Source: Gammaproteobacteria bacterium (GTDB lineage: Bacteria > Pseudomonadota > Gammaproteobacteria > Xanthomonadales > SZUA-36). From it: a stretch of DNA of 60,911 bases. Below are positions 1 through 60,911 of this stretch, piece by piece; the first letter of the stretch is position 1; each line of letters starts with the position of its first letter. The DNA lies in the NCBI GenBank assembly GCA_021772935.1, contig JAJFLA010000039.1, positions 1 through 60,911 of the forward strand, given 5' to 3'. The notes under the pieces were generated by a model. It was not told the DNA's origin. It saw only the letters and a program-made list of their open reading frames with translations, and did not search any database. Both the position numbers and the translations under genes were made by a program.

Positions 1-1988
1 ACCAACCCCCATGCCCCCTCCTGAGTCAATGCAGGCAGGTTGAAATTCAGTGGAACATCGGTCGCATTACACATGATGGCAACGGCACCTGAACGGGCGA
101 TATGATCGTCGGTAAGCCGCTTGTCCGTATCGAATAACAACAATGTCAAGGCACTATCATGGTGCCATTGATGTAACTCCATACGCTTTCCGGTTGGGTT
201 AAGCCATTCAATATCATGCCAACCAGTATCATTTTGCGTACACCCGTGCAGGTAATTCACTTTAAGCAAATGCGGTAACGCTCGGCGCAAGCAAAGCAAG
301 GCCTTTACCTGGTGAAAAAAGTCCGGGTCGGAATACAGACCTTTCCAATTCAGCCAGCCAAGCTCATTGTCCTGCGCATAGGCATTATTGTTACCCTGCT
401 GAGAATTGCCAAATTCATCGCCAGCCAACAGCATTGGCGTACCTTTCGACAGTAGTAGGGTGGCCATCATGCTCAGCCGTTGCTGGCGGCGCAGATTATT
501 AATTACCTTATCTTTTGTTTCACCCTCAACACCGCAATTGTAGCTAAAATTATGCGAATGGCCATCGTGGTTGTCTTCACCATTGGCCTCATTGTGACGC
601 GTTCCATAACTGACCAGGTCGTTGAGTGTGAAGCCGTCGTGGCTGGTGATAAAATTGATACTGGCCTGCGGCGACCGTCCGCTTGCCTCAAACAGATCGG
701 ATGAGCCATGCAAACGCTTCGCCAGGTCACTCAGTTGATCTGGGTCACCCCGCCAGAACCGTCGAACCTTGTCTCGGTAACGATCATTCCATTCGGCCCA
801 ACGTGATGGAAACTGTCCCAGGTGATAACCGTTTGGCCCCGGATCCCAGGGTTCTGCGATCAGTTTCGCCGTCGCTAATTCCGTCTGGTCATTAATTTGT
901 TTCAAAAGACTGTGTGACGGATCAAAACCTTGTGCGGCTCTGCCAAGAATCGGTGCAAGGTCAAACCGGAAACCGTCCACGGCCATTTCTTTGTGCCAAT
1001 AAACAAGACTGTCCAGCACCAGCGACTGTACCTGGGGGTGGTCAGCATTCAGCGTGTTACCACAGCCGCTGTCATTGATGTAGCAAGCGGGGTTGCCGGG
1101 CTCGGTACGATAGTACGCAAGGTTATCAATCCCCTTGAAACTCACTGATGGACCTTGCCCATTACCCTCGCCGGTATGGTTGTAGACCACATCCAGAATG
1201 ACTTCGATACCGGCATCATGGATGGCATCTACCATTTCCCGAAACTCACTGCCTGCCTCCTGATCGGCATAACGTGAAGCGGGTGTAAAAAAATTGATAC
1301 TGTTATAACCCCAGTAATTCCTCAGCCCACGGCCAACAAGAAAGGCTTCGTCGATAAAGGCGTGTACCGGCATTAATTCCAGTGAGGTGATACCGAGCGA
1401 GCGTAGGTACTCAAGAATTTTTTTGTTGCTCAGCCCTCGGAACTTACCACGTTCATGTTCCGGAATATCTGGGTGACACATAGTGTAACCACGGACACTA
1501 GCCTCATAGATAACGGTTTCCGCCCATGGAATACGTGGATGTTTGGGTTTTAGAGCAGGTGCTGCCCCGGTCACAATGCACTTGGGAACAAAAGCCGCAC
1601 TATCGGTCAGGTTTGCTTGTAAAGGACCTGCACCGTTGAGCGTTGAAAGGTCAAAATCGAACACAGCCCCGGCCCACTGAAAAGCACCATCCAGCGCACG
1701 GGCATAAGGATCAATCAAAAGCTTACCGGGGTTATGCCTCAACCCTTCTGCAGGGGCCCATGGTCCATGGATGCGATAACCATAGCGTTGGCCAGGCTCA
1801 CAACCCGGTAGATAACCATGCCAGACATCATCTTGCTGGTCCGGTAAACGGTAGCGTTGCGTTTCCCGCGCATTTGTGTCAAAAAGACAAAGCTCAACCA
1901 CCTCGGCAGTTGATGAATACAGAGCAAAATTAACGCCTTCTCCGTCCCAGTGACTGCCCAAACAACCCGGTCTTCCAGACTGGATCAT
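1..1988 (-). CDS. glgX: Glycogen debranching enzyme GlgX (3' end cut by window edge)
   Basis: Isoamylase-type GH13 enzyme that hydrolyses alpha-1,6 branches of the limit dextrin left by glycogen phosphorylase, in the cytoplasm. I translated the minus strand from the ATG at 1988; the frame stays open to base 1 (662 codons). An N-terminal beta-sandwich (WDGEGVNFALYSS) precedes the barrel. GH13 signatures are complete: DVVYNHT, GFRFDLA (nucleophile D343), LIAEPW (E379) and SHDGF (D451). The start overlaps the glgP stop by 4 bases (ATGA), which implies translational coupling. E. coli GlgX is about 657 residues, so only a short C-terminal tail should be missing. The identity is firm; the C-terminus cannot be judged. 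Confidence 0.93.
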   Translation of the reverse strand, partial: MIQSGRPGCLGSHWDGEGVNFALYSSTAEVVELCLFDTNARETQRYRLPDQQDDVWHGYLPGCEPGQRYGYRIHGPWAPAEGLRHNPGKLLIDPYARALDGAFQWAGAVFDFDLSTLNGAGPLQANLTDSAAFVPKCIVTGAAPALKPKHPRIPWAETVIYEASVRGYTMCHPDIPEHERGKFRGLSNKKILEYLRSLGITSLELMPVHAFIDEAFLVGRGLRNYWGYNSINFFTPASRYADQEAGSEFREMVDAIHDAGIEVILDVVYNHTGEGNGQGPSVSFKGIDNLAYYRTEPGNPACYINDSGCGNTLNADHPQVQSLVLDSLVYWHKEMAVDGFRFDLAPILGRAAQGFDPSHSLLKQINDQTELATAKLIAEPWDPGPNGYHLGQFPSRWAEWNDRYRDKVRRFWRGDPDQLSDLAKRLHGSSDLFEASGRSPQASINFITSHDGFTLNDLVSYGTRHNEANGEDNHDGHSHNFSYNCGVEGETKDKVINNLRRQQRLSMMATLLLSKGTPMLLAGDEFGNSQQGNNNAYAQDNELGWLNWKGLYSDPDFFHQVKALLCLRRALPHLLKVNYLHGCTQNDTGWHDIEWLNPTGKRMELHQWHHDSALTLLLFDTDKRLTDDHIARSGAVAIMCNATDVPLNFNLPALTQEGAWGL

Positions 1989-4507
1989 GGCGCCTCGGTT
2001 GAAACCAATTCGAGCTGCCAGATATCCTGATTGTATTCACGCATGGTGCGGTCGGTAGAAAACCGTCCTGATGCCGCAACGTTGAGAATGCTCATACGGG
2101 TCCAGCCCTGCTGGTCCTGATAAGCATTGCCCACAGCTTCTTGTGTATCAATAAAGCTACGGAAATCTGCAGCAGTCATCCATGGGTCCTGTGGGTCCCG
2201 AATGGCAGCAATCACATCATTCAATACGGCGGGTTCAAAGCGATTAAAGTGCCCGTTGTCCAGCAAGCGCATCACACGTCTGAAATCTTTGTCCGCATCA
2301 ATAATGGCCTGCGGGTCATAAACTTCCTGCAAGGCGGGAATCTCATCAACTGTCAGGCCAAACAGAAAAAAGTTTTCTTCACCCACAGCCTCCAGAATTT
2401 CAACATTCGCACCATCCAGTGTGCCGATGGTAACCGCGCCATTCATCATGAATTTCATATTACCCGTACCCGAAGCTTCTTTACCGGCGGTTGATATCTG
2501 TTCCGACAAATCTGCTGCAGGGCAAATCAGTTCCATCCCCGAAACGTTGTAATCGGGGTAAAAAACCAGTTGTAAGCGCCCATTCATGGCTGGATCCGTG
2601 TTGATAACTGCAGCCACATTATTGATAAGTTTGATGACGTTCTTCGCCATCTCATAACCCGGCGCAGATTTCCCACCAATGATGATCACGCGGGGTGGTA
2701 ACTGATCACCATCACCACGTTGTATTCGGTCATACAAATGTACTGCATGCAAAACGTTCAATAACTGACGCTTGTATTCATGAATACGTTTAACCTGAAC
2801 ATCAAATAACATGACAGGGTCAACAACAAGCCTGGTTTTACTTTCAATATTGGCAGCCAGGCGTGCTTTGTTGGCTTGCTTGACTGCTCGCCACTCATTC
2901 TGGAATACACGGTCGTCGGCCAATGGTCTGAGTTTTTCAAGTAAATCCAGATTCGTGACCCATTCAGAACCAATATGACCACTGATCAAGCTGGCCAGAT
3001 CGGGATTACAGCCAGCCAGCCAGCGCCTTTGTGTTACGCCATTGGTCTTATTATTAAACTTCTCCGGCCACAAAGCGGCAAAATCACTGAACAAGCCCTG
3101 TTTTAATAATCGTGAGTGCAATTCAGCAACCCCATTGACCGAAAAACTGCCAACGATGGCGAGATAAGCCATCCGTATCACTTTTTCAGGTGTCTCCTGT
3201 ATCAGCGACATTCGCCGAAGAATATCCAGGTCACCGGGCCAGCGATGGCTTACTTCAGACAGGAAACGTGCATTGATCTCAAAAATAATCTCTAAAACAC
3301 GTGGCAACAAGTGTTCAAACATTGCCACTGACCATGTCTCCAAAGCCTCCGGTAGCAAGGTATGGTTGGTATAAGCCATAGTGGATGTTGTGATTTGCCA
3401 GGCGGCGTCCCAGCCCAAGCCGTGCTGGTCCATCAACAGACGCATTAACTCCGGTACCGCAATGGCTGGGTGTGTATCGTTGAGCTGAAAGCAATGCTTA
3501 TCGGAAAAACACTTGAAATCAGTCCCATTGAGCCTGACCCAATCATGCAAAATATCCTGCAAACTTGCAGAAGCCAGAAAATATTGCTGACGTAAGCGTA
3601 ATTCACGACCATTTTCGGTTTCTGCATTTGGATACAACACCATCGTGATGTTTTCCGCTTCATTCTTGGCCGCCACCGCGTCGGTATAACTACCGGCGTT
3701 GAACTCCTCAAGATCAAATTCATCCGTTGCTGCCGCTGACCATAGCCGCAAGGTATTAACAACATCATTTTTATAACCGGGAATCGGTAAATCATAGGGA
3801 ACAGCCAGCACATCGTGGGTATCAACCCAATCGATATGAAGATTACCCAGAGAGTCTTTAATCCGTGTAACACGACCACCAAACTTGATTATCCGGGCGC
3901 GTTCAATGCGTTCTATTTCCCAAGGGTAGCCTTCCCTCAACCAGGAATCAGGTTCTTCCATCTGCCTGCCGTTTTCCAGCCGCTGACGAAACATACCAAA
4001 CTCATAACGAATGCCGTAGCCGGTTACCGGCAGACCCAGCGTTGCGCAACTATCCAGAAAACAGGCTGCCAACCTGCCAAGACCACCGTTACCCAAGCCG
4101 GCATCGTGTTCCTGTTGATGAATATCTTCCAACTGGATACCCAGCCGGTCCAATGCTTCACGGGTTTCATTGGTAATATCAAGGTTCAACAAGGCGTTGC
4201 GCAGCAAGCGGCCCATCAGAAACTCCAACGACAGGTAACAAGCACGCTTGCCATGACTTAATTCCAGCTTGTTACTGGTCTCAATCCACCGTTCCATCAG
4301 GCGGTCGCGGGTAGCATGCACCAATGCCTTGTAGAGAAAGTGCTCCTGCTTGTAGAGCGTGCGTCTTCCCAACATGCGGCTGTGATAATGAATAGTGTCA
4401 GCCAGGATGGCATCTGAATCCATACCAAGGGGCAACAGGTTCATTAACTCCATATGACCGGACTGGTGATTTACGGGCTTATCATCGTCTGACCGAACCA
4501 TTGACAT
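1985..4507 (-). CDS. glgP: Glycogen/maltodextrin phosphorylase
   Basis: PLP-dependent GT35 phosphorylase of 840 residues that releases glucose-1-phosphate from alpha-1,4 glucan ends. Visible family signatures include YLSLEFLMGR near the N-terminus, NGGLGRLAACFLDS, RIHEYKRQLLN and the PLP segment EASGTGNMKFMMNG, where Lys685 should carry the cofactor. The length matches bacterial GlgP/MalP. The ATG follows directly after the glgB TAG with GGAGA just upstream; a second ATG two codons later is also possible. It lies between glgB and glgX, the usual degradation pair. Substrate preference (glycogen versus maltodextrin) cannot be read from the sequence; the operon partners favour glycogen. Confidence 0.95.
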   Translation of the reverse strand: MSMVRSDDDKPVNHQSGHMELMNLLPLGMDSDAILADTIHYHSRMLGRRTLYKQEHFLYKALVHATRDRLMERWIETSNKLELSHGKRACYLSLEFLMGRLLRNALLNLDITNETREALDRLGIQLEDIHQQEHDAGLGNGGLGRLAACFLDSCATLGLPVTGYGIRYEFGMFRQRLENGRQMEEPDSWLREGYPWEIERIERARIIKFGGRVTRIKDSLGNLHIDWVDTHDVLAVPYDLPIPGYKNDVVNTLRLWSAAATDEFDLEEFNAGSYTDAVAAKNEAENITMVLYPNAETENGRELRLRQQYFLASASLQDILHDWVRLNGTDFKCFSDKHCFQLNDTHPAIAVPELMRLLMDQHGLGWDAAWQITTSTMAYTNHTLLPEALETWSVAMFEHLLPRVLEIIFEINARFLSEVSHRWPGDLDILRRMSLIQETPEKVIRMAYLAIVGSFSVNGVAELHSRLLKQGLFSDFAALWPEKFNNKTNGVTQRRWLAGCNPDLASLISGHIGSEWVTNLDLLEKLRPLADDRVFQNEWRAVKQANKARLAANIESKTRLVVDPVMLFDVQVKRIHEYKRQLLNVLHAVHLYDRIQRGDGDQLPPRVIIIGGKSAPGYEMAKNVIKLINNVAAVINTDPAMNGRLQLVFYPDYNVSGMELICPAADLSEQISTAGKEASGTGNMKFMMNGAVTIGTLDGANVEILEAVGEENFFLFGLTVDEIPALQEVYDPQAIIDADKDFRRVMRLLDNGHFNRFEPAVLNDVIAAIRDPQDPWMTAADFRSFIDTQEAVGNAYQDQQGWTRMSILNVAASGRFSTDRTMREYNQDIWQLELVSTEAP

Positions 4508-6709
4508 CTATTCTCCGCGTTTCCCGTCAACGGGACCGTTAATTTTTAACATAATGGTGGCCAGTGGCGGCAGGTCCAATTGCAGGGACTGGCGCTGTTC
4601 GTGTGCCCTGATACGTTGCGTGTGTAGCTCTCCACTAATGCCAACACCACTACCACCATATTTTGCAGAATCGGTATTAAGCAATTCTGAATAACAACCC
4701 ATTCGTGGTACACCAACACGATAACCCGACCGGACCAGCGGTGTGAAATTGCTGATGCAAATGACAAAACTGCCATCTGCAGCCCATCGTAACCAGCACA
4801 AAATACTGCTATCACTGTCTTGCCAATCCAGCCACTCGAAACCCTCGGCATTGAAGTCGAGTTCATGCAATGCCGTGGTAGCCCGGTACACCTGATTGAG
4901 GTCACGTACCAAGGCCTGAATGCCCCGATGCGATGGTTGCTCCAATAAGTGCCAGTCCAGGGATTGATCGTGATTCCATTCTCTTTCCTGAGCAATTTCT
5001 GCACCCATAAACAACAACTTTTTACCCGGGTGCCCGTACATGAAGCCATAATAAGCCCGCAGGTTGGCAAAGCGCTGCCAATCATCACCCGGCATACGAC
5101 CAAGCAATGACCGCTTACCGTGCACAACTTCATCGTGTGACAGGGGCAGAACAAAGTTCTCATCAAACGCGTAAACCAAACCGAACGTCATCTTGTCATG
5201 GTGATATTTGCGATGAACCGGATCCTCACTCATGTAAGTTAAAGTGTCATTCATCCAGCCCATGTTCCACTTGTAGGTAAAGCCGAGCCCTCCGGAATGC
5301 GTGGGCTGCGAAACACCAGGCCAGGCGGTGGACTCCTCTGCGTAGCTGGTGGCGCTGTAGCTATGAATGATTTCATTCAATTCACGTAGGAAAGCCACCG
5401 CCTCAAGGTGCTCATTGCCACCTCGCTCATTCGGTAGCCATTCGCCTTGCTGCCGGGAATAATCCAGGTAAAGCATTGAAGCCACTGCATCCACTCGCAG
5501 GGCATCGATATGAAACTCGTCGATCCAGTAAAGCGCACTGCCTACCAGGTAGTTGAGTATTTCCCGCCTGCCATAGTTGAATATCAAGGTTCCCCAGTCA
5601 CGATGCTCACCTTTTCTTGGGTCTTCGTACTCATACAGTGCAGAGCCATCAAAACGACGCAAGCCATGTTCATCTTTGGGAAAATGTGCCGGTACCCAAT
5701 CCATGATGACACCAATACCTGCCTGGTGCAGACGGTCCACCAGAAAGCGGAAATCATCCGGACTGCCAAACCGTTGTGTCGGCGCATACATACCGATAGG
5801 TTGATAGCCCCAGGAGCCATCGAATGGGTGTTCGGTAATGGGTAATAACTCTACATGGGTAAAGTTCATCTGCTGAACATAGTCCACCAGTTTCTCAGCG
5901 AGCTCCCGGTACGTCAGGTATTGATGCTTGTCGCCACCGCGCTGCCATGAGCCGAGGTGAACCTCATAAATGCAGATGGCCTGGTCCATTTTTGGAACAG
6001 GGGTTTGGCGGGCCATCCATTCGCCATCCCGCCAACGGTGATGGCTTTTATAAACCACCGATGCGTTACCCGGCGGGGCCTCATGAAACTGACCCATTGG
6101 GTCAGATTTGTATGGCAGAAGCTCACCTTGCTTGTCCAGCAATTCAAACTTGTACTGTGCACCACACTTAAGCCCGGGAATAAAAATTTCCCACAAGCCA
6201 TTACCGGGATGCAATCGCATAACATGGCAGCGACCATCCCAGTCATTGAAGTCACCAATCACACTGGCACGTGAGGAATTGGGTGCCCATACCGCAAATG
6301 AAGTACCCCTAACACCAAGCAAACGTGTCCGCTGCGCGCCCAGTTTTCTAAAAATTTCCCGGTGCGAGCCCTGGCTCATCAGGTAGAGATCGAGGTCACC
6401 CAGCATGGCTGGGAAACGGTAAGCATCTTCCAGCTTACAAACACTTCCATCCACACGCATGACCTGTAGACGATAACTGCGTTTTCGAACAGGCATTTCT
6501 ATTTCAAATATCCCGGCCGGGTGTACCTGTTGCATTGGCAAAGCAGCGCTGACACCGGTAAGCAACAAAGCCACCGACACAGCGTTCGGCTGAAAGGTTC
6601 GAACAATGCGTACGTCACCCTCCCGATGAATCCCAAACAAGGAGAACGGGTTACTATGCCGACCGCCAGCTAAAGCGTTGAGCGTTGCTTTGTTGAGTTT
6701 ACTAGGCAC
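4508..6709 (-). CDS. glgB: 1,4-alpha-glucan branching enzyme GlgB
   Basis: GH13 branching enzyme that cuts an alpha-1,4 chain and rejoins it as an alpha-1,6 branch. The frame is open further upstream, but I place the start at GTG 6709, giving 733 residues. From that start the catalytic residues fall at D407 (RVDAVASML), E458 (AEEST) and D526 (LSHDEVVHG), essentially the E. coli numbering (405/458/526, recalled). The N-terminus carries an N1/CBM48-like module (residues about 1-220) before the barrel. This start overlaps the last 8 bases of glgA, so the two are probably translationally coupled; no strong Shine-Dalgarno is visible. It abuts glgP with no gap. Confidence 0.94.
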   Translation of the reverse strand: MPSKLNKATLNALAGGRHSNPFSLFGIHREGDVRIVRTFQPNAVSVALLLTGVSAALPMQQVHPAGIFEIEMPVRKRSYRLQVMRVDGSVCKLEDAYRFPAMLGDLDLYLMSQGSHREIFRKLGAQRTRLLGVRGTSFAVWAPNSSRASVIGDFNDWDGRCHVMRLHPGNGLWEIFIPGLKCGAQYKFELLDKQGELLPYKSDPMGQFHEAPPGNASVVYKSHHRWRDGEWMARQTPVPKMDQAICIYEVHLGSWQRGGDKHQYLTYRELAEKLVDYVQQMNFTHVELLPITEHPFDGSWGYQPIGMYAPTQRFGSPDDFRFLVDRLHQAGIGVIMDWVPAHFPKDEHGLRRFDGSALYEYEDPRKGEHRDWGTLIFNYGRREILNYLVGSALYWIDEFHIDALRVDAVASMLYLDYSRQQGEWLPNERGGNEHLEAVAFLRELNEIIHSYSATSYAEESTAWPGVSQPTHSGGLGFTYKWNMGWMNDTLTYMSEDPVHRKYHHDKMTFGLVYAFDENFVLPLSHDEVVHGKRSLLGRMPGDDWQRFANLRAYYGFMYGHPGKKLLFMGAEIAQEREWNHDQSLDWHLLEQPSHRGIQALVRDLNQVYRATTALHELDFNAEGFEWLDWQDSDSSILCWLRWAADGSFVICISNFTPLVRSGYRVGVPRMGCYSELLNTDSAKYGGSGVGISGELHTQRIRAHEQRQSLQLDLPPLATIMLKINGPVDGKRGE

Positions 6710-8228
6710 TTTGATACAGGCTTTTTCGATAAATTGTTGCGGCTGTATGCCAACTGAAGCGTCTCTCAGCCGCATCTGAACAGATTTTTTCCCAGCGCGA
6801 TGGCTCTTCCTGTTTGATGTAAATGGCCCGACGCACACAGCTGACGAAGTTTTCTGCCTGCTCTGCTGGTGAATTACCGTCAAAAACAAAGCCATCGCTA
6901 CCATCACTAACCGTGTCTTTCAAACCACCAATCGCGTGCACAACGCATGGTTGACCAGCACGCATGGCCAGCATCTGGCTGATGCCGCAAGGCTCAAAAC
7001 TGCTCGGCATCAGAAACAGGTCTGCTATTGAATAAAGCGGGCCGGATAACGAATCCACATAGCCACACAAGTATAAAAAATTATCATATTTCCTGGCAAT
7101 ATCAATAAAACGATCTTCAAGTTCTTTTTCACCATTTCCCAGCATGATGAAAAGGCTATCAGGACCTACCGCTGTAAGAATGGCTTCTAATGCAGTTTGA
7201 TGACCACTGACTGGCTCAAGGAACAAGGGTACTTTTTGGCCTACTACTCTGCCTATCGACAACAGGAGGTTCCGAGGCCGCTTGCCTTTGTGTTGTTCAA
7301 TCCATTCAATCGCCGGCTGGCTGGCATACATAATGTCAGACTGCCGCGCAATAAGTCGCAGCAGCTCATCCCAACCCAGTACCGAATCAGTGTTTTCCGG
7401 ATACATACAACCATTGAGTATCCCAAGCAATCGCCCGTCAGAATATGCCTTGCGTAACTCCTCTTCCAGACCTTCGCCACCGCTGAATCCCGTTAAACGA
7501 TCACTGCTTCGTTGAATTTCCATGGCGTAACCAGGTGATACCGTATTGATCCCGTCTGCCAGCCGAATAGCCGCAGCCATGAAGTTGACGCAGTTATCGT
7601 ATTTGGGATCTTGCAGACAATCCGCATGTTGCACCAGGTCAGGAAACCAGGACTCAAGAGAGGAGTCATCGCCCCGCAGTGGTCTCACCCCCTGATAGGC
7701 GAGGTTATGGATGGTAAACACGACTCGTACTTTCTTGAGCGGAGCTTGCGCGCTGTCGAACTGCCGTAACGCAGGAATCAGGCCCGTATGCCAGTCGTTT
7801 AAATGCAGAACATCCGGTGGCGACTGACAATCGTTAACCCACGCAACAATCGCTGCATTAAAAAATGCAAACTTGGCCGCATCGATCGCAAACGGCTTGC
7901 CAGAATCATCGCTAATATAGATTTGACCTGGCCCGTTGGGTGACAGCAATGGATGTTCAATAACATAGTGTTCAACCGGGCTTTCAGCAACAAGTACCTG
8001 GTACAGGTCAGCTGGGTATGAGCGACCAGCAAACTCTACATCTACTTTTTGATAGAAGCTGGCCCCTGGCAGCTTATGTAACATTCCATAGGAAGGCGTA
8101 ATCACACGCACTTGCATACCCGTAGCCGCCAACGCGAGCGGAAGATCACGAACCACGTCACCAACACCACCAACTTTACCCCTCGGCAAGGCATCGTTTT
8201 CTGCTGCCACTATCCAGATTCGTTTCAT
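6702..8228 (-). CDS. glgA: Glycogen synthase (ADP-glucose type)
   Basis: GT5 glycosyltransferase of 508 residues that elongates alpha-1,4 glucan using ADP-glucose. The N-terminal sugar-nucleotide motif appears as KVGGVGDVVRDLP near residue 18, and the C-terminal GT-B signature as EPCGISQMLAMRAGQPCVV. The length is close to the usual 475-520. It starts with ATG 16 bases after glgC and ends inside glgB, so precursor synthesis, elongation and branching are made from one transcript. Nothing is missing from the core motifs. Assignment to GlgA rather than a starch-synthase-like paralogue rests on the glgC neighbour. Confidence 0.94.
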   Translation of the reverse strand: MKRIWIVAAENDALPRGKVGGVGDVVRDLPLALAATGMQVRVITPSYGMLHKLPGASFYQKVDVEFAGRSYPADLYQVLVAESPVEHYVIEHPLLSPNGPGQIYISDDSGKPFAIDAAKFAFFNAAIVAWVNDCQSPPDVLHLNDWHTGLIPALRQFDSAQAPLKKVRVVFTIHNLAYQGVRPLRGDDSSLESWFPDLVQHADCLQDPKYDNCVNFMAAAIRLADGINTVSPGYAMEIQRSSDRLTGFSGGEGLEEELRKAYSDGRLLGILNGCMYPENTDSVLGWDELLRLIARQSDIMYASQPAIEWIEQHKGKRPRNLLLSIGRVVGQKVPLFLEPVSGHQTALEAILTAVGPDSLFIMLGNGEKELEDRFIDIARKYDNFLYLCGYVDSLSGPLYSIADLFLMPSSFEPCGISQMLAMRAGQPCVVHAIGGLKDTVSDGSDGFVFDGNSPAEQAENFVSCVRRAIYIKQEEPSRWEKICSDAAERRFSWHTAATIYRKSLYQSA

Positions 8229-8244
8229 GCTAAAACCGTGTAGC

Positions 8245-9528
8245 TCAACGTGTGTGGTGCAGCTTTTGTTTAAGCATGTCAGGAGTTACAAGCGTGTGGC
8301 CAGCTTCGGTTACACGGAAACCCCGAGCTCGATCCGCATCCAGGTCCACCCCAATTTCCGTACCTTCCGGAATCACCGAACCACGGTCAATGATCGCGCC
8401 GCGGATCGTACAGTGCTCCATGATTTCACAATCCGGCAGGATCAATGAACTCTCAATTTTGCTATAGGAATGTATTTTACAATTAGAAAAAATTAGCGAC
8501 TTCCTGATACTTGCACCGGAAATGATACAGCCGGCCGAGACCATGGATTCAGTTGCCTGACCGCACCTGCCCGATTGGTTGTAAACGAACTTTGCTGGTG
8601 GCGCCTGGAGCTGGTGAGTCAAGATCGGCCACTGACTGTCATACAGGTCAAGCTGCGGCAGCACAGAGTTCAGCTCCATGTTGGCTTCCCAATAGGCATC
8701 CAGTGTCCCCACATCCCTCCAATAAGCCTGCTTTTGCGTTTTTGGGTCACGGAACGGGTATGCGAAGACCTGGTAGTTTTCGATAATGGATGGAATGATA
8801 TTTTTGCCAAAATCATGTTCCGACCCCGGCACATCGGCATCCTTGATCACCTGCTCATAAAGAAAATCTGTGTTAAACACATAATTGCCCATGGATGCCA
8901 GGCACAGTCCTTCCTTGCCCGGGATGGACGCAGGTTGCTCAGGCTTTTCATTAAACTCTATCACTCGGCCCGTTTCATCTACCGTCATGACGCCAAACTG
9001 GCCCGCAGCCTCTGCCAGTGGTATCTCCACGCAACTGACCGTCATGTCAGCTTTATTCTCCACATGGAATGCCAGAAAGGCACCATAATCCATCTTGTAA
9101 ACATGGTCCCCAGCCAAGATCAATACAAACCGGGGTTGATGTGTACGAATAATGTCGAGGTTCTGAAATACCGCGTCAGCCGTACCGAGATACCAGTCAT
9201 CACTGACACGCTGCGAGGCCGGCAAAATTTCGATGAATTCGCGTTGTGATACCTGGTAACCAGTCCAGCCGTGCACCAGGTGACGAATGAGTGAGTGAGC
9301 CTTGTACTGCGTGGCCACACCAATGCGTCGAACACCCGAATTAATGCAATTGGACAAAGGAAAATCAATGATCCGCAGCTTGCCGCCAAAATGGACACCC
9401 GGCTTGGCTCGCCAATCGGTTAATTCGTACAAGCGGGAGCCACGACCGCCAGCCAGGATCAAAGCCACAGTGTCGCGGGTTAATCGACTGACATAGCGGC
9501 CCTGCTCAGTAAGGGTTTGAGCACTCAT
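8245..9528 (-). CDS. glgC: Glucose-1-phosphate adenylyltransferase
   Basis: ADP-glucose pyrophosphorylase, the committed and normally allosterically controlled step of glycogen synthesis. The nucleotidyltransferase motif [15 protein letters not shown] lies at the N-terminus, followed by [19 protein letters not shown] and the product-site region FNEKPEQP; a left-handed beta-helix region closes the protein. I start at ATG 9528 (427 residues, near E. coli's 431) because AGAGGA precedes it; the frame upstream of this ATG overlaps malQ and has no family resemblance. It sits 52 bases after malQ, the widest gap in the operon, so an internal promoter is conceivable but not seen. Confidence 0.94.
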
Positions 9529-9580
9529 ATGGATTCGTCCTCTTACGTTTGTGTAACAGGCGAAGTGTATCGCGAAATAC

Positions 9581-11161
9581 TCAAGTGCGGGACGTTTCCT
9601 TAACCATGCTGGCAACGGACTCACAGAACGCTGGTGATAGTTGCTCTTCACTCACTCGCCAGCGCCAGTTATTCATGGTTGTCCCGGGTATGTTTAACCG
9701 TGCATCCGAACCCAGCCCCAGGAAATCCTGCAGCGGAGCGATGGCCAGTCTGGACTGACTGTTGAATGCCAACCTGATCATATCCAGGTGGATGGTCTCA
9801 CGGGTACCACCGGTCACCTTCAATGCGTTCTTCTGGGTTTCAATGATTTCCTTCGCGGACCTGGTGTCTTTATCATCACCACTAAACCATCCCATCGTTG
9901 TGTCATTGTCATGGGTTCCGGTATAGCACACGCTATTGTTGCCAATATCGTCAAGACTAAAGGCCGGGTTACCCACTTCAAACTGCAACACCTTCATGCC
10001 CGGAATATTGTGGCGATGACGCAAGCCGTCGACGGCAGGTGTAATAACACCGAGATCTTCGGCCACGATGGGAAGCTTACCCAAAGCCGTGTGCATGGCA
10101 TCAAACAAACCGTCCCGGGGGCCAGGTAACCACTCACCTTCACGCGCGGTTTCTGCACCAAACTGAACCGACCAAAAAGATTCAAAGCCCCGAAAATGAT
10201 CAATCCTGACCAAGTCTGACTGGTTAGCCGCATGTTGCATACGCTCTATCCACCACTGGTAGCCGTTGGACTCATGGTATTTCCAGTCATACAAGGGGTT
10301 GCCCCAGAGTTGACCATCGATGCTGAAATAATCTGGTGGTACACCCGAGATGTGCGATGGACGACCATTCTGGTCGATCAACAGAATTTCAGGGTGGGCC
10401 CAGGCGTCCGCGCTATCCAATGCAATATAAATAGGCATATCACCAAACAGGTATACACGGTTCTGATGGGCATATTGCTGCAGCGTTTGCCATTGCTGGT
10501 CAAACAAAAACTGGGTGATCTTGACATTTTCTATTGCCTCACGCTGGCATTCCTGTACCTGCCGCATCGCGTCCGCCTCACGGTGAGTGAATACGCTGTC
10601 CCATTCTGGCCAGGGGCGCTCACCATGCTGGGTTTTAAGAATGCGGTAGACACTGTAATCATTCAGCCAGCGGCTGTCATGCAAATCCAGAAATGCCGCA
10701 TAGGCTGCCTTCATTTTTGCACTGACGGTTGCAGAAAAGCGCTGCGCTGCCAGCGTCAACAATGCAGATTTTTTTTGGATCAGTTGCCCATAGTCAACAC
10801 TTTTAGAGGACAATCCAGTGAGCACTTGGGCCTCATCAACCGTCAACAAGCCCAGACGGATAAGTGGCTCGATACCAATCAACATTTCATTGCCAGCAAA
10901 GGCCGACAAGGGTTGATAAGGTGAATCGCCATAAGCCGTCGGGCCGGTAGGCAGAAACTGCCATACAGCAATATTCATACTGGCCAAACTATCAATAAAG
11001 GCCAACGCACTGTCGCCGATATCACCCATCCCATACGGACCGGCAAGCGAAGCAAAATGCATCCCCACTCCAGCTTTCCTACCACCTGGTAAAACAGTCG
11101 GCTCTGTCGGGGCTGACCCGTTTGGGTCTGCTTTTTCTGGTGTGATTTGACTATCCATCAT
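9581..11161 (-). CDS. malQ: 4-alpha-glucanotransferase (amylomaltase)
   Basis: GH77 enzyme of 526 residues that disproportionates maltodextrins, releasing glucose and lengthening chains for phosphorylase. Recognisable segments are [63 protein letters not shown] (nucleophile Asp in RIDHF), the acid/base Glu in [12 protein letters not shown], and [13 protein letters not shown] lies five bases before the ATG. It starts 8 bases after the glk stop, so the glucose it releases can be phosphorylated by the co-transcribed glucokinase. The family assignment is secure. Confidence 0.95.
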
Positions 11162-11169
11162 TTAACCTT

Positions 11170-12156
11170 TCAAACTGATGCCGGTTGATACAGCTGGCGA
11201 GCACAATAACTGGCACCTAGAAGTCCAGGCTGCGGGTGTAAAATTAATAGGGTTGGCGTTCTCTCCATCAACGAACGGTGGCGACCCTTGTTTTCAAAAC
11301 CTGATCTGAAACTGCTGGTTTTAAGCTGATCGGGATAGCGCTTGAGGATGCCACCAGCCAGGTAGATTCCATCATATGCCCCCAGCGTCAGCGCCAGATT
11401 GCCGGCAACCTGGCCCAGCGCTTCATAAAAAAGCTGCAATGCTTCTGCCGCGTACACATCCTGGTTGGCTAAAGCCCGCTCAAAAACCTGCGCTGCAGTA
11501 ATCTGTGTCGTCGGATCACCATGAATTTTTTGCAACGCCCAATAAATATTTTCCAGCCCCGGACCCGACAGCAAGCGTTCATCTGATACTCGCTCAAAAC
11601 GTTTCCGTAGCTGCTTTAACACTTCAAACTGGATATGTGTCTCCGGCGCAAACCCAACATGACTACCTTCTCCCACGATCGTGTGAAGACTACCCTCACG
11701 CCCTGATAAACCAGCAACACCCAGACCAGTACCCGGACCAAGCACGCCCACGGTAAATTCCTTTTTGTCTTTTATGTTTGATAAGCCAAGTCCAACAGTG
11801 GCAAGATCACCATCTCCCAGCAGCGGTATGGAACTGGCGATTGCTTCAAAATCATTGAGCAATTGAACCCTGGACGAGGTGAAGTGATGCTGCAGTTCCT
11901 GAGTGTCGATGCTCCAGTGATTGTTGGTGAAGCGCACACTTTGGTCCACGATTGGTCCAGCCACCGCAAGGCACACAACCGCCGGATTCGGGGTGTTGGT
12001 ATGACGCAAGTAATCATTGATCGCCTCCGCCGCGGTCTCGTACTCAGCACAGCGCAATGTCATTTCATTCGAATAAGCTGAGCCATTGGGATCAACCAGA
12101 GCAAAACGCGCACTGGTACCACCAATATCCCCGACCAGGAGGCTTGCATCAGTCAT
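11170..12156 (-). CDS. glk: Glucokinase
   Basis: ATP-dependent glucokinase of the bacterial Glk family (about 328 residues), making glucose-6-phosphate in the cytoplasm. The phosphate-1 motif LVGDIGGTSARFALV is at the N-terminus, with LGPGTGLGVAGL and EGSHVGFAP further on. I prefer ATG 12156 because the protein then begins just before the phosphate motif, as in E. coli Glk; a GTG four codons upstream (12168) is possible, and neither has a clear Shine-Dalgarno. It is the first gene of the operon, so the promoter and any control site for all seven genes probably lie in 12157-12617. Confidence 0.92.
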   Translation of the reverse strand: MTDASLLVGDIGGTSARFALVDPNGSAYSNEMTLRCAEYETAAEAINDYLRHTNTPNPAVVCLAVAGPIVDQSVRFTNNHWSIDTQELQHHFTSSRVQLLNDFEAIASSIPLLGDGDLATVGLGLSNIKDKKEFTVGVLGPGTGLGVAGLSGREGSLHTIVGEGSHVGFAPETHIQFEVLKQLRKRFERVSDERLLSGPGLENIYWALQKIHGDPTTQITAAQVFERALANQDVYAAEALQLFYEALGQVAGNLALTLGAYDGIYLAGGILKRYPDQLKTSSFRSGFENKGRHRSLMERTPTLLILHPQPGLLGASYCARQLYQPASV

Positions 12157-12284
12157 TGCTTTGCCCACTGGGTAGGGCAGCCTGTATCACCAAAGATGAT
12201 CAGGTCAAATGAGTCTGTTGGGATTAATTGGGCCATCAGGAAGTTCCATTATTTTGTTTGCCCAGGATCGGCCAAGGGCCTATA

Positions 12285-12340
12285 ACGGTCAACACCACCG
12301 TCTCAGAGTAATAGCAGGCTAGATGTGTCGATGTTGACAC
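12285..12340. promoter_or_regulatory. Two short inverted repeats upstream of glk
   Basis: The leader of the glycogen operon contains two small dyads: ACGGT-N7-ACCGT at 12285-12301 and GTGTC-N6-GACAC at 12325-12340. Either could be an operator, but the arms are only five bases and no regulator gene is next to them. I could not place a convincing -35/-10 pair. Confidence 0.25.
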
Positions 12341-12373
12341 GCAAGTTACTGCAAACGTATTCAGGACTGGTTA

Positions 12374-12618
12374 GCCCGGACATTTCACCAGGGTGGACGG
12401 TGGAGTCATATATTTTCATGTGAAACAAATGAATGGTGTACATGCATAGTAATTCTCAAATAAAACACTTTGTCCTATCCGGTTTTGCACAGCATCTGGC
12501 TTCACATTTCGGTCGATCCTCCTCGCACCATAGCTGAAGCTATGCTGCTTCGAACGATCAACCAAACTGTTTTGCCAGCTACAGCGCAATTCCCGTATCC
12601 CTGGTGAAATGTCCGGGC
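12374..12618. mobile_element. MITE-like element with 20-bp perfect terminal inverted repeats
   Basis: A 245-bp non-coding element whose ends are the perfect inverted repeat GCCCGGACATTTCACCAGGG (12374-12393 and its complement at 12599-12618). A TA dinucleotide flanks both sides (12372-12373 and 12619-12620), as expected for Tc1/mariner/IS630-type TA target duplication; that family link is inference. The interior contains a small hairpin (ATAGCTGAAGCTAT) and no transposase. The right junction continues as GCCCGG, repeating the first six bases of the terminus, so the exact boundary is uncertain. The TAG stop of the halogenase gene uses the right TA and the element's terminal base. Confidence 0.7.
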
Positions 12619-14129
12619 TAGCCCGGTGACCGGCAGTTTCTGCGGATATATTTATCATGAGTGGGCATCGTGTTGACTGCTTCCTTGATAACACGATGCA
12701 AACCAGCCAGTCGACGCTCTGCATCAACTTCGGTGCGCTCATCCACCAACGGATCATAGCGTTGTGGCCAATTTCCCTGACCAACATGCACTGCCAGCCA
12801 ATTCGGGTTCTGGAACAATTCGAAACCTTTGCTTACCAACCGACCATAGCGTCTGAAATGATCAATCTTGTATTGCAGCGTGTCGGGTATCGACATGTTG
12901 GCAACATAACGCCACAGTTCAGTATCCTTACGCTCCGTTATGCAATAGTGCAGGATAATAAAATCCCGGATACGCTCGAACTCCTGCACCGTCAGACGAT
13001 TGAATTCCTCGATCACCAAGGGATCAAAATCACGGTCGGGGAACAAGGCGAGAAAACGTGTAATACCAGATTGAATCAGGTGTAGTGCAGTGGATTCCAA
13101 GGGCTCCATAAAGCCACCTGAGAGGCCGATTGCAATACAGTTACGATTCCAAAACTGCTTACGTCTGCCAGTGGTGAACCGAAGTAAGCGCGGGTCCGCA
13201 AGCGGTTTACCATCCAGGTTGGCCATCAGGGTCGCAGCGGCCTCATCATCAGAGATGTAATCACTGCAATAGACATGCCCGTTGCCGGTGCGGTGTTGCA
13301 AAGGAATACGCCATTGCCAACCGGCATCTCTCGCCGTGGAACGTGTATGCGGCACCAACTCACCCGTCCTTTCACACGCGACAACCTGTGCACTGTTAAC
13401 CGGTAACCAATGGCTCCAGTCCTCAAAGCCTGTTTCCAGCGCCCGCTCTATCAACAAAGCCCTGAAGCCTGAGCAATCAATAAATAGATCGGCGGCGATT
13501 TTAAGCCCATCTTCCATCACGACATGTTTAATAAAGCCACTTTCAGCATCCAGCTTTACATCAACGACACGCCCCTCAGACCGCGTCACACCACGCACCT
13601 CTGAGTACTTTCGCAAATATTTTGCATACAGTCCGGCATCAAAATGATAGGCATAATCATAGGTAGATTGAACCTGCTGTGGATCCCGGGTCGGTCGACT
13701 GAAGCGACCATGAGAAGCGGCAACCCAGGCCATTGAATACTCATCCAGCGGTGTTGTATCGCCCATGGAACGGGCCCGTAACCAATAATGATGTAAAGGC
13801 ACCTTGTCAAAATCGGCACCATACTGACCAAAAGGGTGAAAATAACGGTGGTCCTTCTTGCCCCAGTTCACAAACTGAATACCCAGCTTGTAGGTCCCCT
13901 GCGTATGTTTCAGAAAATCATGTTCATCGATACCCAGGCTGGCATTAAAACTTTTCAATGGTGGGATGGTGGCTTCACCCACCCCTACAATCCCGATATC
14001 ATCTGATTCGATCAACTCGATCTGACAGGCACCGGTAAGGTTCTTTGCCAGTGCGGCAGCCGTCATCCAACCGGCCGAGCCGCCGCCAATGATGGCGATA
14101 CGACGGATATTTCTATTATTCTTGTCCAT
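12618..14129 (-). CDS. Flavin-dependent tryptophan-halogenase family protein
   Basis: 503-residue protein of the flavin-dependent halogenase family. The FAD motif IIGGGSAGWMTAAALAK is at residues about 13-29 (GGGSAG 15-20). Lys81 (GTYKLGIQF) matches the catalytic lysine of PrnA-type enzymes, and the family signature WxWxIP is WQWRIP at 271-276. All core features needed for FADH2-dependent halogenation are therefore present; the substrate is unknown. No flavin reductase is adjacent. Its relatives in sugar-utilisation loci often sit near Asp/Asn hydroxylases (recalled), and one lies just upstream here. The stop codon falls at the end of the MITE-like element, so the C-terminus may have been altered by that insertion. 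Confidence 0.85.
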   Translation of the reverse strand: MDKNNRNIRRIAIIGGGSAGWMTAAALAKNLTGACQIELIESDDIGIVGVGEATIPPLKSFNASLGIDEHDFLKHTQGTYKLGIQFVNWGKKDHRYFHPFGQYGADFDKVPLHHYWLRARSMGDTTPLDEYSMAWVAASHGRFSRPTRDPQQVQSTYDYAYHFDAGLYAKYLRKYSEVRGVTRSEGRVVDVKLDAESGFIKHVVMEDGLKIAADLFIDCSGFRALLIERALETGFEDWSHWLPVNSAQVVACERTGELVPHTRSTARDAGWQWRIPLQHRTGNGHVYCSDYISDDEAAATLMANLDGKPLADPRLLRFTTGRRKQFWNRNCIAIGLSGGFMEPLESTALHLIQSGITRFLALFPDRDFDPLVIEEFNRLTVQEFERIRDFIILHYCITERKDTELWRYVANMSIPDTLQYKIDHFRRYGRLVSKGFELFQNPNWLAVHVGQGNWPQRYDPLVDERTEVDAERRLAGLHRVIKEAVNTMPTHDKYIRRNCRSPG

Positions 14130-14161
14130 AAAAACCAGTTTAACAACTTTAGACTGAATTC

Positions 14162-14222
14162 ATTAACCTACATACGTATTCATACCGATGGGGCGACAAA
14201 CAGTCCGCTCTTGTAGGTTAAT
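14162..14222. repeat. Perfect 11-bp inverted repeat before the halogenase gene
   Basis: ATTAACCTACA at 14162-14172 and its exact complement at 14212-14222 face each other across 39 bases, filling the gap between the hydroxylase stop and the halogenase start. It has no T-tract, so it is not an obvious terminator. It could be an operator pair or an RNA stem controlling the halogenase; function unknown. Confidence 0.5.
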
Positions 14223-14233
14223 TGACGATGCTT

Positions 14234-14989
14234 TTATTTCGCGTAAAAACCTTTCTCCCAGCGCTCATGGTTTCGACGAGCATCTCGCACCAGCGGACTG
14301 TAGCCAGCTGCAAACACCAGCAAACGATTCAACCAACTGATCGGCCACGCGCATGGCCGCAGGAAATCAATGAACAACACAACACGCTCGCCATCGGTGT
14401 CATTGTGTACTTCATGCTCAAGGGCATCGTCAAAAACCAGTACCTCACCGGGTTGCCAAAAACGCCGTTCCGAGGCCACACGTATCCAGCACTGTTCGGC
14501 GGGTTCCGGTATCACCAGACCCAGATGCAAACGTAGCACGCCATTGTAAGGCCCCCGGTGTGGTGGTAGTTTTTTACCCGGCTCAAGGATAGAAAAGAAT
14601 GCGGTTCGTAGATCGGGGATGTGGCGCAATGCCTTGTTAGTGGCAGGGCATTGTTCCAGGTTTCGTTCACAACGAAAGCCGTACCCCATTAGCATGAACG
14701 TTTTCCAGTGATCATCCTTGCTGATATAACCAACTTCCTTCGAAATGTCCTGAAAAGCTGGCAATTGATCCCGCATGGCGCGCACCGCATCCGCCTCGGC
14801 ACGCACCGCCGACCACTCAGATTTCAATTCTGCCAACCATGGGAAATAGGCTTCGTCAAAGAACGCTGTAGTACCAACGAGCGAGCTTCCCGCCACGCGG
14901 CGCTCCATCCAGTTGATAAGGCCAAAAACCACTTTTCCCAAAAAAGTGGTTGGTTGATTAAATGGGCGCTCGTCTTGGCTCATTGACAT
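14234..14989 (-). CDS. Aspartyl/asparaginyl beta-hydroxylase family dioxygenase
   Basis: 251-residue 2-oxoglutarate/Fe(II) dioxygenase of the AspH/LpxO/OlsC superfamily. The core reads LPPHRGPYNGVLRLHLGL (His144) and DDALEHEVHN followed by Arg202, the expected metal and 2-oxoglutarate ligands. Residues about 16-40 and 215-230 are hydrophobic, suggesting membrane association, as in LpxO. The start overlaps the NRDE gene; a second ATG at 14983 would give an ATGA overlap. Family members hydroxylate lipid acyl chains (LpxO, OlsC, OlsD) or peptide Asp/Asn. Being at the end of an acyltransferase operon favours a lipid substrate, but the halogenase next to it leaves the alternative open. Confidence 0.82.
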   Translation of the reverse strand: MSMSQDERPFNQPTTFLGKVVFGLINWMERRVAGSSLVGTTAFFDEAYFPWLAELKSEWSAVRAEADAVRAMRDQLPAFQDISKEVGYISKDDHWKTFMLMGYGFRCERNLEQCPATNKALRHIPDLRTAFFSILEPGKKLPPHRGPYNGVLRLHLGLVIPEPAEQCWIRVASERRFWQPGEVLVFDDALEHEVHNDTDGERVVLFIDFLRPCAWPISWLNRLLVFAAGYSPLVRDARRNHERWEKGFYAK

Positions 14990-15726
14990 GAGTCTCTGCG
15001 GAGTAAGCGAAGATTATAGTAGCCGGCCCCCTCGCAGGGTGAAATATCAGCTTGCGGTGAATAATGAAAGCGTGCCATCTGATCATCCATGGAAACTATA
15101 ATCTGTGAAATACTGTGTGTGCAGGCATCAGGGCGCGACATTCGTATGCCTGTCGCACCAGCATCACCTTCATGCCTGTGAAAAGCGCTAAGCTGTGCGG
15201 GGCTTGCTGCGGCCATATCACCGACCAGCATGGCAAAGGTCTCATGACGCGACTTTGCAACGGTCTTTGATCGAAATGCGGAAGTGGTCAGCATAGCGCC
15301 AGATGGGTTGAGTGTGGTGGAAATACAGTTCTGGCCATTCCAGCTTAAAACCGTCGCTTCATTTTTTCCCGAAACAACCAGGTGAAAGGGTGGAAAGTCT
15401 GCCAGTGGCATGGCCTCAACACGGCTGATCGCTGCAGCCACGCTGGCACAGTCAGAACAACTCAGAGGCAACATTCCACGCGAGCTTGGATCCACCTTAG
15501 TTACCGCTTGCGAGGCTGCGTAATTATTCAACAACCCAATACTGATCCCGTGTGCGTTGACAAGTAACCAGGTCCCGCCCCGTTCACCATCGGTAGGGGA
15601 AAGATACTCTACACCGTTTCTCTGTTGTAAGGTGGGTGCTCGTGCAGCAGCACGACTGCGGTTCTCATCGCGGTTGAAAAACAGCACATAGCTATTTTCC
15701 AACGGCTTCCAGCTTAGGGTGCACAT
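14980..15726 (-). CDS. NRDE (TANGO2-type) family protein
   Basis: 248-residue member of the NRDE/TANGO2 family, named for the motif seen here as FFNRDENRSR. I start at ATG 15726 so that the protein begins Met-Cys-Thr-Leu; a cysteine directly after the initiator is typical of this family. RGGTWLLVNAHG and GLLNNY are further family-like segments. In eukaryotes TANGO2 has been linked to haem and lipid handling; the bacterial role is not established. It overlaps the DinB-like gene by 13 bases and the hydroxylase gene by about 10, so all three are probably translated together. Confidence 0.85.
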   Translation of the reverse strand: MCTLSWKPLENSYVLFFNRDENRSRAAARAPTLQQRNGVEYLSPTDGERGGTWLLVNAHGISIGLLNNYAASQAVTKVDPSSRGMLPLSCSDCASVAAAISRVEAMPLADFPPFHLVVSGKNEATVLSWNGQNCISTTLNPSGAMLTTSAFRSKTVAKSRHETFAMLVGDMAAASPAQLSAFHRHEGDAGATGIRMSRPDACTHSISQIIVSMDDQMARFHYSPQADISPCEGAGYYNLRLLRRDSCQ

Positions 15727-16226
15727 TCGGCAAGCTGTGTCGCACAATGGCGTAGGGTTGAAGCCGCAACACCAAACTCATTCCCAACAGAAAAACCATG
15801 CAAACGGCAAATTACAGCTACAAGGGCATAATGATGAGTGGTATGACTCAACAGAAACTCAAGTTCACGCTTGGCCGAGGAACTGGCCTGCCCCGGACCA
15901 ACATCTCTTTCCACTAACAAGCAAGCATCATCCGGGGTTTCCGCCAGCTTCTCCAGACGCTCTCGCAACTTTGACATCTCAGCAATCGCATACACGCGGT
16001 CCTGTTCAAGACGAGTGTCCCGCTGACGTGCTGCATAATCGATGCAGCCACTTTCCAGCCCATTCAGGAAACAGGCATAGTGGTCCAGGTTATGACGTAT
16101 ATGTGTACCGATAGCACTCTGGAATACGGGCGGTGCAGGCTGGGTGTAAGCCAAATCACTCAGGTGTTGCAAGAGCATTTCACCTTGTTGCAAAGCCTCG
16201 ATATTCTCTCTGAGATTTATTTTCAT
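15714..16226 (-). CDS. DinB-like (YfiT/DinB four-helix) protein
   Basis: 170-residue protein resembling the DinB/YfiT metal-binding four-helix family. Histidines are placed as in that family: GTHIRHNLDHY near residue 45 and SHTTHHYALVAVI near residue 130, which could bind a divalent metal. Family members include thiol-dependent transferases and proteins of unknown role; nothing here identifies the substrate. The start overlaps the GNAT gene stop by 4 bases (ATGA), and the end overlaps the NRDE gene, so it belongs to the acyltransferase operon. Function remains open. Confidence 0.7.
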   Translation of the reverse strand: MKINLRENIEALQQGEMLLQHLSDLAYTQPAPPVFQSAIGTHIRHNLDHYACFLNGLESGCIDYAARQRDTRLEQDRVYAIAEMSKLRERLEKLAETPDDACLLVERDVGPGQASSSAKRELEFLLSHTTHHYALVAVICRLHGFSVGNEFGVAASTLRHCATQLAECAP

Positions 16227-17020
16227 GTCTGGCTCTGTACCGGGTCAGCATCAGGCTTGTATGCGAGATAAGCCCCGCCATCTTCACCGAGAAAAGTAGA
16301 TATGGTCTTTGGGGAGGCCTTGTCCATGTCAACCATGAGTAGCAGACCTGGTGTATTGTTGAAGTTGGGATCGACGGCAACGCAATGGAATTTTGCACCA
16401 ATCTTGTGATATTGCTTGACCAGGATGGGTAGGTCCTTACCGTCTGCATCCAGGCCACGGACACAGGCCGAAAGTGTTTTGAGATCGAGCTTTCCTTGTT
16501 CCTTTTGATAGCTCAACCATTCCGGATGCAACAACTGAGGCAGCGCGAGACGTGGGCGTAAACAGGGCAATGGTTCGATCAGCTCTGCGCACATCAAGGC
16601 AACGGCACGATCGTCGTACTGGCGTGATAGTGATACCGTGCCATACAAACGTCGATATTGAGGATGTGCGACCAGGAAACATCCAATCCCCCGCCATAAT
16701 AGATACAAGGAATGGAAGCTTTTTTGGTGTTCCGGCACCACGAACGAGCGACCTAGTTCAAGTGCGGGTGGCATGCTGTCATAAAACTGATCGTCAAACT
16801 CAAACATCTGTGTCAGGTAAATGCTGCTTGCTCCATGCGCTCGCAAGCAATCAGTTCTGCCCAGCCGGTACGCTCCTACCAGTGAATGTAGCTCATTATC
16901 CCAGACAAAAAGTTGTACGTAGGTCTGGTCGAAATCATCTCCATCCCGGGGCTCACCACTACCTTCGTCATATAGGCGGAACACTCTTTCACGCTCACGT
17001 GCAATGTCTTTCATTAACAC
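16223..17020 (-). CDS. GNAT-type N-acyltransferase (OlsB/hemolysin-like), likely C-terminal half of a PlsC-GNAT fusion
   Basis: Acyl-ACP-dependent N-acyltransferase domain of the ornithine/glycine-lipid type (OlsB/GlsB, COG3176-like). Recognised from VQLFVWDNELHSLVGAYRLG, ALELGRSFVVPEHQ and LYLLWRGIGCFL, which carry the acyl-ACP N-acyltransferase pattern. The 265-codon frame can only begin at GTG 17020 or ATG 17014, but the same frame continues upstream as FSVFYAQAQQIP up to a TAA at 17057-17059 and then into the PlsC-like gene. FSVFYAQAQQIP resembles the linker of fused PlsC-GNAT proteins (recalled). No good ribosome binding site precedes the GTG. It may be a separately initiated protein, a broken half, or made by readthrough. 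Confidence 0.75.
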   Translation of the reverse strand: MLMKDIARERERVFRLYDEGSGEPRDGDDFDQTYVQLFVWDNELHSLVGAYRLGRTDCLRAHGASSIYLTQMFEFDDQFYDSMPPALELGRSFVVPEHQKSFHSLYLLWRGIGCFLVAHPQYRRLYGTVSLSRQYDDRAVALMCAELIEPLPCLRPRLALPQLLHPEWLSYQKEQGKLDLKTLSACVRGLDADGKDLPILVKQYHKIGAKFHCVAVDPNFNNTPGLLLMVDMDKASPKTISTFLGEDGGAYLAYKPDADPVQSQT

Positions 17021-17056
17021 GGGAATTTGTTGGGCCTGTGCATAGAAAACTGAAAA

Positions 17057-17992
17057 TTATTTAAAATCCAGCAATCGTTGCTGTTTGGGTAAAGCAGCCA
17101 ACTCCTGTTCAATGAGTGTTGCTTCACTAAGGGCCGCCAATGGTGCCAGGTGTGCAGAAACAATCGGGTTATCCGTCCGCTCCCGAGTGCGTGCTTGCAA
17201 AAGGTATGTCATCAAACGTGCGTAACGTGTCAGTGATCGTGCATCCAGATGACGCCACGCATTTTCAGGGATGGCATGACCCAGCTCGAATCGTACGCTC
17301 TTACCCTTCATGCGAATAAGCTCGCGAGGTAGCAGCAATAGCTTGGAACGGTCCCACAAATTACCAAGAGCTTGAAACATTGGGCTGTTGGCACCGTTGA
17401 AAAACACCGGCAATATGGGTGCACCGGTGCGTTTAGCAAGATGGCCGACGATACGGTTCCATTCACCATCCTGGACACGATCGCCGCCACGAGGGCGAAA
17501 TGAAACCTTGCCTGCAGGAAAAATGACCAGCACACCACCTTTGCCAAGATGGTCTTCACACTGACGGATAGGTGCAAGATTTCGCTGGCTGACTTTTAAC
17601 GGGTTAATGGCAACAAAAATCGGCTGCAATTCACGAAAAACCTGCAGGCCGGTATTGGCCAGAAATTTGATATCTGTTCGCACAGCTTTGAGTGCTTGCG
17701 CCAACACCAACATCTCGACCCCGCCGAAGGGGTGGTTGCTTACCACCAGCAGTGGTCCCTTTTTTGGGATGCGATCCTCTATTTCAAAGGGTCCGGATTG
17801 TGCACGTATATCCAGCAAGCCAAGACCGCCCTCCACAAACTCAAATGGCGACAAACCTTGTAACTGGCTATATACCTGATCCACCGCTGGCAAACCAAGC
17901 AGTCGATCCGCCAGTGGCGCTAAAGTCTTCAGCCAAGCCGGTGTCCCACGCGGCGCCAGCGCGCGCAAACTAATTCGTGTTTCAGTACGCAT
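17057..17992 (-). CDS. PlsC-like acyltransferase (OlsA/GlsA type), N-terminal half of a probable fusion
   Basis: 311-residue 1-acyl-glycerol-phosphate-type O-acyltransferase. The catalytic motif is SNHPFGGVEM (His87, Glu93), the acceptor-phosphate-like block reads IFPAGKVSFRP, and PILPVFFNGANS follows; HPFGG..E and FPAG are the variants found in the aminolipid branch rather than classical PlsC (recalled). It ends LLDFK-TAA, and the next codons in the same frame begin the GNAT domain; together they would make 589 residues, near the size of known fused proteins. It is first of an operon with GNAT, DinB-like, NRDE and hydroxylase genes. Likely role: O-acylation of an N-acyl amino acid at the inner membrane. 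Confidence 0.78.
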   Translation of the reverse strand: MRTETRISLRALAPRGTPAWLKTLAPLADRLLGLPAVDQVYSQLQGLSPFEFVEGGLGLLDIRAQSGPFEIEDRIPKKGPLLVVSNHPFGGVEMLVLAQALKAVRTDIKFLANTGLQVFRELQPIFVAINPLKVSQRNLAPIRQCEDHLGKGGVLVIFPAGKVSFRPRGGDRVQDGEWNRIVGHLAKRTGAPILPVFFNGANSPMFQALGNLWDRSKLLLLPRELIRMKGKSVRFELGHAIPENAWRHLDARSLTRYARLMTYLLQARTRERTDNPIVSAHLAPLAALSEATLIEQELAALPKQQRLLDFK

Positions 17993-18009
17993 AACAGTAC
18001 ATTTAATCC

Positions 18010-18270
18010 CTAGGAGCCTGTCGGACTTAACATGATCTACTCGGCAAACAGCTCCTGCGTTGCTCTACCTCCTGCTTCCCTGCAGTCGTACGGAATAGCC
18101 GAGTTTGGCCAGATTCTCCGCTCTTTTGCGTCACACGCGGTCCCATAATTTGCTTAAAAGACCGAAAAACCTGACTCAAATCGGCTTTTACCCCAGGGCA
18201 CTTTCTCTTAATGCTGAGCATCAATTCACCTTGCCCTCGCTACGATCCGTCAAACCCGACAGGTTCCTAG
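18010..18270. mobile_element. MITE-like element with imperfect inverted ends and CTAG flanks
   Basis: A 261-bp segment bounded by CTAG (18010-18013 and 18267-18270). Immediately inside are imperfect inverted repeats, GAGCCTGTCGGACTT on the left and the complement of GAACCTGTCGGGTTT on the right. CTAG as a 4-bp duplicated target is typical of the IS5 group (recalled), so this may be a non-autonomous IS5-related element. It has no convincing gene: a 65-codon minus-strand frame inside has no family resemblance. It lies just upstream of the PlsC-like gene, where it could supply or displace a promoter. Confidence 0.6.
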
Positions 18271-18641
18271 CGGTCATGGTCTTTGGCCAATTCAGTCATT
18301 CATGACCAATCATGGCTTATAGGAACCCTCAGCATCCATGGAACATGGACTGCTCAGACTCTCTCATTTAAACCACTTGCAAGACAAGATCGAATTATCG
18401 CTTGGTTTCTTTCACACAAATTAATAATTTTGGATAATTCAAGGTTATTAAATCAAGCGGAGAACGGGATGCCCCCCATCGGCTCTGGTTGCAGTGCATC
18501 ACACGCCCGCCTGATCACAAACAACCTTGTCTGGAACCTTTTTCTCATGGTGAAATCTCACCTACTCCTGCCTATTACTGATTTCCACTTGTCAGTTGAA
18601 CAGATTAAACTCGGTCTCTCTAATAAATACATGGAAATAAT
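18271..18641. other. Intergenic region upstream of the RND adaptor gene
   Basis: No gene is supported here; a 120-codon plus-strand frame has no start signal or family resemblance. An AT-rich patch with the dyad-like TTAATAATTTTGG...GGTTATTAAAT lies near 18420-18450. TTGAAC and TAATAA at 18597-18628 resemble promoter boxes but with 19 bases between them, so a promoter is only possible. Confidence 0.3.
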
Positions 18642-19673
18642 TTGAAAACCGTCCGTACCTTTACAACCCAATTGGCCTTGGTGTTATTTTCATACTGTCC
18701 GCTTCTCATTGCCGCACCGGAACCCGTCGTACCGGGCGTGGTCGTGGCGCCGGTTGTCGTGCAATCATTCCCATTGTCAGCTGAAGCATTGGGTAATGCA
18801 AGAGCCAATGAATCGGTCGATATCCGCCCAAAAATCACTGCAACATTGGCTGAAATATTGTTTCAGGAAGGTCAAACGGTTGAAACCGGTGATGTGCTGG
18901 TCAAGCTGGATAATCTCGAGCAAGTGGCTGATCTCGCTGCCGCCAAGGCTACATTGGTAGATTCACAGGCACGCTACCAGCGTTCAAGCGAATTATTCAG
19001 TACCAAGGTGGTTGCCGAGTCGCAGTTACTTCAGGATGAAGCTAAGAAAATTGCCGACGAAGCAATGGTTTCAGTCGCCCAGGCACGTATGGCCGATACC
19101 ATTGTGCGAGCACCTTTTACCGGACGAATTGGTCTGCGGCGCGTCTCCCTTGGCAGCCTGGTAGGACCGGGTACTGTAATCACCACACTTGATGATACCG
19201 ATATCATTAAGGTGGACTTCGATCTTCCGGAGGTTTACCTGTCACGGCTGGTGCCGGGTTTGACGGTACGCGCGCGCAGTGCGGCTTGGCCTGACCAGGA
19301 ATTTGTCGGCTCAGTGTCCAGCATGGACACCCGAGTGGACCCGGTCAGCCGCTCCATACGCGTGCGCTCTATCGTGCCTAACAAAGAAGGCTATTTACGA
19401 CCGGGTATGTTTCTTACCGTGACCCTGCTGAATGACAGCATTGAGACATTGATCATTCCGGAACGAGCCCTGATACCAGAGCGTAGTAACCAGTACGTAT
19501 TTGTCGTGGGCGCCGATCAGCTTGCACAAAAACGCGAAGTACGTATCGGCCGAAGACGCACTGGTGAGGTTGAAATTCTTGAAGGCCTTTCAGCAGGAGA
19601 GCTTGTGATCGTCGATGGTACGCAGAAAGCACGTGGCGGGCAGCTTGTAAAAATCCTCAGCAGGCAACCATGA
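18642..19673 (+). CDS. RND efflux periplasmic adaptor subunit (MFP/HlyD family)
   Basis: 343-residue membrane fusion protein linking an inner-membrane RND pump to an outer-membrane channel. It has a signal peptide (residues 1-24), then lipoyl-like halves ESVDIRPKITATLAEIL and GDVLVKLDN, a helical hairpin with AKATLVDSQARYQRS, the second lipoyl half VRAPFTGRIGLRRVSLG, and a beta-barrel ending GQLVKILSR. The start is TTG 18642 with GGA seven bases upstream; no ATG in frame keeps the signal peptide. No lipobox cysteine is seen. Its stop overlaps the pump start (ATGA), a standard adaptor-pump arrangement. Confidence 0.9.
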   Translation: MKTVRTFTTQLALVLFSYCPLLIAAPEPVVPGVVVAPVVVQSFPLSAEALGNARANESVDIRPKITATLAEILFQEGQTVETGDVLVKLDNLEQVADLAAAKATLVDSQARYQRSSELFSTKVVAESQLLQDEAKKIADEAMVSVAQARMADTIVRAPFTGRIGLRRVSLGSLVGPGTVITTLDDTDIIKVDFDLPEVYLSRLVPGLTVRARSAAWPDQEFVGSVSSMDTRVDPVSRSIRVRSIVPNKEGYLRPGMFLTVTLLNDSIETLIIPERALIPERSNQYVFVVGADQLAQKREVRIGRRRTGEVEILEGLSAGELVIVDGTQKARGGQLVKILSRQP

Positions 19674-22600
19674 TCATCTCTGATTATTCGGTTCGCAGAC
19701 CGGTATTTGCCAGTGTTGTCTCCATGTTGCTGATTATCCTGGGACTGGCATCCATGCTGCGTTTGCCAGTGCGTCAATACCCGGATGTGGATGCACCGGT
19801 GGTGTCCATTGAAACACGCTACCGTGGTGCATCGGCGGAGGTCGTGGAAACCAAGGTCACCCAGGTCATCGAAGACCGGATTGCTGGTATTGAAGGAATT
19901 GAAAAGCTAAGCTCTAACAGCCGTGACGAACGCTCCGAAATCCGCATAGAATTCAGTCTCGACCGAGATGTTGAAGCAGCAGCGAATGACATTCGTGACC
20001 GGGTCTCACGGGTGGTCAATCAATTACCAACCGAAGCTGACCCACCGGAAATCGCCAAAGCAGACAACACCAACCGGCCGGTGATGTATCTCAACCTGAC
20101 CTCCGACAGAATGAATGGTCTTGAGATCACCGATTATGCCGATCGCTATCTCGTCGACCGGTTTTCAACCGTACCGGGTGTCGCCAGGGTGCGGATTTCC
20201 GGTGCACGGACCTACGCCATGAGAATCTGGTTAAGCCGCGAGTCTCTGGCGGCACGGCGCCTGACGGTGACAGATATTGAAGACGCTTTACGTTCCGAGA
20301 ATATTGAGCTTCCTGCCGGCCGCCTGGAATCTAAAGACCGAGAATACACACTACGCACAGACACCGGCTTCAATACCGAGGAAGATTTCAAAAACCTGGT
20401 GATTGGTCGTGGAATAGATGGGCAGACCATACGCCTGGGTGAGGTTGCCGATGTTCGGATCGGTGCAGAAAACGACCGCAATGTGGCACGCGCCAATTCG
20501 GTCCCCGCTGTTTCACTCGCAATCGAACAATTATCCAAAGCCAACAGTGTCATGGTGTCTCGTGCCGTGCGCAGTGAAATGGCAGCAGTGGCGCCCGAAC
20601 TACCGCAAGGCATGGTGCTGCAAGTCAATTACGACCGGGCCGAATTTATCGAAGCATCAATGTACGAGGTCTACAAGGCGCTAGCGGTTTCGATAAGCCT
20701 GGTCCTGGTGATTATCTATATTTTCCTGGGCTCCTTACTCGCCACCCTGATTCCAGCGGTTGTAGTACCCGTCTCTGTGATTGCAACATTCATTGTCATG
20801 GCTGCAATGGGTTACACCATCAATGTACTCACCTTACTTGGCCTGGTGTTGGCGATCGGTTTGGTTGTGGATGATGCAATCGTGGTGTTAGAGAATATAT
20901 TCCGACGCATCGAAGCCGGCCAAAAACCGTTACTGGCAGCGATCGATGGCACCAATGAAATCGGTTTTGCAGTCATCGCGACCACCCTTGTGCTGGTAGC
21001 TGTATTTGTTCCGCTATCGTTTATCGAAGGGGATGTTGGTCGTTTGTTCCGAGAGTTTGGTATTACGCTGGCTGCCGCTGTTTTGTTTTCAAGCTTGGTG
21101 GCGCTGACGCTAACACCTATGTTGAGTTCCAAACTTTTACGACGCAGAAAACTCAGAAAAGGACCGGCGGTCGTGGTGGATCGGTTTTTTAGCCGGCTGT
21201 CTGAGCACTACAAACATATACTTGAGAAAGTTATCAAGTGGCCCTGGCTGGTTATGTTGACCGTGGTACTCATATCGATAGTCACCGTTTACCAGATGCA
21301 GCGCTTACCTGCCGAGTACGCACCCAAAGAAGACCGTGGTGCGTTTTTCATCTCGCTCAGGGGCCCCGAAGGATCAACCCTTGAGTATATGGACCAAAGC
21401 ACCAGCGAGATGGAGCGTCTGATTTTGACCAGAACCGGTGAGGGCAAACCGATAAAGCGTTCTTTGACACGTTTGCCCGGTGGTTTCGGAAACTCTTCCG
21501 TCAACAGTTCGATCATTATTGTGTTGCTGGAACACTGGGATAAGCGCAGTCAACGTGATTCTGAAATTGCCGCCTGGGTATCCAGCCAGGCAAATAACAT
21601 CCCAGGGGCACGTATATTTGCACGCACACCACAGGCCCTTGGAATTCGCGGCAATGGCAGCCCGATAGAGTTGGTGCTTGGTGGACCCGACTATCAACAG
21701 CTCAAACAATGGCGTGACAAGATGGTGGTAGCGATGGAGGCAATGCCTGAGTTGATCGAGGTAGACAGCGATTTTCAGGAAACCAAACCACAGATGAAGA
21801 TAAGCGTTGACCGGGATCGTGCTGCGGTGCTGGGGGTCTCCTTGTCTACGGTGGGCCGGACGCTTGAAACCATGTTGGGCTCGAGAATTGTGACCACCTA
21901 CGTAGATCGAGGCCGTGAGTACAATGTCGTCTTAATGGGTGAAGACAAGGCTCGTTCCTCTACTGACGACCTGAGCAACTTATACGTCCGTTCTTCATTG
22001 ACTAATGGTCTGGTGCCATTGTCCAACCTCATCAAAATTACCGAACACGCCGGCCCACCCGAGCTGCGCCGTCATGACCGGATGCGCTCTATCACACTAC
22101 AGGCTGGACTGGCCGATGGCGTTAAACTGGGTGAAGCGATTGATAAACTGTATGCACTCGCGTCTGCAACCTTGCCAGCGAGCGCACGTCTGAGTTGGGA
22201 CGGAGAAAGCAAAGAATACCTGGATTCCGGCAGTTCTTTATACCTGACTTTCGGCATGGCTTTATTGATCGTTTTCCTGGTGCTGGCAGCTCAGTTTGAA
22301 AGCTTCATCAACCCCCTGATCATTATGGTAACTGTACCTCTGGCATTAATGGGTGCGGTTCTGGGTCTTTGGGTCTATGCCGGATCAGTGAACGTTTTCA
22401 GCCAGATCGGCGTGATCTTACTGGTCGGTCTATCTGCCAAGAACGGGGTCTTGATAGTTGAATTTGCCAACCAGTTACGAGATCGCGGCAATGAATTCTG
22501 CAGTGCGGTGGTCGAGGCCGCGACAGTTCGTTTGCGCCCAATTCTCATGACCAGTGCAGCAACCACATTTGGTGCACTACCACTGTTACTGGCATCTGGT

Positions 22601-22822
22601 GCAGGTGCCGAATCCAGGCAACCCATCGGCATCGTTGTTGTATTCGGTGTCGCGATTTCCGCTGTACTGACTCTTTTTGTAGTACCGGCCTTGTATGTAT
22701 TGTTTGCGCGACGGACGCATTCACCTCAGCACATGTCGTTAATTATTAACAAACTACGTCTGGGCATCGGCGCTGACAACCCAACCGACTCAAACCTGGA
22801 AACACGGAAAAATAGAACCTGA
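19670..22822 (+). CDS. RND multidrug-type efflux pump (HAE1 family)
   Basis: 1050-residue proton-driven inner-membrane transporter of the AcrB/MexB/HAE-1 superfamily. TM1 begins SDYSVRRPVFASVVSMLL; TM4 carries LAIGLVVDDAIVVLEN with the paired aspartates of proton relay; a second repeat holds FVPLSFIEG and GVILLVGLSAKNGVLIVEFA. The family length is about 1030-1050, so it is intact. The QYPDVDAPVV motif places it with MdtB/MexF-like or metal-independent drug pumps, but the substrate cannot be predicted. No outer-membrane factor or regulator is adjacent, so it must borrow a TolC-type channel encoded elsewhere. Confidence 0.94.
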   Translation: MIISDYSVRRPVFASVVSMLLIILGLASMLRLPVRQYPDVDAPVVSIETRYRGASAEVVETKVTQVIEDRIAGIEGIEKLSSNSRDERSEIRIEFSLDRDVEAAANDIRDRVSRVVNQLPTEADPPEIAKADNTNRPVMYLNLTSDRMNGLEITDYADRYLVDRFSTVPGVARVRISGARTYAMRIWLSRESLAARRLTVTDIEDALRSENIELPAGRLESKDREYTLRTDTGFNTEEDFKNLVIGRGIDGQTIRLGEVADVRIGAENDRNVARANSVPAVSLAIEQLSKANSVMVSRAVRSEMAAVAPELPQGMVLQVNYDRAEFIEASMYEVYKALAVSISLVLVIIYIFLGSLLATLIPAVVVPVSVIATFIVMAAMGYTINVLTLLGLVLAIGLVVDDAIVVLENIFRRIEAGQKPLLAAIDGTNEIGFAVIATTLVLVAVFVPLSFIEGDVGRLFREFGITLAAAVLFSSLVALTLTPMLSSKLLRRRKLRKGPAVVVDRFFSRLSEHYKHILEKVIKWPWLVMLTVVLISIVTVYQMQRLPAEYAPKEDRGAFFISLRGPEGSTLEYMDQSTSEMERLILTRTGEGKPIKRSLTRLPGGFGNSSVNSSIIIVLLEHWDKRSQRDSEIAAWVSSQANNIPGARIFARTPQALGIRGNGSPIELVLGGPDYQQLKQWRDKMVVAMEAMPELIEVDSDFQETKPQMKISVDRDRAAVLGVSLSTVGRTLETMLGSRIVTTYVDRGREYNVVLMGEDKARSSTDDLSNLYVRSSLTNGLVPLSNLIKITEHAGPPELRRHDRMRSITLQAGLADGVKLGEAIDKLYALASATLPASARLSWDGESKEYLDSGSSLYLTFGMALLIVFLVLAAQFESFINPLIIMVTVPLALMGAVLGLWVYAGSVNVFSQIGVILLVGLSAKNGVLIVEFANQLRDRGNEFCSAVVEAATVRLRPILMTSAATTFGALPLLLASGAGAESRQPIGIVVVFGVAISAVLTLFVVPALYVLFARRTHSPQHMSLIINKLRLGIGADNPTDSNLETRKNRT

Positions 22823-22860
22823 AACCAGCTATGGACACTCCTGTCTGATGGTCTTCAACC

Positions 22861-22985
22861 CGGCTATTTTGGCAGAGAGCACTGGTCTTGGGGGGAGAGT
22901 TGAATACTCTATGACGTCACCGTTTATCGTAGCTCATTAGTGGAACTCCATGAGCTTCGTTGGTAACGCATGGCCAAAATAGCCG
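22861..22985. repeat. Long inverted repeat enclosing two hairpins
   Basis: CGGCTATTTTGGC (22861-22873) pairs perfectly with its complement at 22973-22985. Inside are AGAGT-N5-ACTCT (22896-22910) and AGCTCAT-N12-ATGAGCT (22931-22956). The predicted fold is a three-way junction lying between two convergent genes. It may be a bidirectional termination structure, a palindromic interspersed repeat or a structured RNA; there is no T-tract. The rest of the 279-base gap shows no gene. Confidence 0.5.
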
Positions 22986-23101
22986 AACCGAAGTCATTGA
23001 ATTTTATTCGTTGTAATATAAGACCTGATGTATACAAAAAAACATTCAGAAAGCGTACTTTGCTTATGCTCAAATCCAACCGGTTTAAGAAACACACCAG
23101 A

Positions 23102-23854
23102 TCACTTACCACCCGCAAGATCAATAAAGCTGCCAGTTGAATAGGATGCTTCTGCGGATGATAACCAGTAGATTGCGTTTGCAACTTCTTCCGCTGTACC
23201 CCCTCTTTTCATGGGTATCAATTCTTTAACACGGGCAACACGCTCAGGCTCGCCGCCATCAGCATGCATATTTGTGTCGATAAACCCCGGACGAACACAA
23301 TTGACGCGGATACCTTCGGTAGCAAGCTCCAAAGAAAGCCCTGTCGTGAGGGTGTCAATGGCACCTTTGGAGGCAGCATAATCTATGTATTCACCTGGGG
23401 CCCCAAGCCTTGAAGCTGCTGAAGAAACATTAACGATCGAGCCACCCTTGCCACCATTTTTTGTTGACATACGCTTAATTGCTTCACGACTACATAAGAA
23501 ATACCCCGTGACATTGGTGCTTAGTATTTTATTGATACGAATACCATCCATTTCCTCCAGACGCATTTGGGGCAATAACATACCGGCGTTATTGACCAAT
23601 GCCGAAATTTCACCCAGGGTTTCATCGACGATCTTGAATAATCGAATGACATCTGCTTCTACCGAAATATCGGCTTTAATTGTGATACAACTCACACCCT
23701 GTTTTCGTATTCCATCAGCCACCAGATCGGCCGATTCGCTGTTTTGTTTGTAGTTGATACAAACTGCATATTGATTGGCCGCAAAAAGCCTGGCCGTCGC
23801 TGCTCCAATACCACGACTGGCACCTGTTACTACAACTACTTTTTCAGGTCTCAA
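23102..23854 (-). CDS. SDR family NAD(P)-dependent oxidoreductase
   Basis: 250-residue classical short-chain dehydrogenase. Cofactor motif VVTGASRGIGAATARL, structural NNAG (ALVNNAGMLL), catalytic Ser in NVSSAASR and the YxxxK pair at Y159/K163 (DYAASKGAID) are all present, and PGFIDTNMHADG resembles FabG-type loops. The start is TTG 23854, chosen because AAGGAG sits seven bases before it. It is the last gene of an operon with an aldehyde dehydrogenase and an acetolactate-synthase-like enzyme. An acetoin/diacetyl or related carbonyl reductase role fits the context, but the substrate is not determined by sequence. Confidence 0.88.
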   Translation of the reverse strand: MRPEKVVVVTGASRGIGAATARLFAANQYAVCINYKQNSESADLVADGIRKQGVSCITIKADISVEADVIRLFKIVDETLGEISALVNNAGMLLPQMRLEEMDGIRINKILSTNVTGYFLCSREAIKRMSTKNGGKGGSIVNVSSAASRLGAPGEYIDYAASKGAIDTLTTGLSLELATEGIRVNCVRPGFIDTNMHADGGEPERVARVKELIPMKRGGTAEEVANAIYWLSSAEASYSTGSFIDLAGGK

Positions 23855-23870
23855 CTTGGGCTCCTTTTCG

Positions 23871-25262
23871 CTACAAAACTGTACTCTTGAACACCATTAG
23901 TTTTTCGCGGGTCATTTCATGCATGGAATATTGAATCCCACCCATACCGATACCTGAAGAATCCCTACCCCCAAACGGCATCCAGTCAACACGAAAAGCG
24001 GTGTGATCATTGACCATCACTGCAGTAGCATTCAGCTGCTTGACTGCATCCAGCGCGGTATCCAGCTTGTTGGTAAAAATCGATGCCTGAAATGCATAAG
24101 GCAAAGCATTGGCACGTTCGATCGCTTGCTGCCGGTCGGTGTAGGAATATACACAAACCACTGGCCCGAAAATTTCCATTCGGGAAACATTGGCATCTTC
24201 CGGTGGGTTCAACAACACGGTCGGTGCATAACAACTGTCGGATATCCTGTGGCCACCACAAACGACCGTAGCACCCTGCTTTCTGGCCTGGTTGACCCAA
24301 CGCTCAACCCGATCAACTTCACGTGGCAAAATCAACGGGCCAACTTCAGTTCTCTCATCCAGAGGATCACCCACTACCAGTTTTAAGGCTCTAAGGGCCA
24401 ACTGTTGAGTAAGTTTGTCACAAATATCCGCATGGGCAAATATCCTCTGCACCGACACACAGACTTGACCGGCGTGGTAAAACCCCCCTTTGAGCAAACT
24501 ATCCAGCATCGGTTCAAAGTCCGCGTCTGCTTCAACCACTACCGGTGCAGCACCGCCATGTTCCAATGCGCAACGTGTGCCGGGTGACAATTTGGAACGC
24601 AAAAACCAACCCACGTTAGCCGAGCCAATAAATGACAAATAATTGATACGCTCATCGGTGACCAGCTTTTCCGAAGTCTCGTTGTCACACACCAGGCTTT
24701 GACACCAGCCCTCTGGCAACCCCGCCTGTGAGAGAATCTCCACAAACTTTAAACAGGACAATGGCGTCGTTAGCGCCGGTTTAATAATCACTGGTGAGCC
24801 AACCGCAATCGCAGGTACGACCTGGTGGATAATCAAATTCAGCGGATGATTGAAGGCACTAATGGAGACCACAACACCAATGGGTTCACGGGTTGTGAAC
24901 GCCAACCGATTCACAGATGACTCGGTTTGCCCCATGGGAACCTGCTCACCCTTGATCTGGGCGATGTGCTCAATGGCCAGTTTTACACCATTGATAGCGC
25001 GTAATACCTCGACCCTTGAATCCATTAAAGGTTTGCCGCCTTCCTCAGCTGCAAGTCGGATCAATTCATCGCTTTGGCCATTCATGATTTGCACAACCTT
25101 TTCCAGGATTGCGATCCGCTGCCAGGCAGGTAACCATCGTGTTTGATCCTTAAAAAGCCCATGGGCGAGGTGCAGCGCACTTTCCACATCACCAGCATTG
25201 TGGAGAGGAATTTCTTTGATGACAGAGCCATCAAATGGCCGGGTTACCTGTAACGAATGCAT
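23871..25262 (-). CDS. Aldehyde dehydrogenase family protein
   Basis: 463-residue NAD(P)-dependent aldehyde dehydrogenase. The general base Glu234 lies in ALEHGGAAP and the nucleophile Cys268 in HAGQVCVSVQRIF; EIFGPVVCVYSY and PFGGRDSSGIGMGG are typical C-terminal blocks. I start at ATG 25262, which has AGGAG at good spacing; in-frame codons further upstream lack a signal. The QVCVSVQR context resembles lactaldehyde/succinate-semialdehyde-like members rather than betaine aldehyde dehydrogenases (recalled). It sits 14 bases after the ThDP enzyme and 16 before the SDR, so the three probably act in one pathway that generates and oxidises an aldehyde. Confidence 0.9.
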   Translation of the reverse strand: MHSLQVTRPFDGSVIKEIPLHNAGDVESALHLAHGLFKDQTRWLPAWQRIAILEKVVQIMNGQSDELIRLAAEEGGKPLMDSRVEVLRAINGVKLAIEHIAQIKGEQVPMGQTESSVNRLAFTTREPIGVVVSISAFNHPLNLIIHQVVPAIAVGSPVIIKPALTTPLSCLKFVEILSQAGLPEGWCQSLVCDNETSEKLVTDERINYLSFIGSANVGWFLRSKLSPGTRCALEHGGAAPVVVEADADFEPMLDSLLKGGFYHAGQVCVSVQRIFAHADICDKLTQQLALRALKLVVGDPLDERTEVGPLILPREVDRVERWVNQARKQGATVVCGGHRISDSCYAPTVLLNPPEDANVSRMEIFGPVVCVYSYTDRQQAIERANALPYAFQASIFTNKLDTALDAVKQLNATAVMVNDHTAFRVDWMPFGGRDSSGIGMGGIQYSMHEMTREKLMVFKSTVL

Positions 25263-25276
25263 AGCGGACTCCTGGG

Positions 25277-26917
25277 CTAAATAATACAAGCCGAATCTTT
25301 GATGAGTACATTCAAAATAGAATGATTCAGAGAATAATCTACTGGTAAATCTATAACATGAACACCACTGCTGCCCAGCGCAAGACTCAACATACTTTGG
25401 AATTGAGATGCATTTTCAGGCCGGTGTCCAATCGCACCAAAGCTCTCAGCATATTTAACAAAATCTGGATTATTGTAATCCAGGCCAAAATTCTCGAACC
25501 CCATGCCTTCCTGCTTCCACTTGATCATTCCATAGGCACTGTCATTCAGAATGATGACCACCAGATCGAGATTAAGCCGCACGGCTGTTTCCAGCTCCTG
25601 CGAATTCATCATGAAACCGCCATCGCCATTGACGGAAACAACCCTCTTGTCAGGGTTCAGCAGTTTAGCTGCCATCGCAGAAGGCAATCCAGCACCCATG
25701 GTCGCCAGCGCATTATCCAGTAACAGGGTGTTGGCCTGATAACATTTATAGTTCCGTGCAAACCAGATTTTATAAACACCATTATCAAGCGTCACGATGT
25801 CATCCTGAGCCAATTGATCTCTCAGTATGCTGACCAGGCGCTGGGGCAACATCGGGAAGCGGTCATCTTCAAAGTATTTCGTGAGGTGGTGTTCAACTTC
25901 ATCTTTAACCCGGGCAAAATATGAAAAATCAAGCCCAGGATTGATATTGATTTTAGCCGTTATCTGCTGAACAGATGTGGAAATGTCTCCGACCACATTC
26001 AGTTGCGGGAAATAAACATCATCCAAATGGGCTGCAAAGAAATTAACATGAATGACGGTTTTTCCACCTTTTTCCATGAAAAAGGGTGGTTTCTCAATCA
26101 CATCATGACCAACATTGATAATCAGGTCGGCTCTTTCAATAGCACAGTGAAGAAAATCATGGTCTGACAAAGCGGCTGTACCGAGGAATTTTTCATGTCT
26201 TTCATCGATCACACCTTTGCCCAGCTGGGTGTTGAAAAAATAAATCCCGGTCTTGTCCACCAGTTCTTTCAGGGCCTGGCCAGTAGCTTTCCGATTAGCG
26301 CCGGCGCCAATGAGTAGCAAGGGTCTCTGTGCCGCTTCAATCATAGCCACAGCCTGATCAATCGCCAGCTTATCTGCGTGTGGTCGACGACTGCCGACAA
26401 CATCAAACAAACTCGCATCGGTTTCCTCATCAGCAATGTCTTCCGGCAGTTCGATATAAACAGCACCCGGTCTTTCTTCAATCGCAATCCGAAATGCGTC
26501 TCTTACTATTGAAGGGATGTTGCCACCGTCAACCACTTGTGTGGAATACTTGGTAATCGGTCGCATCAGACCGACTACGTCGACAATTTGAAAACGTCCT
26601 TGTTTGCTTTTCTTGATGGGTTTTTGTCCAGCCAGCATCACCATGGGCATGGCCCCCAGTTGAGCATAGGCCGCGGCTGTTACAAAATTGGTGGCTCCCG
26701 GACCCAGTGTGGACAGGCATACCCCCGGTTTACCGGTCAAGCGACCATAGCTTGCTGCCATAAACCCCGCCGCTTGCTCATGCCGGGTTAATATCAGTTG
26801 AATGCTGGAACCAATCAGCGAATTCAAAAAATCCAGGTTTTCTTCACCGGGTATTCCAAAAATATACTCAACACCCTCGTTTTCGAGGGCCTTTACCATT
26901 AAATCGGAAGACTTCAT
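25277..26917 (-). CDS. ThDP-dependent acetolactate synthase large-subunit-like enzyme
   Basis: 546-residue member of the ThDP enzyme family (AHAS/AlsS group). The proton-relay Glu47 is in TRHEQAAGFMA, the PYR domain reads LSTLGPGATNFVTAAAYA, the FAD/central domain follows, and the ThDP/Mg motif is VNGDGGFMMNSQEL with ILND at its end. The start is ATG 26917 with AGAGAA upstream. No small regulatory subunit gene is adjacent, which favours a catabolic AlsS-like or other 2-oxoacid carboligase/decarboxylase rather than biosynthetic IlvB. With an aldehyde dehydrogenase and SDR it forms an operon; similar trios occur in other proteobacteria (recalled), but the substrate is unknown. Confidence 0.87.
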   Translation of the reverse strand: MKSSDLMVKALENEGVEYIFGIPGEENLDFLNSLIGSSIQLILTRHEQAAGFMAASYGRLTGKPGVCLSTLGPGATNFVTAAAYAQLGAMPMVMLAGQKPIKKSKQGRFQIVDVVGLMRPITKYSTQVVDGGNIPSIVRDAFRIAIEERPGAVYIELPEDIADEETDASLFDVVGSRRPHADKLAIDQAVAMIEAAQRPLLLIGAGANRKATGQALKELVDKTGIYFFNTQLGKGVIDERHEKFLGTAALSDHDFLHCAIERADLIINVGHDVIEKPPFFMEKGGKTVIHVNFFAAHLDDVYFPQLNVVGDISTSVQQITAKININPGLDFSYFARVKDEVEHHLTKYFEDDRFPMLPQRLVSILRDQLAQDDIVTLDNGVYKIWFARNYKCYQANTLLLDNALATMGAGLPSAMAAKLLNPDKRVVSVNGDGGFMMNSQELETAVRLNLDLVVIILNDSAYGMIKWKQEGMGFENFGLDYNNPDFVKYAESFGAIGHRPENASQFQSMLSLALGSSGVHVIDLPVDYSLNHSILNVLIKDSACII

Positions 26918-27014
26918 TAGTTTCTCTTTGTCATGTTTGCATTTAAAGACATGTTGTAGCACTACTTAATACACAGAGTAGGTTTAGATAACGGGCGGAC
27001 ATCAATGTTATCCG

Positions 27015-27185
27015 TCACTCAGCCAGATTAGCTTCAGCGACTTCAAAACCTGAGTTGCTTGTTGTCAACTGACTGTTGATGATAAAACCACCTTTTGCTT
27101 CAAGCTATTGTGTTTCTTTGTTACGAATCAAAGGGCCACTCTGCCAGGCATCTTCAAATTCCGTGCGCAATTCAAACTTTTTATA
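27015..27185 (-). pseudogene. Possible remnant of a C-terminal coding region
   Basis: In the 400-base gap between the ThDP gene and the DUF3179 gene, one minus-strand frame reads as protein-like sequence: FELRTEFEDAWQSGPLIRN, then a TAG at 27105-27107, then LEAKGGFIINSQLTTSNSG and AEANLAE before a TGA at 27015. It has no start codon or upstream extension. The protein-like composition across a stop suggests a decayed 3' end of a gene, but I do not recognise the family and it may be chance. The rest of the gap shows no gene. Confidence 0.25.
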
Positions 27186-27249
27186 TTAACCATTGATGAA
27201 GGTTTGAACGATTTGGTTACACACACATGAAACGATAAGAAGACGACCC

Positions 27250-27273
27250 ATCGCCACCCGTATACGGGGCGAT
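27250..27273 (-). terminator. Hairpin after the DUF3179 gene
   Basis: ATCGCC-A-CCCGTATACGGG-GCGAT forms a near-perfect stem about 45 bases past the minus-strand stop at 27318. No clean T-tract follows (only a TCTTCTT patch), so termination is plausible rather than certain. Confidence 0.4.
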
Positions 27274-27317
27274 TGAATCAATCCCAACTTCACTCAGATC
27301 AAGTCCGAGTCTGGTGG

Positions 27318-28217
27318 TCAATTCAGACTGGCCGTAAATACACTGGTGGCAGGGTGTGTTTTCCGCCAACTGGCCAAATCAGTGATGGTGACCGCGACGT
27401 TCTTTGAAGTGACAAACATTTGCTGCTCGACATTGAAAGTTACATCCAGCTTTTGTTGGCCGACATCCAGGGTCACTTTACCACCTGCGTGCAATACTTC
27501 CGAAGCCGGAATGGCGATAGCCTGATTGTCTACCATTAAGCCAACCACAGGCGTATATGGATGAATTTGTTCAACGGTAATGCGTAAACCAGAAAAAACA
27601 CTCTCACCAAGTGCCGATGTGTCGTTGGGCGTAAACCGGTAGTCAATACCGGTCACCCTGTCAGGTGCGGCTACGACCAGTGAGCCTGGATATCGTTTCA
27701 ACCAGGATCCCAGAGTTATGGTCTCATTCTTGATGGAAGTCAGTGTGGTATTTTTCATTGGGCCAGCAACCGCAGAGTCCGTGCCCCATGACCATAATGA
27801 TTTTGTCTCATTGTCAAACAGCAACATATCAAATTGATAAAGCAATCCAGAAGCATTAAATGTAAGTACATCATCCCCAATTGAGCGTTCATACAACATA
27901 CCCGAACCACATATTTGACAGAAAACAACCACGACGGCTTGATCCCCAATGGTGTCATTAAGTATCCAATGCCACATCAATACGGCCAATGGATATGCGA
28001 CTGCCTGACCATCAACGACGGCCCCAATCACATAGGTGTTTTCGCTCCAGACACCCGGTGCCGTGACGTGTTTAATATCCGTAATGGCAGCCCGATTGCT
28101 TGCACGTTCGGTCACTTTTACAACTTGTAACGTACCGGTATCAAGCCCGTTATGTTGGGCCGCCGCCGCGCTAAGTGACAGCACTGTAAACAGCACACTT
28201 ATGATTGTCTTTTTCAA
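27318..28217 (-). CDS. DUF3179 domain-containing secreted protein
   Basis: 299-residue protein with a signal peptide (ISVLFTVLSLSAAAA) followed by a DUF3179 domain. Diagnostic stretches are VVVFCQICGSGMLYERSI (CxxC-type Cys pair), LTFNASGLLYQFDMLLFDNE and TKSLWSWGTD. I start at TTG 28217 because AGAGG lies about ten bases upstream and the signal peptide then begins properly; an earlier start adds 19 residues of poor signal character. The function of DUF3179 is not established; the conserved cysteine block suggests redox or metal chemistry in the periplasm, which is inference. It stands alone between the ThDP operon and fadE. Confidence 0.85.
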   Translation of the reverse strand: MKKTIISVLFTVLSLSAAAAQHNGLDTGTLQVVKVTERASNRAAITDIKHVTAPGVWSENTYVIGAVVDGQAVAYPLAVLMWHWILNDTIGDQAVVVVFCQICGSGMLYERSIGDDVLTFNASGLLYQFDMLLFDNETKSLWSWGTDSAVAGPMKNTTLTSIKNETITLGSWLKRYPGSLVVAAPDRVTGIDYRFTPNDTSALGESVFSGLRITVEQIHPYTPVVGLMVDNQAIAIPASEVLHAGGKVTLDVGQQKLDVTFNVEQQMFVTSKNVAVTITDLASWRKTHPATSVFTASLN

Positions 28218-28440
28218 TATGATTAACCTCTTTGCCTGGGCTTGTTTCAAACTCAAAGTGTGAAGATCCCGCATAACATTTTGTTTACAACAATTGCTGT
28301 ACCCCTATATAAGACAGTCACGGATCAAAAAGCATTTCATTTGATAATCTGAAAAAGGGATTAACCGCCTGCCCACGAACAGGTTTTCAATATTCAGATT
28401 AAACCAGCCAACTGAAAACTACCGTTTAACCTGCTGTGGT

Positions 28441-30882
28441 TTAGGGCGTTGATGATTTGACCTTGTATTTCCTTTCAACTTGCTCGCGGCTGAACGCGTC
28501 AACGTCAATAACTTTGCGACTGAGGTGTTGAGCGTTTCTGACCAGTTCGGCCTCATCAACATTAATGATGTCATCATCAAGCGCCTGCCCGACAAGCTCT
28601 TCATAGTTATCAATGCTTACCGCTATTTTGTAATGAGCCCTGATCCGTTTTTCGATGGCTGTAGCCGCCAACACAGCAGAAAATGCACAGCTGACCAACC
28701 CCGCCGCATCCTCTCCACAAGAACGATAGATGCCTTGTGTCAGGCGATCGCGGGCCGGGTTATCAGAGATCAAAAGACGTGCCGCACGTTTGCCCAGGTT
28801 ATCTGAAGGTTCCGTGTAAGGATGACCGATAGGGAAAATGATAAATTTGATGACTTTCCCCATCCATCGAATCGGAAAATTACGCAGTACATTGATTAAT
28901 CGATTTTGTATCAAGAACAAGCTGTCCCGCATTGCCCAGTTGACCAACGGCAGATCTTCAGTTGGCCGACCGTCATCCTCGAAGTTCTTCAAAACTGCAG
29001 ACGCCATGTAAAGATGACCTAAAACATCCGCCAGGCGACCGGAGATTTTTTCCCGAAACTTGAAAGCCCCACCCAACACCAGCAGTGTAAGGTCGGCTGT
29101 CATGGCGAATGCCGTACTCATTCGGGTCAGTTGTCTGTAAAAATGTGCGGTTGGACTTTGTACCGGAGAGCGTACCAATCGAGCACCCGTGATACCCATG
29201 GTAAACGCACGAATGATGTTACTGATTGTAAACCCGATATGAGCAAACAGGGCTCTGTCAAAATCACGTGTGGCCTTCTCCTGATCGGGCTCTTTGGCGG
29301 CCTGCATTTCTTTTAACAGGTAAGGATGAGCACGTATTGCGCCCTGGCCAAAAACAATCATGGTACGGGTCAGGATATTGGCCCCCTCTACGGTTATGCC
29401 AATCGGAATGGCCTGGTAGAACGCATTCAGATAGTTGTTTGGACCCTGGATAATGCCCTTTCCGGCATGAACGTCCATAGCGTCATTCAGCGCGTCCCGG
29501 TTGGCCTCGGTCAGATAGTACTTCACGATCGCGGTCAATACACTGGGCCTTTCACCCATATCAAGCGCTACCAGGGTCAATTTTCGTGCCGCATCCATGC
29601 GGTAAGTATTGCCAGCAATACGTGTCAAGGGTTCTTCAACACCCTCAAAGTATGCAATCGGTGTACTGAATTGTTTACGGATCCTCGCATACGCACCTGT
29701 CATAAGCGCAGACATCTTGCCACCTGCGACACTCAAAGCTGGCAGTGAAATGGCCCGGCCTGCGGCCAGGCTTTGTACCAGCATGCTCCAGCCCTGACCA
29801 ATTTGCTCCTCACCACCGATGATAAAATCGATTGGAATAAAAACGCCTTCGCCACGGGTGGGCCCGTTCATGAACGAGGTACCGCTGGGCAAATGCCTTT
29901 CACCAGTTTCCACACCGGGTAAATCGGTAGGGATTAAAGCGCAGCTTATTCCGCGGTCTTCCGTCTCACTTAGCAGATGGTCCGGATCCATAACGCGAAA
30001 AGCCAGACCCAGCACCGTCGCTACCGGTGCGAGCGTGATGTAGCGCTTATTCCAGGTCAATTTGAGCCCCAGCACCCGTTCACCGTTCCATTGTCCCTTG
30101 CAGACAATACCGACATCCGGAATTGCACCCGCATCCGAACCTGCAGAGGGGGAGGTCAAAGCAAAGCATGGAATATCAATACCTCTCGCCAGCCTGGGCA
30201 GGTAATGCTGTTTTTGTTCATCGGTGCCGTAATGCAACAATAATTCAGCCGGGCCGAGGGAGTTTGGAACCATTACGGTAATCGCCGCCGTCAGGTTACC
30301 GCTGGACAGCTTCATGACAACAGCAGAATTGGCCTGTGCTGAGAACTCAAGCCCATCGTATTTTTTTGGGATAATCATGCCGAAAAAACCCATATCAGCC
30401 ATAAACTTCCAAGCTTCTGGTGGCAAATCCATGTCCTGATCAACTTCCCAGTTATCCAGCATTGCAACCAGCTCATCGACAGGACCATCAAGAAATGCCT
30501 GCTCCTCATCGCTGAGATGTGGCTTGGGCGCCTTCAATAACTCACCCCACTCGGGTTTACCGCTAAACAGCTCTGCATCCCACCAGACGGTACCGGCATC
30601 AAGGGCTTGCTGTTCTGTGTCTGAAAGGTTTGGCAACACCGTCCTGAACCACGCAAATATTGGCTTGCTGATCAGTTTTCGCCGCAGCGAAATAAACCCA
30701 AGCAGAACCAATATCATGGTTAACAACCCAGAGACCAGCGTGACTGGCCACTCGATGCCAGTGCTGAAGGAAAACCCAACGGTCAACACTACTGAGGTGA
30801 CTATCCAGGCAAGTAACGGAGCCCGCGCATAGCTCAACCCACTAAAAAAGATCACCAACGCTAAACCCGCAAACCATGACAT
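28441..30882 (-). CDS. fadE: FadE-type acyl-CoA dehydrogenase
   Basis: 813-residue long-form acyl-CoA dehydrogenase, first step of beta-oxidation, the same length class as E. coli FadE (814, recalled). Two or three hydrophobic segments occupy residues 1-70 (FAGLALVIFFSGLSYARAPL, then WPVTLVSGLLTMILVLLGFI). The dehydrogenase core follows with FFGMIIPKKYDGLEFSA, CFALTSPSAGSDAGAIPD, AAGRAISLPALSVAGGK and DVHAGKGIIQGPNNYL; a FadE-specific C-terminal domain runs to the end. The start is ATG 30882, which has GGAGAAAGG immediately upstream; two earlier ATGs lack a signal. Acts on medium- to long-chain acyl-CoA with an electron-transferring flavoprotein. Confidence 0.94.
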   Translation of the reverse strand: MSWFAGLALVIFFSGLSYARAPLLAWIVTSVVLTVGFSFSTGIEWPVTLVSGLLTMILVLLGFISLRRKLISKPIFAWFRTVLPNLSDTEQQALDAGTVWWDAELFSGKPEWGELLKAPKPHLSDEEQAFLDGPVDELVAMLDNWEVDQDMDLPPEAWKFMADMGFFGMIIPKKYDGLEFSAQANSAVVMKLSSGNLTAAITVMVPNSLGPAELLLHYGTDEQKQHYLPRLARGIDIPCFALTSPSAGSDAGAIPDVGIVCKGQWNGERVLGLKLTWNKRYITLAPVATVLGLAFRVMDPDHLLSETEDRGISCALIPTDLPGVETGERHLPSGTSFMNGPTRGEGVFIPIDFIIGGEEQIGQGWSMLVQSLAAGRAISLPALSVAGGKMSALMTGAYARIRKQFSTPIAYFEGVEEPLTRIAGNTYRMDAARKLTLVALDMGERPSVLTAIVKYYLTEANRDALNDAMDVHAGKGIIQGPNNYLNAFYQAIPIGITVEGANILTRTMIVFGQGAIRAHPYLLKEMQAAKEPDQEKATRDFDRALFAHIGFTISNIIRAFTMGITGARLVRSPVQSPTAHFYRQLTRMSTAFAMTADLTLLVLGGAFKFREKISGRLADVLGHLYMASAVLKNFEDDGRPTEDLPLVNWAMRDSLFLIQNRLINVLRNFPIRWMGKVIKFIIFPIGHPYTEPSDNLGKRAARLLISDNPARDRLTQGIYRSCGEDAAGLVSCAFSAVLAATAIEKRIRAHYKIAVSIDNYEELVGQALDDDIINVDEAELVRNAQHLSRKVIDVDAFSREQVERKYKVKSSTP

Positions 30883-30976
30883 ACCTTTCTCCATCATCGG
30901 GGCTCTATGCCGAGCGGTGTTCTCAGATTAGGCTGGCAGAGCCACTTTTTCAACTACCAAATCATTCCGGACTACT

Positions 30977-31003
30977 GGCTGGAGTTTCAGGCGGAGCTAG
31001 CCA
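30977..31003 (+). repeat. Left copy of a 27-bp direct repeat flanking the coiled-coil gene
   Basis: GGCTGGAGTTTCAGGCGGAG and the bases to 31003 match 33795-33821 at 22 of 27 positions, in the same orientation. In one frame both copies would encode EFQAELA. The two copies lie directly outside the coiled-coil gene at 30997-33714 (the left one overlaps its stop region), so they could be the scar of an insertion. Confidence 0.35.
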
Positions 31004-33714
31004 TCCAGGGTGAACTGCAGGCAACATTTGGTCCATTTGATCGTCAGTCTGGACTTGAAGTAGTCCTCCAGTTTTCTTTGGCTTTCACCACTTAGTCGTG
31101 ACAACTGGGCCTGGTTATGGCCCTTGAAATCTTCCCAGGCCTTATCGACCACTTCACTCAAACTCATTTCATTCAGTTCTTCAGAGCTGTAGCTACAACA
31201 GTTGCTGCTCTTGCCGCTTATGTATTTATCGACCATGGGCTTGTACAGATCAATCAGTCGTCCCTCCAGTGCATACAGTGCCCCAACAGCAGCGTTATAG
31301 GCGCTGGAATAGAAATTAAAAAACTCACCCAGCCCGGGAATTCTGCCGGCGATCTCGCCAGCTATCCCCAACGCGGTGCTAAAGGCTGCATTACGTGCTT
31401 CCAAGGAGGCATTATCCCCAATGCCATTAAGAATGCTGAGCAATTTCTCCAATTTCTGCCGTTGCTCTTCCACCTTGCCGAGAAATTCTTTCAGTTGCTC
31501 AGGGTTGGCGGGCAGGTTGCTGGCCTGATCGATGGCTTCCTTGGCATCACCGGAGACAAAGCCACCCAACTCCTGTAGAAAGGAGCTGTTGCCGCTCTGT
31601 TGATCAAAATATTCCGCCAGGTAGCGCAGACAAACTTGTTTCTTCAGCGCCACTTGCTGTGCCGCGGCCATTCTTTCCTGATTATCCCGCTCAAGTTTTT
31701 TGTTCAACTCTTTCTGGTATTCACGCCCGGCAACTTCGGCAGCATATTCCATTTCATCAACCGCATCCTCCATTGCTTGTTCGGCTTTGTCCTGTAAATC
31801 ACGTGCTTCAACGGCGGCCTGTTCTGCAGCCTCCAGCTCGCCCTTCTTATACTGGTGTTCTGCGTCCTCCCGTTTTTTCTGAGCGTTGCGGGCATGTTGC
31901 TCTGCCTGTCGCTTACCGGCAGTTGCTTCCGCCGATGCCTCTTGAGCACCGGCTGGCAGCGTGCCACCTAACTCCGCCAAGGCCGCCCCCAGATCCTTCA
32001 GCTGCTGTGCGCTGGCCTTGTAGTCTTTGGCCGCACCGGCTATTTCCCTTTGTCCTTCGCCAAGGTATTCGCCGGTCCAGTCGAGTTCCGAACGGGTATC
32101 ATCCTGCTCTCTGCAACGGTGCTTGCATTCTTGATATTCTTGCCACAAGTCTGTGATGGTGCGGCATCGTTTCCATTCGCGCTGCATACAATCGCTCAGG
32201 GCATGCTTGGCCGCATCCAGTGCCTGTTGCCTGGCCTCGATGTCTCGCTTGCTTACCGACACTGCTGCAGTTCCGGACGCTAGTGCAGCGATGGCTGCGT
32301 TGAGGTTGTTCTGCGTCGCTTCCACAGCTGCTTTCGACCTTGCTGAACGCTCTTCCAGCCCCGATACCACGCCCTTGCTGTACTCAATCGCATGCTGGAT
32401 TTGCTGTGGGCCAAGGCCATGCCCACCCCGTGCCAGTGAAGCCTGCAGCCGTTTTTGTTTGGCCGATTCAATCGCTAGTTTTCGATCGGCTTGGTCCTGC
32501 TCTGCCCGTGCTTTGTCTAGTGCATGCTGGGCGTTTCTGATATCCGACTTGGCGTGTTCTACGTCGTCTAGCGCATCCTGATGGGCCTGTTGAGCATCTG
32601 CGAGCGCCTGCAAGGCGGCATCAACGGCGTTTTTCTTGTCCGTGCAATCTTCTTTGAGGCATGCGAGTTGATTGATTTCTTCTAGTATTTTCCGACAGTC
32701 GTCTTTGCACACCAGCCTTTCAGTGGCATCGGATTCGAAAAGGTCATTCGCAACAAGCACACTGGCCTGGGTAAGCGGGGGTTGCCATGCAACATGATTG
32801 ACCTGGCTAAAGGTGTAGGTCTCCTTTTTGCCTTCGCCCAATGCGGTCAACACCGGTTCAGTGGTCAGGCTGGTGTTCGATGGACCGGGGCGCGTGATAT
32901 GCGTAACCAGATGCCAGCCCTGCAGATTAAAGGTCTCACCGGGTGGCGGTTGAAATTCCACCGTCACACCGCGAATGCCTTTGAATGGTTTTTCACCATA
33001 ACTTTGCCAGATGCCGGGGATTTCCGATGTGTCCGGGTAGCGTTCCCGCAGTTTCGCCCAACTGGTATCCCAGCCACCACTATCGGAACCAATCTGCTGT
33101 CCGCCTTGGTAAGTACTGCTGCTCCAGCTGAACTTAAGGCCGCCACTACCCCACAACTCGAACACGCTGACTTTTGTCGGCATCAGGACCCGGCAATTGA
33201 TGTCCTGCAGAACCACCAGGTGAGGGCCGCCTTTTTCGGGATCTTTCTTGACCCGCACCGACATCTTCACGAGGCCATCATCACTGGCGCCCTGGAATTC
33301 CAGTTCCAGCTTGCTGTTTTCAATATCGAGTCTTGATTTAGGATAACGTGGTCGACGTTCGAGTCTGGTTCGCTTGCCACCGCGCGATGATATGGCTCCG
33401 CCAGTTGCGCCGCTAAGAACTGAACTCAGGAAGCCTTTACCTACCGATTTGGCTTTGTCGCCTTCTCTGGTTTCAGGAACAGCTACGCTAATGGGATCGG
33501 TCAGACAGGCCTCGGACGCCGTTGCAGTGGGATCCATAATACCCGCGGATGAGTCTGGGGAAGTGGGTGAAGAAGTCTTGGCTGTAGTTTGGGGTGGTGT
33601 TTCGATGTTACCGGTTGCTTGCGCGGTTGAGACCAGGGACCAGAGAATATCCACGCCGTATAGCGAAACGCCGAACACCACCAAGAGTGTAGCAACAAGA
33701 GGTTTAATGTTCAT
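30997..33714 (-). CDS. Large secreted coiled-coil protein of unknown function
   Basis: 905-residue protein from ATG 33714 with a signal sequence (PLVATLLVVFGVSLYGVDIL). I do not recognise a family. Seen in order: a Thr/Ser/Pro-rich linker (about 30-80), a basic Gly-rich patch (SRGGKRTRLERRPRYPKSR), a beta-rich globular part (about 130-330, ending VNHVAWQPP), a cysteine-paired block (CKDDC, then CLKEDC), about 180 residues of Ala/Gln/Lys-rich coiled coil (DALDDVEHAKSDIRNAQHAL), a second cysteine block (CMQREWKRC, CKHRC), a second coiled coil (about 560-690), a hydrophobic stretch (LGEFFNFYSSAYNAAVGALY) and a short tail with CC pairs. The cysteine blocks at both ends of the helices could clamp a disulphide-braced rod. 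It appears more GC-rich than its neighbours and stands alone. Confidence 0.8.
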   Translation of the reverse strand: MNIKPLVATLLVVFGVSLYGVDILWSLVSTAQATGNIETPPQTTAKTSSPTSPDSSAGIMDPTATASEACLTDPISVAVPETREGDKAKSVGKGFLSSVLSGATGGAISSRGGKRTRLERRPRYPKSRLDIENSKLELEFQGASDDGLVKMSVRVKKDPEKGGPHLVVLQDINCRVLMPTKVSVFELWGSGGLKFSWSSSTYQGGQQIGSDSGGWDTSWAKLRERYPDTSEIPGIWQSYGEKPFKGIRGVTVEFQPPPGETFNLQGWHLVTHITRPGPSNTSLTTEPVLTALGEGKKETYTFSQVNHVAWQPPLTQASVLVANDLFESDATERLVCKDDCRKILEEINQLACLKEDCTDKKNAVDAALQALADAQQAHQDALDDVEHAKSDIRNAQHALDKARAEQDQADRKLAIESAKQKRLQASLARGGHGLGPQQIQHAIEYSKGVVSGLEERSARSKAAVEATQNNLNAAIAALASGTAAVSVSKRDIEARQQALDAAKHALSDCMQREWKRCRTITDLWQEYQECKHRCREQDDTRSELDWTGEYLGEGQREIAGAAKDYKASAQQLKDLGAALAELGGTLPAGAQEASAEATAGKRQAEQHARNAQKKREDAEHQYKKGELEAAEQAAVEARDLQDKAEQAMEDAVDEMEYAAEVAGREYQKELNKKLERDNQERMAAAQQVALKKQVCLRYLAEYFDQQSGNSSFLQELGGFVSGDAKEAIDQASNLPANPEQLKEFLGKVEEQRQKLEKLLSILNGIGDNASLEARNAAFSTALGIAGEIAGRIPGLGEFFNFYSSAYNAAVGALYALEGRLIDLYKPMVDKYISGKSSNCCSYSSEELNEMSLSEVVDKAWEDFKGHNQAQLSRLSGESQRKLEDYFKSRLTIKWTKCCLQFTLDG

Positions 33715-33794
33715 AACCCCCACCCCGAATCAAATGTGATAACGTAAGCAGCATACAGTGAATAAGCAATATAAACAAACTGTTAAGGAGTGCC

Positions 33795-33821
33795 AGCCTG
33801 AGTTTCAGGCCGAACTGGCCA
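33795..33821 (+). repeat. Right copy of the 27-bp direct repeat; also a small hairpin
   Basis: Partner of 30977-31003. GCCTGA-GTT-TCAGGC at 33797-33811 is in addition a perfect six-pair hairpin, which the left copy lacks. Confidence 0.35.
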
Positions 33822-34200
33822 GCGCAATGACTTTGGCAGGGGAACCCCAGACAGGGACTGCCTCAGGTCAATTTCTACCGAGCATTTTTGTGGACACACA
33901 CGAATGGCACTAAGTTAAGCACTTTTTGCACGCTACACCAATCAATGCCTTATCGACCTGCGTGAAGCGGTAGCAATGGGCCATGTGCATTATTGCGCCA
34001 GCTTTGGGAGGTATGAAATAACCATCAGCAAGGATTGTCAGTGGTGCGTGGTATACGTGCCGGGATGGACGCGCTGATCAGGCACATCGGGTTCAAGGGC
34101 ATGCAAACGAATTCACCCCGCCACGGGAACACACAAATTCAACGCCAGAGTAGTATTGTATTTCTATTACGCAAACAGCCTGAAGGGATTAACAAACACC
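33822..34200. other. Intergenic region upstream of the GH31-GH13 gene
   Basis: No convincing gene. One plus frame ending with TGA at 34075-34077 reads protein-like (LIDLREAVAMGHVHYCASFG, then ITISKDCQWCVVYVPGWTR); its only ATG, at 33976, would give 33 residues with no ribosome binding site, so it may be a small gene or a remnant. AAGGGA at 34184-34189 is the likely ribosome binding site of the downstream ATG 34201. Confidence 0.3.
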
Positions 34201-37200
34201 ATGCAAAAGCGGACAAGCTACTTCACCTTCTCGGTTTTCAAGGCACTCTTTCTGCTGGCTGTGGTGCTTTTATCCTCATATACCCTGCTTGAAAAAAGAC
34301 TCTCGCATGGGTATATCAGTCATCATTTTGAGGATGATTCGCTGATCATACAATCCGAATTCGGTGAAGTTAAATTTACCGCTTTGCCCGGTGATTCCCT
34401 TGAAGTTCACTACCTCCAGACCGGAATCAGACAACTACCCTCTTATGCTAAAGATGAGTCTCTGCAAACGGCAAAATTACGAGTTGAGGAACACAAATCG
34501 ACCCTTTCCCTGGTTAACGGTGATTTGACAGCCGTGATCGAAAAGTCAGATCTATCCGTCAGTTATTATCACAATTCCATTCATATGGTTACTCAGAACG
34601 AGTATTTCCTGAACAATCAAAAACGTGGATTTAATTTCGAAATTGATGATACCGAAAAAATAATGGGCGGTGGTGAGCGGGTGCTGGGCATGAATCGACG
34701 TGGCCACCGCATGCCTCTGTACAACCGCGCGCATTATGGTTACACCACTGAATCCAACCAGATGTATTATGGCCTGCCCGTCGTTTTGTCCAACAAGCAC
34801 TATGCCGTGCTGTTTGATAACTCTGCCAGCGGTTACCTGGATATTGGCAAAACCGAGAAAAACACACTGTCGTTTGAGGCTGTTGGCGGTCGCACCGCAT
34901 ATATTGTTTTTGCCGGGCAGACCTATCCGGAACTGATCAACCACTATGTTGATGTTACAGGTAAACAACCCTTGCCACCGCGCTGGGCTTTTGGCAATTT
35001 TGCCTCACGCTTCGGCTACCGGACTGAACAGGAAGTCAGAGATACGGTTGACAGGTTTCTCGATGAGGATTTTCCACTGGACGCCATCATCCTTGATCTT
35101 TATTGGTATGGAGCGGATATCAAGGGGCATGTTGGTAACCTTGATTGGAACAAAGAAACCTTCCCGACGCCTGAAAAGATGATAGATGAGCTTGACGCAA
35201 AGGGTATTAAGACCATTCTGGTGACGCAGCCTTTTGTGCTTTCTACCTCGAACAGGTGGCAGAACGCAGTTGATAACAAGGTCTTGGCCAAAAATGAAAA
35301 CGGTGAGCCCCAGCGCTTCGATTTCTATTTTGGTAATACCGGTCTGATCGATGTGTTTGATGACAATGCCCGCGACTGGTTCTGGGATAAGTACGTGAAT
35401 ATTTTTGACGACGGTGTCGCCGGTACCTGGGGTGATCTGGGTGAACCAGAAGTCCATCCAGACGATATTGTCCACTACCTGTCTGATACCCAAAGCACTG
35501 CAAGGGGTGATGAGGTCCACAATGCCTTTGGTCACCAATGGGCAAAAATGATCTTTCAGAACCAGCGGAAATTGCAACCCCAAACCCGTCCATTTATCAT
35601 GATGCGTGCTGGTTTTGCCGGTTCTCAACGATTTGGCATGATCCCATGGACTGGTGATGTAGAGCGTTCATGGGACGGTCTGAAACCACAGGTTGAATTA
35701 AGCCTGCAAATGGGACTGCTGGGCCTGGCTTATACTCACTCCGACCTGGGTGGTTTTGCGGGGGGCGAGGTCTTTGACAGGGAAATGTATATCCGCTGGT
35801 TACAGTATGGAGTTTTCCAGCCAGTTTACCGGCCCCATGCGCAGGACCATATTGCATCAGAGCCCGTCTTCCAGGATCAGTTGACCCGAGATATCACCCG
35901 GGAATTTATCAAGCTGCGTTATCGCCTGTTGCCCTATATCTATACCCTGGCTTATCAAAACTCGACCACCGGCATGCCGTTGATGCGCCCATTGTTTTTT
36001 GAGGACGAAACTGATCCCAAACTGTTTGATATCAAGGACACCTATTTGTGGGGCGACGCTTTTCTTGTGTCACCCATTGTAAACCCCGGCGAAACGAGCC
36101 ACGACGTGGTCCTGCCGCAGGGTGTCTGGTTTGATTATTGGTCTGACACTCGTTACTTCGGCAACACTACGGCCCAAATTCCCGTGAGTTTGGAAACCAT
36201 ACCGGTACTGGTTCGCGCTGGCTCGTTTATCCCCATGGTCGATGCCCTCATGACTACGCGCGATTACTCCAGTGAGAACCTGACCCTACACTACTACGCG
36301 GATGAGTCCGTTAGCCAAAGCAGCGGGCAAATGTATGAAGATGATGGCCACAGTTTTGGGGCGATCGAAAAGGGCCGTTATGAACTACTTCATTTTTCCT
36401 CGCTTCAGGAAAAGGGAAAACTTCATATCGAACTTTCCAGAGATGGCCAGGCATACCCGGACATGCCGCAGAACCGGAGTGTCAAAATTGTCGTACACAA
36501 TTGGACCCACACACCGGGCAGTATTGTGTTCGACGACGCTGAATTAGCAGCAGTTTCATCACTGGAACAGCTATCAACAACAGCGCAAGCGTATTTCTAC
36601 GATGCCATCAGTCATCAGCTAACGGCCCTGGTCCACTGGCAACATCAGGATGCCCGTTTGTCAATTCAATCAGCGACAGGCAAGCCCGTTATCTACCAGG
36701 TTTTCACACGCCTGTTCGGCAACAAAAACAGCACTAACAAGGCCTGGGGAACCATTGAAGAAAACGGTGTGGGCAAGTTTGATGATTTCACCCATGAAGC
36801 GCTCGAAGGTATCAGGGAATTCGGTGTATCGCACATCTGGTATACCGGTGTTCCCCACCATGCCGTGATCAGGGACTACACTGAATTTGGCATATCCAAT
36901 GACGACCCCGACATCGTTAAAGGGCGTGCGGGTTCACCCTATGCCGTGAAGGATTACTACAACGTCGATCCCGATATGGCGACCAACCCGGCAAATCGAT
37001 TACAGGAATTCAAGGCGCTTGTAGACCGGACCCATCAGCACGGCATGAAAGTGATCATTGATATCGTGCCCAACCATGTAGCAAGGAATTACCAATCAGT
37101 TTCCAAACCCGAAGCTGTCCGGGACTTTGGTGAAGACGATGACACCAGTGTTGAGTACCACCGGGATAATAACTTTTACTACATCGTAGGCGAATCGTTC

Positions 37201-38454
37201 AAAGTGCCAGTAGCAAGTGATGCTTATCAACCCCTGGGTGGAGAAAAACATCCACTGGCAGATGGTGTGTTTGATGAGGCACCTGCCAAATGGACCGGCA
37301 ACGGTTCGCGCAAAGCCCAGCCTGATATCAACGACTGGTACGAGACCGTCAAAGTGAATTATGGCGTGAGACCTGATGGAAGCCATGATTTCGAGTCCTT
37401 ACCGGATGATTTCCGTGATAAGAGCCCACAGGAACATTATGCATTTTGGCTCAATAAGGATGTGCCGGATTCATGGCAGAAATTCCGCGATATCGCACTG
37501 TATTGGACTGACTTTGGCGTCGATGGTTTTCGCTATGACATGGCCGAAATGGTGCCAGTAGAATTCTGGAGCTATTTAAATTCTGCCATCAAGAATCGTA
37601 ATCCTGCAGCCACTATCATCGCTGAAGTTTATAACCCGGATCTGTACCGGGATTATATCCATCTCGGCAAAATGGATTTCTTGTATGACAAGGTCGATCT
37701 CTACGATACCCTGAAACTGATCATGCAGGACAAATCACCGACGTCCAGCTTGCAGCCAATCAAAGACAGGTATTCGGATATCGATGCACAGCTGTTGCAC
37801 TTTCTGGAAAACCACGACGAACAGCGGATCGCCAGTCCCGGTTTTACCGGTGACGCCAACAGAGGCAAACCGGCCATGGTGGTTTCGGCCTTGATCGGTC
37901 AAGCACCCACCATGTTGTTCTACGCCCAGGCACTCGGTGAAGCCGGTGACGCTGATGCCGGCTTTGGTGATCCGAGCAGGACCACGATGTTCGACTATTG
38001 GGGTGTGCCAAGTCTGCAGCGCTGGATGAATGATGGAAAATTCGATGGCGGTCGCTTAAGCAAGCAGGAAAAATCACTACGAGACTTTTATGTGAAACTA
38101 CTTTCTTTCAGTGCGAATAACCCGGCACTTAACGGTGAATACACGAGCTTGCACGAATACAACTTAAAAAACGCTACGAACTATGATGAACATGTTTTTG
38201 CTTTCTCACGCTGGAATGACGAAGAGAAGCTGGTCATCATCAGTAATTTCTCAGACAGGAAAAGCTACCGGTCTGACTTTTGGATTCCGGAATATCTTAT
38301 TGACGCCTGGAACTTACCGGATGGCCGACATCATCTTCTTGAAGTTCTTTCCGACCGGCCGGATGAATTGGTTGTCAGCCAGGGTAAGGCAAGTATTCAC
38401 ACAAGCCTCGCACCGCTGGAATCAAAGGTTTTCCGTTTAATAAAACAGCAATAA
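34201..38454 (+). CDS. GH31-GH13 fusion glycosidase (alpha-glucosidase plus alpha-amylase domains)
   Basis: 1417-residue polypeptide from ATG 34201 with a hydrophobic N-terminus (FKALFLLAVVLLSSYTLL; no lipobox Cys), so exported or anchored. The first half (about 30-800) is GH31: LYWYGADIKGHVGN, nucleophile D412 in TWGDLGEPEVHP, acid/base D486 in WTGDVERSWDGLK, and TYLWGDAFLVSPIV with C-terminal beta domains. The second half (from PVIYQVFTRLFG at 829) is GH13: DIVPNH (954-959), nucleophile D1113 in GFRYDMAEM, E1142 in IIAEVYNP and D1206 in LENHDEQR. Both active sites are complete. It should turn starch-like glucans into glucose, endo-attack by GH13 followed by exo-attack by GH31. Such families usually occur as separate neighbouring genes (recalled). 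Confidence 0.9.
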   Translation: MQKRTSYFTFSVFKALFLLAVVLLSSYTLLEKRLSHGYISHHFEDDSLIIQSEFGEVKFTALPGDSLEVHYLQTGIRQLPSYAKDESLQTAKLRVEEHKSTLSLVNGDLTAVIEKSDLSVSYYHNSIHMVTQNEYFLNNQKRGFNFEIDDTEKIMGGGERVLGMNRRGHRMPLYNRAHYGYTTESNQMYYGLPVVLSNKHYAVLFDNSASGYLDIGKTEKNTLSFEAVGGRTAYIVFAGQTYPELINHYVDVTGKQPLPPRWAFGNFASRFGYRTEQEVRDTVDRFLDEDFPLDAIILDLYWYGADIKGHVGNLDWNKETFPTPEKMIDELDAKGIKTILVTQPFVLSTSNRWQNAVDNKVLAKNENGEPQRFDFYFGNTGLIDVFDDNARDWFWDKYVNIFDDGVAGTWGDLGEPEVHPDDIVHYLSDTQSTARGDEVHNAFGHQWAKMIFQNQRKLQPQTRPFIMMRAGFAGSQRFGMIPWTGDVERSWDGLKPQVELSLQMGLLGLAYTHSDLGGFAGGEVFDREMYIRWLQYGVFQPVYRPHAQDHIASEPVFQDQLTRDITREFIKLRYRLLPYIYTLAYQNSTTGMPLMRPLFFEDETDPKLFDIKDTYLWGDAFLVSPIVNPGETSHDVVLPQGVWFDYWSDTRYFGNTTAQIPVSLETIPVLVRAGSFIPMVDALMTTRDYSSENLTLHYYADESVSQSSGQMYEDDGHSFGAIEKGRYELLHFSSLQEKGKLHIELSRDGQAYPDMPQNRSVKIVVHNWTHTPGSIVFDDAELAAVSSLEQLSTTAQAYFYDAISHQLTALVHWQHQDARLSIQSATGKPVIYQVFTRLFGNKNSTNKAWGTIEENGVGKFDDFTHEALEGIREFGVSHIWYTGVPHHAVIRDYTEFGISNDDPDIVKGRAGSPYAVKDYYNVDPDMATNPANRLQEFKALVDRTHQHGMKVIIDIVPNHVARNYQSVSKPEAVRDFGEDDDTSVEYHRDNNFYYIVGESFKVPVASDAYQPLGGEKHPLADGVFDEAPAKWTGNGSRKAQPDINDWYETVKVNYGVRPDGSHDFESLPDDFRDKSPQEHYAFWLNKDVPDSWQKFRDIALYWTDFGVDGFRYDMAEMVPVEFWSYLNSAIKNRNPAATIIAEVYNPDLYRDYIHLGKMDFLYDKVDLYDTLKLIMQDKSPTSSLQPIKDRYSDIDAQLLHFLENHDEQRIASPGFTGDANRGKPAMVVSALIGQAPTMLFYAQALGEAGDADAGFGDPSRTTMFDYWGVPSLQRWMNDGKFDGGRLSKQEKSLRDFYVKLLSFSANNPALNGEYTSLHEYNLKNATNYDEHVFAFSRWNDEEKLVIISNFSDRKSYRSDFWIPEYLIDAWNLPDGRHHLLEVLSDRPDELVVSQGKASIHTSLAPLESKVFRLIKQQ

Positions 38455-38460
38455 ACTGTG
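38442..38460 (+). repeat. Left copy of a 19-bp direct repeat around the FkbM gene
   Basis: AAAACAGCAATAAACTGTG recurs at 39461-39479 with one mismatch (18 of 19). The left copy spans the last codons and stop of the GH31-GH13 gene. Confidence 0.6.
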
Positions 38461-38512
38461 TGACCACAGCCTATATAGGGGGCATTTATCATTTTTAGTG
38501 TCAGGCCTGACC

Positions 38513-38545
38513 AAAAAACAGGACCATTGAGTCACTACAGTCCTG
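38513..38545 (-). terminator. Rho-independent terminator for the FkbM gene
   Basis: On the minus strand CAGGAC pairs with GTCCTG (38519-38545) and is followed at once by six T (38513-38518), about 30 bases past the FkbM stop. A palindrome GTCAGGCCTGAC (38500-38511) beyond it may serve the convergent GH31-GH13 gene. Confidence 0.7.
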
Positions 38546-38576
38546 GGAAATCAGGGTTGGTGAGGTTTCGTGAACA

Positions 38577-39389
38577 TCAGGCAGAAAAGTTTGAATCACG
38601 CGTCCAGATGCTATCGACCTGGTGCTCCAACTCAAGCATGGAACCTGGTTCAACCCGGCTCCAGCGATGGTCGATGTATAACAAGGGCCGCAGGCCCGTC
38701 GCACCCAATGTGTCGAGCATTTCCTCTGCGTCTTCATCTTTGTAGTACATGGGGGAGTATTCGAGAATCAGATTCTGCACATGGGGTAACGTTTCCACCG
38801 CACCCCGGATCACTGAGGGCTCATGCCCTTCAACATCTACTTTAACCACCCGGATATCCCGGCCTGTCAAGGCCTGACTCATCACGAATGCATCCAGTGT
38901 TGTAAGACTTGCCGAAACGGAATCCACAGCCCCCTTAAGATCAAGCAGGCTGTGTTTACCGAGGTTGATCGAACGGTAGCGATTGAGACTGGCCGACCCT
39001 TCCCTGTCCGATAGGGCGAGATCCTGAACGCTTACGTTGCCAACCGAATTCAAGATCAGGTTCTGCTCCAGCAGTGCCCGGTTTGTGGGGTCAGGTTCAA
39101 AGGCATAAATTCTCGAAGCACCTTCAGACAGCTTGCTTATCAGTACCGAATACCAGCCAAGATTGGCCCCGATATCAAATACCAGGTCACCGCCGGACAG
39201 AAGGGGTTGTCGAACCAGAAACGCAAGAATGTGGGGTTCATAGGTCTGGTACTTGAAAATATGCCGCCCCACATCATCCGGTGTGCGAAATCGAAACAGC
39301 ATACCTTGGGGTAATTCGTCCGCAAGCATATATTTTTTGCGCAGAAACAACCGCTGAAACTGGTAGTTTAAATTGCGCTTAAATCCCAC
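38577..39389 (-). CDS. FkbM family SAM-dependent methyltransferase
   Basis: 270-residue class I methyltransferase of the FkbM family. The SAM motif is LVFDIGANLGWYSVLIS (about 70), the acidic residue closing beta-2 is in YAFEPDPTNRALLEQN, and VVKVDVEGHEPSVIRGA is the FkbM hallmark near residue 180. Start is GTG 39389 with AGGGAG six bases upstream. FkbM enzymes O-methylate sugars, lipids or small metabolites; nothing here names the acceptor. It is a single gene, with its own terminator and flanked by 19-bp direct repeats (38442 and 39461), which suggests recent insertion or duplication. Confidence 0.88.
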   Translation of the reverse strand: MGFKRNLNYQFQRLFLRKKYMLADELPQGMLFRFRTPDDVGRHIFKYQTYEPHILAFLVRQPLLSGGDLVFDIGANLGWYSVLISKLSEGASRIYAFEPDPTNRALLEQNLILNSVGNVSVQDLALSDREGSASLNRYRSINLGKHSLLDLKGAVDSVSASLTTLDAFVMSQALTGRDIRVVKVDVEGHEPSVIRGAVETLPHVQNLILEYSPMYYKDEDAEEMLDTLGATGLRPLLYIDHRWSRVEPGSMLELEHQVDSIWTRDSNFSA

Positions 39390-39460
39390 AAAGACTCCCT
39401 TGAGTGTTTATTTGCACACAGAAGTGCCGCAAGACTTGCATCGACCCCCCCCCACTCTGA

Positions 39461-39479
39461 AAAACAGCAATAAACGGTG
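39461..39479 (+). repeat. Right copy of the 19-bp direct repeat around the FkbM gene
   Basis: AAAACAGCAATAAACGGTG, partner of 38442-38460. It lies between the FkbM start and the end of the alpha/beta hydrolase gene, next to a run of nine C (39445-39453). Confidence 0.6.
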
Positions 39480-39488
39480 CTTTGGCAA

Positions 39489-40667
39489 CTATTCAAGCCA
39501 ATCGCGTAATTGTGTATAAACCCCGGGACATCCCAGTAACTCCAGGTGACCCGTTTCGAAACCGACCCATTGCCGATTATCTGGAATCGCCAGCGTACGG
39601 CCAGGGTCTTTACTCTTGCCCAGGGCGCTATCAAGCGGCACCAGGCCATCACCAACCAGGCGCTCAGCCAGGCGACTCCGTTTTTTGCCCAGTATGGCTG
39701 CCATTGCGTAATATTCAACACCCAAAGGAAGCGCTACAAAATCTTGGTCTGCAACGGTGATGCTACCGTGTTGAAGATCGTTAATACCGGCACTACGTGT
39801 TTTTGCAATGCCTGTGAACGGTGCAAGATAGGGACTCAGCTCCATCGCAGCATCCAGCCAGTTGCTGCCACGTTCCAATGGTGCGCCAAGATGTGGTGTA
39901 CCAATGGAAACCAGGCTGCGAAGAAATTGCAGCCAATCGTGACCAGACATATTGCCATGGTGGCACGCGCTTCTTGCAACCAGGCCGCCCATACTATGCC
40001 CGACAATCGTAAGATCTTTCACTGGCACCGGCCAGTCGCGCAATATGTTTTCCAGTATCCCGGACAAATCGCGTCCATTGTTCGCGATGGGTAGTCCCGT
40101 GTTATAGCGGAGATAAAGTGGTGTGTAGCCAAGATCGGTAGCAAGCGCTTCAGCTCGATTGCAGCCGTCACGGGTCCAGTGCCCGTCGTTGAGGCACAAG
40201 CCGTGAATAAACAACATCACCTTTCCTGTTGATGCCGCATTTCCGATGATGGAAGGCACTGCAGCGGGCTGTTCAATACCCAATGACTGCCCTTGATAGC
40301 GCAAGCTCATTTCAATCGCGAGAGGATTTCCTGTTTGCGCAAGGTGATCGCCATAAACACCATTAACTGCCGAAACCAGGGCGTCGCGACTGACGTTCGA
40401 AGCGGCCTCTGGCAATAGTTCGGTTAGCGGGGCTATACCTGCATCAATTCCCCGGCCAAGCAGTCGGGTGGTGCCGCGTATGGAACGATAAACAAACCCG
40501 GTCAGACCACCCGTATTGCTGGCACGTGAAGCGCCGACAGGCGAATGAGCCAGTTGAATCGTGTGATGCAACTTCTCAACCAGGTCGGTAATACCGAGCG
40601 TCGCATCCACGGCCAGACGCGTCACGCCTCGCAGATCGGAGAGATGTCCCCGATTAATTATGCCCAA
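39489..40667 (-). CDS. Alpha/beta hydrolase (lipase/PGAP1-like)
   Basis: 392-residue alpha/beta-hydrolase. The oxyanion region VMLFIHGLCLNDGHW, the nucleophile elbow LTIVGHSMGGLVARSA (GxSxG) and SIGTPHLGAPLERGSN are typical of lipases acting on acylglycerols or lipid-linked esters. About 150 residues of helical N-terminus precede the catalytic domain; no signal peptide is clear. Start is TTG 40667 with AAAGG upstream, 10 bases past the RND gene stop, so it is the last gene of the envelope locus. A role in processing the lipid that the RND protein handles is inference. Confidence 0.85.
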   Translation of the reverse strand: MGIINRGHLSDLRGVTRLAVDATLGITDLVEKLHHTIQLAHSPVGASRASNTGGLTGFVYRSIRGTTRLLGRGIDAGIAPLTELLPEAASNVSRDALVSAVNGVYGDHLAQTGNPLAIEMSLRYQGQSLGIEQPAAVPSIIGNAASTGKVMLFIHGLCLNDGHWTRDGCNRAEALATDLGYTPLYLRYNTGLPIANNGRDLSGILENILRDWPVPVKDLTIVGHSMGGLVARSACHHGNMSGHDWLQFLRSLVSIGTPHLGAPLERGSNWLDAAMELSPYLAPFTGIAKTRSAGINDLQHGSITVADQDFVALPLGVEYYAMAAILGKKRSRLAERLVGDGLVPLDSALGKSKDPGRTLAIPDNRQWVGFETGHLELLGCPGVYTQLRDWLE

Positions 40668-40677
40668 GCGGAACCTT

Positions 40678-43173
40678 TCAAGCGTCTGTCGTGACAGGTC
40701 TGACGGCTATGGTCTCAATGTTACGCATCATCAACCAGCGAACCAAAGCAGGAAGAACAACGATAGCAGCAACCATATTCGCCAGGAAGATAAACGACAG
40801 CAGGATACCCATATCAGCTTGAAACTGCAGAGCCGAGAAGGTCCAGGTACCCACGCCAGCCGCCAGCGTGAAACCGGTAAAAATTACCGCCCTGCCTGTC
40901 AGCCTCAATGTCCGGTAATAGGCCTCGCGTAAGCTGAAGCCTTCCTTGAGGTAGATATCCAGTTTGTTGTAGATATAAATACCATAATCCACACCAATGC
41001 CAACACCCAGGGCAACCACGGGCAAGGTATTGACCTTGAGCCCGATGCCGTACATCGCCATCAAAGCTTCCGCCAGAGTGGAAACAACCACCAACGGTAA
41101 TACAATACACAGTGTGCCTAACACCGTCCGGTAAGTGACCAGACAAAGAATAATAATGGAAGCGAAGACCAGCGCGAGCATGGGTTTTTCTGCGGCCGCA
41201 ATATCTTCATTGGTTGCAGCCATCACCCCAACATTACCGGTGGCCAGTCGAAACTGTAATCTCTCGGCTGTCACGTCACCTTCGCTTGCCAACTCCTCCA
41301 GAACTTCATGCTGCAATTCAAAAGTGACGTCACCAAAATTGAGTTCTTCGCGTAATTCCTTCACCCGTTGCACAATGCGTGCAATCGTTTCGGCCCGATG
41401 ATCGGTTGTAAATACCATGATGGGCATAGCACTGCAGTCTGAATTTAACAGACCCGTATCGGTATCGATGCTACCGAGTGCCTGACGCAGCACATAGCGA
41501 TCCCTTGGCAGGATACGCCATTTAATATTTCCCTCATTCCAACCAGAATTAACCACTTTAGCCACCATAGGCAAAGTAATGACTTTTTGTACGCCGCTTA
41601 CATTGGCCAGCTCCCAGGCGAAACGGTCCATGGTTTCTACAACCTTGTAGTTTTCCGTACAGGCGTCGGCAGTGGTCTCAGCGACCACAGTAAGCAGGTC
41701 TACACCGAGGGAAAATCGCTGTGAAATCAAAATAGCATCCTGGTTATACCTTGCCTGGGGACGCAATTCCGGCACACCAACTTCAGAATCACCAATCTTC
41801 ATACCCTGGGCCAACCAGAACCCGATCACAAAAAGGCCGATAGACGCGACAATCGCCCAGGCAGCTCGTTTGGGCTCGGTAAAACTGGCAAGGAAATCCC
41901 ACAATGGGGAGTCCTCAGCAGCCTTGCGTAACAGACGTTCCCGGTATTTTGTAGGGTTCTTCAACTGTACCCAGGACAACAACACGGGCAACAACATCAG
42001 GTTGGTAAGAATAATTACAGCCACACCAATACTGGCGGTAATTGCCAGTTCCTGAATGATGCGAATGCTGATAAACAGGATCGTCAGAAATCCGATCGTG
42101 TCAGATACCAGCGCGATGACACCAGGTGCCAACAGTTTCTTGATAGTCTCGCGCGAACCATGCATCGGCGAGCGGCGTGGAATATCAGCAACAGAATGGA
42201 CCCCACTCTTGACCCAGTCGTCCGGTGTGCGGCCGCCAAACTCCTTTTCCACGATCCAGGCGCTGATTTTCTGCACACCATGGCTGACACCGATCGCAAA
42301 TATCAGAAACGGTGTCAGTATATTCATCGGGTCAAGGCTGTAACCCAACAGACTCAAGATACCCATCTGCCAAATCACGGCAACCAATGAACAGGTCAAC
42401 GGCAGCACCGTTAGCCAGACTGATCCTGAATACAGGTATAACAGGATGGAGGTAATCACCAAGGCGATCAGGAAGAACCAGATAACCGACTGGGCACCAT
42501 CGGATATGTCACCGACAATTTTGGCAAAACCAATGATATGAACCGTGAAATTGTCACCCTCATACTGAGTACGGATCGCCTCCAGTTGTGCAGCCACATT
42601 CCGGTAGTCCAATTTCTCTCCGGTCTGCGGGTTTTCCTCCATCAGGTTGGCCCACACCATGGCGCCGGTAAAATCTGCAGAAACCAGGCGACCCACTTCA
42701 CCCGATTTGACGATATTTGAACGTACCTGCTCAAACATCGACGCTGAAGGCGCGTAGTCTGATGGAATGACGTTGCCACCGGCAAAGCCATCTTCAACAA
42801 TCTCCACAAAGCGGACGTTGGGTGTAAAAATCGAACGCACACTGGCGCGATCGACACCCGGAATGAAAAATACCTGGTCTGTTATGGCCTCGAAAGCTTC
42901 AAAGTATTCCGGCGTGAACATGTCACCTTCACGTGCAACAAGTGCAACCAGGACACGATTTGCGCCGCCAAATTCTTTTTCATACTGCAGAAAGGTCTGC
43001 ATATACTCATGATCAAGTGGTAATTGCTTTTTGAAACCGGTCTCGATACGCAACTTTGACATCGCGAACATCATGCCGATGGTAATCACCAGGAACAACG
43101 CCACAATGGCGTAACGATTGTTGATCAGGAAGGTAGCGATCTTGTGCAGGCGAGTGTTGCTCGAATCAGTCAT
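40678..43173 (-). CDS. RND superfamily lipid-type transporter (MMPL/HpnN-like)
   Basis: 831-residue inner-membrane protein with two repeats of one TM, a periplasmic loop and five or six TMs, the size of the MMPL/HpnN/hydrophobe exporter group (HAE-3), not of AcrB-type pumps. TM1 is YAIVALFLVITIGMMFAMSK; the first cluster includes FFLIALVITSILLYLYSGSV and ILTPFLIFAIGVSHGVQKIS; the second includes PVVALGVGIGVDYGIYIYNK, whose GxxxDYG motif is typical of MMPL permeases. The start overlaps the YCF48-like gene stop by 8 bases. Substrates of relatives are lipids such as hopanoids and mycolates; here unknown, probably a lipophilic compound moved across the periplasm. Confidence 0.88.
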   Translation of the reverse strand: MTDSSNTRLHKIATFLINNRYAIVALFLVITIGMMFAMSKLRIETGFKKQLPLDHEYMQTFLQYEKEFGGANRVLVALVAREGDMFTPEYFEAFEAITDQVFFIPGVDRASVRSIFTPNVRFVEIVEDGFAGGNVIPSDYAPSASMFEQVRSNIVKSGEVGRLVSADFTGAMVWANLMEENPQTGEKLDYRNVAAQLEAIRTQYEGDNFTVHIIGFAKIVGDISDGAQSVIWFFLIALVITSILLYLYSGSVWLTVLPLTCSLVAVIWQMGILSLLGYSLDPMNILTPFLIFAIGVSHGVQKISAWIVEKEFGGRTPDDWVKSGVHSVADIPRRSPMHGSRETIKKLLAPGVIALVSDTIGFLTILFISIRIIQELAITASIGVAVIILTNLMLLPVLLSWVQLKNPTKYRERLLRKAAEDSPLWDFLASFTEPKRAAWAIVASIGLFVIGFWLAQGMKIGDSEVGVPELRPQARYNQDAILISQRFSLGVDLLTVVAETTADACTENYKVVETMDRFAWELANVSGVQKVITLPMVAKVVNSGWNEGNIKWRILPRDRYVLRQALGSIDTDTGLLNSDCSAMPIMVFTTDHRAETIARIVQRVKELREELNFGDVTFELQHEVLEELASEGDVTAERLQFRLATGNVGVMAATNEDIAAAEKPMLALVFASIIILCLVTYRTVLGTLCIVLPLVVVSTLAEALMAMYGIGLKVNTLPVVALGVGIGVDYGIYIYNKLDIYLKEGFSLREAYYRTLRLTGRAVIFTGFTLAAGVGTWTFSALQFQADMGILLSFIFLANMVAAIVVLPALVRWLMMRNIETIAVRPVTTDA

Positions 43174-44143
43174 CGCGGTCTCCCTGCTTTGTTATCTCCG
43201 GATACTTATGCACGCCATCCTCCCCGACCAGCAGGAAGTTTCCATCTCCAAGCGAAATCGCAGCAGCAAAATCTACCCCGCTGGAATGGTGGTGGATACG
43301 GAATTGACCGCTTTGGTCTCTGGTCAGCACAGTACCGCTATTGGCCGCCAATAAAACAATACCGTCATGCTGCGCGGCGCCTGAAATACTTGACTCTGAC
43401 CCAGTCTCAAGTTCGATCCAGCTTGTTCCAAAATCACAACTTTCCATAATGTGGCCACGAAGACCATAAAACAGGACACATTGCCCGCTTGTCTTCAATG
43501 CTCCCCACATGGAACCTTGATAAGACATTTCCATCGCTTCCCATGTGTTTCCGTCATCGTAGCTGCGGTAGGAATAACCGGCTTCACCTGCGATCAATTG
43601 TCTTCCATCATCGAAACGCAACAGGCTGTTAAGATGATAGTCACTCTCTTTGTCAACCAGGGCTTCCTGCCAGGTCTGACCACCATTGCTGGTACGAAGG
43701 TACAAACCATAGGAACCAATCGCCACACCATTGTTCTCATCGGCAAAGAAAATATCCATCACTGCCTGCTGACGGTCCGGGTCGAAAAATTCCCGGGTCC
43801 ACGTCTTACCTTCATCCCCGCTGGTGAGGATTACGGCATCATGTCCACCAGCCCACAGCCGTCCTCCAATGCTGAAGACCGTTGTCAAGGTTGAGCGAGT
43901 GGGTACGTGCTCTGCCTGAGTCCAGGTTTCGCCATCCGGGGAAATCACAATATGCCCGCGCTCCCCTACCGCTACCAATGTGCTGCCTGAGCGCGTAATG
44001 TCGAGCAACATGGATTTTGTGGCCAGCGGCTGTTGTTGCGCATATTCAACGTCAATGCCTTGTTCCGCATTAACTGTCTGAGCCAACAGACCTCCAGCGA
44101 GGACGAAACAAAGAGTAGAAAGGAATCTGTTTAATCTGATCAT
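43166..44143 (-). CDS. YCF48-like / BNR-repeat periplasmic protein
   Basis: 325-residue secreted protein with signal peptide (residues 1-26, ending VNAEQ) followed by a beta-propeller of BNR/Asp-box-like repeats: SPDGETWTQ, GDEGKTWTRE, SNGGQTWQEA, YDDGNTWEAM and CDFGTSWIEL, spaced about 40-45 residues. This is the YCF48/photosystem-II-stability-like family; in non-photosynthetic bacteria it accompanies RND lipid transporters (recalled). It overlaps the RND start by 8 bases, implying stoichiometric co-translation, so I infer a periplasmic partner of that transporter. A sialidase role is unlikely because no sialidase catalytic residues are apparent. Confidence 0.85.
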   Translation of the reverse strand: MIRLNRFLSTLCFVLAGGLLAQTVNAEQGIDVEYAQQQPLATKSMLLDITRSGSTLVAVGERGHIVISPDGETWTQAEHVPTRSTLTTVFSIGGRLWAGGHDAVILTSGDEGKTWTREFFDPDRQQAVMDIFFADENNGVAIGSYGLYLRTSNGGQTWQEALVDKESDYHLNSLLRFDDGRQLIAGEAGYSYRSYDDGNTWEAMEMSYQGSMWGALKTSGQCVLFYGLRGHIMESCDFGTSWIELETGSESSISGAAQHDGIVLLAANSGTVLTRDQSGQFRIHHHSSGVDFAAAISLGDGNFLLVGEDGVHKYPEITKQGDRDD

Positions 44144-44180
44144 CTCTGGATTACGTTTCCGGCTGGTGAAACCCTAAAAC

Positions 44181-44224
44181 CTGTTCATGAACACTATAGA
44201 CGCGAACTCCAAGTTCATGAACAG
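44181..44224. repeat. Perfect 12-bp inverted repeat in the DUF1329-YCF48 gap
   Basis: CTGTTCATGAAC (44181-44192) and GTTCATGAACAG (44213-44224) face each other across 20 bases; each half also contains the palindrome GTTCATGAAC. Two tandem palindromes in a 131-base gap of an otherwise compact locus look like a pair of operator half-sites for a dimeric regulator; no -35/-10 pair was identified. Confidence 0.45.
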
Positions 44225-44238
44225 ATTACAGGTTTTCT

Positions 44239-44270
44239 TAGAAAAGGCCAGCAAACGCTAGCCTTTTCTA
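44239..44270 (-). terminator. Terminator-like hairpin after the DUF1329 gene
   Basis: TAGAAAAGGC pairs perfectly with GCCTTTTCTA (10 pairs, 12-base loop), six bases past the DUF1329 stop. The T-rich descending arm on either strand would give a U-rich 3' end, so it may stop or attenuate transcription into the YCF48-RND-hydrolase genes. Confidence 0.6.
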
Positions 44271-44275
44271 ACTCG

Positions 44276-45640
44276 TTAACGGCGACCGCGTGTGCGCAGC
44301 GCCTGTGGGGTGAACTGTGCCGGTTGTAGCTCGACATTGAACGTATTGACCGCGGTCGTGTTGTCGAAACCCTGTGCGACATATCTGCCGGACTGGAGGT
44401 CGTAATGGGCTTCGAGAGTGGACCATGTGGTCGGCACGTCATAATAGTTGATCGAATGTGCTTCCGATGCACGCCACAATTGTCCACGACCATCGTAGTG
44501 ATCGATCAGCACGATCTGGTAGCTGTCTTCATCCAGGTAGTAAGTGCGTTTGGCGTTAATATGTCGCATACCATCTTTCAGGTTGGCTTCGACGACCCAG
44601 ACGCGATGCAGTTCATAACGCATCAGAGCAGGATTGAGGTGGCCCGGCTGGATAAATTCGTCATTGCTGATGCCTTCGGCATGTGCACCATAGGAATTGT
44701 AAGGAATATACATTTCCTCTTTTCCGACCAGCTTCCAGTCAAAACGGTCCATGGCACCGTTGAACATATCGGTCATGTCATTGGTACGAAGACCGTCTGA
44801 TGCCGTGCCTGGATTGTCATAGGCTACGTTAGGTGCACGCCGTACCCGGCGCTGGCCAGGATTATATATCCATGCCTGGCGGGGCAATACCTGTTGGTTG
44901 AGCGTTTCGTGCACCAGCAAAATGTTGCCTGCAAGCCTCGCGGGAGATTCAACTTCCTGGAAGAAATACAATAAAATATTGTCAATTTCTTCGATGGTTA
45001 CACCACGTTTGTAATACAAACCCAGTAGCTCTTCACGTATTACAGTCACCGAATACTTACCACCCGCGGTGGGTGCGATCTGGGTGTTGTAGCGAACGCC
45101 ACCGATACCCTTGTATTTGAGCTTGTGGTTCCACATCAATTCATAGGCATTTTCCGGGAATGGGAACGGAAAGCCTTCTGCGGCCTCCAATACACCTTCG
45201 CCGTTTTCAGCGAGCTTTGCAGTGCTGCCGTTCTTGCTGGTCATCTCATAGATATGCTCAGGGAAAGACGCGCTACGACGACTCTGGTAAACATCCATAA
45301 AGTAACTGTCGGGGTACTTCGCAAAGGTGGCTTTTTGGCCAACACTCAGCTGGTCGCCGTAATCCTGATAGTTTGCTCCGGTAATACGGAACAACGGTTT
45401 GTCATCAGGAAACGGGTTTTGATGGTGGTCGCCGGGGCTATAGGCTGCTGGCGGCGTCGTTATGCCACCGGCCCATGCTGGAATCGTGCCCTCAGCATTG
45501 CCGGCCCGCTCGGAGCCCATGGGAGTCAGGTCTTCGCTCAGACGGTTGATCTGATCAGGTTTGGGGCCTGCGACTGCCTGCCCAACACCAATGGCGAGAC
45601 CAATGCAGATTGAAAGTGTATATTTTGTAATTGTACGCAT
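44276..45640 (-). CDS. DUF1329 domain-containing periplasmic protein
   Basis: 454-residue protein with a signal peptide (LSICIGLAIGVGQAVA) and a DUF1329 domain: LTPMGSERAGNAEGTIPAW and GGITTPP near the N-terminus, then WIYNPGQRRVRRAPNVAYD and MYIPYNSYGAH. The fold is LolB-like/outer-membrane lipoprotein-sorting-like in recalled descriptions, which fits binding of a lipophilic ligand, but no lipobox is seen here. DUF1329 and DUF1302 genes are habitual neighbours, and here they are 15 bases apart. I infer that it carries the locus's lipid-like substrate across the periplasm. Confidence 0.9.
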   Translation of the reverse strand: MRTITKYTLSICIGLAIGVGQAVAGPKPDQINRLSEDLTPMGSERAGNAEGTIPAWAGGITTPPAAYSPGDHHQNPFPDDKPLFRITGANYQDYGDQLSVGQKATFAKYPDSYFMDVYQSRRSASFPEHIYEMTSKNGSTAKLAENGEGVLEAAEGFPFPFPENAYELMWNHKLKYKGIGGVRYNTQIAPTAGGKYSVTVIREELLGLYYKRGVTIEEIDNILLYFFQEVESPARLAGNILLVHETLNQQVLPRQAWIYNPGQRRVRRAPNVAYDNPGTASDGLRTNDMTDMFNGAMDRFDWKLVGKEEMYIPYNSYGAHAEGISNDEFIQPGHLNPALMRYELHRVWVVEANLKDGMRHINAKRTYYLDEDSYQIVLIDHYDGRGQLWRASEAHSINYYDVPTTWSTLEAHYDLQSGRYVAQGFDNTTAVNTFNVELQPAQFTPQALRTRGRR

Positions 45641-45655
45641 AAGTTTCTCCGGCGA

Positions 45656-47518
45656 TCAGAATGAGTAACGGACACTGGCGGCATAGAAGTCTCTATCCTG
45701 CAGCAGATTATAGCGCCCACCGCCCATGTAGTTGGTGTAAGCGAGATCAAAAACCCACTTCTGTAGATAATTGAAGCCGACGCCTACGGTAAGCGTCTTG
45801 CGCCCGTCAATGAATGATCCGCCCGGACCGGGAGTCGTTCCGCTGACATCATGTGCCCAGGCAATCCTGGGCAGGACACTAAGTGCACCGATCGCGTTGT
45901 TGTATTCAGCGCGTGCGAGCACTCGATAGCCCCAGCTAAAGTCATCTGCAAATCCATCCGGCTCGGTTAGAGGGTTACGAAAATCACCGGTGAGAAAATC
46001 AGCGCCACCGCCGGTATCGGTACCGGGACCATTAAACCTCAGGAAATCCTTATCCGGCAAATCAGACACGTAGTTGAAACCAGCCTCGGCAACAAAGGCG
46101 ATCTGGTTGGCCTTAAGAAAATTATTTGGACCAAACAGCTTGGTTGTTGTTGCCTGTGCCTGCCAGGAATTGAATTCACCCCAGCCCTGAATTTCTTCAC
46201 CTGGGACAAAATCCCCTAGCTGGCTTTGAAAGCGCAAAACCGGTGCCGGGATCAATGGGTTCAAAGGCGACAGACCGGCAAACAATATTTCCACATCATC
46301 AAACTGTAACACTGCATTGGGACGATAACTAACCTCACCGGCCAATGCCCAGGTACCAATGTTTGCATTGAAGCTGGCGCCAAAGAGATGTATGTCTTCA
46401 GGGTATTCTGTCCAGTAGGAACCACTGCTCAATGCCTGTGAGGTAATCGCAGAACCACTGATCAAGGGCAGACGGCTGTGGTAGTTCAGGAAGTAGAAAC
46501 CAAACTCCGTCGCGCCCATACTCTCTGCGAACCAACGTAATGCAACGCCATACTGGCCGCCATCGCCCGGCAGCCTGGTATCTGCTCGTGGGAATGAAGC
46601 AGCACAAGCGGCTCCCACTATCGATGCCGGAAGTCCGGTATCTGTGGCAGCAAAGTTACCTTGAGCACAAACCGTGTCATACAGGTCAGGGTTGATCACA
46701 GGCTGAGGTACACCACCGAAACCCAGCATGACAAAAGAGCCACCGGGTGTTGCGATATCATTGGTACTGAAAAATGAACCCGCAGGATCTGGGATGATAT
46801 TACGGTATTCGAACATATAGAGTGCTTCAAGTGACAGGTTCGGTGTCAGGTCAATCGTGCCATAGAGCATGTTGACCCCTTCAAAGGCCTCTTTCAGCTC
46901 GGCGCCAGCAACCCGGAGCCTGGAAACATCCACGGAATTGATCACGTTGATACCACCCTGAATAAAGGTCGATTCACCCCAACTCACGACTTGGCGGCCA
47001 AGACGCCAATTAAGGAAGTGACTGCCAAGTTCCTGCTCGCCCCAGACATACAAATCCAACAGGCGGATATCCTTACCAACACGGCTGTCTGCTTCTGCTG
47101 ACAAAAAATCCTGGCCTTCATTTTCGAAATCGTAGAAACCCGTAAAGCGCGTGAACAAGCCGTAATTGCGGTATTGCACATCAAGCTCAGAAGTGAACTT
47201 GATGGTGTTGGAAATCAGGTCACCACCATCCGGGTAATTCTGATTGCCATCATCATTATTGACCGACCAACGCCCTGGTGCGGCCCGCTGACCAGCATTA
47301 TCCAACAGAAAGACTGTTGGATTGATAGCACCTTTACCAATGCTTTCGATATCCAGGTCGCTGGCGCGCCAAGCGGCACCAAAGCTGATGCTGGTATCGA
47401 AACTGCCCGACCAGTCACCATCAGAAAACTCTATCGCCTGTACCGGGCTGGCCATTAACCCAAAGGTCATGAGCCCGAATACGGCTGTTTTTTTCAAATT
47501 TAAAAACTGGAGCTTCAT
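45656..47518 (-). CDS. DUF1302 family outer-membrane-type protein
   Basis: 620-residue protein from ATG 47518 (GGGGA at good spacing; longer frames upstream have no signal). Signal peptide FGLMTFGLMASPVQA, then IEFSDGDWSGSFDTSISFGA, the usual DUF1302 opening. The rest alternates hydrophobic/polar residues with many aromatic strand ends (LDVQYRNYGLFTRFTGFYDF, LGRQVVSWGESTFIQGGIN) and ends DFYAASVRYSF, a terminal Phe typical of outer-membrane beta-barrels. A channel or receptor for a hydrophobic compound is therefore plausible. It is 15 bases upstream of the DUF1329 gene and 43 past the lipase gene. Confidence 0.88.
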   Translation of the reverse strand: MKLQFLNLKKTAVFGLMTFGLMASPVQAIEFSDGDWSGSFDTSISFGAAWRASDLDIESIGKGAINPTVFLLDNAGQRAAPGRWSVNNDDGNQNYPDGGDLISNTIKFTSELDVQYRNYGLFTRFTGFYDFENEGQDFLSAEADSRVGKDIRLLDLYVWGEQELGSHFLNWRLGRQVVSWGESTFIQGGINVINSVDVSRLRVAGAELKEAFEGVNMLYGTIDLTPNLSLEALYMFEYRNIIPDPAGSFFSTNDIATPGGSFVMLGFGGVPQPVINPDLYDTVCAQGNFAATDTGLPASIVGAACAASFPRADTRLPGDGGQYGVALRWFAESMGATEFGFYFLNYHSRLPLISGSAITSQALSSGSYWTEYPEDIHLFGASFNANIGTWALAGEVSYRPNAVLQFDDVEILFAGLSPLNPLIPAPVLRFQSQLGDFVPGEEIQGWGEFNSWQAQATTTKLFGPNNFLKANQIAFVAEAGFNYVSDLPDKDFLRFNGPGTDTGGGADFLTGDFRNPLTEPDGFADDFSWGYRVLARAEYNNAIGALSVLPRIAWAHDVSGTTPGPGGSFIDGRKTLTVGVGFNYLQKWVFDLAYTNYMGGGRYNLLQDRDFYAASVRYSF

Positions 47519-47561
47519 TTCCTTATCCCCGTTAGCCATTTTTCTAAGGCATGTATTGGAT

Positions 47562-49826
47562 TCAGTCTTCATTACGCTCTCCCATTCTTACGGGCGCGAG
47601 TCCGGTTTCAAGTCCTTGCCCTAAAGGCTTTGGATTTGTTATCGGACCAGGTTTTGATTTGGATTTTGAACCACCTATCTCACCCAATTCACCCAATCCT
47701 GAGATTGAAACCACCGGCACCATCGTCGAAGCATCGGTCACTACGACGGTAGTTCCGCGTGTGGCGATGAAAGAAGCCAGCTGTTTTTGCATCTCGGTCG
47801 TCGCCGCTGGTGCGCCAGCCGGACTTGCGAAAGAGCCGTGATGGGCGGGTGGAACAAAGCGGGCGACCACATCCAGACCGGCGGGATTAACCTGTGTACT
47901 CGAGTACGCCGTCAGCCCCATGGCACGGATCATTGGTTCTGTGCCAGACAAGGGTGCCGTAGGTACAAAGTTGGGCAAGACGGTATCGCCAATCACTTCA
48001 TGCAGGACAATATTGTTGAAGCGAGAAGCTTCAGCAGACCAGTTAATGGGGTCAGCCGAATCAACCACGGTCTGGAAAACGATGAAGAACTGTTCGTAAT
48101 CTGATGTGCCCGGTACCAATCCTGCTGCCGCGTTCAAGCCGGCTTGTATGCCCGGCCCAAATGTTGGAGAAGCTTCCAGTCCCCTGGCAAGCCCACCCAT
48201 CGGAACAGACAGGAAAGCATTATTGACGGTCGGTTCCACCGCAATGAAAGGTGTACCCAGTATTGAACCCATAGAGAGGGACGTATAGTGAATCGTTGAG
48301 CCATCAAGATCGGGTAAGGCATCACCATCGTAGCTGATCGATGGGATGGTCACGGCCAATATCGACAGGTCGGCATTGCCCTGGCGGGCATTGTCCCGAC
48401 TGGTCAATGTGCTGCTCAGGTTGATCATATGGGTACCTGAAGCATCAATAACGCCGTCAGGACCCGGTGCACGGGTGGCGTTATTGACGTAATCAACATC
48501 AAAAGTACGCTCGTTCGCAACATCGGCAAACGGGGTATTTTCGACATACAGCGGTGCCAGTGATGGGTCATCAGGTGAAATACCGTGCAACGGGGCGTCG
48601 ATGGCAATGACGGCGAAACCCACTGCTGCGGCCGCGTCAGCGATTGTCAGCAGGTGTGCGCGGTTACCACCCAGGCCATGTCCATAAATGACAACCGGCC
48701 AGCCGGCAGCAGGCTTGGTATGTCCACTGCCTGCATTAGGTACGGCCATCAGCAGTGGAACAGTCTGCATGGACGTGATCACCGGGAATGGGTTGGCCAC
48801 TGTGATATTTGTCGATGTTGGATTCAGCCCCAGGGCATCAAAAGGTGCTACATAAGCCCCTGGTGCCGCGGTCCAAAATCCAGTCAGTGGCGCGATCGGG
48901 TTTTCAGCACTCGGAACACCCAGGTAGTACGGAATTGTGATGATTCCAGCGTAGACATCCGCTATTCCAAAGCCACCGACAGCTGATGTAGTCAAGCCGG
49001 TTGCAGCCACCACTGTGGGGGCCGGCCTGGCGATGCTGCGCAGGTTTTTCAGTACCGGTGTAATGGATTGGGTCTGCGCGGTCCAACTCAGGATGATGTC
49101 AGCAGGATCGATGCCCATGCTGGCTGCCGCCGTTTCATGACCGAGGGTCATCTGACGCAAGCCTTCGAGGCTCGCCGCGCTCGCATCATCTATCAGTTGG
49201 TCAGTGCTGTGACCACTCGCGTCGACCCAGGAACCTGCCCTTTTTGACAGGAAATAGGTCGTATCTGGCGTCGCGTCATTGCCCTGTGTATCCCTGATGC
49301 CATTGGTCAGCACGGCCATGTAGGTCGTCATTTCCATTAACGGACTGGTCGGGATAATGGCCAGAGTGTTGCCGCTGGCGACGGCTACGAATTCAAGACC
49401 CGGGGTTAATTCCCGCACAACACCACTGACGGCTACGATCGTGCCAAATATGGTGCTAACCTCAAACATACGCACCGTCTGGCCCGGTATGATCGAAGCC
49501 GGATCAAGCGAAAAAGGCTCGGACGAAAACGTCGCTACCCATTTTTCAGTCGTACTGAAACCGTCGAGGGTACTCAGCGCCACCAGCGGGTCGCCAAAGT
49601 TGTTCGGATCAGCGTCGCCAATGGGCGGATTTAAGGTGAAGTCGTCGGTGCCGAGGAAAAACAGGTTGCCGGGAATCGGCGCCACCCCGTTTGACGGGTC
49701 AAAATCCGCCGTCAGCACACCGGTGATAATACTGCCATCCTTGTTGGTCGGTAATACGACAGGCACAGCCAGTGCATTGGCTGTGAACAGAATAGTGAAG
49801 AGACCCAGGATTAAGCGCTTATTCAT
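47562..49826 (-). CDS. Secreted lipase (bacterial virulence-factor lipase / VolA-like)
   Basis: 754-residue exported alpha/beta-hydrolase from ATG 49826 (GGGGAG upstream). Signal peptide ILGLFTILFTANALA. The N-terminal domain (FDPSNGVAPIPGNLFFLGTD) matches the N-terminal domain of Pla-1/cef-type extracellular lipases; the hydrolase core has PVVIYGHGLGGNRAHLL, IAIDAPLHGI and a nucleophile candidate in HYTSLSMGSILG; HHGSFASP may supply the catalytic His. The C-terminus is a Lys/Ser/Pro tail. Its start overlaps the acylase stop (ATGAATAA), so the two secreted hydrolases are coupled. Likely releases fatty acids from external or outer-leaflet lipids. Confidence 0.85.
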   Translation of the reverse strand: MNKRLILGLFTILFTANALAVPVVLPTNKDGSIITGVLTADFDPSNGVAPIPGNLFFLGTDDFTLNPPIGDADPNNFGDPLVALSTLDGFSTTEKWVATFSSEPFSLDPASIIPGQTVRMFEVSTIFGTIVAVSGVVRELTPGLEFVAVASGNTLAIIPTSPLMEMTTYMAVLTNGIRDTQGNDATPDTTYFLSKRAGSWVDASGHSTDQLIDDASAASLEGLRQMTLGHETAAASMGIDPADIILSWTAQTQSITPVLKNLRSIARPAPTVVAATGLTTSAVGGFGIADVYAGIITIPYYLGVPSAENPIAPLTGFWTAAPGAYVAPFDALGLNPTSTNITVANPFPVITSMQTVPLLMAVPNAGSGHTKPAAGWPVVIYGHGLGGNRAHLLTIADAAAAVGFAVIAIDAPLHGISPDDPSLAPLYVENTPFADVANERTFDVDYVNNATRAPGPDGVIDASGTHMINLSSTLTSRDNARQGNADLSILAVTIPSISYDGDALPDLDGSTIHYTSLSMGSILGTPFIAVEPTVNNAFLSVPMGGLARGLEASPTFGPGIQAGLNAAAGLVPGTSDYEQFFIVFQTVVDSADPINWSAEASRFNNIVLHEVIGDTVLPNFVPTAPLSGTEPMIRAMGLTAYSSTQVNPAGLDVVARFVPPAHHGSFASPAGAPAATTEMQKQLASFIATRGTTVVVTDASTMVPVVSISGLGELGEIGGSKSKSKPGPITNPKPLGQGLETGLAPVRMGERNED

Positions 49827-52689
49827 TGTTGTTCTCCCCTTCTGAAGCGGGTACTTGGGTAACAGGACCAAACGTTGTTGTAGAGACCGCAACAGCAGCA
49901 GCCTCCTCAACACTCAGTGCCATATTGTGGTAATTGTTGGTCAGCCACAGGGGTAGCTGACTGGAGTAATTGGGACTAAAAAACACACCGCTCTGGCCAC
50001 CAGGGATAACTTCCTGGGCATCTATATCCAGCGGGTTCATGTCACCGACGAAACGGCGACTGGGGCCGTGTCCGAACATGAATCCGTTCAGACTGTCCGC
50101 AGTGGCACTGTGTGAGGAAGCATCAACCGCTTCATATCCACCCTGACGGGACAATCCCGGTAAATCCGGGGCAAGGTCTGTAAAACCACCTCCGTTTGGA
50201 ATATCAAAGGGATCGGAATTAAGTGTGTGGTTGAACTTGATACGGTGCAATTTACCCCAGGCATAGTCCATCACCGTCGTGGAATTGGCAAACGCCGGTG
50301 CGAACTCATCGGAAGCCAGCCGATCCAGGGCCATCTGCAGGCTGCCAGCCACGGTTTCGGCCAGGCCCTGCGTGAAGAAGTTAATACCCGATGCGCCCAC
50401 ACCGCCCGCTGTCTGGAAATTTTCCAGGTGGTGTTTAAATGCATTGTAGGCCAGACCGCTAGGTGGTAGGTGACCGCCCAGTCCATAGCCTGTCAGTGTT
50501 GCATTGATGGTGTTTTGCACCAGCATGGAACGCCACATGGACCAAACGGTTGCCGCGGCGCTATTGCGCACTTCGTCAGCGTCCGGTTCGGTCGCCAGCA
50601 CCGGATCATCACCAGCATCCCAGCCCTCAGCGATACCCGTGTGTGCGCTGTAATCCCATGTGGAGAGTACGTCAAGTGCCTGCGCCATCGGTGATCCCGG
50701 CGGAACCGGAACCTGTGACATGATGCCCATCAGGGTTGGTACTACAAGTTCGGCGTCCAGTAAATTCACATTTGCCTGGATGTTTTTGAAGTCGTCTGTT
50801 GTTATTGGTGTGCCGGAATCTACAAGTGCTTTGATCTCACGGTCGACCCGGCCCATGCGGTATGAGGCGTAATGTGAGCTCAGGTAGTACAAACCGTTGC
50901 CACCAGGTCTGACCTCATTAAACGGGACGTTATCCAGTGTGGTGCCGACAGGGTCGTTGTTGGCATTGGTCACAAAACCTTTAGCCGGATTAACCATGTG
51001 TGGCATTTCTTCGAAGGGTAACATTTCGAAATCCAGCGCCTGGTGAGGCTGTGGGTTCATCACAGGCAGCCATTCGTTGGCCGCCGCGCCGGTTCCGTCG
51101 CGGATAAACCAGGGCGGCAGACCATCGATGGTAAAGTTTGCGAGGTCTTCACGCAGGGGTTTTTCGGAGGTTGTAAACCAAGCGATGTTCCCATCCACAT
51201 CCGCACGGTAAACATTCTGAACGCCAATATCGAAATACTGTAATGCTTCCGTGAATTCCTCCATGCTGGATGCAAGATCCAGTTTGCGGAACATGGTGAG
51301 TTCATGCGTATCGCGGAATCCCGTGTAAGCCAGAGAAAGTCCTGAATTGCCATCAATACTCAACACTGGGCCGTCATTGCGACGCGGTATCACCAGCGTT
51401 ATGCCACCGGTGGTATAACCCACTGGGGCGCGGACCAGATTATCCGGAACGCCGTCGCCAACAACGTTGACAAACCAGGAGTTGAATACTTGCTGCATAG
51501 GTTCTGGGTTGCCCTTATACAAACTGTGCGTGGGTAGGGCCAGTGCATTGGTCAGGAATTCTTCATTGAAAAAATCAGTGATGTCCATCGGGTTGACGGT
51601 CATGCCCCAACAGGCATTGTTATTACAACCCAGCAATGCACCAGGTTCGCCAGGTGGGTTAACGCCGTTGACATGCCACTCTTCGCCGTCCTTGTTAAAG
51701 ATCAAGTGGGCTTCGTACCAGATGGCGGGCGTATCCATGGTCAAGTGCGGATCGTTAGCAATCATGGCACTGCCACTAGCGGTGTGTGCTCCGGAAACCA
51801 TCCAGGCATTGCTGCCATTAGGTTGTTCTTGCGATTGCAAATACTTTTGCGTCAGCGGAGCATTGTTTATTTTATTGCGAACCTCCTGCGCCATGCGCAG
51901 TGTCTTATCAGAGACGGTTCGGTTACCAATATGCTCAATGGCAGATTTTCTTTTGCCGGCGGGGGAAGCAGCTTCCGTGCTGGACTGGGTCGCCGCAGGC
52001 GCGCCTGCCAGGAAGTCTGGATCAGTTACACGATCATCCGGTGGTGCGGAACGATGGGTGTCCTCGAAAAACAGGGCCTCCCCGTTAAACCCTACAATTG
52101 CACCTACGGCGGAGTAGGTGCCCAGCGTGATGGTGGAATCGATGTCCTGGGTTGAGAGCGAGAAACCGGCCGCCAGCCCTTTGCCAATCAAAACACTATC
52201 CAGCGGTGTCCATGGATCGGTCTTGGTGATCTCAAGCACCGCAAACTCCGGCGGCAGTGGATTGTTGTTTAAATAGGTATTCACACCATTGGCGTAGGCT
52301 TGCAACCAGCCCTTAGTGTCCGCATCCAGCGCGCTCCAGGTCTTGGTGGCTGCACGTCCCAGGCCAAAAGTTCTCGTCTGTACATCCGAGGCCAGGGCCG
52401 ACTCTCCGAACAGTTCAGCAGCGCGACCCGCTGCGCCCTTCCGGTCGCGATCCATCTGGAAGAAACGGTCTCGTGCATGCAGGTAGCCCTGCACAAAGAC
52501 AACATCCAGTTCTGCATCCCCCTTGATCGTGGGTATTCCAAATTGATCCTCAGTCACCGTTACAGTGCCGCTCAGACCCGGAAAATTGAATTCTCCAGCC
52601 CAGGCCGGTTGGATGAAAACGAGGAAAATGGAAAGCAAGAGAGTTTGAATAAATAGCGGAAGGAATGAAGAACGACCAAGTTTTAACAT
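49819..52689 (-). CDS. Penicillin-acylase family Ntn hydrolase (amide/AHL-acylase-like)
   Basis: 956-residue periplasmic Ntn-hydrolase precursor. Signal peptide FIQTLLLSIFLVFIQPAWA, then the alpha chain with VTVTEDQFGIPTIKG and FVQGYLHARDRFFQMDRDRK. Autoproteolysis should expose Ser293 in QPNGSNAWMVSG, and the beta chain opens with GSAMIANDPHL, as in family members. Size and motifs fit acylases that cleave N-acyl amides (penicillins, acyl-homoserine lactones, lipopeptides); which one cannot be told. It heads the seven-gene envelope locus. Its ATG follows GAGGATCC, and a GGCCCTTTACGGGCC hairpin lies about 40 bases upstream. Confidence 0.9.
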   Translation of the reverse strand: MLKLGRSSFLPLFIQTLLLSIFLVFIQPAWAGEFNFPGLSGTVTVTEDQFGIPTIKGDAELDVVFVQGYLHARDRFFQMDRDRKGAAGRAAELFGESALASDVQTRTFGLGRAATKTWSALDADTKGWLQAYANGVNTYLNNNPLPPEFAVLEITKTDPWTPLDSVLIGKGLAAGFSLSTQDIDSTITLGTYSAVGAIVGFNGEALFFEDTHRSAPPDDRVTDPDFLAGAPAATQSSTEAASPAGKRKSAIEHIGNRTVSDKTLRMAQEVRNKINNAPLTQKYLQSQEQPNGSNAWMVSGAHTASGSAMIANDPHLTMDTPAIWYEAHLIFNKDGEEWHVNGVNPPGEPGALLGCNNNACWGMTVNPMDITDFFNEEFLTNALALPTHSLYKGNPEPMQQVFNSWFVNVVGDGVPDNLVRAPVGYTTGGITLVIPRRNDGPVLSIDGNSGLSLAYTGFRDTHELTMFRKLDLASSMEEFTEALQYFDIGVQNVYRADVDGNIAWFTTSEKPLREDLANFTIDGLPPWFIRDGTGAAANEWLPVMNPQPHQALDFEMLPFEEMPHMVNPAKGFVTNANNDPVGTTLDNVPFNEVRPGGNGLYYLSSHYASYRMGRVDREIKALVDSGTPITTDDFKNIQANVNLLDAELVVPTLMGIMSQVPVPPGSPMAQALDVLSTWDYSAHTGIAEGWDAGDDPVLATEPDADEVRNSAAATVWSMWRSMLVQNTINATLTGYGLGGHLPPSGLAYNAFKHHLENFQTAGGVGASGINFFTQGLAETVAGSLQMALDRLASDEFAPAFANSTTVMDYAWGKLHRIKFNHTLNSDPFDIPNGGGFTDLAPDLPGLSRQGGYEAVDASSHSATADSLNGFMFGHGPSRRFVGDMNPLDIDAQEVIPGGQSGVFFSPNYSSQLPLWLTNNYHNMALSVEEAAAVAVSTTTFGPVTQVPASEGENNNE

Positions 52690-52825
52690 GAAGGGATCCT
52701 CAATGATGGTTATTATCTTGGCCCTTTACGGGCCAGCACGCTCTTATAATATACACAGTTATCCCCCATCATACCGCCGCGTATGGTAAAAGCACAAACT
52801 CGGTGCGCTTTGAATAACTATGTAA

Positions 52826-52839
52826 ATGATCCAGATCAA
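52826..52839 (+). promoter_or_regulatory. Candidate FNR/Anr box
   Basis: ATGATCCAGATCAA matches the FNR/Anr consensus TTGAT-N4-ATCAA at nine of ten defined positions. It lies 71 bases upstream of the PHA-system gene and about 140 upstream of the divergent acylase gene. Position suits oxygen-linked control of the plus-strand gene, but no -10 was fixed. Confidence 0.45.
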
Positions 52840-52910
52840 TAATAGACATGACTGGCACCACCGGGACCGATGAGTTTAAACTGCTGCAAACCAAACGGAT
52901 GTAAACAAAA

Positions 52911-53204
52911 ATGTCAACCATCGACATCCATGCACATCACAATCTCAGCCATGAAGATGCACTCAACGCCGCTGATGAATTGTCCATTGCCCTGGCCGAA
53001 AAATTTGGCATCGATTATGGCTGGGAGGATGAAGTGATCCACTTCGAACGGCCGGGGGTGCACGGCCAGATACTGGTGCAGGAAACTGAATTGAGAATCC
53101 AGGCCACCCTAGGTTTCTTGTTAATGATGTTAAAAGGGCCTATCGAGCAGGAAATCGTACGTTACCTCAAAGAACATTTTGGTTGCAGCTTCGAGGATGA
53201 ATAA
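52911..53204 (+). CDS. Polyhydroxyalkanoic acid system family protein
   Basis: 97-residue cytoplasmic protein of the PHA-system family (PHA_gran_rgn). The pattern IDIHAHHNLSHEDALNAADE, LAEKFGIDYGWEDEVIHFER, GQILVQETELRIQATLGFLL and LKGPIEQEIVRYL is characteristic. These small proteins are associated with polyhydroxyalkanoate granules or their regulation; the biochemical role is not settled. The ribosome site is weak (GGA 11 bases away). The gene stands alone, 16 bases from a convergent gene, with the candidate FNR/Anr box upstream. No PHA synthase is in the window. Confidence 0.88.
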   Translation: MSTIDIHAHHNLSHEDALNAADELSIALAEKFGIDYGWEDEVIHFERPGVHGQILVQETELRIQATLGFLLMMLKGPIEQEIVRYLKEHFGCSFEDE

Positions 53205-53220
53205 CATCAACTAATTTGCG

Positions 53221-53907
53221 TTATTTGTCACTCGCCATGAACTGGTGCATCATTTCGCTTTCCTTACGCCAGATAGTGTCGATAAATTCAGTACCATCAC
53301 CCATCGTGCGAAAAGCCCGCAAGCCCTGCTCCAAAAACGACTGCAGCAAACCGAAACCGGCCGCCCGCGCCGGACCTCTGATTGTGCGTATCAAAAACAT
53401 GACCAGGCGGTGGTGAACCAACCGATTAAGTTCCAGACCGAGTCGGCGTATCAATTCAATTTGTTTTACACGCTCGGGCGCACGCCCACAGACACGGTAT
53501 ATCTCACCATAGCGGGTCCTGTTCAATTGGTCCCAACCAGATTGTTGGAATGCCTTGGCCATATCCATATCAAAACCCAGACTCATTGACTGGAGCTCAA
53601 ACGCCTGCGCCAACGCCAGCAACATCTCATCACGTAACATCTTCACCATGACGGGCAAAACACGCTCCATCTCCTGGTCCCGCTCGCGAAAGTGGAGACC
53701 ACCATAAAGCTCAACTAAAAAAAAGTCCCCGGCGGCACGATAACGCGGCTGGCTGATCAGGTCATGGTAGGTTCGTGCCAGACGCTGACGTTGCCAGTCC
53801 TGCACAAGTTCCAGCTCTGCCAGTGGAAAGCCGGGCGCATCAAGTCCTGCCGCAAGCTTATGGCTTTCGCTCAATGCCTGCCTCAAATGAGCGGCGTGTT
53901 GCTTCAA
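53221..53907 (-). CDS. Conserved hypothetical protein (FFLxELYG type)
   Basis: 228-residue, largely helical cytoplasmic protein with no signal peptide. I recall uncharacterised proteobacterial proteins sharing the block seen here as YRAAGDFFLVELYGG followed by FRERDQEMERVLPVMVKML, but no function is known. Arg/Leu-rich helices and charged patches (RVKQIELIRRLGLELNRLVH) suggest a protein- or membrane-binding helical bundle. Its start overlaps the peroxiredoxin stop by 4 bases (ATGA), so they are co-translated and may act together in oxidative stress; that is inference. Confidence 0.7.
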   Translation of the reverse strand: MKQHAAHLRQALSESHKLAAGLDAPGFPLAELELVQDWQRQRLARTYHDLISQPRYRAAGDFFLVELYGGLHFRERDQEMERVLPVMVKMLRDEMLLALAQAFELQSMSLGFDMDMAKAFQQSGWDQLNRTRYGEIYRVCGRAPERVKQIELIRRLGLELNRLVHHRLVMFLIRTIRGPARAAGFGLLQSFLEQGLRAFRTMGDGTEFIDTIWRKESEMMHQFMASDK

Positions 53908-54371
53908 TCCGTGTCAGACCCATCTAGTGCACTGATAGCCTCAAGCAATTCTTCTGCCCTGCGCCTGAACAGAGCCAGTGTCTCTATATGGGCATAACGT
54001 ACAATGCCTTTTTCATCAACGAGGAAAACAGCCCTTTTCATACCAAGAGCACCTTTGCACCCATAGCGTTTTGCTACTTCCAAATCCAAATCGGAAAGCA
54101 ACACAAACGGCAGCTCATGTTTGTCGCGAAATTTTTGGTGGGATTCCAGGTCATCAGAACTAATACCCACGACAGACACTCCCAGGTCAGCAAACGCTTC
54201 AATTCCATCACGATATTCACACAACTGACGTGTACAAACCGGTGTGTTATCACCCGGATAAAACACCAGCAGTACCCTTTCACCCGTGTGATCCGACAAT
54301 CGATAGTTATCACCACCATCACTTTGCAGGCTGAATTCGGGAGCTTTGTCATTCAGCATTACCATTATCAT
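53904..54371 (-). CDS. Peroxiredoxin (PrxQ/BCP type)
   Basis: 155-residue thioredoxin-fold peroxidase that reduces H2O2 and organic hydroperoxides. The peroxidatic Cys46 lies in VFYPGDNTPVCTRQLCEYRD, and the second cysteine five residues on (Cys51) is the resolving Cys of the PrxQ/BCP (alpha-2-helix) atypical 2-Cys class. Three in-frame ATGs lie within the first five codons (MIMVM), so the exact start is uncertain by a few residues. It is coupled to the hypothetical gene downstream and divergent from the patatin gene 111 bases away. Confidence 0.92.
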   Translation of the reverse strand: MIMVMLNDKAPEFSLQSDGGDNYRLSDHTGERVLLVFYPGDNTPVCTRQLCEYRDGIEAFADLGVSVVGISSDDLESHQKFRDKHELPFVLLSDLDLEVAKRYGCKGALGMKRAVFLVDEKGIVRYAHIETLALFRRRAEELLEAISALDGSDTD

Positions 54372-54482
54372 TCTCCTTCACATGTAAAGACCGCTTCTTC
54401 ATCAGTTTTGATGCGCTACACTGGCTGGTCAATTGTAACCGGCACGGTTAAAATCGAAGCCCAACACACAGGCTGCCTAAGC

Positions 54483-55724
54483 ATGCTCACAATACACCAG
54501 GCTCTGGCTCCCAACCAGATGCAATCTCAATCCAAAATTGGTCTGGCCATTGCCGGCGGCGGACCGGTCGGTGCCATTTATGAGTTGGGCGCACTACGCG
54601 CACTTGATGAAAGTATTAATGGCTTGAAAATGCATAAACTGGATGTTTACGTGGGAGTCAGTTCGGGTGCTTTAATCGCAGCCAGTCTCGCCAACCGCAT
54701 AACAACAAAAGAAATGTGCCGGATTTTCATGGGTCAGGAATACGCCAGCCTGAGTTTCGATCCTGAACATTTGATGCGACCCGCTTATCAGGAATATTTC
54801 CAACGGGCTTCCAGGTTGCCGGCGATTCTGAGTGAGGCATTACTGAGCATGATTCGACACCCCGTGCAATCCAGTATCTCAGAACTGGTTAGCAAGTTGG
54901 GGCAAGCCGTACCCAGCGGTATCTTCAACAATGAGACCATTCACAACTTCCTGAAAAAAGCATTCAATATTACCGGTCGTAGTAATGAATTTGATCAACT
55001 GCTGTGCGAGCTATATATCGTGGCGGTTGAACTGGACAGCGGTACTGCGGTCCGTTTTGGTAACGAAACAAATCGTGATGTCACCATTTCACGGGCAGTA
55101 CAAGCCAGCGCCGCCTTACCGGGTCTTTACCCACCTGTCGAAATCAATGGACATCATTACGTCGATGGTGCGTTGCGACGGACATTGCACGCATCGGCCG
55201 CATTGGACCAGGGTGTCGATCTGCTCATTGGCATCAACCCCCTGGTGCCGTTCGACGGCAGTCTGGCGAACTCTGACAAAGAGATATCTGAGCAAAAACT
55301 GACTCGTGGCGGTTTACCGCTAATATTATCGCAAACGTTTCGTGCCATGATTCAGTCGCGCATGGAGGCAGGTTTCAAGAAATACTACAGCAGTCACCCA
55401 TTTGCCGACCTAGTGCTTGCGGAACCGAACCGCCAGGATGAAGAAGTTTTCTTTACCAATATCTTCAGCTACGCCAGCCGCAAAGCACTGTGTGAGCATG
55501 CCTACCAGGCCACACGTAAGGATTTGCTGGCTCGACGTAGTGAGTTAAACCCGATACTCGAAAAGCGTGGTATGTCTTTAAACATCGATTTGCTCAAGGA
55601 CACACAACGCAGCCTCGCCGAAAGTATCGGCGAAGGCCAATCCAGCCACGCTAACCTGGCGCGCGACCTGTCCAGCGTGCTGGACAATCTTGACGACCTG
55701 CTGGACGATCACCAGTCCAGCTAA
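54483..55724 (+). CDS. Patatin-like phospholipase family protein
   Basis: 413-residue serine acyl hydrolase with the patatin Ser-Asp dyad. The oxyanion motif is IAGGGPVGAIYELGALRAL, the nucleophile elbow GVSSGAL puts Ser60 at the active site, and YVDGALRRT supplies Asp228. The open frame extends far upstream across the divergent peroxiredoxin gene, so I start at ATG 54483; ATG 54519 is an alternative with equal motif coverage. The C-terminal 80 residues (DTQRSLAESIGEGQ, DLDDLLDDHQ) are acidic and helical. No signal peptide. Likely hydrolyses phospholipid or acyl esters inside the cell; ends four bases from the convergent fatty acyl reductase gene. Confidence 0.9.
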   Translation: MLTIHQALAPNQMQSQSKIGLAIAGGGPVGAIYELGALRALDESINGLKMHKLDVYVGVSSGALIAASLANRITTKEMCRIFMGQEYASLSFDPEHLMRPAYQEYFQRASRLPAILSEALLSMIRHPVQSSISELVSKLGQAVPSGIFNNETIHNFLKKAFNITGRSNEFDQLLCELYIVAVELDSGTAVRFGNETNRDVTISRAVQASAALPGLYPPVEINGHHYVDGALRRTLHASAALDQGVDLLIGINPLVPFDGSLANSDKEISEQKLTRGGLPLILSQTFRAMIQSRMEAGFKKYYSSHPFADLVLAEPNRQDEEVFFTNIFSYASRKALCEHAYQATRKDLLARRSELNPILEKRGMSLNIDLLKDTQRSLAESIGEGQSSHANLARDLSSVLDNLDDLLDDHQSS

Positions 55725-55728
55725 ATCA

Positions 55729-57717
55729 CTACCAGTGAATACCTCGCATCAGGCTGGCGAAAGCAATCTGCTCTTGCGATGCTTGTTGCTGGTCTTCGGA
55801 AACACCCTTGGCTGCTGATGAGTCCGGGAACATCCGGAACGCACTGTTCATCACAATTTCGGCTATCTTTGGTGCTACTGCATGCAGCATCTGCGCAAAA
55901 ATCCCGAGTCGCGTTGCAATTCTCTGCGGTTTGTATATGACGGCTTGTTTGACAAAAGCAGCGGCCTCATCCGGCGTGATTGTCGGTACATTGTCATACA
56001 TTTTGGTCGGCGCAATCATGGGTGTACGCACCAATGGCATATTGATCGACGTGAACGTAATACCCGTATCACTGAACTCAGCAGAAGCGCAGCGTGAAAA
56101 TGCATCCAAAGCTGCTTTAGACGCTACATAGGCCGAAAAACGCGGTGAATTGGTCAGTACACCAATGGAAGAAATATTAATAACCTGACCCTTTTTGCGC
56201 GCTGACATTCCCGGTAATGCCCGCAAGATAAGACGCAAACTACCAAAATAGTTCAATTGCATGGTTCGCTCAAAATCATGGAAACGGTCACATGAAAGTG
56301 CTATGGATCGACGTATGGAGCGCCCGGCATTATTGACCAGTATATCGATCACACCATGGTCCTCCATGATTTGGTCTATCAAAGAATCACAGGCATCAAG
56401 GTCGCTGACATCACAGGGATAGCTCCATGCCTTGCCACCCATCTTTTCTATTTCATCGAGGGATTCCGCTAATTTTTCCACCCCGCGAGCAACCAGTATG
56501 ACCTTTGCACCGGCTCTTGCCATCATGACAGAGGTGGCGTGACCTATACCCGAAGAGGCACCGGTAACGACCACAGTTTTGCCTCGCACATGGCCACGCA
56601 GACTGCGATCGATGAAAAGGTCAGGATCAAGATTTCTTTCCCAGTAATCCCATAACCGCCAGGCATAATCATCGAGCCTGGGCAGCATGATTCCACTGCC
56701 CTTGAGGGCGCGCTCGGTTTCACGACTATCAAACTTGGTCGGGTAATTGACAAATTTCATCATGTCCGGTGGCAGGCCCAGGTCTTTCATGAGCTGGTTG
56801 GAAATCCGGCGAATGGGCGGCAACATGCGCAGGCCCTGCTTGATGGCTGCAGGTATGTAGTTAAACAGACGGGCATCAATGCGCATGGTCATTTGCGGGG
56901 CATGGGCTGCGCTGGCAAACATGTTGAGTACCTCGCCGATGCGCTTGGGCTTGGGATCGGTCAGATGAAAACACTGGCCATCGAGCTTGGGCTTGTGTGC
57001 AATATGAATCGTGGCATTGACCACATAATCGACTGGAACGATATTAATGCGACCCCCTTCTATGCCCAACGTCGGCATCCAGGCAGGCATCATTTTGCGC
57101 ATTTTCTGAATCAGCTTAAAGAAGTAATAGGGGCCATCAATCTTGTCAATAACACCCGTTTCCGAGTGGCCCACAACGATACCGGGTCGATAAACACGCC
57201 ACGGCACACGACACTCACGTCTGACGATGCCTTCAGAATCATGCTTGGTACGGAAATAGGCATTATCCAGGCCCGTTGCATCTTCGAACATATCTTCACG
57301 GAAGATACCTGGATACAATCCGGCGGCAGCAATTGAGCTCATGTGGTGAAAACGTTTTAGCTTGATGTTTTCCGCAAAACGCACCGCGTTGTGGGTGCCA
57401 TCTACATTCACTTTGATCTGGCTTTCAGCATCCGCCATCAAATCATAGACCGCGGCAAGGTGGAACATGTGGTCTATTTCACCATCCAGTTCCCGCCGCT
57501 TTTTAACGGGTATACCCAACATGGGCGCGGTCAGATCACCTGTTATCGGAATAACACGCTTGGCGCCATTTCCCCAATCCTTCTTCTGCGCCTCAAATTT
57601 CTTCTTTGAATCCTTCCGGACCAGGACGTAAATCGTGGCTTTCTTTTTTTTCAAAAGCAGTTCACCAATCAGGTTATGACCGATAAAGCCGGTCCCGCCG
57701 GTAATAAAGTAGTTCAT
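55729..57717 (-). CDS. Long-chain fatty acyl-CoA/aldehyde reductase (Marinobacter FAR type), dual SDR
   Basis: 662-residue protein with two reductase domains. Residues 1-370 form an extended SDR with MNYFITGGTGFIGHNLIGEL, HLAAVYDLMADAESQ and YFRTKHDSEGIVRREC; from about 380 a classical SDR has VVVTGASSGIGHATSVMMA, ILVNNAGRSIRRSIALSCDR and YVASKAALDAFSRCA. It closely follows the Marinobacter fatty acyl-CoA reductase of 661 residues as I recall it, block by block, to the ending MRGIHW. Expected reaction: acyl-CoA to aldehyde (N-domain) to fatty alcohol (C-domain), NADPH-dependent. GGAGGA precedes ATG 57717. No wax-ester synthase is in the window. Divergent from the ACBP-TetR pair. Confidence 0.9.
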   Translation of the reverse strand: MNYFITGGTGFIGHNLIGELLLKKKKATIYVLVRKDSKKKFEAQKKDWGNGAKRVIPITGDLTAPMLGIPVKKRRELDGEIDHMFHLAAVYDLMADAESQIKVNVDGTHNAVRFAENIKLKRFHHMSSIAAAGLYPGIFREDMFEDATGLDNAYFRTKHDSEGIVRRECRVPWRVYRPGIVVGHSETGVIDKIDGPYYFFKLIQKMRKMMPAWMPTLGIEGGRINIVPVDYVVNATIHIAHKPKLDGQCFHLTDPKPKRIGEVLNMFASAAHAPQMTMRIDARLFNYIPAAIKQGLRMLPPIRRISNQLMKDLGLPPDMMKFVNYPTKFDSRETERALKGSGIMLPRLDDYAWRLWDYWERNLDPDLFIDRSLRGHVRGKTVVVTGASSGIGHATSVMMARAGAKVILVARGVEKLAESLDEIEKMGGKAWSYPCDVSDLDACDSLIDQIMEDHGVIDILVNNAGRSIRRSIALSCDRFHDFERTMQLNYFGSLRLILRALPGMSARKKGQVINISSIGVLTNSPRFSAYVASKAALDAFSRCASAEFSDTGITFTSINMPLVRTPMIAPTKMYDNVPTITPDEAAAFVKQAVIYKPQRIATRLGIFAQMLHAVAPKIAEIVMNSAFRMFPDSSAAKGVSEDQQQASQEQIAFASLMRGIHW

Positions 57718-57795
57718 AGATGTCCTCCGATCCCTTGATGTAATAAATTGGCAAGTCACGCAATCTTATCAGAATAGCAAACCGTTCCCATGCTG

Positions 57796-57814
57796 TTACA
57801 ATCTGTATCTGTAA
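57796..57814. promoter_or_regulatory. Candidate operator between the acyl reductase and ACBP genes
   Basis: TTACA-N9-TGTAA is a clean 19-bp dyad lying between the divergent starts (78 bases from the reductase ATG and 31 from the ACBP ATG). Its size suits a TetR-family dimer, and a TetR gene is second in the ACBP transcript, so autoregulation and joint control are an attractive inference. Confidence 0.45.
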
Positions 57815-57845
57815 ATGAGAATGAACCAGCATGGAGATTTCCCGG

Positions 57846-58115
57846 ATGACAGCAAACAATTCCCGCTTCGAACAGGCGGCCGTTGCAGCCAAATTATTAC
57901 CACAACGACCAGATAACGATACGCTGCTACAACTTTATGCACTTTACAAGCAGGGTTCCGTCGGTGACGTGTCCGGTGAAAAACCGGGTTTTTTTGACTT
58001 TGTTGCCGCTGCAAAATATGAAGCCTGGGAACGATTTCAGGGACTTTCACAGGATGACGCCCGCAGCCAGTATATTGATCTGGTTACTAAGCTCGGCGGC
58101 TCAATAGACGGCTGA
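57846..58115 (+). CDS. Acyl-CoA-binding protein
   Basis: 89-residue four-helix acyl-CoA-binding protein. The family block [21 protein letters not shown] is seen in two overlapping pieces ([15 protein letters not shown], then [20 protein letters not shown]), with [10 protein letters not shown] closing. I start at ATG 57846 (GGAG at good spacing), which gives the 86-90 residues usual for ACBP. ACBPs sequester long-chain acyl-CoA and are patchily distributed in bacteria; the divergent acyl-CoA reductase would be an obvious client. 19 bases separate it from the TetR gene. Confidence 0.93.
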
Positions 58116-58134
58116 CAATCAGGCCGGACCAGGT

Positions 58135-58773
58135 ATGACGCGCCGCAACACACGGGAGCTCGTTCTTGCCACCAGTCTGCTGTTGTTTAACGAATTCGGT
58201 GAGCCAAACGTCAGTACCAACCATATCGCGGACGAGGCGGATATCAGCCCTGGTAATCTCTATTATCATTTTCGCAGCAAGGATGATATCGCCCTGGAGC
58301 TGTTCAAACGGTATTTGTTACATGTTCAGCCATTGCTGGAACTCGAGCAGCACTCAGCACACGAAGCAGAAGACCTGTGTCTGCGCCTGCACCTGATTTT
58401 CGAAGCAATGGGCCGCTTTCGTTTCCTGTTTCGCGACCTCAACGATCTTTATGCCCGAATTAAAAACGTCCGACGGGCATTCAATGGTCTGCTCGGCCGG
58501 CAGCGCAACGCATTGTTGGCCCTGTTCTCGGGCTTACAGAAAAACGGTGTAATGGAAATTGACCAACACGACAGCGAGGTTTTGGCCGATAACATGTTGC
58601 TGTTGATGACCTACTGGATACCTTTCGCTGAAGTACGTGGCGACCCGGGTCTCGCCGATGGCACGGTGCTTTCCGAGTCAGTGGCACGTGTGCTGCATCT
58701 GGTCCTGCCTTATTTGCGTCAACCAGAAGCCAGCCAGGTTGAGGCATTGGCCAATACTTACAGACAGGTCTGA
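58135..58773 (+). CDS. TetR/AcrR family transcriptional regulator
   Basis: 212-residue repressor-type regulator. N-terminal helix-turn-helix at about 25-48: [20 protein letters not shown], followed by [16 protein letters not shown]. The remaining all-helical domain ([20 protein letters not shown]) should bind an effector, plausibly acyl-CoA given the ACBP and acyl-CoA reductase neighbours. CAGG lies close to the ATG. Likely target is the dyad at 57796-57814. The family is certain; ligand and target are inference. Confidence 0.92.
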
Positions 58774-58927
58774 GAAAATTTGATACCAGCGTGTTAATTT
58801 GTATCCAAAATTGCCCCACGCGTAACCCTTTTTCCTGCTGATTAGATAGCAGGAACACATTTATGTGGCTTAACTTAGGAAGCCTATGAACAAGTCATGG
58901 GTAATGCAACCAACTTTTTTCAACTCC

Positions 58928-60427
58928 CTACTCGATCGGCTGGTTATCTTGTTTGTTTAACAGCATTGTGAAGTTGAAGGTACTACCAACCCCAAGCTCA
59001 CTCTCCACCCATATTTCACCACCCATCATCTCAGTCAGCATTTTGCTGATCGCAAGCCCGAGCCCTGTTCCACCATACTTTCGGGTGCTGGTCGCATCGA
59101 CCTGGGTGAAGGACTGAAACAGATGCTCCTGATGTTCGGGTGAAATACCAATTCCTGTGTCACTCACTGTAAAATGAAGTAATGCAGATTCATCACCCTG
59201 CTTCTTCACTCCAATATTTACAGTAACCTTTCCTGCGGTTTCGGTGAATTTCACCGCATTGTCACCCAGATAGGTAAGTATTTGGTCAAGACGCTGCGCG
59301 TCACCCGTTAGTGCAACAGGAACATCCGGCTCAACATTGACACTCAGTTCTACACCTTTTTCCTTTGCACTATTGCCGATCTGACTGGAAAAGTTTTCCA
59401 CGATGTCTTTGAGACAGAAATCGATCATTTTCAGCTCATATTTACCTGAATCCAGATTGGTTAAGTCAAGGATGTCAGTGATGATACGCAGCAAGGAATT
59501 CGCTGCCTGGTTCGATTTTTGGAGATAGTCGCGTTGTTTCAGATCGAGTTCAGTGCCCAGCACTAAGTGCGACATGCCAATTATGGCGTTCATCGGTGTG
59601 TGCAACTCATGGCTCATATTGGCAAGAAATTCAGACTTGGCCTGGTTGGCCATTTCTGCCCTCTCTTTGGCGATCAGTAGGTCAGCGGTGCGTTCATCCA
59701 CCAGTTCCCGAAGGTGGTCCCGGTGACGTTCCAGTTCCACATAATTTTCCTTGAGTTCATTAATCAATCTCTCATTGGTATGGCTCAGACTCAAGCTATC
59801 AAACAGGTTACGATTAAATTTACGACCGCTTGCAAGAAGCTGTCCGGTATATACCAGAACCAACATAGCGAGTATGAAGTAACCCGACTCCCCCTGTGAC
59901 AGCAGAACGATTAGAACAAAAGAGAGCACCGGTAAAACAAAAGCGGGTAAAGCTGGATAAAAAGTAGCATTGGATGGTACAGCCCCGGCTGTGATACCGG
60001 TGAGTAAAAGTATCAAGATAACCTGATATTGGGCTGGCCAACCCGGATCAAACAGCAAGGCAAGCCAGCCCCATGAGAGCCCTGACAGAAGCGCCCCTAC
60101 CCAAACTGCTTTTGCCCATAAACCGAGATCATGCAGGTGATTTGTTCTATGTGAAAAAACAGAGCAAAGCACCAGTCTGGCTGCCGTAACAATACCAAGC
60201 CCTGTTATCCAGGCAATCAGTAAGGTTTTATCTGCCACGGGCCAGAAAACTGCTGTACCAAGCAGAGCGGCAATATAACCAAAGATGAGCGTGATTGGGG
60301 TCTGTCGATATAAAATCTTTACCTGTTCATTATGAACAGCCGATGAAACGTCAGTAGCTATGCGCTCGTTCTTCAAGTGATTCCCTTCGTAATCACCATT
60401 ACCAGCTATTGGACCGTGATCTTTCAT
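58928..60427 (-). CDS. Membrane sensor histidine kinase
   Basis: 499-residue kinase. Residues about 40-200 hold six hydrophobic segments ([32 protein letters not shown] and others), then a coiled coil (about 218-260). The HisKA box is [20 protein letters not shown] with phospho-acceptor His273 and His in place of the more common Arg; HATPase motifs are GDNAVKFTE (N box), VSDTGIGIS (G1), [17 protein letters not shown] (F/G2). It ends just after the ATPase domain with no receiver or HPt domain. No response regulator gene is in the window, so it is orphan here. Confidence 0.92.
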
Positions 60428-60491
60428 TGTTCACTGCAGTTAAGTGGTTGCTCCAAAAAGAGTATTTTCTTAAACGCTACCAAAATAACTC

Positions 60492-60506
60492 ATACTAAGT
60501 CAGTAT
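60492..60506. promoter_or_regulatory. Short dyad upstream of the histidine kinase gene
   Basis: ATACT-N5-AGTAT, 65 bases before the kinase start, in an AT-rich stretch without genes. A second palindrome, GGGTATACCC, lies near 60583. Either may be an operator; evidence is the symmetry only. Confidence 0.25.
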
Positions 60507-60671
60507 ACTCGCTTTAGGCTTGTTTCGTTATTTCGCCCAACATATAAAAACGCCTACTTAAAATACCTTAATGAAAGTTCCAGGGTATACCCAGAACGTT
60601 CCTTCGTTGGCCTTGATCCCAACGATGATGGCAAAGGTGACAGTCGGTAAGAACGGCGGACCATAACGGAT

Positions 60672-60763
60672 CAGGCCAGCCTCTCGAGCGGCCCCCGGGC
60701 TCACCTTCTCCCTGCGTCCACGGCATACCGTTCATGTCGTGTTAGTGCTTGGTGTTACCACAT
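60672..60763. repeat. First copy of a long direct repeat
   Basis: Starts CAGGCCAGCCTCTCGA and ends GTTAGTGCTTGGTGTTACC followed by ACAT; the shared blocks CTCACCTTCTCCCTG and ATACCGTTCATG lie between. The same series recurs from 60815, about 145 bases on. The 60440-60670 stretch before it shows no gene. Confidence 0.7.
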
Positions 60764-60814
60764 CCGTTAACTGCAATGCCGTGCGATACTGACACAATCG
60801 CGCCGCACATGGCC

Positions 60815-60911
60815 CAGGCCAGCCTCTCGACCGGTTCCCGGTCTCACCTTCTCCCTGTGCTCTATCGCGATATACCGTTCATGGCTGGGTTAGTGCTTGG
60901 TGTTACCACAT
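60815..60911. repeat. Second copy of the long direct repeat, at the window edge
   Basis: Same blocks as 60672-60763 in the same order, with substitutions and a few extra bases in the middle. It ends exactly at the window edge, so more copies may follow. No coding potential is seen in either unit. Confidence 0.7.

What the first reader, a model, noticed from the sequence alone, without database searches (positions are those of the whole stretch)
16223..17992. A PlsC-GNAT aminolipid synthase split by one in-frame TAA
Seen: the PlsC-like frame ends LLDFK-TAA (17057-17059) and the very same frame continues as FSVFYAQAQQIP into the GNAT gene with no further stop; total 589 residues. Known (recalled): many bacteria encode these two domains as one protein of about this size, with a linker resembling FSVFYAQAQQIP before the GNAT fold. 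The GNAT half has no ATG or ribosome site that preserves this linker. So either a recent nonsense change, a sequencing error, programmed readthrough, or a real split with reinitiation.
Basis: partly seen in the sequence, partly recalled or inferred. Interest (0 to 1): 0.7.

Follow-up and report, generated by a model that had tools for sequence, protein, structure and literature searches.

The report
Aminolipid synthase gene with internal stop
A bacterial gene for a two-part membrane-lipid enzyme carries one in-frame stop codon in a place where its close relatives read straight through, which most likely means a recently broken gene (or a sequence error) rather than a new kind of gene organisation.

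Summary
On the minus strand (17992 to 16223) an OlsF-like aminolipid synthase gene (PF19576 acyltransferase plus PF13444 GNAT) is cut by one in-frame TAA at 17057-17059; the frame has no other stop. Fusion is ancestral: four close homologues are fused, with a sense codon at that column and no indel around it, and 149 of 149 other full-length matches listed for the order (a capped list) lack an internal stop. On a model of the same-genus homologue, FSVFYAQ is a strand of the GNAT domain, not a linker, so the stop falls inside that domain. The first in-frame starts (codons 13 and 15) come after this strand, with weak or no Shine-Dalgarno match. No UUA-anticodon tRNA (incomplete tRNA set) or stimulatory RNA structure was found. 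It is the genome's only PF13444 match. A 257-bp multi-copy inverted-repeat element lies 19 bp upstream of the start codon. Both halves are as conserved as in intact relatives. Best reading: a recent nonsense allele of an accessory gene, with a consensus error as main rival; functional split and readthrough are unlikely but not excluded. Reads or proteomics would decide.

The parts
17060..17992 (-). PlsC-like (PF19576) O-acyltransferase half, 311 codons, ATG start at 17992
   Evidence: Pfam PF19576 6.9e-17, PF01553 1.7e-7; NCBIfam OlsF profile 22-278 of 570
17057..17059 (-). in-frame TAA inside the gene; sense codon in the 4 close relatives
16226..17056 (-). GNAT N-acyltransferase half (PF13444), 277 codons in the same frame; its stop is 16223-16225
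   Evidence: Pfam PF13444 2.5e-17; OlsF profile 312-567 of 570; the only PF13444 match in the genome
17018..17020 (-). GTG, first possible restart in frame (codon 13 after the stop)
   Evidence: duplex with anti-SD -2.5 kcal/mol at spacing 11
17012..17014 (-). ATG, second possible restart in frame (codon 15 after the stop)
   Evidence: duplex with anti-SD +0.6 kcal/mol, that is none
15714..16226 (-). DinB_2-like gene, start overlaps the stop of the GNAT half by four bases
   Evidence: PF12867 2.4e-4, 22.0 bits, below its cut-off of 24.8; neighbour of OlsF in several relatives
14980..15747 (-). TANGO2-family gene (start codon uncertain)
   Evidence: PF05742 3.5e-13; neighbour of OlsF in relatives
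14234..14989 (-). OlsC-like aspartyl/asparaginyl hydroxylase
   Evidence: PF05118 5.4e-49; NF052565 3.8e-84, 281.9 bits against a cut-off of 450; 78% identical neighbour of OlsF in same-genus G003
18012..18268 (.). 257-bp multi-copy inverted-repeat (MITE-like) element, 19 bp upstream of the ATG at 17992
   Evidence: the repeat finder itself did not report the imperfect ends

Best explanation
This is a single OlsF-like gene (one polypeptide that N-acylates an amino acid with its GNAT half and O-acylates the product with its PlsC-like half) that has recently acquired a nonsense change, so the strain as sequenced probably makes only a truncated O-acyltransferase half and no aminolipid by this route. 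Shown: ancestral fusion, replacement of a sense codon without an indel, otherwise intact frame, position of the stop between two predicted strands at the start of the GNAT domain, no in-frame restart that keeps the second of these strands, no second PF13444 match in the genome. Inferred: that the stop is real in the organism, that termination is efficient there, and that the enzyme is therefore inactive. The patchy presence of the gene (4 of 39 family genomes) fits a dispensable, easily lost trait, and the repeat element beside the start codon may be a second lesion.
For: Close homologues L003 (same genus), L004, L005 (same family) and L021 are one open frame through the site. Family: 4 of 39 genomes carry the full gene, 3 of 3 others uninterrupted. 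The stop column is residue 309 of L003; strands 303-306 and 310-316 flank it, helix 321-337 follows, and the low-confidence inter-domain stretch is 267-278. Standalone N-acyltransferases extend further upstream: GlsB profile position 31 meets residue 3 of the window's GNAT piece. In the one two-gene layout seen (G123) the in-frame starts of the GNAT gene lie 28-57 residues upstream of that column. 81 of 81 residues invariant among 10 fused homologues are kept by the window halves, and leave-one-out deviation is 9 of 142 and 6 of 157, like the intact relatives, so any break is recent. One PF13444 match in the genome.
Against: No reads, second strain or expression data, so the stop itself is not proven. 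Both halves look fully constrained and the downstream DinB-like, TANGO2 and OlsC-like genes align nearly end to end with relatives, which also fits a functional gene or a mere sequence error. The neutral simulation has little power: the chance of no further stop is 0.52 at 1% and 0.12 at 3% neutral divergence. The Shine-Dalgarno argument is modest, because the DinB-like and OlsC-like starts are as weak (-3.0 and -2.9 kcal/mol).
Confidence: 0.64

Rival explanations
1. Sequencing, assembly or consensus error, or a minority strain variant, in a draft assembly; the living gene is intact.
For: A single substitution is enough; everything else in the gene is intact and the downstream genes align nearly end to end with relatives. 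The assembly is a draft of 56 contigs with 98.02% completeness and 2.29% contamination.
Against: The site is 16 kb inside a 61-kb contig and has no long homopolymer. In 279 kb of this genome no other gene interrupted by an in-frame stop was recognised, though only 5 of the 16 other in-frame ORF pairs were tested with Pfam and frameshifts were not surveyed. The repeat element beside the start codon is an independent sign of a disturbed locus.
Confidence: 0.2
2. A real gene split: the PlsC half ends at the TAA and ribosomes restart at GTG 17020 or ATG 17014 to make a separate GNAT protein.
For: The two activities exist as separate genes elsewhere: GlsA/GlsB and OlsA/OlsB (passages of PMC11631085), and G123 has a PlsC gene followed by a GNAT gene in another frame. 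The stop-to-start distance is only 36-42 bases. The DinB-like start overlaps the GNAT stop, which would suit translation up to there.
Against: A product from codon 13 or 15 would lack the strand FSVFYAQ of the GNAT domain. Weak or no Shine-Dalgarno match. In G123 the GNAT starts lie 28-57 residues upstream of this point. None of the four close homologues shares the split.
Confidence: 0.08
3. Programmed or leaky stop-codon readthrough that yields a little full-length enzyme.
For: The whole downstream frame is as conserved as in intact relatives.
Against: The tetranucleotide is TAAT, recalled as an efficient terminator in E. coli. RNA from the stop onwards folds no better than shuffles, z +0.61. 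No UUA anticodon among 39 tRNA genes read out of 40 RF00005 matches, although that set is incomplete, with no tRNA-Ile in it. No relative examined has a stop at this place, so nothing is conserved to be programmed.
Confidence: 0.06

Closest known systems
OlsF, bifunctional ornithine lipid synthase (Serratia proteamaculans; NCBIfam NF052615)
   Same: Same domain order, PF19576 then PF13444, and both halves collinear with the model; PF19576 at the OlsF N-terminus agrees with passages read in PMC11631085.
   Different: Interrupted by TAA. Intact close homologues score only 321-336 bits against the model's cut-off of 620, so the head group need not be ornithine.
GlsA/GlsB glycine lipid synthases of Bacteroides
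   Same: The same two activities as separate proteins; their models match the two halves (GlsA 102.2 bits, GlsB 99.4 bits, cut-offs 260 and 300).
   Different: Separate genes, and the GlsB model reaches about 28 residues further upstream than the window's GNAT piece. That glsB comes first in the operon is recalled, not tested.
OlsA/OlsB two-gene ornithine lipid pathway
   Same: Two-step N- then O-acylation; OlsB is a PF13444 enzyme (passages of PMC11631085).
   Different: OlsA carries PF01553, OlsF PF19576, according to those passages; the window's PlsC half matches both, PF19576 better (61.7 against 31.6 bits). The OlsB models match the GNAT piece weakly (41 bits).

Membership tests
OlsF bifunctional ornithine lipid synthase | N-terminal PF19576 acyltransferase domain | tested here: met
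   61.7 bits, cut-off 27
OlsF bifunctional ornithine lipid synthase | C-terminal PF13444 GNAT domain | tested here: met
   63.9 bits, cut-off 22.4
OlsF bifunctional ornithine lipid synthase | both domains in one uninterrupted polypeptide | tested here: not met
   TAA between them in the window; met in the 4 close relatives
OlsF bifunctional ornithine lipid synthase | score over NCBIfam equivalog cut-off (620 bits) | tested here: not met
   halves 154.9 and 166.1 bits; intact close relatives 320.9-335.7; a more distant member of the order 592.9, also below
OlsF bifunctional ornithine lipid synthase | forms ornithine lipid when expressed | not testable with these tools
   needs lipid analysis
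Two-gene aminolipid synthase (OlsBA or GlsBA layout) | GNAT gene with its own start and a complete GNAT domain | tested here: not met
   first starts at codons 13 and 15 after the stop, past the strand, weak or no Shine-Dalgarno match
Programmed stop-codon readthrough | stop conserved among relatives at the same place | tested here: not met
   0 of 4 close homologues and 0 of 149 other listed matches of the order have an internal stop; three of the four close homologues are among the 149
Programmed stop-codon readthrough | stimulatory RNA structure or suppressor tRNA | tested here: inconclusive
   z +0.61 for 106 nt from the stop onwards; no UUA anticodon among 39 tRNA genes read, but 1 of 40 RF00005 matches was not read and the set lacks tRNA-Ile, so it is incomplete
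Programmed stop-codon readthrough | full-length product in cells | not testable with these tools
   needs proteomics

The most novel reading that the evidence does not exclude
The TAA is a working switch: the cell makes mostly a stand-alone O-acyltransferase and, by low readthrough or restart, a little N-acyltransferase, so that aminolipid output is set by translation at this codon, an early stage of fission of a fused enzyme.
Probability: 0.06. Interest if true: 0.6.

Novelty: new member of a known kind. Interest (0 to 1): 0.2.

Why it matters
As found, it is a warning for lipid-trait annotation: domain searches would call this genome capable of aminolipid synthesis although its only PF13444 gene is interrupted. 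It also points to an OlsF-like clade that scores well below the ornithine lipid model and has recurring neighbours (DinB-like, TANGO2-family, OlsC-like), which may make or modify a different aminolipid. If the split were functional it would be an unusual example of a fused enzyme coming apart.

Tried and rejected
Genetic-code change: TAA as a sense codon throughout the genome is rejected, since TAA ends 7 of the 32 main window ORFs counted, the OlsC-like gene among them, and no UUA-anticodon tRNA was found in an incomplete set (39 of 40 RF00005 matches read). A second intact copy: one full match in the genome and one PF13444 match. Apparent stops in other OlsF of the order (65 of 149 rows): all terminal, a result of matches running past the end. 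Old pseudogene: not supported, no further stop or frameshift and normal conservation. dN/dS on the lineage: uninformative, synonymous sites saturated; the Biopython routine failed for most pairs and I wrote a simple NG86 count.

Naturally split OlsF in the order: of 8 lower-scoring genomes looked at besides G000, G123 is a two-gene layout in different frames, G164 has three pieces in different frames, G269 and G105 look cut by contig ends, G130 and G185 are full length and divergent (the TGA flagged in G185 lies before its 593-codon frame), G053 and G224 have only weak separate matches. The other matches below the 150 listed rows were not examined. That listing favours intact genes, so breakage elsewhere is undercounted.

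Other searches: viral contigs (no relative); 369 genomes of the class at E up to 1e-60 (one match besides the window's own, G535, one frame of 614, 48% identical); papers holding OlsF and DinB (0 papers); aminolipid and readthrough paper searches (listings only). Promoter and terminator scans were at chance level (1 promoter-like against 3.5 expected, on the plus strand; 4 terminator-like against 3.0, one of them directly before the TAA at 17083-17069). The first PDB match of the model (7uci) spans both domains with a poor superposition; only the PlsC (5kym) and acyl-homoserine lactone synthase (1k4j, 5w8c) matches are used as support for the folds. By sequence only 5kym matched.

Full report
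What is there. On the minus strand, 17992 to 16223, one reading frame holds 311 codons from an ATG, a TAA at 17057-17059, and 277 further codons to a final stop. The first part is a PF19576/PF01553 acyltransferase, the second a PF13444 GNAT. NCBIfam's bifunctional ornithine lipid synthase OlsF matches both parts in order, positions 22-278 and 312-567 of its 570, each part below the cut-off for the whole. Passages read in the review PMC11631085 state that OlsF carries PF19576 at its N-terminus and that aminolipid N-acyltransferases share PF13444; passages of PMC11001654 describe OlsF as one protein with an N-acyl- and an O-acyltransferase domain, and passages of PMC12186959 describe a 581-residue homologue in Vibrio cholerae.

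The fused form is ancestral. Among 60 relatives plus the genome itself, 17 of 61 match the GNAT half, the genome itself included. The same-genus homologue (L003, 78% over the GNAT half), two family homologues (L004 75%, L005 72%) and a fourth from another record (L021, 69%) each run through the site in one open frame. At the stop column all four have a sense codon, with no insertion or deletion around it. In the family, 4 of 39 genomes have the full gene and the other three are uninterrupted. In the order, 398 genomes were searched and the listing shows 150 full-length rows (hand count): the window's genome is the only one with an internal stop; 84 of the other 149 had none and 65 were flagged. 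I fetched all 65, and every stop was 0-4 residues from the end of the match. The listing is capped at the best matches and so favours intact genes; matches further down were not examined apart from 8 lower-scoring genomes. Of these, one (G123) has a PlsC gene and a GNAT gene in different frames, and one (G164) has three pieces in different frames.

Where the stop falls. AlphaFold2 on the intact same-genus homologue (589 residues, 10-row alignment, mean pLDDT 75.8, pTM 0.53) puts the poorly predicted inter-domain stretch at 267-278, a helix at 288-296, strands at 303-306 and 310-316, and a helix at 321-337. The stop column is residue 309. So FSVFYAQ is a confidently predicted strand (pLDDT 90 and 96 in its two blocks of ten) at the start of the GNAT domain, and the stop separates it from the preceding short strand. 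That the two form a hairpin is my inference from order and spacing; coordinates were not inspected. Foldseek finds PlsC (5kym) and acyl-homoserine lactone synthases (1k4j, 5w8c) among the best matches, which supports the two folds. A restart at GTG codon 13 or ATG codon 15 would lose this strand, and their Shine-Dalgarno matches are weak or absent. The DinB-like and OlsC-like starts of the same operon are weak too, so that argument alone is modest. In G123 the in-frame starts of the separate GNAT gene lie 28-57 residues upstream of the column, and the GlsB model likewise extends about 28 residues further upstream.

How old is the change. All 81 residues invariant among ten intact homologues are kept in the window halves. 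At positions where the four close homologues agree, the window deviates in 9 of 142 (PlsC half) and 6 of 157 (GNAT half); for each intact relative tested in the same way the figures range from 8 of 141 to 16 of 149, and from 5 of 156 to 10 of 161. pN/pS of the window pairs (0.28-0.38 and 0.20-0.28) is no higher than that of the other pairs (0.31-0.42 and 0.22-0.30), with synonymous sites saturated. Under a simple neutral simulation the chance of no further stop is 0.52 at 1%, 0.12 at 3% and 0.04 at 5% divergence. The change is therefore recent, or tolerated with function kept, or not real; these data do not separate the three.

Against recoding. The context is TAAT, recalled as an efficient terminator. 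The RNA from the stop onwards folds no better than shuffles (z +0.61). Of 40 RF00005 matches in the genome, 39 were read as tRNAs and none has a UUA anticodon, but no tRNA-Ile is among them, so the set is incomplete. TAA ends 7 of 32 main window ORFs. In 279 kb of this genome (the window and 12 stretches) 17 unshadowed pairs of ORFs sit in one frame around a single stop, this gene among them; 5 of the 16 other pairs were scanned with Pfam and none splits one family, and 11 were not scanned.

Consequences and setting. This is the only PF13444 match in the genome. The downstream DinB-like, TANGO2-family and OlsC-like ORFs overlap in series and align nearly end to end with relatives. Relatives keep parts of the same module: OlsC-like beside OlsF in same-genus G003, DinB-like in G014, DinB-like and TANGO2 in G026 and L021, both nearby in opposite orientation in G535, and DinB-like before the two-gene version in G123. 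A 257-bp element with imperfect inverted ends lies at 18012-18268, 19 bp upstream of the ATG. The region has 37 matching places in the genome, the window's own and pieces of single copies counted apart; 12 distinct end-bounded copies of 77-257 bp were seen among the loci examined. It was not found in the stretches held around the gene in G003, G014, G026 and L021. It may have displaced the promoter or ribosome site, or may supply one; this is untested.

Verdict. The most probable explanation is a recent nonsense allele of an accessory, OlsF-like aminolipid synthase gene (0.64). A consensus error or strain mixture comes next (0.20). Functional split with restart (0.08) and readthrough (0.06) are unlikely. 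Because the single-polypeptide feature and the OlsF equivalog cut-off were tested and not met, I call it OlsF-like rather than an OlsF, and the amino acid used is unknown.

Noticed in passing
18012-18268: 257-bp multi-copy inverted-repeat (MITE-like) element with ends near AGGARCCTGTCGG, 19 bp upstream of the synthase start; 37 matching places in the genome, pieces counted apart, 12 distinct copies of 77-257 bp seen. No autonomous transposon was looked for.
   Followed up: partly
14234-16226: Recurring neighbours of the OlsF-like gene (DinB_2-like, TANGO2 family, OlsC-like hydroxylase) lie beside it in several relatives, even with the arrangement changed. What DinB-like and TANGO2 proteins would do in aminolipid metabolism is unknown to me; no held paper had both the terms OlsF and DinB.
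   Followed up: partly
L136 (G123:C44), 833-3257: A divergent two-gene version: DinB-like gene, then a PlsC-like gene, then a GNAT gene in another frame with about 100 bases of open-frame overlap.
   Followed up: partly
L135, L140 and L145 (G164:C2, 1249551-1251276): OlsF of a 2-contig genome in three pieces in different frames: a broken gene or sequence errors.
   Followed up: no
17083-17069, minus strand: Terminator-like stem with a T-containing tail directly before the internal TAA; such matches were at chance level in the region.
   Followed up: no
12618-14129: Tryptophan-halogenase family gene (PF04820, 2.9e-192) next to the aminolipid operon on the same strand.
   Followed up: no
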